Shown here: piece after piece, positions 1-48,840 of the stretch
Layout of the letters: every line of letters begins with the position of its first letter
Position numbering within the stretch: the first letter of the stretch is position 1
NCBI GenBank assembly: GCA_001780725.1
Contig: MFIM01000027.1
Coordinates: forward strand, 1 to 48,840
DNA: 48,840 nt
Direction of reading: 5' to 3'
From: Candidatus Giovannonibacteria bacterium RIFCSPLOWO2_02_FULL_45_28
Lineage (GTDB): Bacteria; Patescibacteriota; Minisyncoccia; UBA11713; 2-01-FULL-45-33
The notes under the pieces: model-generated
What the model was told of the DNA's origin: nothing
Database searches by the model: none
Seen by the model: the letters and a program-made list of their open reading frames with translations, nothing else
Made by a program: the position numbers and the translations under genes

Positions 1-157
1 TGCTGGTAATATCCCCTTAATCCTACCAGCGACGGCGCCGCAGGGGTATTACCGATGTATCTCATCTTCTTCATGCACACCGTGGGATAGGAATGAAATA
101 ACAAAACAGATACAACATTTAATCCAAGGGGCTTTCGGCTGAACGCATTTCGGCATA

Positions 158-346
158 CTACACCTCCAAATAGAACCGTATCGGATAACCGACGACGGCC
201 AGCGCTACAACAAGCGCAATTACCAGCGCGAATCCCCAGAAAATAAGTTTGGGGCTTTTGGTTTCAAAAACTTTCTCGTTTTGCGCAATCAACCAAGCCA
301 ATTGCCTATCCATAAAACCTCCTCCTTGCTTTCCTCTAAAAATCAT
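158..346 (-). CDS. small single-pass membrane protein, hypothetical
   Basis: 62-aa ORF with C-terminal hydrophobic segment FWGFALVIALVVALAVVGYPI; divergent from the TA operon. Confidence 0.5.
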   Translation of the reverse strand: MIFRGKQGGGFMDRQLAWLIAQNEKVFETKSPKLIFWGFALVIALVVALAVVGYPIRFYLEV

Positions 347-354
347 GCTAGCAT
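325..354 (+). promoter_or_regulatory. Promoter of TA operon: TTGCTT (326-331) -17- TAGCAT (349-354) -6- ATG, with palindrome ATGCTAGCAT (345-354)
   Basis: Hexamers, 17-nt spacer and perfect 10-bp palindrome read directly; repeated 28/30 at 866-895. Confidence 0.55.
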
Positions 355-360
355 AACATT

Positions 361-567
361 ATGAATGGGTCAACGATACAAGAGAAAAGAATAGGCGATA
401 TAGCTCACAAGCAAGTAATGGCGGCATTGCGGGAAATTTTGAGCGATCCTGATCGCGGCCTTGAGTTGAGAGCTGGTTTTGTCAGTCGTGTTAAAAAATC
501 TATGCGCTCAAAAGAGGCTGGAAAAGTGAAGAATTTGGAAGAAGTTTTGGCAAATCGCGCTGCTTAA
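361..567 (+). CDS. putative antitoxin of a RelE/ParE-type TA module
   Basis: 68-aa ORF 2 nt upstream of a RelE-like toxin. Confidence 0.6.
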   Translation: MNGSTIQEKRIGDIAHKQVMAALREILSDPDRGLELRAGFVSRVKKSMRSKEAGKVKNLEEVLANRAA

Positions 568-569
568 CC

Positions 570-851
570 ATGGATCAGTGGAAATTTAATATTACGGAGG
601 ATGCGCAGCTGGATTTAGCTAAATTGGACATTCAAGTAAAAAATCGGGTTTTGGCAAAATTGGATTGGCTGGTGAATCATTTTGAAGATATTACTCCAAT
701 TCCTTTGGGAGAACCACTCAAGGGGTTTTTCAAATTGAGAGTGGGTGATTGGCGGATAGCATACGAAGTAGAGGATGCCAAGAAATCGGTGACTGTTCAC
801 GCAATTGACCGCCGCGACAAGGTTTATAAAAAATTACTTAGAAGAAAATAA
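570..851 (+). CDS. RelE/ParE-family toxin
   Basis: 93 aa; KFNITEDAQLDLAKLD...PLGEPLKGFFKLRVGDWRIAYEVED...VHAIDRRDKVYKKL typical of the RelE/ParE fold. Confidence 0.85.
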   Translation: MDQWKFNITEDAQLDLAKLDIQVKNRVLAKLDWLVNHFEDITPIPLGEPLKGFFKLRVGDWRIAYEVEDAKKSVTVHAIDRRDKVYKKLLRRK

Positions 852-865
852 AAAAAAGAGTATTG

Positions 866-895
866 CTTGCTTTTCTCTAAAAATTATGCTAGCAT
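866..895 (+). promoter_or_regulatory. Second copy of the 30-bp promoter-like repeat (TTGCTT-17-TAGCAT)
   Basis: 28/30 identical to 325-354. Confidence 0.55.
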
Positions 896-937
896 TTAGT
901 TACGCAAAAGTCAAATCGGTGTTATAATTTTTTACAC

Positions 938-3613
938 ATGCCTCCTTACGGACAATTTACGATAAAAGCCCAGGAAGCGCTCAAAAAAGCGCATGAGCTG
1001 GCAATAGAGCGCGGCGGAAGCCAAATTGACGCCATGCATCTTTTGGCCGCCTTGGTGCTGCAGGAAGAAGGCCTTGTGCCATCGCTGTTGGATAAATTGG
1101 AAATAGACCAAAACAGTTTGATTGATTTGGTGCTGAACAATCTTGACTCCACGCTCCGCACCAACATTCTTTCTCCGTCGCACCAGATTTACCTGACACC
1201 GGAACTGGCTCGGGTTTTGGAGGAAGCCCACAAAGCCGCAGGATTTTTGAAAGACGAGTTTATTTCCACAGAACATTTATTTTTAGGCATTTTGGAGTCT
1301 CCTTCAAAAGCCCGCGAGATTCTTGCGCGATTTTCTCTAAATCGCGAAATTGTGCTGCGCGCTCTCGCCGACATTCGCGGATCGCAACGGGTAACCGATG
1401 TGGAACCGGAAAACAAATATCGCGCGCTTGAAAAATATTCCAGAAATTTAACGCGTTTAGCCCGCGAAGATAAATTGGATCCGGTAATCGGCAGGGACAA
1501 TGAAATTCGGCGGGTGATGCAGGTATTGTCGCGCCGCACCAAAAATAACCCGGTTCTCATGGGTGAAGCCGGAGTCGGCAAAACCGCTATTGTGGAGGGT
1601 TTGGCGGAGCGCATTGCGTCCGGAGATGTGCCGGAGACTTTAAAAGGCAAAGAGCTGATTTCTCTTGATTTGGGCGCGCTTGTTGCGGGCACCAAATACC
1701 GCGGCGAATTTGAGGAAAGATTGAAAGCTGTAATGAAAGAGCTGGAGCGCGCCGCCGGCAAGGTGCTTCTTTTTATTGACGAAGTGCATACGTTAGTCGG
1801 TGCCGGCGCTGCCGAGGGGGCGATAGACGCTTCCAATATGCTTAAGCCGGCGCTTGCTAGAGGCGAGCTTCACGCCATTGGCGCAACCACGATTAAAGAA
1901 TACCAAAAATATATTGAAAAAGACGCGGCGTTGGCACGGCGGTTTCAGCCTGTTTTTGTTGACGAACCCGCGCATGACGATGCCGTTGCTATTTTACGGG
2001 GCATTAAAAATAAGTATGAGCTCCACCACGGCATCAGGATTGCCGATTCTGCAATAACCGCGGCAGTAAACCTTTCGGCTCGTTACATTACCGACCGCTT
2101 TTTGCCGGACAAGGCTGTTGATCTGATTGACGAAGCTGCCTCTTCTTTGAGGTTGCAGATGGAAAGCCAGCCGGATGAATTGGAACACACCAGGCGCGAA
2201 GTCATGAAACTGGAAGTTGAAAAGGAGGCGCTAAAAAAGGAGGACAATCCGGAAGCAAAGCAAAAAACGCGCCGGCTTCAAAAACAAATTGAAGAGTTGA
2301 AAGAAGAAACCTCCGGTTTGGAAATGCGCTGGAAGCACGAAAAAGAAACAATTGACGCCATCCGGCAATTAAAGAAAGATCTGGACGCACTGCGGCAGGA
2401 ATCGGATGCGGCGGAGCGGAGAGGGGATTTGGCCAAAGTTGCTGAAATACGCTACGGCCGGATTCCCGAATCGGAACGGAGGCTTTTTGTGGAGGAGAGT
2501 AAGCTCCGGAAACTGCAATCATCCAGAAGAATACTGCGGGAAGAAATAACCGAAGAAGATATTGCCGACATAGTTTCCCGCTGGACGGGCATACCGGTGA
2601 AAAAAATGCTTGAGTCGGACGCTAAAAAACTTTTGAGAATGGGGGATGCGCTCAAAAAGCGTGTTGTTGGGCAGGAGGAAGCCATAGAAAAGGTGTCCCA
2701 AGCCATCCGCAGGTCGCGCGCGGGAATTGCCGACGAGAAACGTCCGATCGGCTCATTTATATTTTTGGGGCCTACCGGAGTCGGTAAAACCGAGCTTGCT
2801 TTGGCTTTGGCTGAATTTTTATTCAACGACGAAAAAGCGCTGGTGCGGGTGGATATGTCTGAGTATATGGAGCGGCATGCGGTTTCTAAATTTATCGGTT
2901 CGCCGCCCGGCTACGTTGGTTATGAAGAGGGGGGAAATCTTACGGAGACCATACGCCACAGGCCGTACGCGGTGCTCCTTTTTGACGAAATTGAAAAAGC
3001 GCACCCGGAAGTTTTCAACATTATGCTTCAGATTCTTGATAACGGAGTGCTAACCGATGCCAAGGGAAGGCATGCGAATTTCAAAAATACTGTGATTATT
3101 ATGACGTCAAACATAGGCGGAGAATTTATCCGCGAGATTGAAAGCTTGGGATTTGTCGGTGCGCAAGATGACCGCGTGAAAAAAGAAGAAGAACTCAAAT
3201 TAAAAATTCAGCGCGCGCTTGAACACAATTTCAGGCCGGAGTTTTTGAACCGTTTGGACGAGATACTTATTTTTAATTCGCTTGACGCGGCGGCTCTAAA
3301 GCAGATCGCCAAAATTCAACTCTTGCGCCTTACCGAAAGGATTGGGGCGCGCGGGATTACTGTTTCGGTAAGCAAAGCGGCGGAAGATGCGCTGGCTAAA
3401 GAAGGATATGACCCGAACTATGGCGCGCGGCCATTGAGACGTCTTATTCAAAGCAAGATTTTAAACCCGCTTGCGGAAAAAATTATTTCAAAACAAATTA
3501 AAGAAGGGGACACGGCGCATGTTGATTATAAAACCGGCGTGTTTGTGATTGAGGGTAGGAAAAATCAGCAGCCTTTGCCAAAAAGCCCAAAAAGGGTTAA
3601 AATTACTGTGTAG
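938..3613 (+). CDS. clpB: ATP-dependent chaperone ClpB
   Basis: 891 aa; two AAA+ modules ([31 protein letters not shown]), Clp N domain, long coiled-coil middle domain. Confidence 0.93.
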
Positions 3614-3634
3614 TCCGCCGGTAGGCGGATAAAC

Positions 3635-3719
3635 GCGCAGGTGGCGGAGTGGTCAATCGCACGCGGCTGTAAACCGCGCGCCCGGAAGGGCTACGAAGGT
3701 TCGAATCCTTCCCTGCGCA
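3635..3719 (+). tRNA. tRNA-Tyr (GTA)
   Basis: 7-bp acceptor GCGCAGG/CCTGCGC, anticodon loop CTGTAAA, long variable arm, GGTTCGAATCC T-arm; no encoded CCA. Confidence 0.93.
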
Positions 3720-3826
3720 AAAAATTGTTTTTGTGATAAAAAAGATAAAAAATAAATATGTTGTGCTATCGGAAACGACCGGCAGGAAATTCGGGACACA
3801 CCGAACAAAAATCGCAATAATATATT

Positions 3827-3899
3827 AGCCGATGGCCGGATTTGAACCGGCGACCTACTCCTTACCATGGAGTTGCTCTACCAACTGAGCTACATCGGC
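3827..3899 (-). tRNA. tRNA-Thr (GGT)
   Basis: Reverse complement GCCGATGTAGCTCAGTTGGTAGAGCAACTCCATGGTAAGGAGTAGGTCGCCGGTTCAAATCCGGCCATCGGC; loop ATGGTAA. Confidence 0.93.
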
Positions 3900-3910
3900 A
3901 TGCTGAATTG

Positions 3911-3981
3911 CGGGTCCACTAGGATTCGAACCTAGATCAGCGGTTTTGGAGACCGCAATTCTGCCATTGAACTATGGACCC
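3911..3981 (-). tRNA. tRNA-Trp (CCA)
   Basis: Acceptor GGGTCCA/TGGACCC, anticodon loop CTCCAAA, T-arm GGTTCGAATCC. Confidence 0.92.
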
Positions 3982-3988
3982 ATTCTAT

Positions 3989-4147
3989 CTATTTCTTTGC
4001 CTCCTTGTGCGCGGTGTGTTTTCGGCACCAGCGGCAAAACTTGGAAAGCTCTATTTTGCGTTCCACCTTTTTCTTGTTTTTGCGGCTCCAATAGCCCACT
4101 CTTTTACAGCTTTGACACTGGAGCTTTATAAGATTATCTTGGGACAT
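3989..4147 (-). CDS. rpmG: 50S ribosomal protein bL33 (absent from the supplied ORF track, under 60 aa)
   Basis: Hand translation MSQDNLIKLQCQSCKRVGYWSRKNKKKVERKIELSKFCRWCRKHTAHKEAKK*: two CxxC knuckles and L33 length; adjacent to tRNA-Trp. Confidence 0.92.
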   Translation of the reverse strand: MSQDNLIKLQCQSCKRVGYWSRKNKKKVERKIELSKFCRWCRKHTAHKEAKK

Positions 4148-4175
4148 AGAAGCATTGTAACAGAAGGAGGCGGTT

Positions 4176-4688
4176 TTGCAAGTTGAATATTTGCAAGCGG
4201 TTGTATTATTTTTGTTGGCTTGTTGGATATTGGCAGCCGCATTTCACTCTTATTTTATACCGGCACTGGACACGAGTTCCCGCGACCATATACTTGATTT
4301 CATAATTTCAAAAAAGGGTTTAAAAATAAAACCCGAACTGGCTTTGCCTGATATTTATATTTTATCAATTCAAGATGTCGCTGGTGCAAACTTGATAACC
4401 ATGCCGATTCTGGAAGCATCCGGCATGCCCGATTTTTATGTGGAGCGCTATCACAAGACATGGAACAGGATTTTAATCGCCGAAGGATGCCGTCAGAATA
4501 TTTTAGTGCATTCACTTGTGCACTATGTGCAATTTGAATATGAGCCGGCGCTGATGTCTTTGAAAGAAAAAGAAAAGGAAGCGTGGGATATCACAAAGCA
4601 GTATTTAAAGCATTATTATCCGTGGCGCTATTGGGCGCTTACGATTCCTTACGGGTTTTATAATTGGTGGACCTCGGCGCCGTATTAA
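4176..4688 (+). CDS. membrane-anchored protein with degenerate zincin-like motif
   Basis: TTG start preceded by AGAAGGAGG; N-terminal TM helix; LVHSLVHYVQFEYEPA resembles HExxH zincins with E replaced. Confidence 0.5.
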   Translation: MQVEYLQAVVLFLLACWILAAAFHSYFIPALDTSSRDHILDFIISKKGLKIKPELALPDIYILSIQDVAGANLITMPILEASGMPDFYVERYHKTWNRILIAEGCRQNILVHSLVHYVQFEYEPALMSLKEKEKEAWDITKQYLKHYYPWRYWALTIPYGFYNWWTSAPY

Positions 4689-4729
4689 TTACGGCTTTTT
4701 ATTTTTGGTTGGCTATTTCCGCGCCGTGC

Positions 4730-5872
4730 TCATTTGCGCTTATTTACGATGTCGCACTGCTCGGGTATTAATTCAGACATCCCACCTTTTTCGGACAATA
4801 AATTAAATTCGCTGAATTTACTTCGGGGGATGGTTGTTTCTTCATCGGGATGACCAAGCCCCAAGGCGTGCCCTAATTCATGAGCAAAAGTCGACAACAT
4901 CCTTTTGGGGAGAATTATTTCTCCGGCGTCTTTATTTAAAAAATGAATGTACGGCCAGCTGATGAGTATTGCGTTGGCATTGATACTTGTTACGCCGGCT
5001 GGGCTGACGTTCGTCTCAAGATTCCAAAGCTGATTCCCAAAAAGAAAAATTCCAAAGTCTCCTTTCGGCACTTCAAGCGCTCGCATAGCTTCAACAACCA
5101 ACTCTTCTAATCTTTCCGTGGATACCACTATCGACGGCACGCCACCGTGTTCTTCGTAGAGACTCGACAAGAAACGGCCGTTTTTCAATTTCACTTTCTC
5201 GGCCCGCACGATTTTTACCGTTCCCAAGTCAAACGCTATGCCGCATTGGTCCCAAAGCCCGTTTATGTGCGGTATTACCGTTTTTTCAAATACTTTCGCA
5301 ACCGACGGCGATACACTCCCAGTAGTATCGCTGTCGGAAGCAAAGCTGGAATCGGTTTCTAATTCTGTTCTGGTTCCGCTTAAGATAAAGAAGTGAATTT
5401 TTTTGCGGCGCGAAATTGATCGTTGGGCAGTTTGTTCTTTATCATAATAATCATATAAAGCGACTGGCTCACCGGCTTGGTATTTAAGAATATATGGTTC
5501 GCTCATATGGCCGGCGCTGTCAACCAAAATAAATCGCTGTAATGAAAAATGCGGCTCGGGCACCAGTTGGGAAAAAGAAACTGTCCCGTTATAGATACCC
5601 GAGGCGGAGGATTTCAAATCAGAAACCGAATCAACCATCGAGCTGCCCGGCGAATCAAGCTCCTCAAATCTCGATTCGGCAAGGTCGCCGTCGCCATCTT
5701 GAAATTCTAGCATACCATCAATTGATTGGTTTAGTGGAATTTTTTCCGGAAAATCAACTTTTACTATTTTCGGCGTGGGCGGCAGCGTCTGAAAATAAAA
5801 ATATGCGAATAAACCAAGGAGGCCGATTGCCGCCACCGCTACAATTATGCCAATGATTTTTAAAACCTTCAT
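4730..5872 (-). CDS. secreted/anchored matrixin-like zinc metalloprotease
   Basis: N-terminal TM; FAHELGHALGLGHPDEE = HExxHxxGxxH metzincin motif. Confidence 0.85.
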   Translation of the reverse strand: MKVLKIIGIIVAVAAIGLLGLFAYFYFQTLPPTPKIVKVDFPEKIPLNQSIDGMLEFQDGDGDLAESRFEELDSPGSSMVDSVSDLKSSASGIYNGTVSFSQLVPEPHFSLQRFILVDSAGHMSEPYILKYQAGEPVALYDYYDKEQTAQRSISRRKKIHFFILSGTRTELETDSSFASDSDTTGSVSPSVAKVFEKTVIPHINGLWDQCGIAFDLGTVKIVRAEKVKLKNGRFLSSLYEEHGGVPSIVVSTERLEELVVEAMRALEVPKGDFGIFLFGNQLWNLETNVSPAGVTSINANAILISWPYIHFLNKDAGEIILPKRMLSTFAHELGHALGLGHPDEETTIPRSKFSEFNLLSEKGGMSELIPEQCDIVNKRK

Positions 5873-5876
5873 CTTT

Positions 5877-8789
5877 TTACTTCAAAAGCTCAAGAATCGG
5901 CCAGAGAAGCAACGCGAATGGGCTTTTGTTTTGCAGAAATGAGCTCGGCATAAATTGTTTGCATGCCGGATCTTGATAATTTTTAGTGCAATAGGTCTTG
6001 CATTCTTCTGGAGTTGTGCAACCGCCCGGCCCGCTAAAATTCGTCGCTGGCGGTGGAGTCGGTGTTGATCCGTCTCCAACATATGGTTCCGGGACGGCGT
6101 AGGCGGCGCAGGCCGGATCAGTGTAATGGGTGGTACAATAAGTCGTGCATTCTGCCGTGCTTTGGCAACCTCCGGGACCGCCGCCAGAACCTCCGCCTCC
6201 GCCGGAAGAAGCGCTACATTTTCCATTACTGCCTGCATTAAAGATTGCTTGGACTTCAGGCGCGCTTAGTGCTCTATTGTATACGGAGACCTCGTCGATG
6301 AGACCGGAGAAAAGCTCTGTAATTCCAAACCGGTCATCCCACGCGCCAAGCGTAAAGGGAGCCGGGCTTGTTGTGTTAGCATTTGCGGCTTCGGCGGTGC
6401 CATTCAATTGGCCATCTATATACAAACTCATTGTTCCGGAACCGATTCTTGTCGCAGCAACATGATGCCAGGCCCCTGAACTTATTGGCGCGGAAACACT
6501 GCCTCTGGGCTTGTCGGCGTTGCCGACAGTTTCGCCAGCAAAAAATTCTATTATGCTTTTATCTTTGCCGATAACCAGCCAATAACCGGCCCCGTCGCCG
6601 CTCATCGGATAGTTTGATTTTCTGATGATATTGCCCTTGGATGAGCCGCCGCCGTCCCAATTAATCCAAGCTTCCAATGAGAATGGGCCTGTTCCAAAGT
6701 TTAACTTTTCCGAATTTTCATCTTTAACGTATTCGCCGGATGCGTCAAATTTAAACGCATTCCCAACTTTTCCAGGAGCGAGGGTCACGCCGCTAACCGC
6801 ATTTGACAATACATCATCATCCACCCAACTCACTAAACCTGATGGGGGTGGAACACAGCTTTGGGTTGGAGGTGGTGGTTGCGGGAACGGCGGCACAACA
6901 GGATTTCCGCCTCCGCCACCTCCTCCGGGACCTTTACAGACGCCTTCATATTGCACCCCTCCGCCCTGGTCTTCGGCATGACATGCACTTACCCAGGTAT
7001 TATTGTCATTTCCGCAAACCGGGTCGGCAATATCCGAGCACGGCTTATCTGGCTGGCCATTTCTTATACAAACACCCTCATGAAGAATTTCTGTGCCTTG
7101 TTGCTTTGCGTGGCATTCATTAAAATATGTTGTTTCAACGCCCGATGGCGCTCCTTTTCCATTTATTCCGCAGACATAAGAGGCGCTCATACCTTTACTT
7201 ACGCACTCCAAAAAACTCGTACCGGGGTCGGTGGGAAAATCGCCTCCGCCAAAACCGCAAGCCTCCGGATTAGATGTGCAATAAGCCTCGCATTCTTCGC
7301 GGGATTTGCATCCTCCGGGGCCTTCAAAGCCGCTGCCTTCAAATTTAAATTGTCCGCGCATTTCCTCCGGCAGCATTGATTCAATGCATTCGCGCATTTT
7401 TTCACCGATTTCCGGACCCCCGAAAGATAAGTTTTTACCGGGTTCCTGCCCAGAAATACCGGGCGCTCCTATAATTTTCTCAACGCATTCTTTCACTCCG
7501 GGATCGGCGTTTTCCAGTGATTCTCTCATAAACTTCATTCCTTCCTCCGCGCGTTTTAAGTCTTCTTCGCTAATCAGTCCATTGTCTTTGGCGAAAGCAA
7601 GGCAAACTTCTTGGTTCGCTGGATTTTGGCAGAATGTCTGGCAAGCTCTTCCGCGGCAGCCTCCGGGACCCTTGCCACCTGTTTTTTTAATTATTTCTTT
7701 TTCTTGATCTGAAAGCAGGCCCGCTTCTTCGGCGAAAGCCACGCATGTATCAAAATTATTTTCATCCTCGCAAAACGCCTCGCAGGCCTCTTTGGTTTTA
7801 CATCCTCCCGGCGTTTTGCCTTGCTTCATCAACGGTATAAATTTTTCCGCTTCCTGCAGTTCTTGCTCGCTCATAAAGCCCGATTCTTTTGCAAAAGCAA
7901 AACATTCGTCAATATGCTCCGGACTTTGGCAATAAGCCTCGCAGGCCTTTTTGTTGCGGCAATCTCCCGGAAATTTTTTACCTGCGTCTAATGCGGCTTT
8001 GACTTTTTTGGCTTCAGAAAGTTCGCGCTCGCTCAAAAAACCATGATCTTCTGCGAATTTAACGCATTCGTCAATTTTCCCGATATCATTGCAGTAGCTT
8101 TCGCAGGTGGCTTCGGTTTTGCACCCTCCCGGTCCGCCGCCGCTCTTAACAACTTCTATAAATTTTTTACCACGCTCAATTTCTTCCCGCGGTATCAAAT
8201 TGTGTTCTTCAGCAAACGCAACGCAGCGCTCCATATTCGCCGGACCGTCGCAATATTTTTTGCACGATTCTTCGCTTGAGCAATTGCCTAATTCGGCGAT
8301 GGGATATTTGAGTTCCTTTTTAGGTTCCACAGAAGTCGGCGCTGGAGTTGGAGCCACGACGCTAGGGGTCGGAGCCGTAGCGGGCGGCGGAGGCTCCTTG
8401 CTCAATTTTTTCACTTGAGCTCGGCCGCTCGCATCCGTAGAGGAAATTTCAAACTCTGTTTCTCCGCCACGGCAGTCAACAATCCTGCCCTTAACTGTTT
8501 TGGCCAAATCCGAATCGTTGACCGCGCCGATATTATCAATTTTCCTGCTTTTGGGACAACCCCCGAGGTCGCCACTGTAAGGCGGCTTATCGGTTGAAAA
8601 CTCTAAAGCGAAAGACTGAATGCCTTCAGGGTCGCCAAATGTTAACACAAAAAGATCGCTGCTTTTATCTTTTACCAGAGATAAAGTGGCGTTCCCCGTG
8701 GTCTGGGCTTGGGCGATAAAAAAAACAAACACAAGCAAGCCGATTAGGCTTAATTTACTTAACTTGCTTAATTTGCTTGATTCGCTCAT
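5877..8789 (-). CDS. large secreted Cys-rich repeat protein with Kazal-like and LamG-like domains
   Basis: Signal peptide; repeated C-x5-C-x3-C-x8-C units; CSDIADPVCGNDNNTWVSACHAEDQGGGVQYEGVC Kazal-like; LamG-like SGLVSWVDDD...AWHHVAATR...GLIDEVSVYNRALS. Confidence 0.8.
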   Translation of the reverse strand: MSESSKLSKLSKLSLIGLLVFVFFIAQAQTTGNATLSLVKDKSSDLFVLTFGDPEGIQSFALEFSTDKPPYSGDLGGCPKSRKIDNIGAVNDSDLAKTVKGRIVDCRGGETEFEISSTDASGRAQVKKLSKEPPPPATAPTPSVVAPTPAPTSVEPKKELKYPIAELGNCSSEESCKKYCDGPANMERCVAFAEEHNLIPREEIERGKKFIEVVKSGGGPGGCKTEATCESYCNDIGKIDECVKFAEDHGFLSERELSEAKKVKAALDAGKKFPGDCRNKKACEAYCQSPEHIDECFAFAKESGFMSEQELQEAEKFIPLMKQGKTPGGCKTKEACEAFCEDENNFDTCVAFAEEAGLLSDQEKEIIKKTGGKGPGGCRGRACQTFCQNPANQEVCLAFAKDNGLISEEDLKRAEEGMKFMRESLENADPGVKECVEKIIGAPGISGQEPGKNLSFGGPEIGEKMRECIESMLPEEMRGQFKFEGSGFEGPGGCKSREECEAYCTSNPEACGFGGGDFPTDPGTSFLECVSKGMSASYVCGINGKGAPSGVETTYFNECHAKQQGTEILHEGVCIRNGQPDKPCSDIADPVCGNDNNTWVSACHAEDQGGGVQYEGVCKGPGGGGGGGNPVVPPFPQPPPPTQSCVPPPSGLVSWVDDDVLSNAVSGVTLAPGKVGNAFKFDASGEYVKDENSEKLNFGTGPFSLEAWINWDGGGSSKGNIIRKSNYPMSGDGAGYWLVIGKDKSIIEFFAGETVGNADKPRGSVSAPISSGAWHHVAATRIGSGTMSLYIDGQLNGTAEAANANTTSPAPFTLGAWDDRFGITELFSGLIDEVSVYNRALSAPEVQAIFNAGSNGKCSASSGGGGGSGGGPGGCQSTAECTTYCTTHYTDPACAAYAVPEPYVGDGSTPTPPPATNFSGPGGCTTPEECKTYCTKNYQDPACKQFMPSSFLQNKSPFALLLWPILELLK

Positions 8790-9079
8790 TCAAATGGATT
8801 CTTGTAAGTGTCTTTAAACGGATTGGCGCGGTCTATAGGATTTAACTCCGGCACCTTGCCTTTAATGGGGTTGGACTTTACGTCTATTGCGGGCGCGCTT
8901 ATAGCCTTAATGGCGTCTTCGGCGGTTTTGACAGGTTCCGGCGCTTTTTTTCTTGCGGAATAATACCAAAAAACAAGGCCTAAAACGGCTAAAGCCATCA
9001 AAATTGCTCCAAATTTAATAAGATTCGTTTTCTGACTTTCCACAAGTTTATTATACACATCTTGCATTATTTTTTCCAC
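8786..9079 (-). CDS. small membrane protein, hypothetical
   Basis: 97-aa ORF with TM helix FGAILMALAVLGLVFWYYS; overlaps the next gene of the operon by 4 nt; GTG start or ATG at 9067. Confidence 0.6.
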   Translation of the reverse strand: MEKIMQDVYNKLVESQKTNLIKFGAILMALAVLGLVFWYYSARKKAPEPVKTAEDAIKAISAPAIDVKSNPIKGKVPELNPIDRANPFKDTYKNPFE

Positions 9080-9118
9080 ACGCTAGTATGTGGATAGATT
9101 TGAAAATGGGGGAAGAAA

Positions 9119-11740
9119 ATGGCGAAAGCAAAGAAAGCAAAAAGGGTGAAAGGTAAAAATCCAAACGTCGCTCCAAAAAAACGCGTTGATTGGAGCAAGG
9201 CGCCAAAAGAATTTTTAGTGAGTATCAGGGAATTGCCTTGGAACGAAATACTTGATGCAATTGAAAAGAAAACCGGTGTAAGACCTAGTCGGCGATCTGC
9301 TTATTACGCTTTCCATAAGGCGAGAATCAGCTTGCCATACCACAAGGAAAACAGACCTGTCAATGAAAAGAAAGAGATGGAAAACGGTGAGCTAATTCCG
9401 GCAAAGCCGAGGAATAAGAAAAAAAATGGCATAAGCGAAGAAGAGAAAAAGATTCTTGAGATTCTTGCGCAGGAGCCACTTGGGCTCCCAATGCAACTGC
9501 TTGCTGAAAAAACCGGGGTCGGGAAAAGGGAGATTGTAAAAAAAATCCAGAAGCTTAAAACGCTTTTGGATGAGAAGGGCTTCTTCCTTTCTGTCAATGA
9601 AAGTAAAAAAACTGTTAATGTTGCAAGAAAGGGTTTTGAAAATATTGAGCCGAAGATTATTGAAATAAAAGTTTCTCCAGAAGAGTACATTAAATGCGGC
9701 GCGAACGTCGGAGTGTTCGCTGGACCTTTTTACGGAAGTGAAGGATATCGGGACGGGCTAATTGAGCTCAATGCCTATGTGCAGAAAGTGCATGCCGTGC
9801 ACTTCCTGTCGCTCCTTGGGTTGGTAGATGGGCGAGATTTGGAGGAACAGGCTAAGGTTCGGGCAGGTTCGCGCTCTAAGAATAAAGAGTACCAATACTG
9901 GGAAAATTTGTTTATTTCCCAGATTGCCAGAGAGCTTTCGTTTTGCCTTCCCAAAATAAAAAAGCCTGATGGTTCGCTTGTGAAGACCTATATATCTACA
10001 AGCCCTAAGGTGGACAAGAACATTGGCGAAGGCATCGCGCTTTTGCTTTCCGAATTGCGGAACGAGGACATAGTTTACTTCGGAAGCAAAAACAACCACC
10101 CGCTCATTGTGAAATACATAGGCGACGAAGGCAAAACCCTGCTTCCTATTACGATCCAGAAATCTTATTTGCCGGCGCAATACGCCTCAACCAAGATTCA
10201 AGGACAGCATCGCAAGCTTCTTAAGATTCACAAGGCCTCCGATATTTTGGTTTTTGGTGGATACGGCGTTTTTGTCCATAAACCTGCTGTCGGAGAAAAA
10301 TCCCGCCCGTATATCGGACTCCCCACCTTACATGCTATTTCTGAACAAGAAACTCGCAACGATTCTGAAAGCGAAATCGGAACAAGAACCATAAAATGGC
10401 GCCCGGACGGAAATTACACGGTTACCTCATCAGATTTTAAGTGGTTATTGCGCCAAGAGCGAGATTTAATTAAGGCTCCGCCAAGCGCGAACGAAACGCA
10501 GAAAAAAATCATCAGCGTTCTTAAAGAACGCGCCACGTTCATCGGTGTTTTGGCGGACAGGCTCGGTGTTTCAAGAGATGAGATCAAAAAAACAATTGAG
10601 GAGCTTGGTTATTTCCGCGCAGGCATTGTGTACGACAAAACCAGCAGGCTGTTTGATTTTTCCAACGAATGGTTCCAAAAAAAGATCAGATATACTTGGC
10701 CGGAAAATTTCGCGGAAGAGGCCATAGTGTCGTTGGCTTGCTTGCATGCTCTAGCAACTTATCCTGCTGACGGCAGAATTCTTACGGATTGTAAGTTTTT
10801 GCTTGACAGAGTTCCTAATTACATTTTAGAAACACGAGCTACCGCATTGGTCATAGCCGGAGACCTTATCCAGGGCTCCAAAGTGCACAATTTGCATTTG
10901 CGCGGTGAGGTTTTTCAAGGGCTTGGGCTTACTGTCCAAGAGCGTGTATCGGCTTACCTTGTGGGGCAAATGATGATTAGGCCTTTCAGAGTGTGGTTTG
11001 CTGAATTCATGCAAGATAAAAAGCCGGAGTCGCTGACTAAAGAAACGCTTATTGCGGCTTTTGAACGATGCCTTGTGACTCTCGGTTTTTGCGCGGGGAA
11101 CCATGATTTGTGGCAAACCGGAGACGCGGTAAGGGCTTTGTGGACGTTCCAGCAAGATCTAGTATGGTTTTTGATGCAAGAGATTTCTAAGACGCTTCAA
11201 ACATATTCGTTGAGCATGGACTTTCTTACATTGGCAGCGTTTTTATCGCTTAAGATTATTCGGGATTGGCCTGACGGACAGATTAGATACCGCACGCCAG
11301 CAGGGATTGCAGTCAAGATCGTGCACCCTCATACGGCGAGAACTGAAACAGCCAGCATTCCTCCAGAGAAACTTCTTTCACAGCACAGCCTTGCGCAGTA
11401 TGTTATTTCGGGGAATTGGCATACTGCGTTTGATATGCAGCAATCAGACGAATTCATGGGGCTGCGTCATATCGTGACAAACCCTACTGTGCTTTTGCGA
11501 ACTTTTTTTGAAGACAATAAAATGAAGCGCACGGACTTCGGAGTTAATGTCAGTTGGCTTAGATCATATCAGGGTCGGATTTACGAAACCGAAAGTGGAT
11601 TTTGGGGAGATAAAATTACGGATGAGTACACTAGGGAAAACAACGCGCGAATGGAAGAAATTCTGCATGAAATAGGAGAAGATATCTTCAGCTCAAAATA
11701 CGGCAAAAAAGCTGTTGAAGAAGTCAAAGCTCCGCAATAA
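9119..11740 (+). CDS. winged-helix domains fused to a calcineurin-like phosphoesterase-type domain
   Basis: Two HTH-like stretches (KKILEILAQEPLGLPMQLLAEKTGVGKREIVKKI; QKKIISVLKERATFIGVLADRLGVSRDEIKKTIEEL) then LVIAGDLIQG, AGNHDLW, SGNWHTAF. Confidence 0.65.
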   Translation: MAKAKKAKRVKGKNPNVAPKKRVDWSKAPKEFLVSIRELPWNEILDAIEKKTGVRPSRRSAYYAFHKARISLPYHKENRPVNEKKEMENGELIPAKPRNKKKNGISEEEKKILEILAQEPLGLPMQLLAEKTGVGKREIVKKIQKLKTLLDEKGFFLSVNESKKTVNVARKGFENIEPKIIEIKVSPEEYIKCGANVGVFAGPFYGSEGYRDGLIELNAYVQKVHAVHFLSLLGLVDGRDLEEQAKVRAGSRSKNKEYQYWENLFISQIARELSFCLPKIKKPDGSLVKTYISTSPKVDKNIGEGIALLLSELRNEDIVYFGSKNNHPLIVKYIGDEGKTLLPITIQKSYLPAQYASTKIQGQHRKLLKIHKASDILVFGGYGVFVHKPAVGEKSRPYIGLPTLHAISEQETRNDSESEIGTRTIKWRPDGNYTVTSSDFKWLLRQERDLIKAPPSANETQKKIISVLKERATFIGVLADRLGVSRDEIKKTIEELGYFRAGIVYDKTSRLFDFSNEWFQKKIRYTWPENFAEEAIVSLACLHALATYPADGRILTDCKFLLDRVPNYILETRATALVIAGDLIQGSKVHNLHLRGEVFQGLGLTVQERVSAYLVGQMMIRPFRVWFAEFMQDKKPESLTKETLIAAFERCLVTLGFCAGNHDLWQTGDAVRALWTFQQDLVWFLMQEISKTLQTYSLSMDFLTLAAFLSLKIIRDWPDGQIRYRTPAGIAVKIVHPHTARTETASIPPEKLLSQHSLAQYVISGNWHTAFDMQQSDEFMGLRHIVTNPTVLLRTFFEDNKMKRTDFGVNVSWLRSYQGRIYETESGFWGDKITDEYTRENNARMEEILHEIGEDIFSSKYGKKAVEEVKAPQ

Positions 11741-11755
11741 CGCGGAGCTTTTTTC
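11727..11755 (+). terminator. Rho-independent terminator with the stop codon in its loop
   Basis: AAGCTCCGC-AATAAC-GCGGAGCTT then T-run; TAA 11738-11740 in the loop. Confidence 0.85.
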
Positions 11756-11808
11756 TATGCGAAACATTGTGATTAAGCCAAAGTTTAATAATCAGACGGA
11801 GGTATTTT

Positions 11809-12429
11809 ATGGATTGTGTTTTTTGCGATAGAAGTCAGTTTGAAGAGCGGCTTTGCGGAGAAACCAAGGATTTCTGGATAATCGCGACTTTGGGGCAGAT
11901 AACCGACGGCGGGTATGTTCTTTTGGCGCCAAAGAGACATGTTGAGTGCGTTGGAGCGATGCGGGAGCCGGAAATTGATTCTTTGAATGAACTTTTGTTT
12001 AAAACGCGAAACGCGCTAATAAACGAATACAGCAATAGAGGGATTGTTTTTGAACATGGCATCGTATGTCAGACTATTAAACATGCGCATTTACATTTAC
12101 TGCCCGGAACAATCGATACTCTAAACGTCTTGTTGAGAATTGTGCAGGATTTCCCGCCTCAAAAATATTTGTTTTCTACTGTTCCGTCTTTAACAAACCT
12201 ACAGAGTATGTACAAAGACAAGCCGTTGCCGTATTTATTGGGACAAGACATTATGGACAGCGGTTTTGTAATTTGCTGGAACCCACTGGCGCCGCCGCAG
12301 TATTTGCGGATTGTTGTAGCTGAAGTGTTGGGCAGGCCCGAACGAGCAAATTGGCGAACGATGGATCCAGAATTTGATAAAAAATTGTGGAGCGAAACAG
12401 TAAAAAGGCTGAAGCCGTATTTTAAATAA
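11809..12429 (+). CDS. HIT-like (histidine triad) protein
   Basis: CVFCDR; VLLAPKRHVECVGAM; IKHAHLHLLPG; SD CGGAGG upstream. Confidence 0.75.
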   Translation: MDCVFCDRSQFEERLCGETKDFWIIATLGQITDGGYVLLAPKRHVECVGAMREPEIDSLNELLFKTRNALINEYSNRGIVFEHGIVCQTIKHAHLHLLPGTIDTLNVLLRIVQDFPPQKYLFSTVPSLTNLQSMYKDKPLPYLLGQDIMDSGFVICWNPLAPPQYLRIVVAEVLGRPERANWRTMDPEFDKKLWSETVKRLKPYFK

Positions 12430-12479
12430 AAAAGTCCTCTGCTGGTTGGCGGATGGGCTTTTTATGTTAAAATGGTTCC

Positions 12480-13112
12480 ATGGATTTAGCTGATATGCTT
12501 ATCAAAAAAGGCGTTTTAAAAAATCCGAGGCTGATTGAAGCGTTCCAAGCGGTGGATAGAAAGTATTTTGTTCCAAAAGAGTTAAAAAGCCATGCTTACA
12601 TTGACGAGCCGCTATCCATCGGCGAAGGGCAGACGATTTCCCAGCCGTGGACGGTGGCGTTTATGCTGGAGCTTTTAGATCCTATACCGGGCGACAACAT
12701 TATGGAAATTGGCTACGGTTCAGGATGGCAGACGGCGCTTTTGGCGGCGACCGGGGCAAATGTGTACGCGATTGAGAGAGTGCCGAAATTGTGCGAATTT
12801 GGAAAGAGAAATTTTGAGGAATTTTTTAAGAGGGGGAGGGGGTTTTATTTTTCAGCGCGCTTTTTCTGCCAAGACGGCACTCTGGGGCTTCCGGAAATCG
12901 CCAAAAAAATCGGGGGATTTGATAAAATTATAGTCGCGGCGGCTGGAGAAAAATTGCCAGAGGCGTGGAAAAACCAGCTAAAAATCGGTGGCAAAATCGT
13001 AGCTCCTATTGCGCATAGCATTTTTGAATTTATAAAAAATCCGGACGGTTCGTTTAACGAGCGCGAACACCGAGGCTTCGCTTTTGTTCCGCTTGTCCCC
13101 GATAAAAAATAA
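12480..13112 (+). CDS. pcm: protein-L-isoaspartate O-methyltransferase
   Basis: DRKYFVP, IGEGQTISQPWTVAFMLELL, IMEIGYGSGWQTALLA: PCMT signatures. Confidence 0.9.
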   Translation: MDLADMLIKKGVLKNPRLIEAFQAVDRKYFVPKELKSHAYIDEPLSIGEGQTISQPWTVAFMLELLDPIPGDNIMEIGYGSGWQTALLAATGANVYAIERVPKLCEFGKRNFEEFFKRGRGFYFSARFFCQDGTLGLPEIAKKIGGFDKIIVAAAGEKLPEAWKNQLKIGGKIVAPIAHSIFEFIKNPDGSFNEREHRGFAFVPLVPDKK

Positions 13113-13874
13113 ATGGAAGAAAATAAAAATTATTTAAATAAATACTTAATTTGGACAGCGGTAGCTGCCGCGCTTGTTTTGCTTTACGTTTTTATAAAAC
13201 TTCCGGAATGGGCAGGACCGCGGGTAGAACCGGCGTCTAGAGAAATTACAATTACAATTCCAGAAGGGTTTAACGTCCGCCAGATAGGCGATGTTTTTGA
13301 AAAACTGGGAATTTTTTCTAAAGAAGATTTTGTGGCGGCAGCGCAGAAAGAAGAAGGATACTTATTCCCCGATACTTACAGGTTTTATAAAGACGCCGAG
13401 CCGCAGGACGTCATAGAAAGAATGAAGGCAAATTTTGGCAAAAAAATCACGCCGGAAATTTTGGCGGAAATAAAGAAAAATAAGAAAACCTTAAGCGACG
13501 TTGTTATTGTGGCGTCTTTGCTTGAAGAAGAAGTTGGTGCCGCGGAGGACAGAAAGATCGTCGCCGGAATTTTATGGAAAAGGCTGGAGCGGAAGATGGG
13601 GTTAAACGTTGACGCCGCTCTGACTTATGTTTTGGGCAAGGCGAGCCATGAATTGACAGCGGAAGATTTGAAATACGATTCTCCATACAACACTTATCGC
13701 TACCGCGGGTTGCCTCCTACGCCGATTTCCAACCCCGGCCTGGATACCATTTTGGCGACGTTAAATCCCACACCATCGCCATATTTTTATTATTTGACAG
13801 ATAAAGAAGGCAAAGCGCATTACGCCGCAACTTTGGAAGAACACGCCCTTAACAAATTCAAATATTTGCGCTAG
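13113..13874 (+). CDS. mltG: endolytic transglycosylase MltG
   Basis: N-terminal TM; EEGYLFPDTYRF; VASLLEEEVGAAEDRKIVAGILWKRL; YNTYRYRGLPPTPISNPG. Confidence 0.93.
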   Translation: MEENKNYLNKYLIWTAVAAALVLLYVFIKLPEWAGPRVEPASREITITIPEGFNVRQIGDVFEKLGIFSKEDFVAAAQKEEGYLFPDTYRFYKDAEPQDVIERMKANFGKKITPEILAEIKKNKKTLSDVVIVASLLEEEVGAAEDRKIVAGILWKRLERKMGLNVDAALTYVLGKASHELTAEDLKYDSPYNTYRYRGLPPTPISNPGLDTILATLNPTPSPYFYYLTDKEGKAHYAATLEEHALNKFKYLR

Positions 13875-13916
13875 GATTTGCACAGATTGATAAGGAAAAA
13901 TCAAGGAGCTGGACAA

Positions 13917-14948
13917 ATGAAAATATTTGTTGTGGGCAACGGAGCCTTCGGAACGGCTTTTACGGGGAAAATGGCGAGACAGAGGCACGCAACGTATCAA
14001 TGGTGCTCAACTCATGATTATCCGCATCTCAAACAAATGCTTGAACTTCAGAGAATGCCGGTAAAAGAAAATAAACTTTATTTGCCGGGAGTGGAACTTA
14101 GTAACAGCATTCAATTTACCGACAGTTTTGAGCCGGCCAAAATCGCGGATGTTGTTTTACTTGCGCAGCCTACAAAATTTATTTGGCAGTCTTTTTACGC
14201 CGTGGCCGGTATGATCAAAGAAAATCCTAAAATGACCATCGCGCTGCTCTCTAAGGGCTTTGATGCGGGGTCCCGGCGCGCTTTGGGTGCTGCCTTAGAA
14301 GATTATTTAAGATCCGGTTTTAAATTCTACAGATTTGCCGTAATTTCCGGACCGACTTTTGCAAGAGATTTAATCGCGCCGGAGAAGAAGCACACTATTT
14401 CCGTTGCAAGTTATAATTTGGGCGCCATTAAAAAACTAAAAGAAATGGCCCAAGGAACAGGCCTTACGCTTCGTGGCACAACTGATCTTTCCGGTGTAAG
14501 TTGGGGCGGGGGGCTTAAAAACGCCTACACTATCGGCTATGGGCTTTTGGAAAAACGGCTTGGCAAAGAACTTCTTTTTGAATATCTTTTGCTTTCGCTT
14601 CAAACGGAAATAAAAAAGTTTTTGGAATTTGCCGGCGCACGCCCAGAAACACTTTGGTCCCCGGCTGTTTGGGAAGATTATTATATGACAGCCCGCGGCG
14701 ATTCACGAAATAGGAGATTCGGTCAATTTCTCGCTGAATATCATAAGCCGGAAGAAATTAAAGAGCACACCAGAACAAATACTGTTGAGGGGTATGAAGC
14801 AATGATGATTTTGTGGGAGATCGCGCAGGAAAATGGTTTGGATATCCCGCTTTTGCACTGCATTCACGCAATTTGCGATAGTGAACACGGAGCGAGTCCG
14901 GGCACTTTCGTAGAATGTTTCAATAGAGTAAAAGCCTTGTCTGGTTGA
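13917..14948 (+). CDS. gpsA: NAD(P)-dependent glycerol-3-phosphate dehydrogenase
   Basis: MKIFVVGNGAFGTAF with SD AAGGAG; LSKGFD; VISGPTFARDL; GLKNAYTIGYG. Confidence 0.85.
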   Translation: MKIFVVGNGAFGTAFTGKMARQRHATYQWCSTHDYPHLKQMLELQRMPVKENKLYLPGVELSNSIQFTDSFEPAKIADVVLLAQPTKFIWQSFYAVAGMIKENPKMTIALLSKGFDAGSRRALGAALEDYLRSGFKFYRFAVISGPTFARDLIAPEKKHTISVASYNLGAIKKLKEMAQGTGLTLRGTTDLSGVSWGGGLKNAYTIGYGLLEKRLGKELLFEYLLLSLQTEIKKFLEFAGARPETLWSPAVWEDYYMTARGDSRNRRFGQFLAEYHKPEEIKEHTRTNTVEGYEAMMILWEIAQENGLDIPLLHCIHAICDSEHGASPGTFVECFNRVKALSG

Positions 14949-14980
14949 CACGGCTTTTTTTGTTTACTATACTTACTACT
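14945..14980 (+). promoter_or_regulatory. rpsP promoter TTGACA-17-TATACT-7-ATG (leaderless)
   Basis: TTGACA 14945-14950, TATACT 14968-14973, ATG 14981; -35 overlaps gpsA stop TGA (14946-14948). Confidence 0.8.
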
Positions 14981-15289
14981 ATGTTAATTATCAGGCTTCA
15001 GCGCGTCGGCAGGAAAAACGATCCGAATTTTCGGATGGTTGTAGTTGAGAAAAAACGCGCTCCGAAAAGCGGGGCGTCTTTGGAGACTGTCGGATCGTAT
15101 AATCCAAAAACCAAAAAAGTACAGTTGAAAAATGACCGTATTAAACATTGGCTCATGAAAGGCGTACAGCTTTCCGACACCGCTCATAATATGCTGGTAA
15201 AAGCAAAAATTATTGAAGCTCCTAAAATTAATAAAGCCGGAGGGGCCAAAAACAGCGAGGTATTGACAAAACCAGCAGAGGGAGTATAA
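14981..15289 (+). CDS. rpsP: 30S ribosomal protein bS16
   Basis: MLIIRLQRVGRKNDPNFRMVVVEKKRAPKSGASLETVGSYNPK; start moved from the ORF-track 14945. Confidence 0.95.
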   Translation: MLIIRLQRVGRKNDPNFRMVVVEKKRAPKSGASLETVGSYNPKTKKVQLKNDRIKHWLMKGVQLSDTAHNMLVKAKIIEAPKINKAGGAKNSEVLTKPAEGV

Positions 15290-15348
15290 TAAGAGCATAA
15301 TCCGAAAGGTCGAAAATCGGCATTAGAAACTAATCTAATTTCAAGCAA

Positions 15349-15681
15349 ATGGCTGCAAAAGGATCATCTAGCGCGTACTCTGACGAGGAATTTTTGGAGT
15401 ATGTGGTAAAAGCGCTTGTAGACAATCCCAGCGCCGTGAAAGTTAGCCGCAAGGTTGATGAGATGGGCGTACTTTTGTCCGTGAAAGTGGACAAAGAAGA
15501 CGTTGGCAAGCTCATTGGCCGCCAGGGAAATACTGCAAATGCGCTGCGCACCTTGCTCCGCGTGGTAGGCATTAAAAACCACGCCAGAGTGAACCTCAAA
15601 ATTGAAGAGCCGGAAGGTTCTACGCATGTGAGAGGAGGCGGCAGGGGAGTAGACGAAGTTGTCGACGACCTTAAACTATAA
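15349..15681 (+). CDS. khpA: KH-domain RNA-binding protein KhpA
   Basis: VKVDKEDVGKLIGRQGNTANALRTLLRV; downstream of rpsP. Confidence 0.9.
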   Translation: MAAKGSSSAYSDEEFLEYVVKALVDNPSAVKVSRKVDEMGVLLSVKVDKEDVGKLIGRQGNTANALRTLLRVVGIKNHARVNLKIEEPEGSTHVRGGGRGVDEVVDDLKL

Positions 15682-15728
15682 TTTTTGCGAAAGCAAAAAT
15701 CCAAAACCCCGCCTTTAGGCGGGGTTTT
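15681..15728 (+). terminator. two tandem hairpins after khpA
   Basis: ATTTTTGC-GAAA-GCAAAAAT (15681-15700) and AAAACCCCGCC-TTTA-GGCGGGGTTTT (15703-15728). Confidence 0.85.
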
Positions 15729-15742
15729 GAGTTAACAAAAAT

Positions 15743-15768
15743 AAAACCGGCGATTAAGCGCCGGTTTT
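15743..15768 (-). terminator. terminator hairpin of the minus-strand gene; stop codon lies in the loop
   Basis: AAAACCGGCG-ATTAAG-CGCCGGTTTT; stop TAA (minus) at 15754-15756. Confidence 0.75.
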
Positions 15769-16212
15769 GATTGAGATCAATGCTGATACCTCATTTGTCA
15801 AATTTTTAAGTTCTACGCTTTTATCTCGCAATGTTCTGGCCAATCTCTTCTCAAAGATTTTTTTCTGATTTTCTCTTGAACGCAATTGTAACAACGTAGG
15901 CGCTTGCGCAAATTCCGCTTGTTCCAGTTTTTGCAAATCTACAACATACTGTTCATACCTTTTCCATCCCATAAAATTATGGGTGGTCGCAAAAGTGTTA
16001 TTACACCTTAAACAATATCTGCTACATTCATTCGGCCCGAAATTTTCTTGATATTGCGTTATTTGTTTGCAAATTGTGCAATATCCGAAATCAATTATTG
16101 TATATTCGTGTGGCGCGCTTTTTTCGTTCCGCAACGCATCCGCGACTTTTAAAAAATCTTCAGCGGTTTCAAGTTTTTGAGCCATATCGTATTTGTATTT
16201 ATAGTCGGCCAT
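15754..16212 (-). CDS. zinc-ribbon-containing hypothetical protein
   Basis: YCTICKQIT...CSRYCLRCNNTF paired CxxC; start MADYK chosen over the overlapping 16269 start. Confidence 0.55.
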   Translation of the reverse strand: MADYKYKYDMAQKLETAEDFLKVADALRNEKSAPHEYTIIDFGYCTICKQITQYQENFGPNECSRYCLRCNNTFATTHNFMGWKRYEQYVVDLQKLEQAEFAQAPTLLQLRSRENQKKIFEKRLARTLRDKSVELKNLTNEVSALISIKTGA

Positions 16213-16268
16213 AGAACCCACTTTTAGATGTTCTAGTTTAAAGTTATCAACTCGGATATAATATGTCA

Positions 16269-16970
16269 ATGCGGTTTGATATTATTACCATATTTCCAGA
16301 AGCTCTCCACGGCTATTTTAATGAGTCCATAATTTCGCGCGCGCAGAAAAATAAATTAGTTAACATCAAAGTTTGGGATTTAAGAAAATTTTCTCGCGAT
16401 AAGCATAAGAAGGTGGACGATAAACCGTATGGCGGGGGGCCGGGGATGGTTCTGAAGATTGAGCCGATTGCGAAGGCGCTAGAGTCAATTTTAAAACTTA
16501 GACGCCGGACGTCTAAGTCAAAGACGTCCGGCGTCTTAATCGTTCTTCTCTCCGTCTCCGGAAAACAATTTAATTCCAAAATGGCCGCTGATTTCGCAAA
16601 AAAATACAATCATATTATTTTAATAGCTGGCCATTACGAAGGCATAGACGAACGAATTAAAAAAGTGATTGAGAATTGGAAATTAAAAATTGAAAATTTA
16701 TCAGTAGGCCCCTACGTTCTTACCGGCGGAGAGTTGCCGGCGATGGTTATTGTTGACGCAGTTTCGCGCCATATCCGCGGCGTTTTGGGGAAAGCTGAAT
16801 CTTTGGAGGAAAAACGCCACGGAGTCGGTGTGCCGGTTTATACCAGACCAGAAATTTTCAAATTTTTGGATAAAAAATACAAAGTTCCTCCGGTGCTTTT
16901 GTCCGGCAACCACAGAAAAATTAATGTGTGGAGAAAAATGCGCGCGAAGTGGATTATTTCGGAAGGGTAA
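16269..16970 (+). CDS. trmD: tRNA (guanine-N1)-methyltransferase
   Basis: MRFDIITIFPEAL; DDKPYGGGPGMVLKIEPI; GHYEGIDERI; VGPYVLTGGELPAMVIVDAVSR. Confidence 0.95.
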   Translation: MRFDIITIFPEALHGYFNESIISRAQKNKLVNIKVWDLRKFSRDKHKKVDDKPYGGGPGMVLKIEPIAKALESILKLRRRTSKSKTSGVLIVLLSVSGKQFNSKMAADFAKKYNHIILIAGHYEGIDERIKKVIENWKLKIENLSVGPYVLTGGELPAMVIVDAVSRHIRGVLGKAESLEEKRHGVGVPVYTRPEIFKFLDKKYKVPPVLLSGNHRKINVWRKMRAKWIISEG

Positions 16971-17868
16971 TTTCCAAATAATTTCCGTCATCTAAAACAA
17001 TAATCTCGTCGGGCTCCAAAGATATGATATTTGGTTGTTTCCCTTGATAAAGCGGGAAAGCGTTCTGCCTGCCGGAAGAATCCATCTCCAGCGCCCAAAC
17101 ACCGTTTGACATAGTTGCAATCAGCCAATCGGGCCAATCTGGATAGGAGAAAACCTGGCGAATCGGGCCCATAAAATTGTTTGGGCCTACTTGCAAAAAT
17201 GGGTTTTTTTGCCACTCCGGCATTTTTTTTGCGTCCTCAAACCAAAAGGTATCAATAACGCCGGAATCCCAATAAATCACCCGTGAGAATGTTTCATCAA
17301 AAACGCTTTCTTTTTTGCTTCGTAAAATTTCCGCGGTTGTCGTACCAAAAATTTTGTAAATATCAAAAAGTTCTTTATTTCTATAAAATTTCTTGTCATC
17401 CCCCAAAATTATAAAATCCTCCGTTTTGGGGATTGCCCAAAATTTTTTTATTGACGCGTATGGGGGCTTATTTTTTTTTATCGGCGGGGTTGTGGTGCCT
17501 AAAATTTTGCCGTCAGGATTTTTCGGCACCAAAAGCGCCGAGCGTGCCGTAACAGTTTCCGACATTACCTCCAATTGTTTTTCCCAGTCCCAAAATCCTT
17601 CTTTTGTTACGGAAACTTTGTATGTTCCGGGCACCAAGTTTTTAATGAGTCCGCTTTTCCCCAAAAACGACGTGCGTTTATGTCTTGAGTCTATAAAAAT
17701 ATCAGCGCCCGTTTCGGAGGCTTGAATAAAAATTCCTCCGGTCTTTAAAATTTTGAAATCGCGCGAAATTCCGTAACCCAAACTGTAAAGAAGGATTGGA
17801 ACGGCGGCAATAAAAAAAAATGATATTGAAGCGTAGAAAAAGACGCGGCGTTTAGCTTTAGTCAGCAT
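16954..17868 (-). CDS. PEGA-domain membrane protein
   Basis: N-terminal TM; GIFIQASETGADIFIDSRHKRTSFLGKSGLIKNLVPGTYKVSVTKEGFWDWEKQLEV. Confidence 0.7.
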   Translation of the reverse strand: MLTKAKRRVFFYASISFFFIAAVPILLYSLGYGISRDFKILKTGGIFIQASETGADIFIDSRHKRTSFLGKSGLIKNLVPGTYKVSVTKEGFWDWEKQLEVMSETVTARSALLVPKNPDGKILGTTTPPIKKNKPPYASIKKFWAIPKTEDFIILGDDKKFYRNKELFDIYKIFGTTTAEILRSKKESVFDETFSRVIYWDSGVIDTFWFEDAKKMPEWQKNPFLQVGPNNFMGPIRQVFSYPDWPDWLIATMSNGVWALEMDSSGRQNAFPLYQGKQPNIISLEPDEIIVLDDGNYLEITLPK

Positions 17869-17903
17869 TGATTTTAATCCCAATTTATCATACATTTGAA
17901 GCG

Positions 17904-19214
17904 ATGGCAAAATTTTTAGTGAACGGAGGCAGGGCGCTGGAAGGCGAGATTTCGGTTTCCGGCTCCAAAAACGCGTCTTTGCCGGCTCTGGCGGCTTCGC
18001 TGCTTTTTTCTGATGCGCCTCCGCTGTTTCAAAACCTTCCTGAAATTGAAGATATCAAAAGAATGAAAGAGCTCCTTCAAAGCCAAAAAGACGGGAGATT
18101 TGATTATGAAGTCGCAAAAAAAATCCGCGCTTCTATTTTGGCTGTCGGTCCCGCTCTTGCTAGATTCGGCCGCTCTTCTTTTCCGCATCCGGGAGGGTGT
18201 GTAATAGGCGCGCGCCCGATTGATGTTTTTTTTGATGGTTGGAAAGCAATGGGGGCAATTGTAGAAAAAACGCCGCCAAGCGGGAAGAAACCTGGTTTTT
18301 TGGCGGTCTCAAAACCAGGTTTCGAGGAGCTGGGCGGCGTTCACTCTATCCCAATTTACGAAATCCGTGCGCCTCAAGGACTTAGGGGCTGCGATTTTAC
18401 TTTTAGAGTGCCCAGCGTTACCGGAACAGAGGGTTTAATGATGACAGCTGTTTTGGCGCAAGGGCGGACGATTTTAAGAAACGTTGCCGAAGAGCCTGAA
18501 ATTCTAAGCTTGGCCGATTGGCTTAATAAAAATGGCGCAAAGATCGGCGGAGCGGGCACGCACACCATAACTATTGAAGGCCGCGGCGGAAAGCTGCTTT
18601 CCGGACAAGTTCCATTTTTGGCGCCGCCGGACCGCATAGAGGCAGGAAGTTTGGCAATTTTGGGGGCAATCGCGGCCAAAAAAATGACTATTAAAAATTT
18701 TCCTGAAAATGAACTTACGGCTCTGCTTGGGGTTTTAAAAACCGCAAGAGCTGAATTTGAAATAACGCATCATGACCACTCGCTATTCCCATCCATTACC
18801 TTAAAGCGAGCAACGAAGTTGCGAGCGGTTAATGTTCAAACAAAAGAATATCCCGGATTTGCCACGGATTTGCAAGCGCCGTATACCGTTCTTGCAACGC
18901 AGGCCGAAGGCGTGAGCATGATACACGAAACTATTTTTGAGGGGCGCCTAAATTATGTGGAAGATTTGAATAAAATTGGAGCGCGGATTAACCTTTGCGA
19001 TCCGCACCGCGCAATAGTGCACGGACCCTCTAATTTAACAGGATGGAATCTTGAGGGGCCGGATATCAGGGCGGGGCTTGCGTTTTTGATAGCCGCACTC
19101 GTAGCCAGAGGAGAATCTCAAATCGGCAATATTTATCAAATTGACCGCGGCCACGAAAAAATAGACGCACGCCTCCGCGCGCTAGGCGCGGATATTAAGA
19201 GGATGGAAGCTTGA
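17904..19214 (+). CDS. murA: UDP-N-acetylglucosamine 1-carboxyvinyltransferase
   Basis: MAKFLVNGGRALEGEISVSGSKNASLPALAASLL; PGGCVIGARPIDVF; EYPGFATDLQAPY; start moved from 17868. Confidence 0.93.
   Translation: MAKFLVNGGRALEGEISVSGSKNASLPALAASLLFSDAPPLFQNLPEIEDIKRMKELLQSQKDGRFDYEVAKKIRASILAVGPALARFGRSSFPHPGGCVIGARPIDVFFDGWKAMGAIVEKTPPSGKKPGFLAVSKPGFEELGGVHSIPIYEIRAPQGLRGCDFTFRVPSVTGTEGLMMTAVLAQGRTILRNVAEEPEILSLADWLNKNGAKIGGAGTHTITIEGRGGKLLSGQVPFLAPPDRIEAGSLAILGAIAAKKMTIKNFPENELTALLGVLKTARAEFEITHHDHSLFPSITLKRATKLRAVNVQTKEYPGFATDLQAPYTVLATQAEGVSMIHETIFEGRLNYVEDLNKIGARINLCDPHRAIVHGPSNLTGWNLEGPDIRAGLAFLIAALVARGESQIGNIYQIDRGHEKIDARLRALGADIKRMEA
18269..18341. repeat. Composite palindromic element, copy D (inside murA)
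   Basis: AACGCCGCCAAG/CGGGAA/GAAACCTGGTTTT/TTGGCGGTCTC/AAAACCAGGTTTC/GAGGAG/CTGGGCGGCGTT. Confidence 0.9.
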
Positions 19215-19245
19215 CTTCGAAATGTTTTGCGCTTATCATAACCTT
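19211..19245 (+). promoter_or_regulatory. hicB promoter TTGACT-17-TATCAT-6-ATG; -35 overlaps murA stop codon
   Basis: TTGACT 19211-19216, TATCAT 19234-19239, ATG 19246; murA TGA 19212-19214. Confidence 0.75.
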
Positions 19246-19500
19246 ATGAAGAAAAAATTAACCAAAAAAGTGTACCAATATACAGCAGTTTTTGAATTAA
19301 ATAAGGGCGGCGGCTATACTGCGATTATCCCTGCTTTGCCGGGCTGTATTTCGGAAGGAGATAATTTTGAGGAGGCGCTAAAAAATATTGAAGAAGCAGC
19401 CTTACTTTACCTTGAAGATTTACGTGCGGATAAAATGCTTGAGGAATTTGCAAAAGACTCTCAAAAGATAGTCTTGGCTCCGATAAAAGTAATGGCATAA
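19246..19500 (+). CDS. hicB: HicB-family antitoxin
   Basis: YTAVFELNKGGGYTAIIPALPGCISEGDNFEEALKNIEEAALLYLEDL. Confidence 0.88.
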   Translation: MKKKLTKKVYQYTAVFELNKGGGYTAIIPALPGCISEGDNFEEALKNIEEAALLYLEDLRADKMLEEFAKDSQKIVLAPIKVMA

Positions 19501-19507
19501 AACTGCT

Positions 19508-19726
19508 GTGCCAAAACTGCCAAGAGTTAAACCGAGAGAAATTATTGGCGCGCTAGAAAAAGCGAGCTTTTATTTTACTCGCCAGAAAGGCAGCCACAAG
19601 CTTTATAAAAAAGACAAATGCAGGGTTACGATTGCTTATCACAACAAAGATATGAACCCCAAAACCTTAAAACACATAATAGAGCAGTCCGGCCTAACAT
19701 TAGAAGAATTTATTAAATTGCTTTGA
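19508..19726 (+). CDS. hicA: HicA-family mRNA interferase toxin
   Basis: KPREIIGALEKASFYFTRQKGSHKLYKKDKCRVTIAYHNKDMNPKTLKHIIEQSGLTLEEF. Confidence 0.9.
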   Translation: MPKLPRVKPREIIGALEKASFYFTRQKGSHKLYKKDKCRVTIAYHNKDMNPKTLKHIIEQSGLTLEEFIKLL

Positions 19727-19775
19727 TGCTGCGATTGAAGTGGGGAGAATAAAATGCTATAAATGAGGCATATTC

Positions 19776-20792
19776 ATGATTAATTTTTTCATCAAAAAAA
19801 TCGGGATAGATCTTGGAACGGCTAACACGCTGGTCTATGTTCCAGGAAAAGGCATTTTGCTAAATGAACCATCTGTGGTGGCGGTTGCCCTTCCTGAAAA
19901 TAAAGTGCTTGCGGTCGGCAACGAAGCTAAAGTTATGATTGGGAGGACACCAGAGACAATCGTTGCTTACCGCCCGATGAAAGACGGAGTAATCGCCGAT
20001 TATCGCGTTACGGAAGCCATGCTACGCTATTTTATTTCCAAAACTGTTGGGCGCTGGAATTTGATGCGCCCGGAAGTTTTGGTTTCCGTTCCGGCGGGCG
20101 TTACTTCAACCGAACGAAGATCGGTGGTGGAAGCAGCCATAAAAGCCGGAGCCAAATCGGCCTATGTTGTAAAAGAACCGGTGCTTGCGGCAATCGGCGC
20201 CGGAATTCCCATTCACGAACCGCGAGGTCATATGGTTGTAGATATCGGTGGAGGCACAACCGATGCGGCGGTAATTTCTTTGGGGGGCATTGTGAGCTCC
20301 ATTTCCGTAAAAGTCGCCGGCAACAAGATTGATCAGGCGATTTCGGATTATATTAAAAAGCAATTCAATCTGGCAGTGGGGGATTCAACCGCCGAACAAA
20401 TAAAAATAAGCATAGGATCGGCAACCCCAATAGAAGAAGAGTTGGTTATGACAATAAAAGGGCGCGATTTTTTAACCGGGCTTCCGAGATCAATAGACAT
20501 CCGCACCAATGAAATAGTAAAGGCGATTGACGGCGAGCTCCGCGATATCGTAAAAGCCATCAAGCAGGTTTTGCACAATACTCCTCCGGAACTTGCATCG
20601 GACATAATAGAAAACGGAATTGTGATGACGGGCGGAGGGTCGCTTTTGCGAAATTTAAATTTGCTGGTTAGCCGTTCCACTGGCGTTCCGACGACTGTTG
20701 CCAAAGACGCACTTTATTGCGTAGCCAAAGGCACTGGCATTGCGCTGGAGCATTTAGAGGCTTACAAGAAAAGCATTGTTGCTAAACGATAA
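19776..20792 (+). CDS. mreB: rod-shape determining protein MreB (paralog 1)
   Basis: IGIDLGTANTLVYVPGKGILLNEPSVVA; VVDIGGGTTDAAVISLGG; MTGGGSLLRNL. Confidence 0.95.
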   Translation: MINFFIKKIGIDLGTANTLVYVPGKGILLNEPSVVAVALPENKVLAVGNEAKVMIGRTPETIVAYRPMKDGVIADYRVTEAMLRYFISKTVGRWNLMRPEVLVSVPAGVTSTERRSVVEAAIKAGAKSAYVVKEPVLAAIGAGIPIHEPRGHMVVDIGGGTTDAAVISLGGIVSSISVKVAGNKIDQAISDYIKKQFNLAVGDSTAEQIKISIGSATPIEEELVMTIKGRDFLTGLPRSIDIRTNEIVKAIDGELRDIVKAIKQVLHNTPPELASDIIENGIVMTGGGSLLRNLNLLVSRSTGVPTTVAKDALYCVAKGTGIALEHLEAYKKSIVAKR

Positions 20793-21363
20793 ATCTCACG
20801 CTTATTTATTTTCCGGCAATGACGAAAAGGCAAAAAATCAGGCAATTGAATTTTTAATGTCTCGTTTTTTGGAAAAAAACTGGAGACACAGCCCGGATTT
20901 TTTTAAGGTAGCCAGCGATCCAATTACAATTGACGACGTGCGCGCGTTGAAAATAAGAGCTTCGCAAAGTCCCGTAGCGGGGCTATATAACGTTTTTTTG
21001 ATAGAGAGTATTGAAAATTTGAGCAGAGACGCTGCTCCGGCGCTTCTGAAACTTCTTGAAGAGCCTTCGCAGAGGTGCGTTATAATAGCAACAACCGCCA
21101 ACGCAAGAGCTGTTTTACCGACAATCAAATCCCGCCTTTCCACATTCAGATTTTGGAACAAGAGTGCGCTCGAAAAAGATTACGGCAAAGACGATTTTGG
21201 GGCAGCTTTGCAAAAATCACTGGCCAGAGCCGAGGCGGGCGCGAGAACAAGTCCGACGCAAGACAATATTTCAAAATTTGAAAAAACGCTTGAAATTTAT
21301 AAAATTATAAACGACCCCACCGCCAACAAAAGGCTTTTGGGCGAATATTTAAATTTAATTTAA
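20776..21363 (+). CDS. DNA polymerase III delta-prime-like (HolB-like) protein
   Basis: HAYLFSGNDEKAK; VRALKIRASQSPVAGLYNVFLIESIENLSRDAAPALLKLLEEP; IKSRLSTFRF. Confidence 0.8.
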   Translation: MLLNDKSHAYLFSGNDEKAKNQAIEFLMSRFLEKNWRHSPDFFKVASDPITIDDVRALKIRASQSPVAGLYNVFLIESIENLSRDAAPALLKLLEEPSQRCVIIATTANARAVLPTIKSRLSTFRFWNKSALEKDYGKDDFGAALQKSLARAEAGARTSPTQDNISKFEKTLEIYKIINDPTANKRLLGEYLNLI

Positions 21364-21914
21364 TGATTGATTTTCCAAAAGAGGAAAAGGAATTCAAAAA
21401 TATAATATCGCGATTTGAAGAAGAGCTAAAAAAAATCCGCACCGGCCGGGCAACTTCTTCGGTTTTGGAAGGAATTCTTGTAGAATCTTACGGGGTTCAA
21501 ACACCGCTTATGCATGCGGCAGCCTTGTCTTCGCCGGACCCGAAAAGCGTGCTGATTCGCCCTTGGGATAAAAATTTGCTTCCTGCCATTGAGCAGGCGC
21601 TTGCAAGGGCCAATCTGGGGCTTTCTATAATTTCCGAATCGGATCAAGTCAGAGTTGTTTTTCCGGCGCTTACTGAAGAGCGCCGGAAAGAGTTCGTCAA
21701 GATGGTCGGCAAAAAAGCAGAAGAGGCGCGCATATCTGTCAGACAGCGCAGGGATGAAATATGGAAAACAATCCAGGAAGAAGAGCGAGCCAAAATCATA
21801 TCAGAAACACAAAAATATTCACAAAAAGAAAAAATGGAGAAAATGGTTGAAGAAGTAAATAAAAAAATTGCGGAGTTGGCCGAAAAAAAAGAAAAGGAGA
21901 TCATGAGCATTTAA
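21363..21914 (+). CDS. frr: ribosome recycling factor
   Basis: EEELKKIRTGRATSSVLEGILVESYG; VRVVFPALTEERRKEFVKMV. Confidence 0.95.
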   Translation: MIDFPKEEKEFKNIISRFEEELKKIRTGRATSSVLEGILVESYGVQTPLMHAAALSSPDPKSVLIRPWDKNLLPAIEQALARANLGLSIISESDQVRVVFPALTEERRKEFVKMVGKKAEEARISVRQRRDEIWKTIQEEERAKIISETQKYSQKEKMEKMVEEVNKKIAELAEKKEKEIMSI

Positions 21915-21918
21915 CGCG

Positions 21919-22974
21919 ATGACATTAATATTTTTTTTAATAATTTTGCTGGCGCTGGTTCTTTCTCATGAATTTGGGCATTTTTTTGCCGCGCGCGCGT
22001 TTGGGATAAAAGTTGAGGAATTCGGATTTGGCATTCCCCCGCGGATTGCGGGCATCTGGCGCGATAAAAAGGGCACTCTTTACTCTCTTAATTTTTTGCC
22101 GTTCGGCGGCTTTGTAAAAATATTCGGCGAGGAGGGTGACGGGTCGGACCAACCCGGAAGTTTTGGATCAAAACCCGCATGGTCAAAAGCTTTAGTTTTG
22201 GCAAGCGGAGTTTTAGCTAATATTTTGCTGGCTTATATGATTTTTAGTTTTGTAAGCTGGGCGGGCGCGCCGCAGGTAATTTCAGAGGAAGAAAGAAGCT
22301 TTTATCAGGACGCAAAAATTACTATCATAGATTTGGCGCCCGCGTCGCCGGCAGCTATGGCCAGCATTAAAGTCGGCGATCAGGTCGTCGGTTTTTCAAA
22401 AATAGAAAACTTCCAGAATTTTGTCAGGGAAAATCAAGGCCAAAACATTAACGTTTCTTTGCTCCGCGGAAAGGAGACGCTTGCAATTACAGTATTAGCC
22501 CGCGCTAATCCTCCGGAGGGAGAGGGGCCGCTTGGAATCGCGCTGGGCTATGTGCGCATAAAAAAATCGCCGTGGTACCTTGCGCCGATTGACGGCGCGC
22601 GGCTGGCTTGGCAGACGCTTGAAAGCACCGTTTTGGGTTTTTTTGAAATTGTTAAAAATATTGCAAGAAAAGAAACAGCAAATATTCAAGTGGCTGGGCC
22701 GGTGGGGATTTTCAATATCACATCTTCTGCAGTAAGCATGGGGCTAAATACGATTTTAATCCTGACTGCTATTCTCTCAATAAATCTGGCGGTGATTAAT
22801 GTTTTGCCATTCCCCGGGCTTGACGGCGGGCGGTTATTTTTCCTTCTGATTGAGGCAATCCGCGGTAAGCGGATTTCGCCAAAAATCGGCGCTTTTACTC
22901 ACAGTCTTGGTCTTGCCATCCTTATAATTTTGATGATTTTAATAACTTACCACGACATTGCGAAAACGTTCTGA
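21919..22974 (+). CDS. rseP: M50 site-2 protease RseP
   Basis: VLSHEFGHFFAARAFGIKVEEFGFG; PDZ-like middle; LPFPGLDGGRLFFLLIEAIRGK. Confidence 0.93.
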   Translation: MTLIFFLIILLALVLSHEFGHFFAARAFGIKVEEFGFGIPPRIAGIWRDKKGTLYSLNFLPFGGFVKIFGEEGDGSDQPGSFGSKPAWSKALVLASGVLANILLAYMIFSFVSWAGAPQVISEEERSFYQDAKITIIDLAPASPAAMASIKVGDQVVGFSKIENFQNFVRENQGQNINVSLLRGKETLAITVLARANPPEGEGPLGIALGYVRIKKSPWYLAPIDGARLAWQTLESTVLGFFEIVKNIARKETANIQVAGPVGIFNITSSAVSMGLNTILILTAILSINLAVINVLPFPGLDGGRLFFLLIEAIRGKRISPKIGAFTHSLGLAILIILMILITYHDIAKTF

Positions 22975-22993
22975 CTCGGGTTATTATTAGCCC

Positions 22994-24220
22994 ATGCGGC
23001 TTTCGGAATTGTTTGCAAAAACCAAGAGAGCTTCGCCAAAAGACGAAGAATCAAAAAACGCCCAACTTTTGGAGCGGGCCGGTTTTATTCAAAAGCTCTC
23101 CGCCGGAGTTTATACTTTTTTGCCCCTCGGCCTTAGGGTTTTAAATAAAATAGAAAATATTGTCCGGGAGGAAATGAACAAAGCCGGAGGTGTTGAGATT
23201 TTAATGCCCGCTTTGCACCCAAAAGAAATTTGGGAAGCGACCGGACGTTGGCAGAGTTTTGGCGCGTTGTTTAAGACAGAGAGCGCTTTTGGCGGCCAGT
23301 ATGCCTTGGGGCCTACTCACGAAGAGGTTTTATATTCTTTGCTTAGAAATCACATAAGCTCGTACCGGGATTTGCCGGTTTGTGTTTATCAAATTCAAAC
23401 AAAATTCCGGGACGAGAAAAGGGCAAAAGCCGGATTATTGCGCGGAAAGGAATTTCGGATGAAGGATTTTTACAGTTTTCACGCTGATGATCAAGACAGG
23501 GATAAATATTATGAAGCCATGAAAAAGGTATATCTCGCCGTATTTCAAAAACTTGAACTTAATGCAATTCCTACAGCGGCCGGCGGCGGCACCTTTTCCG
23601 AACTTTCAATGGAATTTCAGGTTCCGTGCGAATCCGGCGAAGATGTTGTTTACTTGTGCAAAAAATGCAATGAAGCGGTGAATAAAGAGCTGGCGGGTTC
23701 CGCCCCTTCAAAATGCCGGAGTTGCGGCGGAGGGGCGGATGAGATAAAAACAATTGAAGTTGGCAATATTTTTCCTTTAAAAGAAAAATTTGCCAAAGAT
23801 TTTAATTTGAGTTTTAAAGATAAAAACGGCAACGCCCGGCTGGTTTCAGCAGGATGCTATGGCCTTGGCACTTCTCGTGCAATGGGCGCCATTGCAGAAG
23901 TTATGAACGACGAAAAGGGCCTTCGCTGGCCTGGAAGCGTGGCTCCTTTTAAGGCGCATCTTATAGAGCTGGACGCAGGTGCGTCAAAAATTTACAAAGA
24001 GCTTGTTGCAAAAGGGACAGAAGTATTATATGATGACCGCGCCGGAAGCGCTGCTGGCGAAAAATTTGCGGACGCAGATCTTATAGGCATTCCGCTACGT
24101 ATTGTTGTGAGCAAAAAAACTATTGCCAAAAACTCTGTGGAAGTAAAAAGGCGCTACGATGTTCAAACTGAATTAATTAAAATTCCCGACATTTATTCAT
24201 ATATTAGTAAAAATTTGTAA
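22994..24220 (+). CDS. proS: prolyl-tRNA synthetase, short form without the large editing insertion
   Basis: AGFIQKLSAGVYTFLPLGLRVLNKI; LGPTHEEVL; FRDEKRAKAGLLRGKEFRMKDFYSFH; 408 aa. Confidence 0.92.
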   Translation: MRLSELFAKTKRASPKDEESKNAQLLERAGFIQKLSAGVYTFLPLGLRVLNKIENIVREEMNKAGGVEILMPALHPKEIWEATGRWQSFGALFKTESAFGGQYALGPTHEEVLYSLLRNHISSYRDLPVCVYQIQTKFRDEKRAKAGLLRGKEFRMKDFYSFHADDQDRDKYYEAMKKVYLAVFQKLELNAIPTAAGGGTFSELSMEFQVPCESGEDVVYLCKKCNEAVNKELAGSAPSKCRSCGGGADEIKTIEVGNIFPLKEKFAKDFNLSFKDKNGNARLVSAGCYGLGTSRAMGAIAEVMNDEKGLRWPGSVAPFKAHLIELDAGASKIYKELVAKGTEVLYDDRAGSAAGEKFADADLIGIPLRIVVSKKTIAKNSVEVKRRYDVQTELIKIPDIYSYISKNL

Positions 24221-24231
24221 TTAGTAGCGCT

Positions 24232-25284
24232 ATGTTTAGTAAATTTTTTGGAATATTTTCAAAAGATTTGGGTATTGATTTAGGGACAGCCAACACCCTT
24301 GTTTACGTCAAGGGAGAGGGCGTTTTGATCAACGAACCGTCCGTTGTTGCGATTAATCAAAAAACCGGGCAGGTGGTCGCTATCGGCAGCGAGGCTAAAA
24401 AAATGGTAGGGAGAACCCCGGGCCACATAACAGCTTTGAGGCCTTTGGTGGAAGGAGTAATTTCCGATTTTGAAGTAACGGCCGAGATGCTGAATTATTT
24501 TATAAAAAAAGTGCACAGTCCAACCCAACAGCTTTTCGCGCGGCCGAGAGTTGTCATAGGCATCCCTTCCAGCATTACGGAAGTTGAGCGCCGGGCGGTA
24601 AGGGATGCAGCCCGAAACGCCGGAGCGCGCGAAGTTTATTTGGTAGAGGAGCCGATGGCCGCCGCAATCGGCGCGCGGCTTCCTATACAGGAAGCTGTCG
24701 GAAATATGGTTATAGATCTCGGCGGAGGAACAACGGATATTGCGGTTATTTCTTTGGGAGGGATAGTGGCTTCAAGAAATTTGCGGATTGCCGGAGACAG
24801 ATTTAATGAAGACATTGCGGCTTACGCCAGAGACGAATTTAAACTTTTGATCGGCGAACGCACTGCGGAAGACATTAAAATTTCTATTGGTTCTGTTTGG
24901 AAAACCAACGAAATATTGGAGGGTGCGCTTCGCGGGCGCGATCTGGTCACAGGCCTGCCTCGCGAAGTGCTGGTTACCGACAGCGATATCCGTGCGGCTT
25001 TGGCTAAATCCATGCGCACGGTTATTGACGCGGCAAAAAACACAATTGAAGATACGCCGCCGGAATTGGTTTCCGATATTATGCACCGCGGCATCTTGCT
25101 GGTAGGAGGAGGAAGCCTAATACGCGGATTGGACAAGCTTTTGGAGCGGGAAACAAAAATGCCGGTTTATCTCGCCGAGGATCCGCTTACAACGGTTGTC
25201 CGGGGCACGGGCATAATCCTGGAAGACCTGGAAAGCATATCCGAGGTTTTTATTGAAGACGATTATGATTTACCTCCCCAATAA
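24232..25284 (+). CDS. mreB: rod-shape determining protein MreB (paralog 2)
   Basis: LGIDLGTANTLVYVKGEGVLINEPSVVA; MVIDLGGGTTDIAVISLGG; followed by mreC/mreD. Confidence 0.95.
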   Translation: MFSKFFGIFSKDLGIDLGTANTLVYVKGEGVLINEPSVVAINQKTGQVVAIGSEAKKMVGRTPGHITALRPLVEGVISDFEVTAEMLNYFIKKVHSPTQQLFARPRVVIGIPSSITEVERRAVRDAARNAGAREVYLVEEPMAAAIGARLPIQEAVGNMVIDLGGGTTDIAVISLGGIVASRNLRIAGDRFNEDIAAYARDEFKLLIGERTAEDIKISIGSVWKTNEILEGALRGRDLVTGLPREVLVTDSDIRAALAKSMRTVIDAAKNTIEDTPPELVSDIMHRGILLVGGGSLIRGLDKLLERETKMPVYLAEDPLTTVVRGTGIILEDLESISEVFIEDDYDLPPQ

Positions 25285-26008
25285 ACCCCCACACCAAAAG
25301 TTTTGGTGTGGGGGTAAAAAATCTTATACACTCATTATTTTATGGGCAGTGCTAGTTGCGCTAGTTTTTTTTAATAAAAGCCACGCGTTAATACAAAATA
25401 TAATAGTCAAAACATCAATGTTTTTGGTCCCGGAACGTCTTGCCCAAAAAGACAGCGCAAACATCGCGCTATTTCTAGAACAAATAAGGGCGCTTAAATT
25501 TGAAAACAACAAATTAAAAACTGCGCTAGAAATTCAAAATCATTATCGCGTTATTCCGGCCAAAATAAAATTTGGCGGCGGATATCTTTTTATAGATTAC
25601 GTGTTTGCTGATGAAGGCGCTAAATCAGGCATCAAAGAAAACAATATTGTTGTAACCGAAAACAACGTTTTGGTCGGGCAGGTGGAGGCGGTTGGCGCAA
25701 ACTGGAGCAAGATTAAAAAAACCGGCAGTCTCGGGCAAAAATTGACTTTGATCGGCGAAGATCCGAATTTGAGCTTTGACGCTGTTGGGCTTGGAGGAGG
25801 CGAGCTAGCGGCCGAACTTCCTGCACGTTTGAGCGCCGTATTTAAACCTGGTGATACTTTGCGCTGGGCGGAAAATCCGAATTACACGGTCGGACTGATT
25901 GATAAAATAGATTTTAAAGAAGGCAACCCATTCGGAAAAATCTTAATTGTGAGCCCAATATCTCCATCGGCGGTAATTTGGGTTAACATCTTACCAAACA
26001 ATGATTGA
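25253..26008 (+). CDS. mreC: rod shape-determining protein MreC
   Basis: N-terminal TM, coiled coil, VTENNVLVGQVEAVG; position after mreB. Confidence 0.88.
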   Translation: MKTIMIYLPNKPPHQKFWCGGKKSYTLIILWAVLVALVFFNKSHALIQNIIVKTSMFLVPERLAQKDSANIALFLEQIRALKFENNKLKTALEIQNHYRVIPAKIKFGGGYLFIDYVFADEGAKSGIKENNIVVTENNVLVGQVEAVGANWSKIKKTGSLGQKLTLIGEDPNLSFDAVGLGGGELAAELPARLSAVFKPGDTLRWAENPNYTVGLIDKIDFKEGNPFGKILIVSPISPSAVIWVNILPNND

Positions 26009-26294
26009 TCAAAGAACCCTTTTTGCCGCATTTTTATATAGCGTGACTTTTGACAGGATTTACTTATTTCCGACTATAATTGTTGTGTTGTTTTTTAACC
26101 TGCTGCCGTTCCGATTGAAATTTATTAATATTGCAATCTCAGGCATTTTTGGCTTGTTGAGTTTGGGAATATGGAATTTGTGGCTGAACAGTTGGAACTT
26201 GTTTTCTTATGCATTCGCTTTGCACCTTTTAACGTACTGTTTTATACTTTTGGTTATAATTTATATTTTTCATGAGGAAAAAAAACAATTCTAG
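26001..26294 (+). CDS. mreD: MreD-like membrane protein
   Basis: 97-aa hydrophobic ORF between mreC and the PBP2 gene. Confidence 0.6.
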   Translation: MIDQRTLFAAFLYSVTFDRIYLFPTIIVVLFFNLLPFRLKFINIAISGIFGLLSLGIWNLWLNSWNLFSYAFALHLLTYCFILLVIIYIFHEEKKQF

Positions 26295-27954
26295 AGAAAT
26301 AGAAATTGACGAAATTTTTCTTGATCATATGAATGCGCCGGGTTTTCATAAAGAAAACATGGAAGGAATGATTGAAAATCCGATAAAGCGCAGGGTTTTT
26401 TGGGCGTTGGGCTGTTTTTTGTTTTCTGCATTGGCATTATTTGCCTTTCGGGTCGGATTTTTGCAGATCATGCAAGGAAAAGTATTTTATGAAAGATCGG
26501 AAAAAAACTATCTGCGCGTGGTAAGCTTGATACCGAAGCGCGGGATTATTTATGACCGCGACGGAAATGTTCTGGCTTATAACGAATACGAAGACGGCAA
26601 AATATTAAGAAAATATCCTTCGGAAAATTTTTTGCACGTTTTGGGTTACTTAAATTCATCGCCCAGCGCAAGCGACGGCAACATTTTAACAGGCGCGGAT
26701 GGCCTGGAAGCCGCTTACGAAGATATCTTAAAAGGGGTTTTAGCAAAAAAAATTGAAGAAGTGGATGCCAATGGCAGTATAATAAGCTCCGGCGCGCTGG
26801 AAAACGGCGAGCCCGGGCAAAGTCTTTTAACCAGCTTATCGCGCGATTTAGAAAATAAATTGGGAAGCGCAATTTCGGCTACTATGCTGGAACGCGGATT
26901 TACGGGCGGAGCCGGAGTTTTTATAGATGTCAGGAGCGGCGAGATTCTTGCGCTGGTCAGTTTCCCGGAATTTGACCCTAATTTGCTGAACGAGCTTGCT
27001 GGAAAATTACTGCGTGATGAGCGTAAACCGTTTTTAAACCGCGCTATTTCCGGCCTTTATCCGCCGGGGTCAATTGTAAAACCGGCATTGGCCGCCGCAG
27101 CTTTAGCTGAACATATTATCACTCCTGATAAAAAGATTTTAAGCGCCGGCAGTATAGCATTGCCTAATCCATACGACGCCAATCGGCCGAACATTTTTCC
27201 TGATTGGAAAGCTCACGGCTGGGTTGATATGCGGCAAGCATTGGCCGTCTCCAGCGACGTTTATTTTTATGAAATCGGCGGCGGCTATCAAGACCAGCAG
27301 GGTTTGGGCGCCTGGAATATCAAAAAATACTTATCATTGTTCGGATTAGGAGAACGTGCCGGAATAGATTTGCCTGGAGAAAATGCTGGGCACCTGCCGG
27401 ATCCTTCCGAAAAACAAGACGGCAGAGACTGGACTATCGGCGATACCTATCATATTTCAATCGGCCAAGGCAATATGGTTGTTACGCCAATTCAAATGGC
27501 TGTATATGCCGCTACCATTGCGTCCGGCGGAGTTATGCCTTATCCTCATTTAGTACGCGCTTTGATTGACCAGGACAAAAAACCCACGCAAGTTTTTTCA
27601 TATCCGCCAAAAAAACAAATTGAAATATCGCCGGGTGTCTTCAGCGTTGTAAAAGACGGCATGCGCGAAGCTGTAAAAAGCGGGACGGCTGCCGGGCTCG
27701 GGTGGCTTCCTTTCCCGGTAGCAGCGAAAACCGGTACGGCCGAAATCGGAGAAATAAATAAGGTTCATTCATGGTCTATCGGATTTTTTCCATATGATAA
27801 ACCGCAAGTGGCCTTCGCGATTTTAATGGAAAGTGGTCCCAGGCAAAATACCATAGGCGCCACTTTCGTGGCCTCTGAAGTGTTGCGATGGATAGCGGAT
27901 ACCGATTTCCTTAAAAAGATGCAAAATGATATACTATTAACAACTAATATTTAA
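26272..27954 (+). CDS. mrdA: penicillin-binding protein 2
   Basis: RGIIYDRDGNVLAYN; GLYPPGSIVKPALAAAAL (SxxK); AVSSDVYFYEIGGG; AAKTGTAEIGE (KTG). Confidence 0.93.
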   Translation: MRKKNNSREIEIDEIFLDHMNAPGFHKENMEGMIENPIKRRVFWALGCFLFSALALFAFRVGFLQIMQGKVFYERSEKNYLRVVSLIPKRGIIYDRDGNVLAYNEYEDGKILRKYPSENFLHVLGYLNSSPSASDGNILTGADGLEAAYEDILKGVLAKKIEEVDANGSIISSGALENGEPGQSLLTSLSRDLENKLGSAISATMLERGFTGGAGVFIDVRSGEILALVSFPEFDPNLLNELAGKLLRDERKPFLNRAISGLYPPGSIVKPALAAAALAEHIITPDKKILSAGSIALPNPYDANRPNIFPDWKAHGWVDMRQALAVSSDVYFYEIGGGYQDQQGLGAWNIKKYLSLFGLGERAGIDLPGENAGHLPDPSEKQDGRDWTIGDTYHISIGQGNMVVTPIQMAVYAATIASGGVMPYPHLVRALIDQDKKPTQVFSYPPKKQIEISPGVFSVVKDGMREAVKSGTAAGLGWLPFPVAAKTGTAEIGEINKVHSWSIGFFPYDKPQVAFAILMESGPRQNTIGATFVASEVLRWIADTDFLKKMQNDILLTTNI

Positions 27955-27957
27955 TTT

Positions 27958-28422
27958 ATGGACCAAGATTCAACATATTTTTCAAAAGAGGGACTCGCCA
28001 AATTAAAAAGCGAACTAGAACACCTCAAAACAAAGAAACGAAAAGAAATCGCAGATCGCTTGGAATACGCCAAAAGCTTAGGTGATTTATCGGAAAACTC
28101 CGAATATCAGGAAGCAAAAGAATCGCAGATATTAAATGAAGGTAAAATCGCGGAATTGGAAGATATGCTGCGAAGATCCGTGGTGGTTGAACATACTCGG
28201 GTTGATATGGTTGATATCGGGTCGCAAGTTTTAGTTAAAGATCAAAACGGCAACGAGACAAATTTTATCATTGTCGGATCAAAAGAGGCCGCTCCCGGAG
28301 AAAATAAAATCTCGCATGAATCTCCCGTCGGCAAGGCTCTTTTGGGCCATAAAAAATTTGAAAGCGTTTTGGTTAAAACGCCAAAAGGCGCAGTTGAATA
28401 TAAAATTTTAGACATAAAATGA
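27958..28422 (+). CDS. greA: transcription elongation factor GreA
   Basis: YFSKEGLAKLKSELEHLKTKKRKEIADRLEYAKSLGDLSENSEYQEAKE. Confidence 0.96.
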   Translation: MDQDSTYFSKEGLAKLKSELEHLKTKKRKEIADRLEYAKSLGDLSENSEYQEAKESQILNEGKIAELEDMLRRSVVVEHTRVDMVDIGSQVLVKDQNGNETNFIIVGSKEAAPGENKISHESPVGKALLGHKKFESVLVKTPKGAVEYKILDIK

Positions 28423-29873
28423 TACGGGACTGGCGCGTTAAAAAACTTGAAATTTTACGCAAAGCTGGCATTAATCCTTATCCGGCTGGCCCCGCCTTTT
28501 CTGTTTCACCGATTCAGGAAATCAGAAAAAATTTTAGAAAGCATTTAAACTCAAAAAAAAACATCGGTTTGGCTGGCAGAATAATGGCCAAGCGCGAACA
28601 TGGCGGGTCTATATTTATGGATATTTTCGACGGTTCTGGGAAATTGCAGATTTTTTTTGCAAAAGATAAAATTGGCGAACCCCCCTTTTCTTTATTGGCG
28701 GAAACCATTGATATTGGCGATTTCGTCGCCGTACAGGGCTGCGCTTTTTATACTAAAAAAAGTGAGCCGACAATTGAAGCCCGTAAATGGGAAGTGTTGG
28801 TTAAATCATTATTGCCTTTACCGGAAAAATGGCACGGACTTCAAGACGTAGAAGAGCGTTTTCGCAAGCGTTATTTGGATATATTGATGAATCCTCTGGT
28901 GCGCGATAGATTTTTGTTGCGTTCGCGCTTGATTGCCGAGATGAGAAATATTTTAGATGAGGCCGGATACATGGAAACGGAAACGCCGATTTTGCAGCCT
29001 ATTTACGGCGGGGCTTTGGCGGAACCCTTCAAAACGCACCATCGCATGCTGGATATGGATATGTATTTGCGCATAGCTCCGGAACTTTACTTAAAAAGGC
29101 TTTTGGCTGCCGGTTTTAATAAAGTGTACGAAATCGGCAAAAATTTTAGAAACGAGGGATTGGACGCTACTCATAATCCGGAATTCACCACGATTGAACT
29201 CTACGAAGCTTATCGGGACGCGGAATATCTTAGAAATTTTATCGCGCAAATTTTAGAAGCGCTTATTAAAAAATTGCTCGGAAAAACTGTTTTTAAATTC
29301 GGTGAAGAGACTATAAAATTCACAAAAAAAATACCAACAATAAAATTTTGGCATGTTTTGGAAAGATATGCTCTTTTGCCCGGCGCAGAAAAATTAAACC
29401 GCGACGATTTGTCGCTTAGAGCCAAGCAATTCGGAATAACCCCGGAAAGCTGGGAGACAAAAGAGAAAATTGCAGATGAACTTTTTAAAAAAATTTGCAG
29501 GCCAAAAATGATTCAGCCTGTTTATGTAGTGGACTATCCGGTAGAAATGTCGCCATTAGCAAAAAACATTAGCGGAAATAGCGGTATCGTTGATCGCTTT
29601 CAATTAATCTTGGGCGGCGTTGAACTCGTAAACGGATTTTCGGAACTAAACGATCCGGAGGAGCAAAAAGCAAGGTTGGAAACGCAGGAAACTTTAAGGA
29701 AAACGGAAAACAAGGAGGCTCATCCAATGGACGAAGAATTTATTGAGATGCTGGAATACGGCATGCCTCCGGCTGCCGGCTTAGCTGTCTCAATTGACCG
29801 TCTGGCCATGCTTTTAACCGATACTCATAATGTCAAAGAAGTTATCCTCTTTCCTACAATGAAACCTCGCTAA
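28419..29873 (+). CDS. lysS: lysyl-tRNA synthetase (class II)
   Basis: RFRKRYLDILMNP; METETPILQPIYGGALAEPFKTHH; FRNEGLDATHNPEFTTIELYEAY. Confidence 0.96.
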   Translation: MIRDWRVKKLEILRKAGINPYPAGPAFSVSPIQEIRKNFRKHLNSKKNIGLAGRIMAKREHGGSIFMDIFDGSGKLQIFFAKDKIGEPPFSLLAETIDIGDFVAVQGCAFYTKKSEPTIEARKWEVLVKSLLPLPEKWHGLQDVEERFRKRYLDILMNPLVRDRFLLRSRLIAEMRNILDEAGYMETETPILQPIYGGALAEPFKTHHRMLDMDMYLRIAPELYLKRLLAAGFNKVYEIGKNFRNEGLDATHNPEFTTIELYEAYRDAEYLRNFIAQILEALIKKLLGKTVFKFGEETIKFTKKIPTIKFWHVLERYALLPGAEKLNRDDLSLRAKQFGITPESWETKEKIADELFKKICRPKMIQPVYVVDYPVEMSPLAKNISGNSGIVDRFQLILGGVELVNGFSELNDPEEQKARLETQETLRKTENKEAHPMDEEFIEMLEYGMPPAAGLAVSIDRLAMLLTDTHNVKEVILFPTMKPR

Positions 29874-29910
29874 GTGAATAAGCTGTGAATAAATAAGCCT
29901 GTTTAGCTTT

Positions 29911-29942
29911 ATCCCGCACATTTTAGTAAAAATGTGCGGGAT
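29911..29942 (+). terminator. hairpin/terminator after lysS
   Basis: ATCCCGCACATTTT-AGTA-AAAATGTGCGGGAT, perfect 14-bp stem, followed by TTGCATTT. Confidence 0.7.
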
Positions 29943-29959
29943 TTGCATTTACTCGTTAA

Positions 29960-30019
29960 GTGGATTAAAATGGAAGTAAGGTGGGAAAAGGTGGATAAAT
30001 CTGTGGATAATGTGGATAA
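29960..30019 (+). promoter_or_regulatory. Phased TGG(A/G) box array upstream of mraZ; contains two exact TTATCCACA (minus-strand) motifs
   Basis: TGG at 29961, 29971, 29982, 29992, 30004, 30013; TGTGGATAA at 30002-30010 and 30011-30019. Confidence 0.7.
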
Positions 30020-30029
30020 CTTTTAAACT

Positions 30030-30452
30030 ATGTTAATCGGCGAATATTTACATACGATAGACCAAAAAAACCGCCTTTCGGTACCTTCAAAATTTCGCAA
30101 AGATCTGGGAGAGATTGTCGTACTGACCAGAGGACTGGATAAATGTCTGTTTTTGTACACATTGGTTGAGTGGCAAATACTGGCCGAGCGGCTAGCCAAA
30201 TTGCCGTGGGGCAAAGCGGAACATAGAAGTTTTGTGCGCGCAATGATCGCCGGAGCAACCGATTTGGAAATTGATTCTTTGGGAAGAATACTTTTGCCGG
30301 ATTATCTTAAGGTTTATGCCAGACTGGATGGCGCAGCGCAAATTGTCGGCCTTTATAATCGGGTGGAAATATGGAATCCGGGATTGTGGGTAAAATATAG
30401 CGAAGAAAACCGGGAAAATATTGAAGCGGTAGCGGAAAACATAGATATATGA
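30030..30452 (+). CDS. mraZ: transcriptional regulator MraZ
   Basis: MLIGEYLHTIDQKNRLSVPSKFRKDLG; DSLGRILLPDYLKVYARLD; upstream of rsmH. Confidence 0.94.
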   Translation: MLIGEYLHTIDQKNRLSVPSKFRKDLGEIVVLTRGLDKCLFLYTLVEWQILAERLAKLPWGKAEHRSFVRAMIAGATDLEIDSLGRILLPDYLKVYARLDGAAQIVGLYNRVEIWNPGLWVKYSEENRENIEAVAENIDI

Positions 30453-31297
30453 TACACGAGCCGGTTTTATTAAAAGAGATAATCGCACTTTTAAATCTTA
30501 AAGAGGGAGATAACGCAATAGACGCAACTTTAGACGGCGGGGGACACGCTAAAGCCATGTTTGAGAGCATCAAACCGTCCGGAAAAATTCTCGGCATTGA
30601 TCAGGATTCGGAAATGGTAAAAAAAATGAACAGTATAAAAAATCTAGTCGCTGTGACCGGAAATTTCAGAGATATTGGAGAAATCGCGTCGCGCAACAAT
30701 TTTAAAAACCCGAAAGCCATACTCTTTGACCTTGGTTTGTCGCGGTGGCATCTGGAAAAAAGCGGAAGGGGATTTTCTTTCCAGAAACCAGATGAGCCGA
30801 TTTTGATGCAATTTGATGCCGGATCTCAAAAAAACGCCGCTATCATTCTTAATGCTTATCCGGAAACGGAACTTGCAGAAATTTTTAAAAAATTCGGTGA
30901 AGTCCGCGCGCCGCATCAAATTGCAGAAAAAATAGTTTTTGCAAGAAAAAGAAAACGCATTTATTCGGTAGGGGATTTACTCGCAATTTTAGGCATTAAA
31001 AATAAAAAAAGTTTGGCGAAAATATTTCAAGCACTGCGCATTGCGGTAAATGACGAACTGGCGGCGCTTGAGGAGGCGATTCAAGGAGGCTTCAGAATAC
31101 TTGTTCCGGGCGGCAAACTTGCAGTGATATCATATCACTCTTTGGAAGACAGAGTTGTAAAAAACTTTTTTAAAAGCGAAGTTGCGAAGGGAAACGCAGA
31201 AAATATTTTAAAAAAACCGCTAGCCCCTGCGCTAGAAGAGATTTCAAAAAACCCCAGCGCAAGAAGCGCAAAATTAAGAGTTTTACAAAAAATATGA
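30449..31297 (+). CDS. rsmH: 16S rRNA (cytosine-N4)-methyltransferase RsmH
   Basis: HEPVLLKEIIALLNLKEGDNAIDATLDGGGHA; ILFDLGLSRWHL; ISYHSLEDRVVKNFF. Confidence 0.95.
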   Translation: MIHEPVLLKEIIALLNLKEGDNAIDATLDGGGHAKAMFESIKPSGKILGIDQDSEMVKKMNSIKNLVAVTGNFRDIGEIASRNNFKNPKAILFDLGLSRWHLEKSGRGFSFQKPDEPILMQFDAGSQKNAAIILNAYPETELAEIFKKFGEVRAPHQIAEKIVFARKRKRIYSVGDLLAILGIKNKKSLAKIFQALRIAVNDELAALEEAIQGGFRILVPGGKLAVISYHSLEDRVVKNFFKSEVAKGNAENILKKPLAPALEEISKNPSARSAKLRVLQKI

Positions 31298-31644
31298 TTT
31301 TTTATTTACAATACAAAAATAATTTAACATTGCCGATTGTGGCGGCGTTGGAAGACCTGCCGTTAAAAAGGAAGGTGGGTATTTTGAAAAGCCTTGTTTT
31401 TGCCGTGATTGCGTTTATGACAGTGTACATTTATCTAGTCGGATTGGTGGTGGCGCAAAACTCTACTCGGGAAAATTTAAACCAAACATTGGAAAAAATA
31501 TTGATTTTAACAAGCCATACGGAAAATGCTCTTATTAAAGAAAATACGGAAAAGGGTATGGAATATTTTATAGCTGCCGGATACGAAAAGCCAAAAAAGC
31601 TTGAGATGATAGAAAAGATCAGCAATGTCGCCGCGAATTACTAG
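31294..31644 (+). CDS. FtsL-like small division membrane protein
   Basis: single TM plus helical region between rsmH and ftsI. Confidence 0.55.
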   Translation: MIFYLQYKNNLTLPIVAALEDLPLKRKVGILKSLVFAVIAFMTVYIYLVGLVVAQNSTRENLNQTLEKILILTSHTENALIKENTEKGMEYFIAAGYEKPKKLEMIEKISNVAANY

Positions 31645-33301
31645 CATCATATTTTGCTTCGTTTTGCTCATTTCAATAGCAGCATCGCGACTCTTTTTTC
31701 TTCAAGTAATAAAACACCAAACTTATTTTGACGCAGCGCAAAAACAGCAAAATTTCAGCAGCATGCTGGCTCCTAAAAGAGGTGATATATTTTTTAAAAC
31801 CAAAGACGGGGAGCCTTATCGCGCTGCGGAAACTAAAATAGGCGCGCTTTTATACTTAAACACCAAGCTTCTGCAAAATCCAGGAGATACATATAATAAA
31901 TTGAATGCCATTACATCAATAGACCGTGATTTATTTGATCAAATTATTAACAAAAACAATGATCCGTATGAAATTTTAAAACACCGTTTACCGCAAGAAG
32001 AAGTTGAGCGCGTTCTTTCGCTTGGCTTGCCGGGCGTGGGTTTAGAAGAAGAAAGATGGAGATTTTATCCGTCGGATTTCAGGGCCAGCCATGTGCTTGG
32101 ATTTGTTTCTGCGGCTTCAGACAAGTCTGCGGGGCAATACGGCATTGAAAAATATTATGACGAAACATTGCGCGGCATTCGCGGACAGATTTTGGGCGAT
32201 AAAGACGCACGCGGCATACTTATTGCTCTTGGTAATTATTTGAAAGTAGAACCTGAAGAAGGAGAGGACGTTGTTTTGACAATTGAACCCGTATTGCAGC
32301 GTACGGCCGAAGACGAACTTGCAAAACTAATGGCAAAGTGGAACGCGCAAGGCGGGGGTATTATTATTGTTGAACCAAAAACCGGCAGCATTAAGGCATT
32401 GGCGGCCTCTCCAAATTTTAATCCGAATGAATACCAAAAAGAAAAAAATCTTGGTGTTTTTTTAAATCCGTTCACGGAAAAAATATTTGAGTTAGGATCG
32501 GTGTTCAAGCCTTTGACTATGGCTTCGGCCATTGACCAGGGAAAAGTAGGGCCGGATACAACATACATAGATACGGGATGGGTAAAAATAGGCGATCGTA
32601 TCATAAAAAATTTTGATGGCAAAGCGCATGGCGTGCGCACAATGACGGAGGTTTTGGAAGAGTCGCTAAATACCGGCGCGGTTTTTGCAATGCAGAAGCT
32701 CGGAGGCGAAGCGCTTAAGGAATATTTTTACCGCTTCGGTTTGGGGGAAAAATTGGGCATAGACTTGCCGGGGGAACTTAGGGGGGACTTAAGCAATCTG
32801 GATTCCGGCAGAGAAATAGAATTCGCAACCGCATCTTTTGGACAGGGGATTGCCGTAACTCCGTTGGAGCTTACTATGGCTCTTTCGGTTTTGGCAAACG
32901 GCGGAAAACTGATGAAACCTTTTATAAAAGACGGGAACTCGCCGCAAGTAATTAGGGATGTAATCAAGCCCGAAACCTCCGAGGCGGTTACAAAAATGCT
33001 GGTGGACGTTGTTGATATGTCGCTCGCGGGTGGGCAGGCAAAATTTCCGCACATGAGCATTGCGGCAAAAACAGGTACGGCGCAAATACCGGCTGCTTTG
33101 AGCGGCGGCGGCAAGGGATACGGCGACGAATATTTGCATTCCTTTTTCGGATATTTTCCGGCATATGATCCGAAATTTCTTATTTTTATATTTTTGGAGC
33201 GGCCGCAAGGCGTCAAATACGCATCACAGTCAATAACCGGCACTTTCAAATCACTGGTTGAATTTTTAGTTAATTATTATACAATACCACCTGACAGATG
33301 A
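31625..33301 (+). CDS. ftsI: FtsI-type penicillin-binding protein
   Basis: APKRGDIFFKTKDG; FELGSVFKPLTMASAI (SxxK); ESLNTGAVFA; AAKTGTAQIP (KTG). Confidence 0.93.
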   Translation: MSPRITSIIFCFVLLISIAASRLFFLQVIKHQTYFDAAQKQQNFSSMLAPKRGDIFFKTKDGEPYRAAETKIGALLYLNTKLLQNPGDTYNKLNAITSIDRDLFDQIINKNNDPYEILKHRLPQEEVERVLSLGLPGVGLEEERWRFYPSDFRASHVLGFVSAASDKSAGQYGIEKYYDETLRGIRGQILGDKDARGILIALGNYLKVEPEEGEDVVLTIEPVLQRTAEDELAKLMAKWNAQGGGIIIVEPKTGSIKALAASPNFNPNEYQKEKNLGVFLNPFTEKIFELGSVFKPLTMASAIDQGKVGPDTTYIDTGWVKIGDRIIKNFDGKAHGVRTMTEVLEESLNTGAVFAMQKLGGEALKEYFYRFGLGEKLGIDLPGELRGDLSNLDSGREIEFATASFGQGIAVTPLELTMALSVLANGGKLMKPFIKDGNSPQVIRDVIKPETSEAVTKMLVDVVDMSLAGGQAKFPHMSIAAKTGTAQIPAALSGGGKGYGDEYLHSFFGYFPAYDPKFLIFIFLERPQGVKYASQSITGTFKSLVEFLVNYYTIPPDR

Positions 33302-34566
33302 GAGTAATTATAAAAAATTTAATAACGCGAGTTTTGGTTTGGGAAGCTAAAATGGCTCTGCGCCGCCATGGCCCGCAAATCATCGGCATTACCGGTTCGG
33401 TTGGCAAATCTTCCGCAAAAGAAGCTGTTTTCGCTGTTTTAGAACAAAAATTCAATGTCAGAAAGGGGCTCAAAAGTTATAATAGTGAACTTGGGCTTTC
33501 GCTTGCGGTGCTAGGCCTTGAAACCAGATGGCTTAACCCGATAGGGTGGCTTAATAATATATATTTGGGATTTAAAGAAATATTTAAAGAGTTCCCAAAA
33601 ATTTTGATATTGGAAATGGGTGTGGATCGGCCAGGAGATTTGGATAAATTATTAAAAATCGCGCGTCCTGATATTGCAATTGTAACCGCCGTGGGCGAGA
33701 TACCGGTGCATGTTGAATTTTTTGCGGGTGCGGAAGAGGTTGCCAAAGAAAAGGCAAAAATATTGAAAAGTTTGCCGGCAAACGGCAAAGCAATTCTGAA
33801 TTACGACGACGAAACGGTTTGGGCAATGAAGGAAAAAACTAACGCAGAAGTTTTGGGTTTCGGTTTTGCTTCGGGCGCTGATGTAGTCGCTTCCAATTAT
33901 CAAATTTCCGAAAACGGAATTTCTTTTAAGATAGAGCATAATGGTTCAACCGTGCCGATCCGCCTCAAAAATGTTTTTGGAAAACAAGCGGTATACGCAA
34001 GCCTCGCAGCCGCAGCCGCCGGGCTTGTCCACTCAATGAATCTCATTGAAATTTCAGGGGCTTTACAAAAATACCAGCCGCCTCCCGGCAGACTGCGTTT
34101 AATACAAGGAATTAAAAATAGTTTTATTTTAGACGATTCATATAACGCATCTCCGCTTGCCGTGCACGCCGCATTGGATACATTAAAAGACTTTGCAGGA
34201 AAACGAAAAATGGTTGTATTTGGAGATATGCTGGAAATCGGGAAATTTACCATATTGGCGCACAAAGCGGTCGGAGAGAGAGTTGCTTCATTTGCTGATT
34301 ATTTTGTAACGGTTGGTCCGCGCGCGAAATTTTCGGCAGAAGAAGCTGTCTCACGCGGCATGCCGAAAGAGCGCGTAAAAAGTTTTTCTACAACCAAAGA
34401 GGCCGCGGGATATATAAAAAATATTATGCAAGAAGGCGACCTGATTTTAGTAAAAGGTTCGCAGGCAATGAGAATGGAACGAATTGTGGAAGAAATTATG
34501 GCAACTCCGGAAGATGCCCCCAAATTGCTTGCAAGACAAGATAAATTTTGGAAAGATAAGGAATAG
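33298..34566 (+). CDS. murF: UDP-N-acetylmuramoyl-tripeptide--D-Ala-D-Ala ligase
   Basis: IIGITGSVGKSSAKEAVFAVL; LILEMGVDRPGDLDKL; FILDDSYNASPLAVHAALDTL. Confidence 0.92.
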   Translation: MRVIIKNLITRVLVWEAKMALRRHGPQIIGITGSVGKSSAKEAVFAVLEQKFNVRKGLKSYNSELGLSLAVLGLETRWLNPIGWLNNIYLGFKEIFKEFPKILILEMGVDRPGDLDKLLKIARPDIAIVTAVGEIPVHVEFFAGAEEVAKEKAKILKSLPANGKAILNYDDETVWAMKEKTNAEVLGFGFASGADVVASNYQISENGISFKIEHNGSTVPIRLKNVFGKQAVYASLAAAAAGLVHSMNLIEISGALQKYQPPPGRLRLIQGIKNSFILDDSYNASPLAVHAALDTLKDFAGKRKMVVFGDMLEIGKFTILAHKAVGERVASFADYFVTVGPRAKFSAEEAVSRGMPKERVKSFSTTKEAAGYIKNIMQEGDLILVKGSQAMRMERIVEEIMATPEDAPKLLARQDKFWKDKE

Positions 34567-34571
34567 CTATT

Positions 34572-34643
34572 GGCCTCTTCGTCTATCGGCTAGGACGCAG
34601 CCCTCTCAAGGCTGAAAGATGGGTTCGACTCCCATAGGGGCCG
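34572..34643 (+). tRNA. tRNA-Glu (CTC)
   Basis: GGCCTCTTCGTCTATCGGCTAGGACGCAGCCCTCTCAAGGCTGAAAGATGGGTTCGACTCCCATAGGGGCC. Confidence 0.9.
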
Positions 34644-34685
34644 AAAATAAAATAAACTGTATCAAGGTTTTATAATGTTTTATAA

Positions 34686-34752
34686 ACCGCTTCGCGGGAA
34701 AACATCCGATGTTTGAAGCACGCCAACATCGGATGTTGAAGAGCGGAGCGGT
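34686..34752. repeat. Composite palindromic element, copy E (intergenic)
   Basis: ACCGCTTCG/CGGGAA/AACATCCGATGTT/TGAAGCACGCC/AACATCGGATGTT/GAAGAG/CGGAGCGGT. Confidence 0.85.
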
Positions 34753-34817
34753 GTTATCCACAGCTTTTTAATAAAAATTTCTTTTGTTTAATTTTTATAA
34801 ACTCTATACTTAAAAAT

Positions 34818-34856
34818 ATGGAGTTTATTCATCTTTCTTGCAAAAGCTTTCTATGA
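34818..34856 (+). CDS. candidate 12-codon leaderless leader ORF, ATGA-coupled to the giant gene
   Basis: TATACT (34805-34810)-7-ATG; MEFIHLSCKSFL*; TGA overlaps ATG 34853. Confidence 0.45.
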   Translation: MEFIHLSCKSFL

Positions 34857-37800
34857 AATATATGAAAGAAAAGTATCTTTCAGCATCAGAAGCCGCGCGC
34901 TTATGTAATTATCATCGTATTTATGTTGGGCAGCTTTGCCGCGGAGGAAAAATTGATTGTAAAAAATTTGGAACGGATTGGATGGTGTCTGAAGAGTCAA
35001 TTTTAAATTACAAAAAAGAACTCACCAGTAAAAACCTATCCCTTACCCCTTCCCAAGGAAGGGGAAAAAACAACACCCTCCCCTTTGGGGAGGGTGAGGG
35101 TTGGGTTACAGAAAAAAGCTCCTCCACTTTACAAGACATCTTTCACGCGCAAGATAAGCCTGATGACGTGTGGGACAGGGCGATTTTGGGCGAAAAAGAG
35201 AAAGAAGCTTTTTGGTTCCCGGAATTTTCTCTGAAGCAGTGGTCGCTGGGAGCAGTCTCTCTATCGTCAATACTAATTGCCGCGCTGATTTTTTATAACG
35301 CAGGCGCAATCAAAAATTCTATCGCGGACGCGGTTGAAAGTGTTAATGTCTCCGCGAAAAACTTCGTAACTAAAACATCGTCAATCCCTCTCCTTGCGAA
35401 GGAGAGGATGGGGAACGTGGTTGAGTTCACCTCCTTAATAAGGAGGAGTGGTGAAGGGGTAGTGGAGATTTTCAATAATTTTGGAAGTTCAGGCTTGGAA
35501 CTTGCGCAAAACGGCAAAGATTGGGTTTCGGAAACCGCATCTGCCGTCGCCGATGAAATTAAAAATGGCTCTGCTCTATTAAACAAAATCCCTGATGTGG
35601 TTGCGGATAATCTCATCTTCGTGGAAAAAAAGGCTCTTGTGGCTCTTTCACTGCCCAAATTTTCTCTTCCTTTTACTTTGGAAGATGTCCGGCTTTCGCT
35701 TTCTGACATTAAGATGCGGTTTTTCAATAATATTTTTGCCGCTCGCGACTACATCGTCTTTCTGGGTTTAGATATTAAAAAGGTGGCGCTAGATTTTGTA
35801 TCGTCGCCCTCGCCGTCAGGGAAAACACTCGGTGTTTTTGGGGATTCAACACCGAGTGTTGAGGAGGACGGCGAGCAAAAACCGTCGCCCCTCATTGTCA
35901 GTAAAAACCTACCCCTTACCCCTTCCCAAGGAAGGGGAAAAAACAACACCCTCCCTTTTGGGGAGGGTGAGGGTGGGGTTACAGAAAAAAGCCCCCCCTT
36001 TTTACAAGGGGAGGGTTTGGAGAGGTCAAGAGGTGTTGATGAATCTTCCATCATCTCCCGCGTCCTTTCTTCCATTAATATCACGCAGCGTTTTCAGGAA
36101 TTGGAAAACCGTCTCACTTCCAACCTCTCACTTCTCATCTCTAATATTGAAAAACGCATTCCACCCAACGTCCAAAATCCGGTTGTTTTTTTAACCGCGT
36201 CTGCACCCTCTCCTATAAGAAATGATCCGCCGCAGCAGATTAGCGGAGTTTCCGCCGGCTTTGGAGATTTCTCGCAGGGGATTTCAACCGGAGGAAATCT
36301 TTCGGCGACCGGAAATGTCACTTTGGGCGACGACGCGAAAACCGCGAGCATTGCTTCAAGCGTTTGGGATATTACTTCTGCCGGCGCGGCTTCCGGATTT
36401 ATATCTCTCTCTACAAACTCTCTTTCCGCGTCCACATTTAATTTGTCGGGGCTTTTAACAACCGGTGGATTTATTGCAACAGCCTCTTCAACAATAATTG
36501 GGGATTTAACTTTTCAAAATGCAACTTCTACCGGATATTTATCAGTGACCGGTTCAGCAACTTCAACATTTGCCAACGGAATAAAACTTACAGGAGGATG
36601 TTTTCTTTTGCTTGACGGCACTTGCGCCGGGACAGGAAGCGGCTCTGGTTTGACTGGCACGATTGGGCAAGTCGCGTACTTCTCGGGGACCGACAGTGCG
36701 GTCGGCACCTCCACCATCGTCATTTCAACGAGCGGCAATGTCGGCATCGGGACAGCGGCGCCGCAAACCATTCTTGATGTCTTGGGTACCGCCTCATCCA
36801 CTCTCTATTTAGCAAATATTGGTTCTGAATCTGCCCCAGCGTACTCATTCGCGGGCGGTTCAAATGGGGGGTTCTTTCAAAATCCATCAGGTACTATCGG
36901 AATATCAACAGGAGGGGCTGCGAGGGTAACGTTCGCGAGTAGCGGACTATCTATGGGCGTGAATGGTACTGCGGCGAGTCCCAGCATCGCTTGGAGTGCA
37001 GACGGTGATACTGGTATCTTCCGCGATAGTTCTGACCAACTTGCTTTCACTGCCGGCGGCATTGAGGCGCTAAGATTTATTGAGGTAAATAGTATAGTCA
37101 CTTCGTATTTTAATGCAGGCAACGTCGGCATCGGGACGACTTCGCCTTCGGCTACGCTCAGCGTAGCTGGCAACACTTATCTTGATTCCAATTTAATTAC
37201 TTATTCTTCCTCAACCGCCGCGAATCTTACCATTTCATACCAGCGCGCGGCGACGACGACGATTCCACAAAGTATAAATGCTTTTGCCATCGGAACCACC
37301 ACCGGACCAACCGCGCCAATTCTTTCAATTGATGGTCTAAATGGAAGAGTCGGCATCGGGACGGCAAATCCTTTAGTGCCGTTGCAATTGAATGGCAATA
37401 TATTCCATATAAATAATGATAATGCCGAAATTGGATTAGGATCTTCGAGATCGTTCAATAGGCTCCTAGTAGATAGTGATACTAATGTTGGATTGGTAGG
37501 CAAGAAAAATGTGTGGATAGGCATTGACTCAGATAATAGCGGCACGGACGCCACCTTTGGTATAGTTGCCAATGATGATTGGTTGGGTGGGAGCGAAACG
37601 CCGTTGTTTACTGTTACAGAGGCTGGCTCCGTCGGTATCGGGACGACGAGTCCCGCAAGTTTGCTCTCCGTGGCTGGCAACACTTATCTTGATTCCAATT
37701 TAATTACTTATTCTTCCTCAACCGCCGCGAATCTTACCATTTCATACCAGCGCGCGGCGACGACGACGATTCCACAAAGTATAAATGCTTTTGCCATCGG

Positions 37801-40800
37801 AACCACCACCGGACCAACCGCGCCAATTCTTTCAATTGATGGTCTAAATGGAAGAGTCGGCATCGGGACGGCAAATCCTTTAGTGCCGTTGCAATTGAAT
37901 GGCAATATATTCCATATAAATAATGATAATGCCGAAATTGGATTAGGATCTTCGAGATCGTTCAATAGGCTCCTAGTAGATAGTGATACTAATGTTGGAT
38001 TGGTAGGCAAGAAAAATGTGTGGATAGGCATTGACTCAGATAATAGCGGCACGGACGCCACCTTTGGTATAGTTGCCAATGATGATTGGTTGGGTGGGAG
38101 CGAAACGCCGTTGTTTACTGTTACAGAGGCTGGCTCCGTCGGTATCGGGACGACGAGTCCCGCAAGTTTGCTCTCCGTGGCTGGCAACACTTATCTTGAT
38201 TCCAATTTAATTACTTATTCTTCCTCAACCGCCGCGAATCTTACCATTTCATACCAGCGCGCGGCGACGACGACGATTCCACAAAGTAGAAATGCTTTTG
38301 CCATCGGAACCACCACCGGACTAACCGCTCCAATTTTTTCAATTGATGGTCTAAATGGAAGAGTCGGCATCGGGACGGCGGCGCCAAGCGCTACTCTTAC
38401 CGTGCTTGGATCAGGCACCCTGCTTTCGCTCCAAAGTGGTGGTGGGGTGGCGTTTAGCGTTTCTACTTCTCAAATGCTTTTTGATGCTGATAATCAGCCT
38501 TTTGCTATTGGTGAAAATGCAGATTATTCACTTGGACATAATTCAACCACAGATAATTTTGAGATAGTTGATGGAAGTACAATAGGAACAAACGTTAGGA
38601 TGGTTATAAGTAGCTCCGGCAACGTCGGCATCGGGACGACGAGTCCGGCTGCCACACTCTCCGTAACTGGCAACACTTATCTAGATTCAAACTTAATTAC
38701 TTATTCTTCCTCAACCGCCGCGAATCTTACCATTTCATACCAGCGCGCGGCGACGACGACGATTCCCAATCTCGCCATCAACGCCTGGAGCATTGCCACC
38801 TCAACTTCCAATACTCCCGTCTTTACCATCTCTTCCACTTCTTCTCCCTTCGGACTGATAGGCATAGGCACCTCTTCTCCTTCTTACACCCTCTCAATTG
38901 CAGGAAACGAATACCTTACAGGAGGACTTGGAGTCGGCAAAGCCACCACAACCGCAGGAGTCATTGAATCTTCGGGACTCATACTCTCCGGAGGAGTCTT
39001 TGCGGCTTTGGGAACTGCAACCTCAACATTCTCGGGAGATATCAATCTTCCTACAGGCAAGTGCTACCAGGTGAATGGAACTTGCACTCTCATGAGCGCC
39101 ATTACATCTCTTAACGGACTTACTGGAACAACACAGACATTTGCTTCAAACGACTTAATTAGCATTGTTTCTCCCGCCGCCGGCACTGTACACAACTTCT
39201 ACGGCTCAACAACTCCCACTTTTGGATGGCTGCATGCAACGTCTTCAACAGCTTCGTTCTTTACAGGAGCTTTGGGTATCGGGACGACGAGTCCGTGGGG
39301 ATTGCTTTCAGTAAATCCAGATGGCATCTCCGGCCCCGCTTTCGTAGTCGGGTCTTCAACAGCAACTAATTTCATAGTAACCAACGGCGGCAACGTCGGC
39401 ATCGGGACGGCGGCACCTACTGCCGGACTCATGTTAGATATTAGGGGCGATATGTCTGTGAACAATGATGGTTACTATGCTTTTGCCGAAGATAAGGTTA
39501 ACTGGAGCATACACGGAAGGACCACTGACTCTACGACCATGTTAGGTTCGGCACTCAAAACAACGATTATCCCCGGTTCCGGTACGACCGAAGGCTTTGC
39601 TATTGCTGGTGCTGGCCTAGCGAGTTCTTTTGAAGCAAGAAACGATGGACAAATATACATGAAAGGCAACGTCGGCATCGGGACGACGAGTCCGGCTACC
39701 ACACTCTCCGTAGCAGGAAACACTTATTTAGATTCCAATTTAATTACTTATTCTTCCTCAACCGCTGCGAATCTTACCGTTTCCTACCAAAGAGCGGCGA
39801 CGACGACGATTCCAATAAATACCGTCTATGCTTGGTCTATCGCGACCTCCACCACCGCATCTCCTCTTTTTACTTTCAATACGAACGGGCCCTACGCGAC
39901 TACTTCCATAAATGGCGGATTTGTTTTGAATAACGGCGCAGTTAATTACGATTCATCAAGCGGCATAATTTCCGCGGATTCAATTCAGACCGGGCCCATG
40001 GGTTTTGACACCGACGCCGGAATTGTTTCCTGGATTGACATGCCAAGCTCTACCACCACCGCAAATATTGTAAACAGCTATTCCGCTATGCTGGATAGCA
40101 CAGCAATCCTCACGATTTACGGCACAACCACAACTTCAGGAAATATAACTTACGGTCATGTCGGCATCGGGACGACCAGCCCAACCATTGCTCGCCTTTC
40201 CGTTCAAGGCAACATCGCCGCTTTTGGCTGCATACGCTCCGCCACTTCTACTTATTCCATCGGGCCCGCAAGTTGTGTAGACATCGCCGAAACATACCCT
40301 ATATCGGAAGATGCCTCGGCTGGGGACATTATGATGGTAGGTCCGGATGGAAAATTAAAAAAAGCCACGGATCGCGCGGGGCTAATTGGCGTTGTGTCAA
40401 GCGAGCCGGCAATATTATTGGAAGGGCCTGTGGCGTTTTTCGGAAGCCAAATTAACAATCAAACACTAGAGCATAAAACTGGCTCTATGGCGCCCATTGC
40501 TTTAGCCGGAAGGGTCCCTGTAAAAGTTTCGGCAGAAGGCGGCCCAATAAAACCGGGAGATAGAATAACAATTTCTTCGGCGCCCGGAGTCGGAATGAAA
40601 GCTACCACCTCCGGCCAGACCGTTGGGATCGCTTTAGAGCCGTACGACAGCGGAGAAATCGGTAAAATAATTGTTTTTATAAATCTTGGTTATTCAAAAC
40701 TGGATTCAGGATTATCTCAAGCGCTGGATGGAAATGGGGGATTAATTGTTGATCAGGCAAGCGGCAAAATGAAATCTTCTTACACTTTGGATATGGACAA

Positions 40801-41377
40801 TAACGACATTATAAACGCGCGGAAAATTCTCTCTGCCTCCGGGCTTTGGTCAATTGACGAGAACGGGAAGCTAATCGTTCAGGAAATTGAAACCAAAAAA
40901 CTCACTGTAACAGGACAGCAGGGGATTACTATTTACGACCGCGTTACAGGACAACCCGTTTGTGTTTATTCCGAAAACGGAGTTTTGAAGTCGGAAGATG
41001 GGGAGTGTTGGGCCGCCGAAACTGGCGGGAAAACATCCGATGTTTCCGCCGAAGGCGGATCCGCCTCTGGCGGAGAGGAGCTAGTTTCGGATACTGACCC
41101 TCCAACAATCTCAATTTTGGGCAACAATCCTTCCGCCATTAATGTAGGCGGAACCTATTCTGACATGGGGGTCACGGTAACTGATAATATTGATCAAAAT
41201 TTGGGATACACGGCTTCTTTAGATGGCGGGCTTGAACTTTTGCAGGGAGATGGACTTCAAATTGATACCTCAAAGGCTGGCGAACATATAATTATTTACA
41301 CGGCAGCGGATTCGGCAGGGAATACCGCTTCGTCCACAAGAACAGTAGAAGTAGTAGAAATTTATGGAAATCAGTAG
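34853..41377 (+). CDS. giant tail-fibre-like surface protein with N-terminal excisionase-like HTH, TM helix, GNVGIGTTSP repeats and C-terminal Ig-like domain
   Basis: YLSASEAARLCNYHRIYVGQLCRGGKIDCKKFGTDWMVSEESI; about a dozen VGIGT(T/A) repeats; DPPTISILGNNPSAINVGGTYSDMGVTVTDNID. Confidence 0.85.
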   Translation: MKYMKEKYLSASEAARLCNYHRIYVGQLCRGGKIDCKKFGTDWMVSEESILNYKKELTSKNLSLTPSQGRGKNNTLPFGEGEGWVTEKSSSTLQDIFHAQDKPDDVWDRAILGEKEKEAFWFPEFSLKQWSLGAVSLSSILIAALIFYNAGAIKNSIADAVESVNVSAKNFVTKTSSIPLLAKERMGNVVEFTSLIRRSGEGVVEIFNNFGSSGLELAQNGKDWVSETASAVADEIKNGSALLNKIPDVVADNLIFVEKKALVALSLPKFSLPFTLEDVRLSLSDIKMRFFNNIFAARDYIVFLGLDIKKVALDFVSSPSPSGKTLGVFGDSTPSVEEDGEQKPSPLIVSKNLPLTPSQGRGKNNTLPFGEGEGGVTEKSPPFLQGEGLERSRGVDESSIISRVLSSINITQRFQELENRLTSNLSLLISNIEKRIPPNVQNPVVFLTASAPSPIRNDPPQQISGVSAGFGDFSQGISTGGNLSATGNVTLGDDAKTASIASSVWDITSAGAASGFISLSTNSLSASTFNLSGLLTTGGFIATASSTIIGDLTFQNATSTGYLSVTGSATSTFANGIKLTGGCFLLLDGTCAGTGSGSGLTGTIGQVAYFSGTDSAVGTSTIVISTSGNVGIGTAAPQTILDVLGTASSTLYLANIGSESAPAYSFAGGSNGGFFQNPSGTIGISTGGAARVTFASSGLSMGVNGTAASPSIAWSADGDTGIFRDSSDQLAFTAGGIEALRFIEVNSIVTSYFNAGNVGIGTTSPSATLSVAGNTYLDSNLITYSSSTAANLTISYQRAATTTIPQSINAFAIGTTTGPTAPILSIDGLNGRVGIGTANPLVPLQLNGNIFHINNDNAEIGLGSSRSFNRLLVDSDTNVGLVGKKNVWIGIDSDNSGTDATFGIVANDDWLGGSETPLFTVTEAGSVGIGTTSPASLLSVAGNTYLDSNLITYSSSTAANLTISYQRAATTTIPQSINAFAIGTTTGPTAPILSIDGLNGRVGIGTANPLVPLQLNGNIFHINNDNAEIGLGSSRSFNRLLVDSDTNVGLVGKKNVWIGIDSDNSGTDATFGIVANDDWLGGSETPLFTVTEAGSVGIGTTSPASLLSVAGNTYLDSNLITYSSSTAANLTISYQRAATTTIPQSRNAFAIGTTTGLTAPIFSIDGLNGRVGIGTAAPSATLTVLGSGTLLSLQSGGGVAFSVSTSQMLFDADNQPFAIGENADYSLGHNSTTDNFEIVDGSTIGTNVRMVISSSGNVGIGTTSPAATLSVTGNTYLDSNLITYSSSTAANLTISYQRAATTTIPNLAINAWSIATSTSNTPVFTISSTSSPFGLIGIGTSSPSYTLSIAGNEYLTGGLGVGKATTTAGVIESSGLILSGGVFAALGTATSTFSGDINLPTGKCYQVNGTCTLMSAITSLNGLTGTTQTFASNDLISIVSPAAGTVHNFYGSTTPTFGWLHATSSTASFFTGALGIGTTSPWGLLSVNPDGISGPAFVVGSSTATNFIVTNGGNVGIGTAAPTAGLMLDIRGDMSVNNDGYYAFAEDKVNWSIHGRTTDSTTMLGSALKTTIIPGSGTTEGFAIAGAGLASSFEARNDGQIYMKGNVGIGTTSPATTLSVAGNTYLDSNLITYSSSTAANLTVSYQRAATTTIPINTVYAWSIATSTTASPLFTFNTNGPYATTSINGGFVLNNGAVNYDSSSGIISADSIQTGPMGFDTDAGIVSWIDMPSSTTTANIVNSYSAMLDSTAILTIYGTTTTSGNITYGHVGIGTTSPTIARLSVQGNIAAFGCIRSATSTYSIGPASCVDIAETYPISEDASAGDIMMVGPDGKLKKATDRAGLIGVVSSEPAILLEGPVAFFGSQINNQTLEHKTGSMAPIALAGRVPVKVSAEGGPIKPGDRITISSAPGVGMKATTSGQTVGIALEPYDSGEIGKIIVFINLGYSKLDSGLSQALDGNGGLIVDQASGKMKSSYTLDMDNNDIINARKILSASGLWSIDENGKLIVQEIETKKLTVTGQQGITIYDRVTGQPVCVYSENGVLKSEDGECWAAETGGKTSDVSAEGGSASGGEELVSDTDPPTISILGNNPSAINVGGTYSDMGVTVTDNIDQNLGYTASLDGGLELLQGDGLQIDTSKAGEHIIIYTAADSAGNTASSTRTVEVVEIYGNQ
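35809..35875. repeat. Composite palindromic element, copy A (inside giant CDS)
   Basis: CTCGCCGTC/AGGGAA/AACACTCGGTGTT/TTTGGGGATTC/AACACCGAGTGTT/GAGGAG/GACGGCGAG. Confidence 0.9.
37167..38180 (+). repeat. ~507-bp in-frame tandem duplication, two apparently identical units plus a diverged partial third
   Basis: Text from GGCAACACTTATCTTGATTCC recurs at +507; opposite-strand ORFs 37201-37683 and 37708-38190 are identical 160-aa translations offset by 507. Confidence 0.9.
41016..41090. repeat. Composite palindromic element, copy F (chimeric interior)
   Basis: CCGAAACTGG/CGGGAA/AACATCCGATGTT/TCCGCCGAAGGCGGA/TCCGCCTCTGGCGGA/GAGGAG/CTAGTTTCGG. Confidence 0.8.
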
Positions 41378-41993
41378 AAACTTATGGAAATTGATTTTGA
41401 TTGCGGCGCTGATTTTGGGTGCGGCGAGTTTCTATAAGTTTCAATTTATTTCCACAAGTTTCAATGATTCCAATGGCTCTCAACCAGTTTCAACCAATTT
41501 CAACGAATATCGCAACGCAGATTTCAAATTTTCTTTTCAGTATCCTAAAAACCTAACTCTCCAGGAATTTGATGATGAAAGGGGACATGTGATTTTGTTT
41601 GAGGCGAGCGGGAAAACATCCGATGTTGAATCCCCAAAAACATCGGATGTTGAGGAGCTCGCCGGCTTCCAAATTTTCATAGCTCCTTTCGACGAAGAAG
41701 GCCCAATAACTCCCGAACGCATAAAAAAAGACTTGCTTAATATTGTCGTGGAAAATCCAACTCCGACAAAAGTCGGCCCTTCGACAGGCTCAGGGCAAGC
41801 TGACGCTTTGAGTTTTGTCGGAGAAGGGGACCCGCCTACCGGCGAGGCAGGCGGCTTTAAAACCGCCGAGGTCTGGTTTGTTTATCCCCCCGAACCCTAC
41901 CCCAACGGAAATTATCTTTATCAAGTCACCGCGAAGCTGGAGGACGCAACTTTAATAGAAGAGATTTTGAAAACATGGAGATTTAGCCGCTGA
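41364..41993 (+). CDS. membrane-anchored PsbP-like hypothetical protein interrupted by palindromic insertions
   Basis: N-terminal TM; NADFKFSFQYPKNLTLQEF...AEVWFVYPPEPYPNGNYLYQVTAKLEDATLIEEILKTWRF. Confidence 0.6.
   Translation: MEISRNLWKLILIAALILGAASFYKFQFISTSFNDSNGSQPVSTNFNEYRNADFKFSFQYPKNLTLQEFDDERGHVILFEASGKTSDVESPKTSDVEELAGFQIFIAPFDEEGPITPERIKKDLLNIVVENPTPTKVGPSTGSGQADALSFVGEGDPPTGEAGGFKTAEVWFVYPPEPYPNGNYLYQVTAKLEDATLIEEILKTWRFSR
41603..41663. repeat. Composite palindromic element, copy B
   Basis: GGCGAG/CGGGAA/AACATCCGATGTT/GAATCCCCAAA/AACATCGGATGTT/GAGGAG/CTCGCC. Confidence 0.9.
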
Positions 41994-42466
41994 TACTTCG
42001 CTGATTACTACGCAGATAAAACGCTGATCTATGAAAAACAAAGTAAAATATTTTTTATACGAGAGGGAGTCCTACCTTATACGAGGGGCGTGTTTTGAGG
42101 TATGGAAAGAATTTAAAGGTATGTTTAAAGAATCGGTAATAGACCGCGCTCTAAACATCGCGCTTGAATCACGCGGCTTAAAAGTTGAATCGCAGAAGAG
42201 AATTGATATCTACTTTAAAGATAAAAAGGTGGGCACTTATGTTCCCGATAAAATTGTTGAAGGCAAGATTCTGCTCGAGTTAAAAGCAAAACCATTTATT
42301 ACTAAACAAGATATTGAACAATTTTGGAAGTACCTTAAGGGCTCACAATACAAACTTGGGTTTCTTATAAATTTTTCACCCACGAGATTACAAATTAAAC
42401 GCGTCGTATATGATACTGCCCGTAAATCAGCGTAAAATCAGCGTTTTTATCAGCATGATATCAGCG
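41988..42466 (+). mobile_element. candidate small mobile element: GxxExxY-like gene flanked by 41-bp inverted heptamer arrays
   Basis: CGCTGAT-type heptamers at 41988, 41999, 42011, 42022; ATCAGCG-type at 42426, 42437, 42449, 42460. Confidence 0.6.
42031..42435 (+). CDS. GxxExxY-like protein
   Basis: IRGACFEVWKEFKGMFKESVIDRALNIALESRGLKVESQKRIDIYFKDKKVGTYVPDKIVEGKILLELKA. Confidence 0.75.
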   Translation: MKNKVKYFLYERESYLIRGACFEVWKEFKGMFKESVIDRALNIALESRGLKVESQKRIDIYFKDKKVGTYVPDKIVEGKILLELKAKPFITKQDIEQFWKYLKGSQYKLGFLINFSPTRLQIKRVVYDTARKSA

Positions 42467-44593
42467 GTCGTTGTAGCCGCCTTTCTTTTTATCGTATCAC
42501 CCAATAGTGCGGCGGCCGCCTTACTCATAAATCGCCCCTTATATATCGGCTTAAATAGCGGCCTCGTCGGCTACTGGTCTTTTGATGGCCCGGATATGGC
42601 GAACGTCACCGCTTACGACCGCTCGGGTAACGCGAACAACGGCACTCTCACCAACGGCCCCACTCGAGCAGTAGGCAGAATCGGCCAGGCGCTGGAGTTT
42701 GACGGGGCAGATGACAGAGTTGATATCAGCTCCCCCAGTTTTAATGGCGCAGAACCATTTACAATCAGCGTATGGATAAAACCTGCGAGTTTGGGGGAAG
42801 GAAGTTTGGGACGCATTATGTCGTTTAATAATGCCACTACTGATGACTTAAGAATGGGTGTCGGTCCATTAGTAAATTTTTCCCCCAATGGTGGTGCGGG
42901 AGGGGATTGTGACTCTAACAATATTACTCTTAATGTTTGGGTTCATGTGGTGTTTACGCTTTCAAGCACAGGTGTTTGTACATTTTACATTGATGGAGTG
43001 AATCAAACTTTTGATAGTTCTGGTCAAACAATCGGGGCTTCAACAAGTTTTTCCATAGGAAATTTGGTAGGTGGCGTAACTAGAACTTTCGACGGTCCCA
43101 TTGACGAATTCCGTTTCTACAATCGCATCCTCTCCCCAGACGAAATAAAACGCCTCTATAAAATCGGGGCGACGCTGAAAGTCAATAAACCCAACTATGT
43201 GGGGTTGGATAACGGCCTCGTCGGCTATTGGTCTTTTGACGGGCCGGATATGGCGGGGAACACCGCGTACGATAGAAGCGGGCAAAACAACCACGTCTCT
43301 TCTACCGGGTCAAATATGCCTACTCGCTCGGCTGGAAAAATAGGGCAGGGACTGAAGTTCGACAATGCCAATGATTATATTGAGATTACTTCCTTTGCGC
43401 GCGGAGGCAACTTTACCTGGGCGGGATGGATTTTCCCCATAACCACCGGTGGGGGAGATAAAGGCAGACTATTCAATAATGGCATCACAGGGGCTATACA
43501 GGTTGGTTTGTATGTAAGCGGATCGCCTACACCATATATAGAATTAACAACCAATACTGGAGTATGGAGAAGCCCAAGTGGGAGCATAGAACTGAATAAA
43601 TGGCAACATGTAGCAGTTGTTTTTGATTCCACCTCTACGAATAACGATCCTGTTTTCTATATCAATGGATCTTTAGTATCAACATCGGAGTTTACTACGC
43701 CCACGAATACGCCATCGGACAATGTTTTGCTTACTATTGGAAATAATCCTAATACCGAGCTTACTAGGACCTTTGACGGAACTCTTGATGAAATGCGTGC
43801 CTACAACCGCGCGCTGTCGGCGGACGAAATCAAACGCCTCTACAAAATCGGGGCGACGCTGAAAGTAAATAAACCTAACTACGTGGGCTTAAATAGCGGC
43901 CTCGTCGGCTACTGGTCTTTTGACGGCCCGGATATGTACAACAACACCGCGCTTGACCGCTCCGGTCAGGGCAACAACGGCACGCTCACAAACGGCCCCA
44001 CGCGCAAAGTTGGCCGCATCGGCCAGGGGCTGGAGTTTGATGGGAGTAATGATTATGTGGATATTGCCAACGAAAGTAACTTTGATTTTGAGCGTACCCA
44101 ACCATTTTCATATTCTCTATGGACAAAACCTAAGGCTGGGGATACCAGTATTTCCTTAGCGCTTGGAAAAATTTTAGATTCTGGAAATTTCACTGGATGG
44201 GCACTTCTTACAAATTACGATTATAGTTCTAACACCGAAGTAGCCGGCAGATTAGCTGTAGCACTTGTCAATATCTCCGGTACCACAAATGCTATTGGTA
44301 TTGAGGCTGATTCAAAGATCAATGATGGAGGATGGCATCATTATACTGTTACATATGATGGTTCAAGCTTTGCAAGTGGTATAAAAATCTATGAAGATGG
44401 TATATCACTTGCTCTTAATGTTGCTTCTGATAGCCTTACCGGTTCGATACTTAATAACGTTAATGTAGAAATCGGTGATAGAGATAGTGGTGCGAGTTCC
44501 TTAAACTATCCCGGCCTTATCGACGAAGTCCGCATCTACAACCGCGCGCTTTCCGGCGATGAAATCAAGCGGCTCTATAATTTGGGACGGTAG
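42455..44593 (+). CDS. secreted protein with three LamG/concanavalin-A-like domains
   Basis: Signal peptide MISAVVVAAFLFIVSPNSAAAA; three GLVGYWSFDGPDM...RSG(N/Q)...VGRIGQ(A/G)LEFDG...IDE(F/V)R(F/I)YNR(I/A)LS modules. Confidence 0.88.
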   Translation: MISAVVVAAFLFIVSPNSAAAALLINRPLYIGLNSGLVGYWSFDGPDMANVTAYDRSGNANNGTLTNGPTRAVGRIGQALEFDGADDRVDISSPSFNGAEPFTISVWIKPASLGEGSLGRIMSFNNATTDDLRMGVGPLVNFSPNGGAGGDCDSNNITLNVWVHVVFTLSSTGVCTFYIDGVNQTFDSSGQTIGASTSFSIGNLVGGVTRTFDGPIDEFRFYNRILSPDEIKRLYKIGATLKVNKPNYVGLDNGLVGYWSFDGPDMAGNTAYDRSGQNNHVSSTGSNMPTRSAGKIGQGLKFDNANDYIEITSFARGGNFTWAGWIFPITTGGGDKGRLFNNGITGAIQVGLYVSGSPTPYIELTTNTGVWRSPSGSIELNKWQHVAVVFDSTSTNNDPVFYINGSLVSTSEFTTPTNTPSDNVLLTIGNNPNTELTRTFDGTLDEMRAYNRALSADEIKRLYKIGATLKVNKPNYVGLNSGLVGYWSFDGPDMYNNTALDRSGQGNNGTLTNGPTRKVGRIGQGLEFDGSNDYVDIANESNFDFERTQPFSYSLWTKPKAGDTSISLALGKILDSGNFTGWALLTNYDYSSNTEVAGRLAVALVNISGTTNAIGIEADSKINDGGWHHYTVTYDGSSFASGIKIYEDGISLALNVASDSLTGSILNNVNVEIGDRDSGASSLNYPGLIDEVRIYNRALSGDEIKRLYNLGR

Positions 44594-44625
44594 ATTTTTG
44601 TTGGGAAATATGCTATAATGAACAA

Positions 44626-44823
44626 ATGTATAACTGGTCAACCGATATAAAAAACCTTAAAAAACACCCGGAAAAATATAAAATCTGGAGGCTTGAACAG
44701 ATGATAAATTTTGGTTTGAATGGTAAAAAATTGAAAGAATTTGAGCTTAATAAATATTTTAACAAACTCAAAATCGATCCGTATCGTCGTAAATTTTTAA
44801 AACTACTTTTGAATGGAAAGTAA
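44626..44823 (+). CDS. antitoxin-like partner of the nucleotidyltransferase toxin (module 1)
   Basis: 65-aa ORF overlapping an AbiEii-like gene; TGCTATAAT 6 nt upstream of ATG. Confidence 0.6.
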   Translation: MYNWSTDIKNLKKHPEKYKIWRLEQMINFGLNGKKLKEFELNKYFNKLKIDPYRRKFLKLLLNGK

Positions 44824-45469
44824 AATTTTAGACGAAAGGCAAATTAAATTTTTAGAAGAATTTCAAAAAATACCATTTTTGAAAGATAATTTTTATCTTA
44901 CCGGAGGGACGGCTCTTGCGGCTTTTTATCTCAAACATCGTTATTCGGAAGATTTGGATTTTTTTTCGGAAAAAGAAATAGATCTTTTAAATTTAGACAC
45001 GTCGTTAAAAAAACTTCAGAAAACATTAAAGCCGAATAAGGTTGATTTTCAGCAAAGCTATAATCGCAACTTATTTTTTTTGAGTTTCGGAAAACATATT
45101 TTAAAAACCGAATTTACTTATTTCCCATTCCTGAGAATAGACAGCAAGGTTTCAAAAAAAGGCATTTCTGTAGATAGCTTGATAGATATCGCGGTAAATA
45201 AGCTTTTTACCATATATCAGAGGGTTGCCGCGCGGGACTATATAGATTTGTATTTTATAATTGAGCGAGAAGACTTTAAAATTAACGACTTGATTTTGAA
45301 AGCTAAAGCAAAATTTGATTGGAATGTAGATCCTATACAGTTGGGGGCGCAATTTGTTAAATCCGGAGAAGCCGAAGATTTTCCAAGAATGATTGAGAAA
45401 ATCAAAACAGCTGTTTGGAGAAAATTTTTTATTGATGAAGCGAAAAAACTAAAGAGAAAAATTATTTAA
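44813..45469 (+). CDS. AbiEii/AbiGii-type nucleotidyltransferase toxin (module 1)
   Basis: FYLTGGTALAAFYLKHRYSEDLDFFSE; DSLIDIAVNKLFTIYQRVAARDYIDLYFII. Confidence 0.85.
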   Translation: MESKILDERQIKFLEEFQKIPFLKDNFYLTGGTALAAFYLKHRYSEDLDFFSEKEIDLLNLDTSLKKLQKTLKPNKVDFQQSYNRNLFFLSFGKHILKTEFTYFPFLRIDSKVSKKGISVDSLIDIAVNKLFTIYQRVAARDYIDLYFIIEREDFKINDLILKAKAKFDWNVDPIQLGAQFVKSGEAEDFPRMIEKIKTAVWRKFFIDEAKKLKRKII

Positions 45470-45470
45470 T

Positions 45471-45551
45471 GGCCTCATCGACGATGTCCGCGTCTACAAC
45501 AGGGCGCTTAATGGGAACGAGATTAAGAGATTGTATAATTTGGGGAGATAG
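45471..45551 (+). pseudogene. orphan LamG C-terminal fragment 1
   Basis: Translates GLIDDVRVYNRALNGNEIKRLYNLGR*; compare GLIDEVRIYNRALSGDEIKRLYNLGR* at 44593. Confidence 0.85.
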
Positions 45552-45583
45552 ATTTTTACTCAAATGCATGCTATAATAAGGGC

Positions 45584-45817
45584 ATGATTCCATCCAACAT
45601 TAAGCGGTATTTTTGGGAAGTAGATACGGAAAAACTTAATCCCAAGAAGCGTCCGGAATATATTATTTCGCGGCTATTAGAATACGGCAGGCCCGACGCG
45701 ATCCGCTGGGCATGGAGGTCTTTTTCTAAAAAAGAATGGGGAAAGGCGTTAAAATTACGTGAGGTGTCAAGGAAAAGCAAAAATTTTTGGTTGCCGTTTT
45801 TGTCTAATAAACAATGA
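45584..45817 (+). CDS. antitoxin-like partner (module 2), DUF6922-like
   Basis: IKRYFWEVDTEKLNPKKRPEYIISRLLEYGRPDAIRWAW; TGCTATAAT 6 nt upstream of ATG. Confidence 0.65.
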   Translation: MIPSNIKRYFWEVDTEKLNPKKRPEYIISRLLEYGRPDAIRWAWRSFSKKEWGKALKLREVSRKSKNFWLPFLSNKQ

Positions 45818-46212
45818 ATTTTTCTTTGGAAAATATCAGGCCCAATGTCAGGGCTCTGGCGGAAAAATTAAGCGCCAAAAGTTTTATTAGTAAGTTTTAT
45901 TTGGCGGGCGGAACTGCTATCGCACTATTTTTTAATCATAGGCGTTCTGACGATTTAGACTTTTTTTCGGAAAAAATGTTTAAAGGAGTGGCTTTGATAA
46001 ACAATTTAAAAAAAACAGGTAAATTCGAAACACTCAAAACAGACGAAAACACCTTAATCGGCAAATTAAATGGCGTCAAAAGTCTTGCTTATTTTAATGA
46101 CGCAGAATACGATGAAATGCCAGAAATGTATATTGATATTAAATGGCGGGAGGTAAAAAATTTTTTCTTGAAACAAAAGTTGGTTTTAGCCAAAAAGTTC
46201 TTCGGAATTTAA
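45814..46212 (+). pseudogene. internally deleted AbiEii-type nucleotidyltransferase (module 2)
   Basis: FYLAGGTAIALFFNHRRSDDLDFFSEK present, then jumps from KLNGVKSL to AYFNDAEYDEMPEMYIDIKWREVKNFF; 132 aa versus 218 aa in module 1. Confidence 0.6.
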
Positions 46213-46222
46213 TTGTGCGAGA

Positions 46223-46252
46223 ATCAAGCGGCTTTATAATCTCGGCCGTTAG
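46223..46252 (+). pseudogene. orphan LamG C-terminal fragment 2
   Basis: ATCAAGCGGCTTTATAATCTCGGCCGTTAG = IKRLYNLGR*; 25/30 identical to the 42455 gene end. Confidence 0.75.
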
Positions 46253-46258
46253 ACAAAT

Positions 46259-47338
46259 ATGAAATTTGCGTTAAAAATCATATTTATATTTCTGATTTTT
46301 GTGGCCATTCTTATTTTACTTGCTCCGGCAAAACAGAAACTTTCTTACGGAGTCACTTTTTCGCAAAAATTTTCAGAAGAGTTTGGGTTTGAATCTGCAA
46401 ACGGTATGGCGGGTTGGAAGCGGAATTATCTCGCGCTTCTGGACGATTTGAAAGTTAAAGATTTGCGTCTCGTAGCATATTGGGATTTGGTAGAACCCGC
46501 CGAAAGCCAATTTAATTTTAAAGATTTGGATTGGCAAATTACCGAAGCTGAAAAACGCGGAGCAAAAATTATTTTAGTAGTAGGCAGAAAAGTGCCAAGA
46601 TGGCCGGAATGTCACATTCCATCATGGGCGCGCTTTTCAACGCCACCCGGGAAGAAGTCCGACTTCTTTGGGGTTTCGAAGTCCGACTTCGAGGAGGGCG
46701 GCGTTTTCCAGCGCGCCCAATTACTAAATTACATTAAAACAACCATAGAACACTACCGCTCCAACCCCGCTATCATTGCTTGGCAGGTTGAAAACGAACC
46801 CCTGTTTCCGTTCGGCGAGTGCGGCACAATTCCAGTTTCGCTTTTAAATCAGGAAATTAAATTGGTGAAATCGTTGAGCAATAAGCCGGTTATTTTAACC
46901 GATTCCGGCGAGTTGGGGTTCGCTTGGCCGTACCTTGCCGCAAAATCCGACATCTTCGGCACTACATTATATAGATATATAAACAACAGATTTTTAGGCG
47001 ATATCCGTTATTCGCTTATTCCGGCTTATTATTTTAGAATTAAAGCGCGGTGGGCTGGCAAGATTTTAGGGAAACAAATAATAATTTCTGAGCTGCAAGC
47101 CGAACCGTGGTCGCAAGTTTCCCTTGCCGAGACTTCTTTTGATGACCAAGCTAAAAGTATGAGTCCGGAAAAATTCAGAGAAATTATTGATTACGCCGAA
47201 CGAAGCGGTTTTCCTAAGGCCTATCTTTGGGGCGCGGAATGGTGGTATTGGATGAAAGAAAAACAAGGGAGGCCGGAGATGTGGGAAGCGGCACGGAGCG
47301 CAATTAATAACCCGCCTGCCGGACGGGCAGGTTTCTAA
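46259..47338 (+). CDS. glycoside-hydrolase-like (beta/alpha barrel) protein, membrane anchored
   Basis: N-terminal TM; LRLVAYWDLVEPAESQFNFKDLDWQI; IIAWQVENEPLFPFG; IISELQAEPW. Confidence 0.75.
   Translation: MKFALKIIFIFLIFVAILILLAPAKQKLSYGVTFSQKFSEEFGFESANGMAGWKRNYLALLDDLKVKDLRLVAYWDLVEPAESQFNFKDLDWQITEAEKRGAKIILVVGRKVPRWPECHIPSWARFSTPPGKKSDFFGVSKSDFEEGGVFQRAQLLNYIKTTIEHYRSNPAIIAWQVENEPLFPFGECGTIPVSLLNQEIKLVKSLSNKPVILTDSGELGFAWPYLAAKSDIFGTTLYRYINNRFLGDIRYSLIPAYYFRIKARWAGKILGKQIIISELQAEPWSQVSLAETSFDDQAKSMSPEKFREIIDYAERSGFPKAYLWGAEWWYWMKEKQGRPEMWEAARSAINNPPAGRAGF
46626..46718. repeat. Composite palindromic element, copy C (inside glycosidase CDS)
   Basis: 22-nt outer IR (17/22)/CGGGAA/GAAGTCCGACTTC/TTTGGGGTTTC/GAAGTCCGACTTC/GAGGAG/22-nt outer IR. 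Confidence 0.88.
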
Positions 47339-47360
47339 TTTCTAATATCTAATTTCTAAT
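47333..47360 (+). repeat. 4x heptamer tandem repeat (T/A)TCTAAT running into the start codon
   Basis: TTCTAAT TTCTAAT ATCTAAT TTCTAAT; last two bases are the AT of ATG 47359. Confidence 0.9.
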
Positions 47361-48621
47361 GCAGTACAAATTTCCAAAAAATTTTTTGTGGGGGGCGGCG
47401 ACTGCCGCTCATCAAGTTGAGGGTTGGAATCATAATGATTGGAGTGAATGGGAAAAAGAAAATGCTAGTCGTTTAGCAGAAAATACCGAAAACAATATAT
47501 CATCTTACACTAGACGCTGGAAATTGCCAGATTATATAAAAAATTCTTACCCATCGCCGTTTAGCCCAGAAAATTACATTTCCGGTCGGGCTTGTGACCA
47601 TTATAATCGCTTCCGCGAGGACTTTGATATCGCTAAGTCTCTTGGCCACAATTCCCACCGTTTCTCTATTGAATGGTCTAGAATTGAACCGGAGGAGGGG
47701 AGATGGGATGAAAAAGAAATCGCTCATTATCAGGAAGTGATCAATGCGCTTAGAGAACGAGGGATTGAGCCGTTCGTGACACTTTGGCATTGGACATTGC
47801 CTGTTTGGGTCGCCAAACAAGGCGGTTGGGAAAACAAGAAAACAATAGGTAATTTCGCACGCTACGCAGAAAAAATTGTTGAATCTTATCCTGAAGTAAA
47901 GTTTTGGATTACGCTAAATGAACCGGAAATTTATACAATGAATAGTTATTTGCGCGGGAAACGGCCCCCGCAGAAAAAATCGTTTTTTAAATTCTTGAAA
48001 GTTTATAGAAACTTGGCAGAGGCGCATAAAAAAGTTTACATCATAATTCATCCCACTTGGGTGTCGGACACCCAAGTGGGAATTGCCAAAAACAACTCTT
48101 ATTTTGAGGGCTGGCTCGCGCCGATTTTAAATTATCTTTGGAATAATTGGTTTTTGAACAAAATCAAAAATCATCAGGATTTTATCGGGCTAAACTATTA
48201 TTTCCATAATCGCATTAAGGGTTTTAAATACAATCAAAATGAAAACAAGTGGGTATCCGATCCCGTGTGGGACGGTAATTTTTGGGAAATTTATCCGGAA
48301 GGGATTTATCATGTTTTGAAAGATTTAAAAAAACATAACAAGCCGATTTATATTACCGAAAACGGGGTTGCGGACGCGCGCGATGTTTATCGCGAAAAAT
48401 TCATAAAAGAACATTTGCGCTGGGTTCACAAGGCTATTTCCGAAGGCACAGACGTGCGTGGATATTTTTATTGGTCGCTTTTGGACAATTTTGAGTGGGA
48501 TAGCGGTTTTGCGCCGCGATTTGGATTGGTTGAAATGAATTACCGCACAATGGAGCGCCAGATTAGACAAAGCGCCTACGCTTATGCTAAGATAGCGAGA
48601 GAAAATTCAGTGACGGCATGA
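47359..48621 (+). CDS. GH1 family beta-glucosidase
   Basis: FPKNFLWGAATAAHQVEGWNHNDWSEWE; FVTLWHWTLPVWV; WITLNEPEIY; IYITENGVADA. Confidence 0.93.
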   Translation: MQYKFPKNFLWGAATAAHQVEGWNHNDWSEWEKENASRLAENTENNISSYTRRWKLPDYIKNSYPSPFSPENYISGRACDHYNRFREDFDIAKSLGHNSHRFSIEWSRIEPEEGRWDEKEIAHYQEVINALRERGIEPFVTLWHWTLPVWVAKQGGWENKKTIGNFARYAEKIVESYPEVKFWITLNEPEIYTMNSYLRGKRPPQKKSFFKFLKVYRNLAEAHKKVYIIIHPTWVSDTQVGIAKNNSYFEGWLAPILNYLWNNWFLNKIKNHQDFIGLNYYFHNRIKGFKYNQNENKWVSDPVWDGNFWEIYPEGIYHVLKDLKKHNKPIYITENGVADARDVYREKFIKEHLRWVHKAISEGTDVRGYFYWSLLDNFEWDSGFAPRFGLVEMNYRTMERQIRQSAYAYAKIARENSVTA

Positions 48622-48840
48622 TAAAAGGAATCATTTTTGATCTTGATATGTGCATATGCGATACTTTGACTGTTCCAAAAAGCGCTTTGGATCCTGCTTT
48701 AAAAATATTGCGTAACTCCGCGTTGTCGCCGCAATTGGTGGCAGAGGTTGAGACCGCTCTATGGAATACCAGCTGGGATGATATTATTCAGATTTATTCA
48801 ATTCCGGAGCCAATTGCCAGCGAACTGGGAAACGCGTATG
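48618..48840 (+). CDS. HAD-superfamily hydrolase, 3'-truncated by window end
   Basis: Hand translation MIKGIIFDLDMCICDTLTVPKSALDPALKILRNSALS...; DxDxC motif I; ATGA overlap with the preceding stop. Confidence 0.65.
   Translation, partial: MIKGIIFDLDMCICDTLTVPKSALDPALKILRNSALSPQLVAEVETALWNTSWDDIIQIYSIPEPIASELGNAY

Follow-up and report, generated by a model that had tools for sequence, protein, structure and literature searches.

A palindromic element is present in five copies (A, B, C, a murA copy, and an intergenic copy) in the window, i.e. the whole analysed stretch of 48,840 nucleotides, which is contig C27 of genome G000 (886,299 bases in 29 contigs). The element can be described as a coding palindrome, REPIN-like and in frame, and its known kind is that of the intragenic REP or Rickettsia-type coding palindromes. 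It is quite probably an inverted REP pair living as a parasite of RAYT transposases and placed in frame in genes, with an inner part of 37 nt that flips by template switching. Comparison of copies by sequence supports an inversion of the centre between the arms. As the original prediction had it, the centres of copies A and B run in opposite directions and are exact reverse complements (TTTGGGGATTC and GAATCCCCAAA), the outer borders GGGAA and GAGGAG are oriented alike in both cores, and copy C, with the centre TTTGGGGTTTC, shares the orientation of A. The murA and intergenic copies are not named in that prediction, nor does it link the arms to transposase REP hairpins or describe the element as protein-coding. 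The features of the window are given below.

17868..19214, + strand: murA with an in-frame insert (Pfam EPSP_synthase, E 3.9e-57; PDB MurA chains)
18262..18348, + strand: murA copy; core 18282-18329, arms GAAACCTGGTTTT, centre TTGGCGGTCTC
34686..34752, + strand: intergenic copy; core 34696-34743, arms AACATCCGATGTT, centre TGAAGCACGCC
34838..41377, + strand: ORF that hosts copy A in frame (peptide GKTLGVFGDSTPSVEE); 2179 aa, C-terminal surface Ig-like domain
35809..35875, + strand: copy A, whole element with 9-bp outer arms (from sequence, genome pattern match, ORF frame, and hairpin fold)
35819-35866, + strand: core of copy A, GGGAA / AACACTCGGTGTT / TTTGGGGATTC / AACACCGAGTGTT / GAGGAG
35824..35836, + strand: left inner arm of copy A, AACACTCGGTGTT (REP core); the palindrome core found next to RAYT gene L187 and within it is its reverse complement
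35837..35847, + strand: centre of copy A, TTTGGGGATTC, A orientation (from sequence)
35848..35860, + strand: right inner arm of copy A, AACACCGAGTGTT; exact 13-mer found 3' of and inside RAYT gene L187
41364..41993, + strand: ORF that hosts copy B in frame; 209 aa
41603..41664, + strand: copy B; core 41610-41657, GGGAA / AACATCCGATGTT / GAATCCCCAAA / AACATCGGATGTT / GAGGAG
41615-41627 and 41639-41651, + strand: arms of copy B, around the centre 41628-41638 (GAATCCCCAAA, B orientation; from sequence and pattern match)
46259..47338, + strand: Glyco_hydro_42-like ORF that hosts copy C in frame
46625..46719, + strand: copy C, with long outer arms; core 46649-46696, centre TTTGGGGTTTC, A orientation

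Structure of the element and its place in genes

The element consists, in order, of an outer arm, GGGAA, a 13-nt arm, an 11-nt centre, a 13-nt arm, GAGGAG, and an outer arm. The inner arms fall into few classes, namely AACACTCGGTGTT, AACATCCGATGTT, GAAGTCCGACTTC, and GAAACCTGGTTTT with minor variants, and each 13-nt arm is a small hairpin by itself, with a 5-bp stem and a 3-nt loop. Matches with exact borders number 15 in the 886-kb genome, versus 1 for a reversed control pattern, so that chance does not account for them. A set of 88 copies, mostly from Candidatus Giovannonibacteria genomes and drawn from among the matches listed in the pattern search, was defined by border matches of at least 8 of 11 and arm pairs of at least 10 of 13; chance border matches without paired arms were dropped, and each orthologous copy was counted separately, so that the copies are not independent. 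Twenty loci read later, from a covariance-model search, lie outside the 88. The element-bearing records (53 stretches) are mostly from Candidatus Giovannonibacteria, with three Nomurabacteria contigs and the rest titled Parcubacteria group or bacterium, and no exact-pattern copy was found in IMG/VR.

Folded as single-stranded DNA, copies A and B have z values of -8.4 and -8.0, respectively. Since both arms of copy C are one and the same 13-mer (12 of 13 pairs), this copy folds as two small hairpins, not as one long hairpin. In an alignment of 84 distinct rows, 97.2% of the cells of the long hairpin are paired and 471 are double-changed, against a shuffle mean of 159 and at most 71 in slid versions; pairing is conserved through double changes. 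The inner-arm cells, which form an inverted REP pair with a short spacer, are 99.5% paired in these rows, and a clover of three hairpins is 95.5% paired. As the pairs were defined on the same family, these values test consistency and do not choose between hairpin and clover.

Of the 88 copies, 87 are located in ORFs with a minimum length of 120 codons, so the element is not extragenic as REPINs are. One reading frame is used by 84 of these 87: phase 0 by 36 of the 38 copies that run with the gene, and phase 2 by 48 of the 49 that run against it. Stop codons are absent from the 48-nt core in 82, 38, and 61 of the 88 copies in forward phases 0, 1, and 2, and in 34, 81, and 88 in the corresponding reverse phases. 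Therefore, since other frames are stop-free too, the frame bias exceeds stop avoidance, with orthologous copies not being independent in this count. Hosts assigned by family search are murA, serS, uvrC, leuS, valS, gatB, uvrA, cysS, and a CCA tRNA nucleotidyltransferase-like gene, as well as ligA and a UvrD-like helicase in Nomurabacteria; the uvrB host was named through PDB matches. The alignment of MurA with 5bq2 is interrupted around the insert, from residue 133 to residue 167, and a Pfam search of the 209-aa ORF of copy B returned no family. The genomes that carry the element are very small, and inserts in them should be costly. The intergenic window copy, between tRNA-Glu (34571-34644) and ORF 34838, is the sole one of the 88 outside a long ORF. 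A copy in G002 with AACATCC arms and the gene-strand centre TTTTAGGATTT (L313, 2590-2650) lies at the very start or upstream of a gene, the start of which resembles ORF 34838; at this place the window has its sole intergenic copy.

Copies are also found within copies. A second border pair (at most 1 mismatch in 11 nt) is present in the flanks of 14 of 88 copies, versus 0.12 in shuffled flanks; most of these second pairs are oppositely oriented and lie 13/12 nt further out, and remnants of the older copies remain in frame, such as SGKTL-PG[...]G-SVEEE in gatB. New copies therefore insert into older ones, and this accounts for part of the variability of the outer arms.

Several other repeats are present nearby. 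Another palindromic repeat, in two 110-nt copies with 94% identity (window 35026-35135 and 35899-36008), is in frame in ORF 34838-41377 in both copies (peptide LTPSQGRGKNNTLPFGEGEG). Short hairpins are also found at window 35381-35470, and ~500-bp repeats (families D1-D3) at window 37118-39873 within the 2179-aa ORF. A longer, unrelated in-frame insert (KAEVFQDFSQRDGARLSNSP.GEYAGLEKS and relatives) is carried by uvrB of G003 (L130) and by leuS of G003, G007, and G009 (L304-L306). Since this insert is found in another genus at the uvrB and leuS positions used by the element, these sites accept several unrelated elements.

Centre orientation across copies and at orthologous sites

By Hamming distance to TTTGGGGATTC, the centres of the 88 copies are A-like in 54, B-like in 6, and unclassified in 28, the last including TTGGCAGTCTC, TTAACTTCTTC, and TGAAGCCCGCC. 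The six B-like copies represent five sites, as c3 and c78 are orthologous. The original prediction held that centres unrelated in either orientation in a larger set would speak against inversion; three exact reverse-complement pairs were found among the 88 copies, namely TTTGGGGATTC/GAATCCCCAAA, TTTGGGGTCCC/GGGACCCCAAA, and TTTGGAGATTC/GAATCTCCAAA. In the third pair, the B member differs from the first B type by a point change and lies at a site orthologous to one of that type, and B origins are therefore counted as at least two. An exact reverse-complement partner is present for 20 copies, against 0.004 in letter shuffles, and 5 of 88 centres are at most two bases from the reverse complement of TTTGGGGATTC, where letter shuffles give 0.015.

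In the covariance-model search, nine reverse-strand matches limited to positions 13-49 were found among the matches listed (four in G000, two each in G005 and G009, and one in G002), three of which were new; copy B is matched in this way, on the reverse strand and in the inner segment only. Such a confined match is the signature of a B copy. It is not exclusive at low scores, since two non-B copies (L289 and L290) give weak reverse-strand inner matches as well. A version with 5-nt centres, CCCGG or CCGGG, usual borders, and GAAGTC arms is present in G003 and G007 (L291-L300), and both centres are found at one UvrA position (L296 and L298; UvrA by likeness to the L084 host protein). These centres were considered as a case of frequent inversion and left uncounted, because they differ by one base and a point change explains them equally.

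The clearest contrast is that of leuS in G002 and G005, two genomes of one genus, where both centre orientations were found at an orthologous site, as the original prediction had proposed to look for. The insert has the same position, the same border direction (CTCCTC...TTCCC in G002 and TTCTTC...TTACC in G005), identical 13-nt inner arms, and near-identical outer arms. The centres, GAATCCCCAAA in G002 and TTTGAGGATTC in G005, are identical at 0 of 11 positions directly and at 10 of 11 when one is inverted. With position, borders, and both arms in common, this site supports the inversion; both spacer orientations at one site between unchanged arms are what distinguishes IR spacer inversion. 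The leuS of G000 has reversed borders, and that of G001 has no insert.

The inversion of the inner segment between the 13-bp arms is thus supported cleanly at one orthologous site, leuS, and less cleanly at two more, dsbA and valS; at sites other than leuS, the contrast between orthologues extends to arms or borders. In dsbA, G000 and G005 have opposite centres (inverted identity 11 of 11) and like borders, with arms that differ at two symmetric positions; the borders are flipped in G006, and G002 carries another element. In dsbA of G008 (L158), the left arm alone is swapped for a small palindrome, CCCCGCTTAGCGGGG, and the right arm is kept. In valS, G000 has GGGAA-arm-GGGACCCCAAA-arm-GAGGAG, and G002 and G005 have CTCCTT or CTCCTC borders; the centre direction in the gene and the arm class are common to the three, and the borders of G000 are swapped. 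The direction of the whole element varies between species at murA, uvrB, a cysteine desulfurase, a Mur ligase, and others. Either the inner and outer parts change direction independently, or they were inserted anew.

Some sites are inherited or empty. The G005 orthologue of copy B (L118/L234) is also in B orientation, with GAATCTCCAAA, so that the orientation is inherited at that site, and homologues of the host ORF in G003 and G007 are without the insert. The uvrB site is empty in G005, G006, and G007, and occupied in G000, G001, G002, G008, and G009. Insertion boundaries could not be taken from unnested copies, as the empty and occupied uvrB sites are too diverged to place the ends. The related species form a natural series in which spacers are inverted, elements flipped, and copies nested at fixed sites within essential enzymes.

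RAYT genes and competing explanations

Y1_Tnp genes number 8 in G000 and 2-8 in each of the family genomes (10 of 10), and at least one is present in 33 of the 55 genomes searched. An ORF with the NHxH motif was found by script in 53 of 56 RAYT loci, two of the 53 being short (39 and 50 codons). Palindromes lie ~40 nt before the start, just after the stop, or inside the gene in most loci, and their sequence varies from RAYT to RAYT; several of the 56 loci read have no such palindrome, e.g. L035, L037, L194, L195, and L201. In L036, L038, L040, L187, L206, L213, and others, the RAYT gene has a copy of its own palindrome inside the coding sequence, at sites that recur near +165 to +205 or +445, counted from the start.

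Exact 13-nt arm cores are present near both ends of, or inside, L039 (G000), L187 (G001), L203 (G003), L206 (G005), L223 (G008), and L229 (G004). The palindrome core is GAAGTC(C/G)GACTTC in L039, L203, L223, and L229, AACACCGAGTGTT in L187, AACATCCAATGTT in L206, and GAAACC(C/G)GGTTTC in L205 and L227, the GAAACC arm class matching at best in 12 of 13 positions. The arm class is that of the resident RAYT palindrome for GAAGTC in G000, G003, G004, and G008, for AACACCGAGTGTT in G001, and for AACATCCAATGTT in G005. For several classes, the sequences show the arms of the element and the palindromes of RAYT genes to be one and the same hairpin. No RAYT palindrome of the other arm classes of G000 was found among the RAYT genes of that genome; since the GAAGTC class alone has a resident palindrome there, RAYT and copy classes match in part only. 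The proposal that the copies of a genome follow the class of its resident RAYT agreed with G008, disagreed with G000 and G004, and was dropped. Arm matches outside the element number 20 in 121 kb of RAYT loci versus 19 in 845 kb of other loci, with overlapping loci counted repeatedly. The GGGAA/GAGGAG borders were not seen beside RAYT palindromes, and the feet of the element's hairpins are GGGAA, or CTCCTC on the other strand, not the GTAG/GTGG guide. In ileS of G001 (L307, near 1246), a single REP, CCAACACCGAGTGTTGG, identical to the palindrome of L187 in the same genome, is in frame where G009 (L282) has the doublet. A coding palindrome here has its hairpin core in common with the palindromes by which RAYT genes of these genomes are marked, which makes the candidate mover directly testable.

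We infer that a RAYT mobilises the element. It would spread through Giovannonibacteria genomes as a parasite of the REP-associated Y1 (RAYT) transposases and would survive in genes by being stop-free in one favoured frame and by landing at tolerant positions. The inner 37 nt would flip through a template switch of DNA polymerase from one 13-bp arm to the other, an event that would keep the arms, the length, and the reading frame; such a template switch (IR spacer inversion) is, by inference, the likeliest cause of the inversion, with recombination and transposase action as other candidates. The whole element may flip likewise via its outer arms, or a new insertion may replace the old one. It is improbable that the RAYTs themselves cut and rejoin both REP hairpins in living genes, with inner and outer parts flipping and copies entering old ones; if they did, the inserts in UvrB, LeuS, ValS, and MurA would vary within one population with the frame kept.

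One alternative, which is rather unlikely, suggests that the B orientation had one or two origins and was then carried further by transposition, and that the orthologous differences are repeated insertions at tolerant positions. GAATCCCCAAA is unchanged across several arm classes and genes, and with few B copies (6 of 88, two of them orthologous) a B lineage for GAATCCCCAAA may have spread. The same gene positions carry different arm classes and orientations by species, and even unrelated elements (dsbA L157, leuS L304-L306), which points to insertion hot spots. However, leuS of G002 and G005 keeps its borders, outer arms, and inner arms and differs in centre direction, and the second B type, GGGACCCCAAA, mirrors TTTGGGGTCCC, so that at least two B origins are needed.

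Other alternatives concern the mover. A Rickettsia-type coding palindrome with its own mover, for which RAYT genes with palindromes are merely targets, is doubtful. The in-frame position in unrelated core genes is a hallmark of the Rickettsia elements, according to the portion of PMC10969869 available, and palindromes are present both within and around the coding sequences of RAYT genes; against this, the palindromes recur ~40 nt ahead of the start and directly behind the stop, with each RAYT having its own palindrome, a layout described in the accessible part of PMC6006769. A structured RNA or attenuator, selected for its mRNA fold and immobile, would agree with the strong folds, the covarying stems, and the one window copy that follows a tRNA gene. 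It is nevertheless very improbable: the copies are oriented like the host gene in 38 cases and opposite to it in 49 (n = 87), orthologous sites are empty, and many unrelated genes carry copies. An Rfam search of the window returned tRNAs and no other family, and the structured RNA was rejected on this result together with both orientations in genes. The preferred reading remains that of an inverted REP pair, parasitic on RAYTs, with a flipping inner part.

Comparison with known systems

To our knowledge, the mover of the Rickettsia protein-coding palindromes is unsettled. Titles and abstract openings from the literature on coding palindromes, REP, or RAYT in candidate phyla or Giovannonibacteria, with few subscription journals among them, held no account of the element. 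In the available sections of PMC3116915, REPINs are RAYT-linked inverted REP doublets and are extragenic, with 14 of 1,067 16-mers overlapping genes in SBW25, and both hairpin and clover forms are discussed. RAYT genes with their own REP family, with palindromes around the gene, are a known layout in the part of PMC6006769 at hand. Like the element, REPINs and BIMEs, as far as the sources at hand describe them, have two inverted palindromic REPs around a spacer, a possible long hairpin or clover, REPs that match palindromes beside RAYT genes (in the element, for part of the arm classes), and compensatory stem changes. In contrast to REPINs, the element is intragenic, has GGGAA/GAGGAG borders in place of the GTAG guide, is present in tens and not hundreds of copies, and has outer arms, nesting, and an asymmetric spacer in both directions.

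In-frame position in unrelated core genes is named as the hallmark of Rickettsia palindromic elements in the portion seen of PMC10969869, where the first RPEs are described as ~150 bp, and the element shows such in-frame insertion in unrelated genes (84 of 87 copies in one frame). Intragenic REPs, including those in uvrA and uvrB, and the RPE-4 and RPE-6 cases of R. conorii are given in the accessible text of PMC3733652; these Rickettsia elements and the intragenic GTAG/CGTC REPs are, like the element, in-frame palindromic inserts in unrelated core genes including uvrA and uvrB. The element differs from the Rickettsia ones in its host lineage, in its sequence as compared by eye, and in a hairpin core with a link to the RAYT genes that these genomes carry. 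In IR spacer inversion, template switching inverts a spacer between short inverted repeats, as reported for yeast genes in the available part of PMC8604942; the inverted spacer and the homogenised arms between short inverted repeats are common to both systems, whereas here, by comparison with that same part, they lie inside a repeated mobile element.

Follow-up and report, generated by a model that had tools for sequence, protein, structure and literature searches.

Probable REPIN-like composite palindromes carried in frame within genes of Candidatus Giovannonibacteria

Introduction

What kind of element is a palindrome that recurs in unrelated genes, is read in their frame and keeps a constant pair of borders? 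The question is raised by a stretch of 48,840 nt ("the window") from Candidatus Giovannonibacteria (Patescibacteria), a tiny groundwater bacterium whose genome amounts to 886 kb in 29 contigs. The initial annotation had pointed out six copies (A to F) and had attributed them to a mobile or structure-propagated element that is tolerated in proteins. We consider it probable (about 0.74) that the copies are composite REP doublets (REPIN-like) in a common chassis, which form a DNA hairpin and are tolerated in frame in variable protein loops.

Copies in the window

All six copies were found (Table 1). The cores of copies A to E are each exactly 49 nt long and consist of [AC]GGGAA (AGGGAA in copy A), a 13-nt arm, an 11-nt spacer, a second 13-nt arm and GA[GA]GAG. 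Copy F is a 55-nt derivative of this layout, in which the borders and the left arm (of the SDV family, see below) are retained, and a TCCGCC/GGCGGA palindrome substitutes for the spacer and the right arm. This confirms the common length formula of A to E and the rearranged interior of F, as originally described, and the GK-x-EE peptides are also read as claimed. The claim of five in-frame copies stands with respect to a same-phase habit, which extends across the lineage (65 of 67 copies, see below), but copy E is intergenic.

Copy D has the outer stem AACGCCGCCaag/ctgggCGGCGTT and is read as SGKKPGFLAVSKPGFEELGG. In the AlphaFold model of its host, MurA, the insert peptide (residues 127-147) is the longest run with pLDDT <50 and is located between two strands; it is predicted to be a disordered loop. 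In copy B, which encodes SGKTSDVESPKTSDVEEL, the spacer (GAATCCCCAAA) is reversed relative to the borders. A near copy of B with identical flanks (at locus L174) has the spacer GAATCTCCAAA. Copy C is enclosed by a degraded outer layer (CTTTTC-AACGCCACC ... GGCGGCGTT-TTCCAG), with an outermost stem (TGGGCGCG/CGCGCCCA) in which host codons are repeated in inverted form. Both arms of copy C are identical, which results in a single central C.C mismatch. A further insert peptide of chassis elements is KTSDVESPKTSDVEE.

Some observations concern the surroundings of the copies. The ORF that hosts A and F contains long, near-identical internal repeats, and the in-frame repeat NLxLTPSQGRGKNNTLPFGEGEG occurs in it twice. 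The small gene of copy B contains a further short in-frame repeat (CCCTTCGACAGGCTCAGGGC, read PSTGSGQA). The locus of copy C shows a 99% match over a 100-aa query to a genome of a different genus (G005), which suggests a recent transfer or mis-binning.

Table 1. Positions of the copies, their hosts and related features (window coordinates unless a contig or locus handle is given)
Feature	Position	Core	Strand	Remarks
Copy D (PGF-type)	18269..18341	18281-18329	+	in-frame in murA
murA, host of D	17904..19214		+	UDP-N-acetylglucosamine 1-carboxyvinyltransferase; phmmer vs PDB MurA chains, E 5.7e-80, plus alignment
Copy E (SDV-type)	34686..34752	34695-34743	+	intergenic, ~50 nt past tRNA 34572-34643
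Copy A (TLGV-type)	35809..35875	35818-35866	+	in-frame in 2179-aa ORF
Copy F (derived)	41016..41090	CGGGAA at 41026, GAGGAG end 41080	+	in-frame in 2179-aa ORF
2179-aa ORF, host of A and F	34838..41377		+	repetitive, surface-protein-like
Copy B (SDV-type)	41603..41663	41609-41657	+	in-frame in 209-aa ORF
209-aa ORF, host of B	41364..41993		+	membrane-anchored, hypothetical
Short repeat in host of B	41778-41800			read PSTGSGQA
Copy C (SDF-type)	46626..46718	46648-46696	+	within degraded outer layer
Host gene of C	46259..47338		+	glycoside-hydrolase-like, 359 aa; orthologs in G002 and G006 without element
Locus of C matching G005	46526-46825			matches G005:C25:2208-2507
Second SDF composite	C1:45921-45968, C19:16334-16380, C19:22162-22208, C20:16791-16837, C24:10916-10962, C16:26518-26564			window genome
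Solo REPs	C7:145, C28:12502, C22:11028, C19:16474			window genome
Third palindrome in RAYT coding region	L024:1466-1494; also L016, L215, L235, L249, L313, L290, L025			e.g. LIEVGLPS, LRRPTSK

Abundance and distribution

The genome-wide pattern search proposed with the original description did retrieve further copies: the strict layout matched 21 times (17 with paired arms), compared to a total of 6 matches in the reversed control, so that chance is by far too weak an explanation. An inventory centred on the arm cores, with one mismatch allowed, resulted in about 30 chassis copies in the 886-kb genome, so that "six" is a large undercount. Across all GTDB species genomes, the strict pattern was found in 46 stretches, almost all from Ca. 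Giovannonibacteria; matches outside came from one Andersenbacteria genome, one Nomurabacteria contig and one other bacterium. None of the viral contigs scanned with the strict pattern matched. A covariance model matched each of the ten family genomes that were searched; in the class, 45 of 388 genomes had a match. Our literature search did not find such elements described in Patescibacteria. The counts on anatomy and phase given below are based on a collection of 72 copies from the lineage.

Anatomy of the element

The chassis has the layout CGCC-NNN-C-GGGAA-[13]-11-[13]-GAGGA-G-NNN-GGCG. Among the 72 copies, four main arm families were distinguished, SDV (AACATCCGATGTT), TLGV (AACACTCGGTGTT), SDF (GAAGTCCGACTTC) and PGF (GAAACCTGGTTTT), every one of which is itself near-palindromic. 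A frequent spacer (TTTGGGGATTC) is common to different arm families; the spacer is reversed in 6 of the 57 copies that could be scored. In the outer stem, CGCC (positions -7 to -4) is semi-conserved, and the NNN at -3 to -1 is hypervariable yet paired, with 85-92% Watson-Crick pairing compared to 27-43% expected.

An outer border pair encloses 14 of 62 copies, and nested elements with the structure CGGGAA-12-[49]-12-GAGGAG were found. In GatB, a PGF element is nested in the remnant of a TLGV element. Single-arm versions occur elsewhere in the class (L206, L197).

The window genome also contains a second SDF composite, which consists of inverted GGAAGTCCGACTTCC doublets that are 18 nt apart and lack the GGGAA chassis. 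In addition, solo REPs (TGTCAAACATCCAATGTTTGACA) are present (for positions of both, see Table 1). These resemble the REPs flanking the RAYT of G005; a matching RAYT was not found in the window genome.

Relation of the arms to Y1/RAYT-type transposases

Eight genes with a Y1 domain (PF01797) are encoded in the window genome, and two to eight or more in its relatives. Most of them carry one palindrome on both sides. Their products pass the PF01797 threshold and also match NF047646 (REP_Tyr_transpos), although with 32.5-43.8 bits they score below its curated cut-off of 80. Each of the four arm families corresponds to the core of a palindrome found on both sides of Y1/RAYT-type genes, within the family or the class. 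The SDF core flanks the RAYT at L024 (in the window genome), L235, L249 and L309, and the TLGV core that at L215, L019, L287 and L295. The SDV core is found exactly at L288, L296 and L313, and as a one-base variant (AACATCCAATGTT) at L016. The PGF core flanks L220 and L250, with a variant (AAACCGGGTTT) at L237 and L253. In a random control with 2000 odd palindromes of 11 nt, only 14 (0.7%) hit any of the tested RAYT loci at least twice. Two genomes outside the family (G127, G063) have TLGV chassis copies together with a TLGV RAYT.

The match between arms and RAYT-flanking palindromes concerns the core of 11-13 nt. Of each REP, the chassis has the 13-nt core alone; the outer parts found next to RAYT genes (TGATT..AATCA, TGTCC..GGACA) are missing. 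Nor does the chassis have a GTAG-like tetranucleotide at the hairpin base, where it carries GGGAA/GAGGA; CTAG-like neighbours are present at some RAYT-flanking palindromes.

The window genome retains only the SDF RAYT. Since those for SDV, TLGV and PGF are absent, the corresponding copies either predate their loss or needed no RAYT. Among the loci fetched from three other chassis-bearing genomes (G265, G237, G067), no cognate RAYT was found, nor was one found for the arm AAAGCTTGGCTTT of G196 among the part of its Y1 loci that was read.

Many Y1/RAYT genes have a third copy of their cognate palindrome inside the coding region; it is in frame and precedes the HuH codons by ~50-75 nt (Table 1).

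Orthologous sites

When orthologs of ValS, ArgS, GatB, MurA, LeuS, UvrC, DsbA and others are compared, the site is empty, is occupied by another palindrome, or carries the element in inverted orientation. Replacement palindromes occupy the same variable loop. The ortholog comparison suggested in the initial annotation thus revealed that inserts are missing or replaced in relatives.

In LeuS, an outer stem (TCGCCTCG/CGAGGCGA) is common to the window genome, G005 and G002, and the orientation of border and spacer is forward/forward, reverse/forward and reverse/reverse, respectively. In LeuS of G003, G007 and G009 (L108, L109, L111), the insertion loop holds a different in-frame repeat peptide (QDLAQRDGASRA...). 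For DsbA, the outer stem CCGCGCC/GGCGCGG is found in both G005, with TLGV-like arms, and G006, with SDV arms in reversed orientation. The murA site of copy D is either devoid of an element in orthologs or contains an inverted SDV element; that of G001 is an SDV element with a different stem, in place of the PGF arms of the window genome. An epimerase in G008 has an apparent remnant of the element with an in-frame 39-nt deletion.

Outer stems that repeat host codons were found in the glycoside-hydrolase-like gene of copy C (TGGGCGCGC) and, similarly, in a GT39 gene (GCATTGCG). The right outer stem of copy C is an inverted repeat of the host codons TGG GCG, which are conserved in the element-free ortholog from G002. 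At these few loci, the outer stem may be an inverted copy of the host flank.

The flips seen among orthologs are compatible with template switching. This process homogenises the arms and inverts the spacer of yeast inverted repeats in coding DNA (PMC8604942), and hairpins can be created and maintained by it (PMC8794818). The signatures described in these studies are arms without mismatches, inverted spacers and outer stems that repeat host codons, so the elements might be pure replication-error hairpins which arise without a transposase, the match to RAYT loci being recruitment or coincidence. This would, however, leave unexplained why the same four 13-mers, borders and spacer are found in dozens of unrelated genes, and why the arms are identical to RAYT-flanking palindromes; we regard it as improbable.

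Pairing and covariation

The helices had been regarded as covarying between copies, and a conserved structure of DNA or RNA had been concluded from this. The pairing itself is pronounced, with 95.6% of the cells paired compared to 35-40% in slid controls, and 878 of 884 inner cells (all copies) are Watson-Crick pairs. What does not hold is compensatory change: arm families are replaced as a whole, and in the inner helix, there is no pair with a one-sided change and there are no G-U intermediates. Among the mismatches in mRNA sense, G.U (27) and A.C (25) are equally frequent, so there is no sign of selection for RNA pairing. Judged from the aligned copies, inner-helix variation reflects palindromes that are identical at the DNA level and are replaced family by family, rather than compensatory evolution of an RNA.

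A conserved regulatory structure in the mRNA, mobile or not, would be in line with the stable predicted hairpin, the constant purine internal loop and the strong pair covariation. The element occurs, however, sense (29 copies) as well as antisense (36 copies) and in unrelated host genes, and an Rfam scan of the window matched only tRNAs, the element matching no family. Based on orientation and the G.U/A.C comparison, this explanation was rejected as very unlikely.

Reading frame and host proteins

The collection has 67 of its 72 copies within ORFs of at least 130 aa, and 65 of these 67 are in codon phase 2, irrespective of whether the ORF is sense (29) or antisense (36) to the element. Tested against two open phases, the bias has p ~1.5e-17, with ORFs called mechanically and with phase events that are not fully independent due to orthologous copies. 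Stop avoidance was ruled out as its sole cause, since phase 1 is usually stop-free too (72 of 72 antisense and 51 of 72 sense readings). The hosts include ValS, ArgS, GatB, MurA, LeuS, UvrC, a DsbA-like protein, an epimerase and glycosyl enzymes.

The single phase throughout and the conserved peptide forms could be attributed to selection of the GK-x-EE peptide as a protein module, e.g. as a binding tag. In relatives, however, a reversed element at the equivalent site of LeuS, ValS and DsbA encodes another peptide (SS-x-FP), and the insert is missing from many orthologs, which makes such a module hardly credible. Removal at the level of RNA or translation (intron-like or byp-like), for which bypassed palindromic coding interruptions in Magnusiomyces mitochondria (cited in PMC6649704) would be a precedent, can practically be dismissed, as phase would then be irrelevant and a bypassed element would require neither the one phase seen in 65 of 67 copies nor freedom from stops.

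Proposed mechanism

As the arms are identical to RAYT-flanking palindromes, composite REP doublets, placed in frame like Rickettsia palindromic elements, are our preferred reading. Each 13-nt REP core would be the cognate palindrome of a single-strand transposase of the Y1/RAYT type, and two inverted cores around the 11-nt spacer would be set in the chassis, which folds into a DNA hairpin. The single-stranded hairpin may spread via Y1 enzymes that recognise the REP core; TnpA-REP from E. coli and relatives cleaves REP hairpins (PMC8266576). Template switching during replication would keep the arms identical and would invert the spacer or the whole interior, and it may also build the outer stem from the host flank. 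Having one peptide-compatible phase on either strand, the element would thereby be tolerated where essential proteins have variable surface loops, with selection presumably purging insertions that disrupt the frame or encode an unfavourable peptide. Arm identity, empty sites, nesting, flips and phase bias are observed directly; movement by Y1 enzymes, judged from presence and absence across genomes, and template switching are what we infer. The initial view of a mobile or structure-propagated, protein-tolerated element agrees well with the empty sites, the nesting, the inverted versions, the single phase and the transposase-flanking palindromes in the arms.

It is tempting to speculate that a single chassis has evolved into an in-frame landing pad, where one REP core can be swapped in situ for that of another Y1 transposase. 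We consider this rather doubtful. If true, any Y1 enzyme present could mobilise a copy, and proteins would gain nested, invertible peptide inserts.

Comparison with known systems

It had been stated that no named family has this architecture. This needs correction: the REP/REPIN-RAYT system (for definitions, see PMC3116915 and PMC6006769) supplies the arms, and Rickettsia palindromic elements share the in-frame habit. Like the former, the element has short, dispersed palindromic cores in many copies, inverted doublets around a spacer that form a hairpin, cores cognate to a Y1 gene flanked on both sides, and several families per lineage. Unlike REPs, which are extragenic, the chassis copies are intragenic and in one frame (67 of 72 in ORFs), a single chassis with constant GGGAA/GAGGA borders serves several REP families, and the GTAG tag is lacking; the doublet spans 49 nt, whereas REPINs of SBW25 have a spacing of 71-110 bp.

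Rickettsia palindromic elements, as summarised in PMC10969869, are likewise palindromic, selfish-looking and in frame in many unrelated, often essential genes. They are likened here by insertion habit; the chassis differs in that it has about half their length or less, several exchangeable arm families and a candidate mobilising enzyme. Non-autonomous derivatives of IS200/IS605 have in common the Y1 transposase domain (PF01797) and hairpin ends, but the Y1 genes here lie between two copies of one palindrome (REPtron-like), and the composite lacks the ends of any single IS. Template-switch quasipalindromes share arm homogenisation and spacer inversion between coding inverted repeats (PMC8604942); they are of local origin, whereas the chassis sequences recur at unrelated genes.

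As core, doublet and cognate gene are all found, while an extragenic location and GTAG are not, we assign the system as a variant of REP-RAYT. By analogy, the element may be likened to a REPIN turned coding-compatible, whose behaviour within genes recalls that of Rickettsia palindromic elements.

Implications

To our knowledge, coding palindromes that are inserted in frame, like those of Rickettsia, have not been assigned a mobilising enzyme. The element described here is comparable, and its arms are traced to identifiable Y1 transposases of the same lineage, which makes the question of mobilisation testable. Strong stem covariation can come from palindrome replacement and template switching, which calls for caution in covariation-based RNA discovery. 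REP elements need not be extragenic, and essential enzymes of bacteria with reduced genomes repeatedly gain peptide inserts at the same loops.

Follow-up and report, generated by a model that had tools for sequence, protein, structure and literature searches.

GxxExxY genes between mirrored arrays of 7-bp boxes: a probable minimal mobile element in Patescibacteria

Introduction

GxxExxY genes of Patescibacteria lie between mirrored arrays of 7-bp boxes, and we consider it probable that such a unit is a minimal selfish mobile element, with the arrays as its ends and a sole gene encoding a nuclease that recognizes its own version of the box. Comparison of the sequences of many loci shows the mobility, the ends and the miniatures: the arrays bound the unit, units occur at unrelated places, element-free sites exist, and gene-less forms with common ends are dispersed. 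From these comparisons we infer that the GxxExxY nuclease would be the mobilizing enzyme. The element that we describe in detail comes from an uncultured Candidatus Giovannonibacteria bacterium (contig MFIM01000027.1); the whole stretch analysed, 48,840 nucleotides, is referred to as the window. The genomes compared are draft metagenome assemblies, and no recent jump was caught in this species-level set.

Results

All eight heptamers described in the earlier note are present at its positions (Table 1). The ends are inverted repeats, as it had claimed: the arms at 41987-42031 and 42423-42467 are 73% complementary across 45 nt. Its placement of the gene's start 2 nt inside the left array and of the stop within the right array also agrees with the codon positions. 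The start codon at 42031 is 2 nt past the last left box, and the stop codon (42433-42435) abuts the first right box, which forms the last codons of the gene. The boxes recur about once per helical turn. By contrast with these claims, the label "PsbP-like" for the upstream gene has no support in Pfam or NCBIfam.

Table 1. The window element and the genes on either side of it (positions in the window)
Feature	Position	Strand	Details
Whole element, outer box to outer box (CCGCTGAT ... ATCAGCGG)	41987..42467		Mirror arms; aligned with arms of related elements
Left array, spacing 11-12-11	41988..42028	+	CGCTGAT 41988, CGCTGAT 41999, CGCAGAT 42011, CGCTGAT 42022
Right array	42426..42466	-	Boxes (- strand reading) at 42460, 42449, 42437, 42426; 11-12-11 from outside to inside
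GxxExxY gene, 134 aa, predicted PD-(D/E)XK nuclease	42031..42435	+	TIGR04256, PF13366, invariant columns, structure model
Upstream host ORF, 209 aa	41364..41993	+	TGA stop 41991-41993 within first left box
Downstream LamG-domain gene	42455..44593	+	Likely start ATG 42455, within right array; ORF also open from 42410

Both neighbouring genes meet the element. The orthologue of the upstream ORF in a sister-genus genome, G290, ends elsewhere. The LamG gene probably starts inside the right array, and in its G290 orthologue the N-terminus differs and is encoded by another element's array. The arrays are not a product of chance, since the window has 16 occurrences of CGCTGAT where 5.4 are expected, the observed count being reached in 0 of 100 shuffles, and since chains of at least four regularly spaced boxes of the family consensus YRCNRAW occur exactly once per strand in the window, facing each other, with no such facing pair in 100 dinucleotide shuffles.

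The window has other features. The upstream ORF carries at 41605-41661 a member of another palindromic repeat family (AACATCCGATGTT..AACATCGGATGTT; in-frame translation KTSDVESPKTSDVE) that has numerous similar copies in genomes of the family, and at 41761-41823 an inverted repeat (CTCCGACAAAAGTC / GAGTTTTGTCGGAG) around a GPSTGSGQA-type repeat. Two consecutive AbiEii-type nucleotidyltransferase genes lie at 44813-46212; the second is short and a DUF6922 gene stands before it, and these are candidate toxin-antitoxin pairs.

A survey of 286 Patescibacteria genomes found GxxExxY genes in 45, with up to nine per genome, and 94 GxxExxY loci with usable flanks were used for tests of the arrays. In a motif-free test, the left flank was locally aligned with the reverse complement of the right flank. 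The mean score was 23.4 for true pairs and 12.0 (sd 3.1) for mispaired flanks, and a flank's own partner ranked first in 55/94 cases and in the top three in 77/94. Distal flanks 700-900 bp away scored 11.2, and the mean for 250 ordinary ORFs from the same loci was also 11.2. The degenerate 7-bp consensus YRCNRAW was found by inspection and then counted on the same loci: there are 281 boxes on the left and 290 mirrored boxes on the right, whereas wrong-strand counts are 49 and 67 and distal sites give 71 and 63. These controls use the same consensus, and the flank-pairing test is motif-free. At loci of four-helix-bundle genes, discussed below, YRCNRAW is at background level. An array usually has four boxes, and the mirrored spacing takes values such as 7-10-9-7 (locus L053) and 8-9-9-10 (L094) besides the 11-12-11 of the window.

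Hence, other GxxExxY genes also have the flanking inverted arrays that the earlier note described for one. Its ATCAGCG array is real in the window but is not family-wide; each element has its own version of YRCNRAW with its own mirrored spacing. Box type differs among elements within one genome and tracks protein similarity across genomes (Mantel r 0.39, p 0.001), a correlation that common descent of the gene and its ends alone could give. Outside Patescibacteria, a Gemmatirosa plasmid (L180) has a hairpin of CGCGGAT boxes downstream of a GxxExxY gene, and a Treponema plasmid (L181) has short AACACGGATTCG ends, which suggests that the array trait is not confined to one phylum.

The window protein matches the profiles TIGR04256 (GxxExxY; 97 bits, cut-off 35, E 8.8e-28) and PF13366 (PDDEXK_3; 95.6 bits, cut-off 22, E 3.4e-27). 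These are its only domain matches; none is to a transposase domain of the DDE, HUH, serine or tyrosine type. The motif set of RecB/Cas4-type PD-(D/E)XK nucleases (E, D, E-x-K, QxxxY) is present: across 86 copies, E34, K85, Q97 and Y101 (window numbering) are invariant, and D73 and E83 are each kept in at least 90%. The structure model has a pLDDT of 90. Its best PDB matches by Foldseek are Cas4 SSO0001, which is the nearest, LHK-Exo, lambda exonuclease and MGME1 (E 4e-4), at modest TM scores of 0.3-0.5; the PDB holds no sequence-level relative. The profiles, the conserved motif residues and the fold model lead us to predict a RecB/Cas4-like PD-(D/E)XK nuclease core, consistent with the nuclease-type product suggested from the window alone. 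For the closest GxxExxY copies dN/dS is low (0.03-0.07 where dS is estimable), with dS near saturation. Filing the gene as a defence system was dropped because PADLOC gave no defence-system match.

Gene-less miniatures are 70-111 bp long, non-coding and multicopy, and their boxes and spacing match a coding element of the same genome. In family f36, CTACKAAATACKAAA occurs up to 34 times per genome (0-1 for the reversed control), often in pairs 70-111 bp apart. The spacing of the genome's coding element recurs in the miniatures of G112 (7-10-9) and of G210 and G245 (7-16, or 7-9-7 with a degenerate third box). Such solo-array sites are found in 10/16 genomes with GxxExxY and in 0/6 without it (Fisher p 0.015, without correction for kinship). 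G000, the genome of the window itself, has 25 triple CGCNGA arrays against one in the control. Complete miniatures with spacing 10-11-10 lie in frame inside gatB, recG, tsaD and lepA of this genome, and half-arrays lie in polX and mfd. The recG miniature and a coding insert in G210 occupy the same RecG loop, at about position 510 of NF008168, and the right arm of the lepA miniature has 35/38 nt in common with the lepA coding unit, spacers included. At least one triple-array match is found in 8/10 genomes of f1. Triple arrays are clear in G000, G289, G292 and G293, all of which have a GxxExxY gene.

Some observations count against a mobile nuclease. G291 has clear triple arrays without the gene, and G294 has the gene without CGCNGA miniatures. 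No consistent target-site duplication was seen in 12 miniatures. Some IS families lack target-site duplications.

Three accounts of the repeats were set aside. A single window-wide heptamer does not describe the genome, where pairs of CGCNGAT elsewhere are due to chance and the miniatures use CGCAGA-type boxes. Lateral transfer of the whole of lepA between G000 and G292 was rejected, as the excess similarity is mainly in the miniature and its immediate surroundings and the remaining LepA follows species relationships. Nor do we claim a long co-conversion tract at the lepA miniature: only ~25 nt upstream are unusually alike, and the downstream identity is partly common to all relatives. Separately, a miniature at a gene start in G289 (L286) appears to supply a signal peptide.

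Neighbourhoods of the coding units differ. The nearest relatives of the window gene (74-83% identity, tblastn) lie in three unrelated neighbourhoods with the same array type. At the window's site, G290 has no GxxExxY gene and carries a four-helix-bundle gene (TIGR02436) with its own arrays. The interval between a KH gene and trmD holds a GxxExxY unit in G292 and a short spacer only in G290. Between purN and purD there is a unit in G210, only about 60-77 bp with a hairpin in G295 and G297, and unrelated ORFs in G298 and G245. The arrays, too, are absent from empty orthologous loci, namely trmD (G290), purN-purD (G295, G297) and lepA (eight relatives). Together, the arrays as ends, the other neighbourhoods and the element-free sites support the single-gene mobile unit proposed in the earlier note. 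The four-helix-bundle unit of G290 spans 684-1055 of L104, and its right array codes for the LamG protein's signal peptide. Elsewhere, a GxxExxY unit has a four-helix-bundle unit no more than about 2 kb away (G079:C20, G126:C3 and G093:C3), as if at common insertion hot spots.

Some coding units lie inside host genes. In LepA of G000 and G292, a GxxExxY domain is inserted in frame between QPVRM and ILNLIDTPGH; the ERERG-to-DTPGH stretch is uninterrupted, at 30-38 aa, in LepA of eight relatives. The identical LepA site is used in family f61 (G126, G159 and G070). RecG of G210, at 866 aa, has GxxExxY in frame as well. In both LepA and RecG, TIGR04256 and the host-family profiles match within single open frames. 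The boxes in these frames encode polar residues with no stops (e.g. RRITQNETRNNAEQE, QRNSASSLRESAA), which would explain the success of in-frame insertion. The lepA inserts of f61 (L020, L021 and L022) are all in frame, and L021 and L022 have right arrays that are decayed or missing, which suggests fixation or domestication. At L017, L051 and L090, GxxExxY reads in frame into a downstream host ORF to give fused proteins (at L090, with a RuvX-like start).

Discussion

How might such an element move? We propose that several copies of the protein would bind each arm, and that the bound protein would draw the two ends together and cut at the ends or close to them. Insertion would be completed by host repair, and the miniatures would be moved in trans by the same machinery. 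Insertion would be tolerated in intergenic spacers, where a fresh stop or start codon could come from box sequence, and in loops of proteins, where boxes could be read as polar, stop-free linkers. Activity may be low, since intact coding copies within one genome have diverged. We also put forward a broader proposal, tentatively and with slightly less than even confidence: that these are a new class of transposable element, found widely in Patescibacteria and also in other phyla, whose sole protein is a Cas4-like nuclease reading evolvable 7-bp boxes. Box sequence and spacing would diversify with the protein, the boxes would double as DNA ends and as stop-free polar linkers that allow in-frame lodging in essential genes, and the four-helix-bundle units would represent a second, parallel class using a box code of its own.

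The four-helix-bundle units call for caution in giving catalysis to the GxxExxY protein, since they share the inverted-array architecture without a nuclease domain. Genes for this 23S-IVS-type protein are found in 85/145 genomes. Their flanks score 20.7 when paired and 11.5 when mispaired, with the own partner first in 20/30, and their box vocabulary (TAGCTT, GTAGTT or CAGTGA) differs from that of GxxExxY. Solo arrays of this type recur, and one such unit occupies the window's orthologous site in G290. Hence, a shared third factor, host or mobile, could move both classes of unit; the arrays would still be the ends of mobile elements, and the encoded proteins would be adaptors, protectors or passengers. 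We consider this explanation rather unlikely. The residues E, D, E/D, K, Q and Y are kept in nearly all GxxExxY copies, box type tracks protein family as well as protein similarity, and no shared enzyme was identified.

The repeated use of particular sites raises a different possibility, that the element is of a homing type, cutting element-free alleles and being copied by homologous recombination at fixed sites such as lepA and recG, with only rare jumps to new sites. The lepA site is occupied in both f1 and f61, one RecG loop holds a coding element in one genome (G210) and a miniature in another (G000), and the lepA miniatures of two genera are near-identical although the greater part of the host gene has diverged far more. 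However, most units occupy unrelated intergenic sites that have no target in common, the sequences flanking the lepA coding inserts reflect vertical descent rather than co-conversion, and the boxes travel with the element and do not mark the empty site. Thus, a homing-type element is in our judgement improbable.

Are the boxes recognized by a protein, or do the arms pair with each other? The two arms are complementary, and known 23S rRNA intervening sequences (IVSs) have terminal stems that are cut by RNase III (PMC4990558), so the arrays could be RNA or DNA stem-loops serving as IVS-like processing signals, terminators or attenuators. A stem predicts that boxes at mirrored positions resemble each other more than other boxes do. 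Among 24 loci whose mirrored spacing is identical, agreement is 0.906 for boxes and only 0.478 for spacers, and mirrored pairs of boxes match no better than non-mirrored pairs (0.906 vs 0.903; 0.61 vs 0.62 for the free fourth base), in a test that is conditioned on the consensus except at the fourth base. Within one arm, the boxes repeat in direct orientation as well, and in the in-frame copies an open frame, which processing would destroy, runs through both arms. The absence of box co-variation and the kept reading frames led us to reject a base-paired stem with IVS-like processing, and we regard stem-loops of any of these kinds as very unlikely; the boxes look like repeated recognition sites for a protein. 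That the arrays are only operators for autoregulation of the nuclease gene, which they closely flank, is hardly credible given their mirrored orientation at both ends, the gene-less copies inside unrelated essential genes, and the sites that lack both gene and arrays.

The element that we favour, mirrored arrays around a nuclease gene, resembles several known systems in part. Like insertion sequences and their MITEs, it has one gene between inverted ends and gene-less derivatives with the same ends, but the gene encodes a predicted 134-aa RecB/Cas4-like PD-(D/E)XK nuclease, the ends are box arrays, and no consistent duplication was seen. A second parallel is with Rickettsia palindromic elements (RPEs), which are about 150 bp long and for which we know of no mobilizing enzyme. 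RPEs of Rickettsia are small repeats that are tolerated in frame in conserved protein genes, and similar repeats possibly exist in other prokaryotes (MITE review, PMC10969869). The miniatures described here share this placement of small repeated units; their mirror-spaced arrays, and a nuclease-coding counterpart with the same ends and sites, set them apart from RPEs as described. The IVSs of 23S rRNA that carry the S23p/IVP gene are likewise small single-gene units with inverted terminal arms, and their protein family also forms array-bounded units in Patescibacteria, but GxxExxY is an unrelated protein, with another box vocabulary, found outside rRNA. The origin of IVSs has been called unclear (PMC4990558). 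As with homing endonuclease genes and inteins, a small nuclease gene lies in conserved genes, with a patchy distribution and one site occupied repeatedly. In contrast to those, there is no splicing domain or intron, the insert consists of nuclease and arrays only, the LepA and RecG frames run through it, and the recognition boxes are within the element. Finally, the predicted fold and the motifs E, D, ExK and QxxxY are those of Cas4 and RecB-family exonucleases, but the TM scores are only 0.3-0.5, there is no PDB relative at the sequence level, and no Cas neighbours were seen in the window.

In the literature that we found naming GxxExxY, it appears as a myRT annotation beside a reverse transcriptase whose neighbour was otherwise called cas4 (PMC8934634) and as an algal-virus gene (PMC12085832); neither paper treats its mobility. 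Our searches found nothing on the repeat sequences or on PDDEXK_3, and no description of such an element, although the curators of TIGR04256 may have noted flanking repeats. We conclude that the arrays and the nuclease gene probably form a kind of mobile DNA that the literature we searched does not describe.

What is the significance of these elements? A family annotated only as "GxxExxY protein" gains a testable role, as the candidate mobilizing enzyme of selfish DNA with in-frame insertion into protein genes; we know of no other mobilizer for such DNA. Our data also suggest that the four-helix-bundle protein of 23S rRNA intervening sequences is part of a larger group of mobile units bounded by arrays. 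In their matched boxes and spacings, these elements offer a natural record of how protein recognizes DNA, and this record could be decoded.
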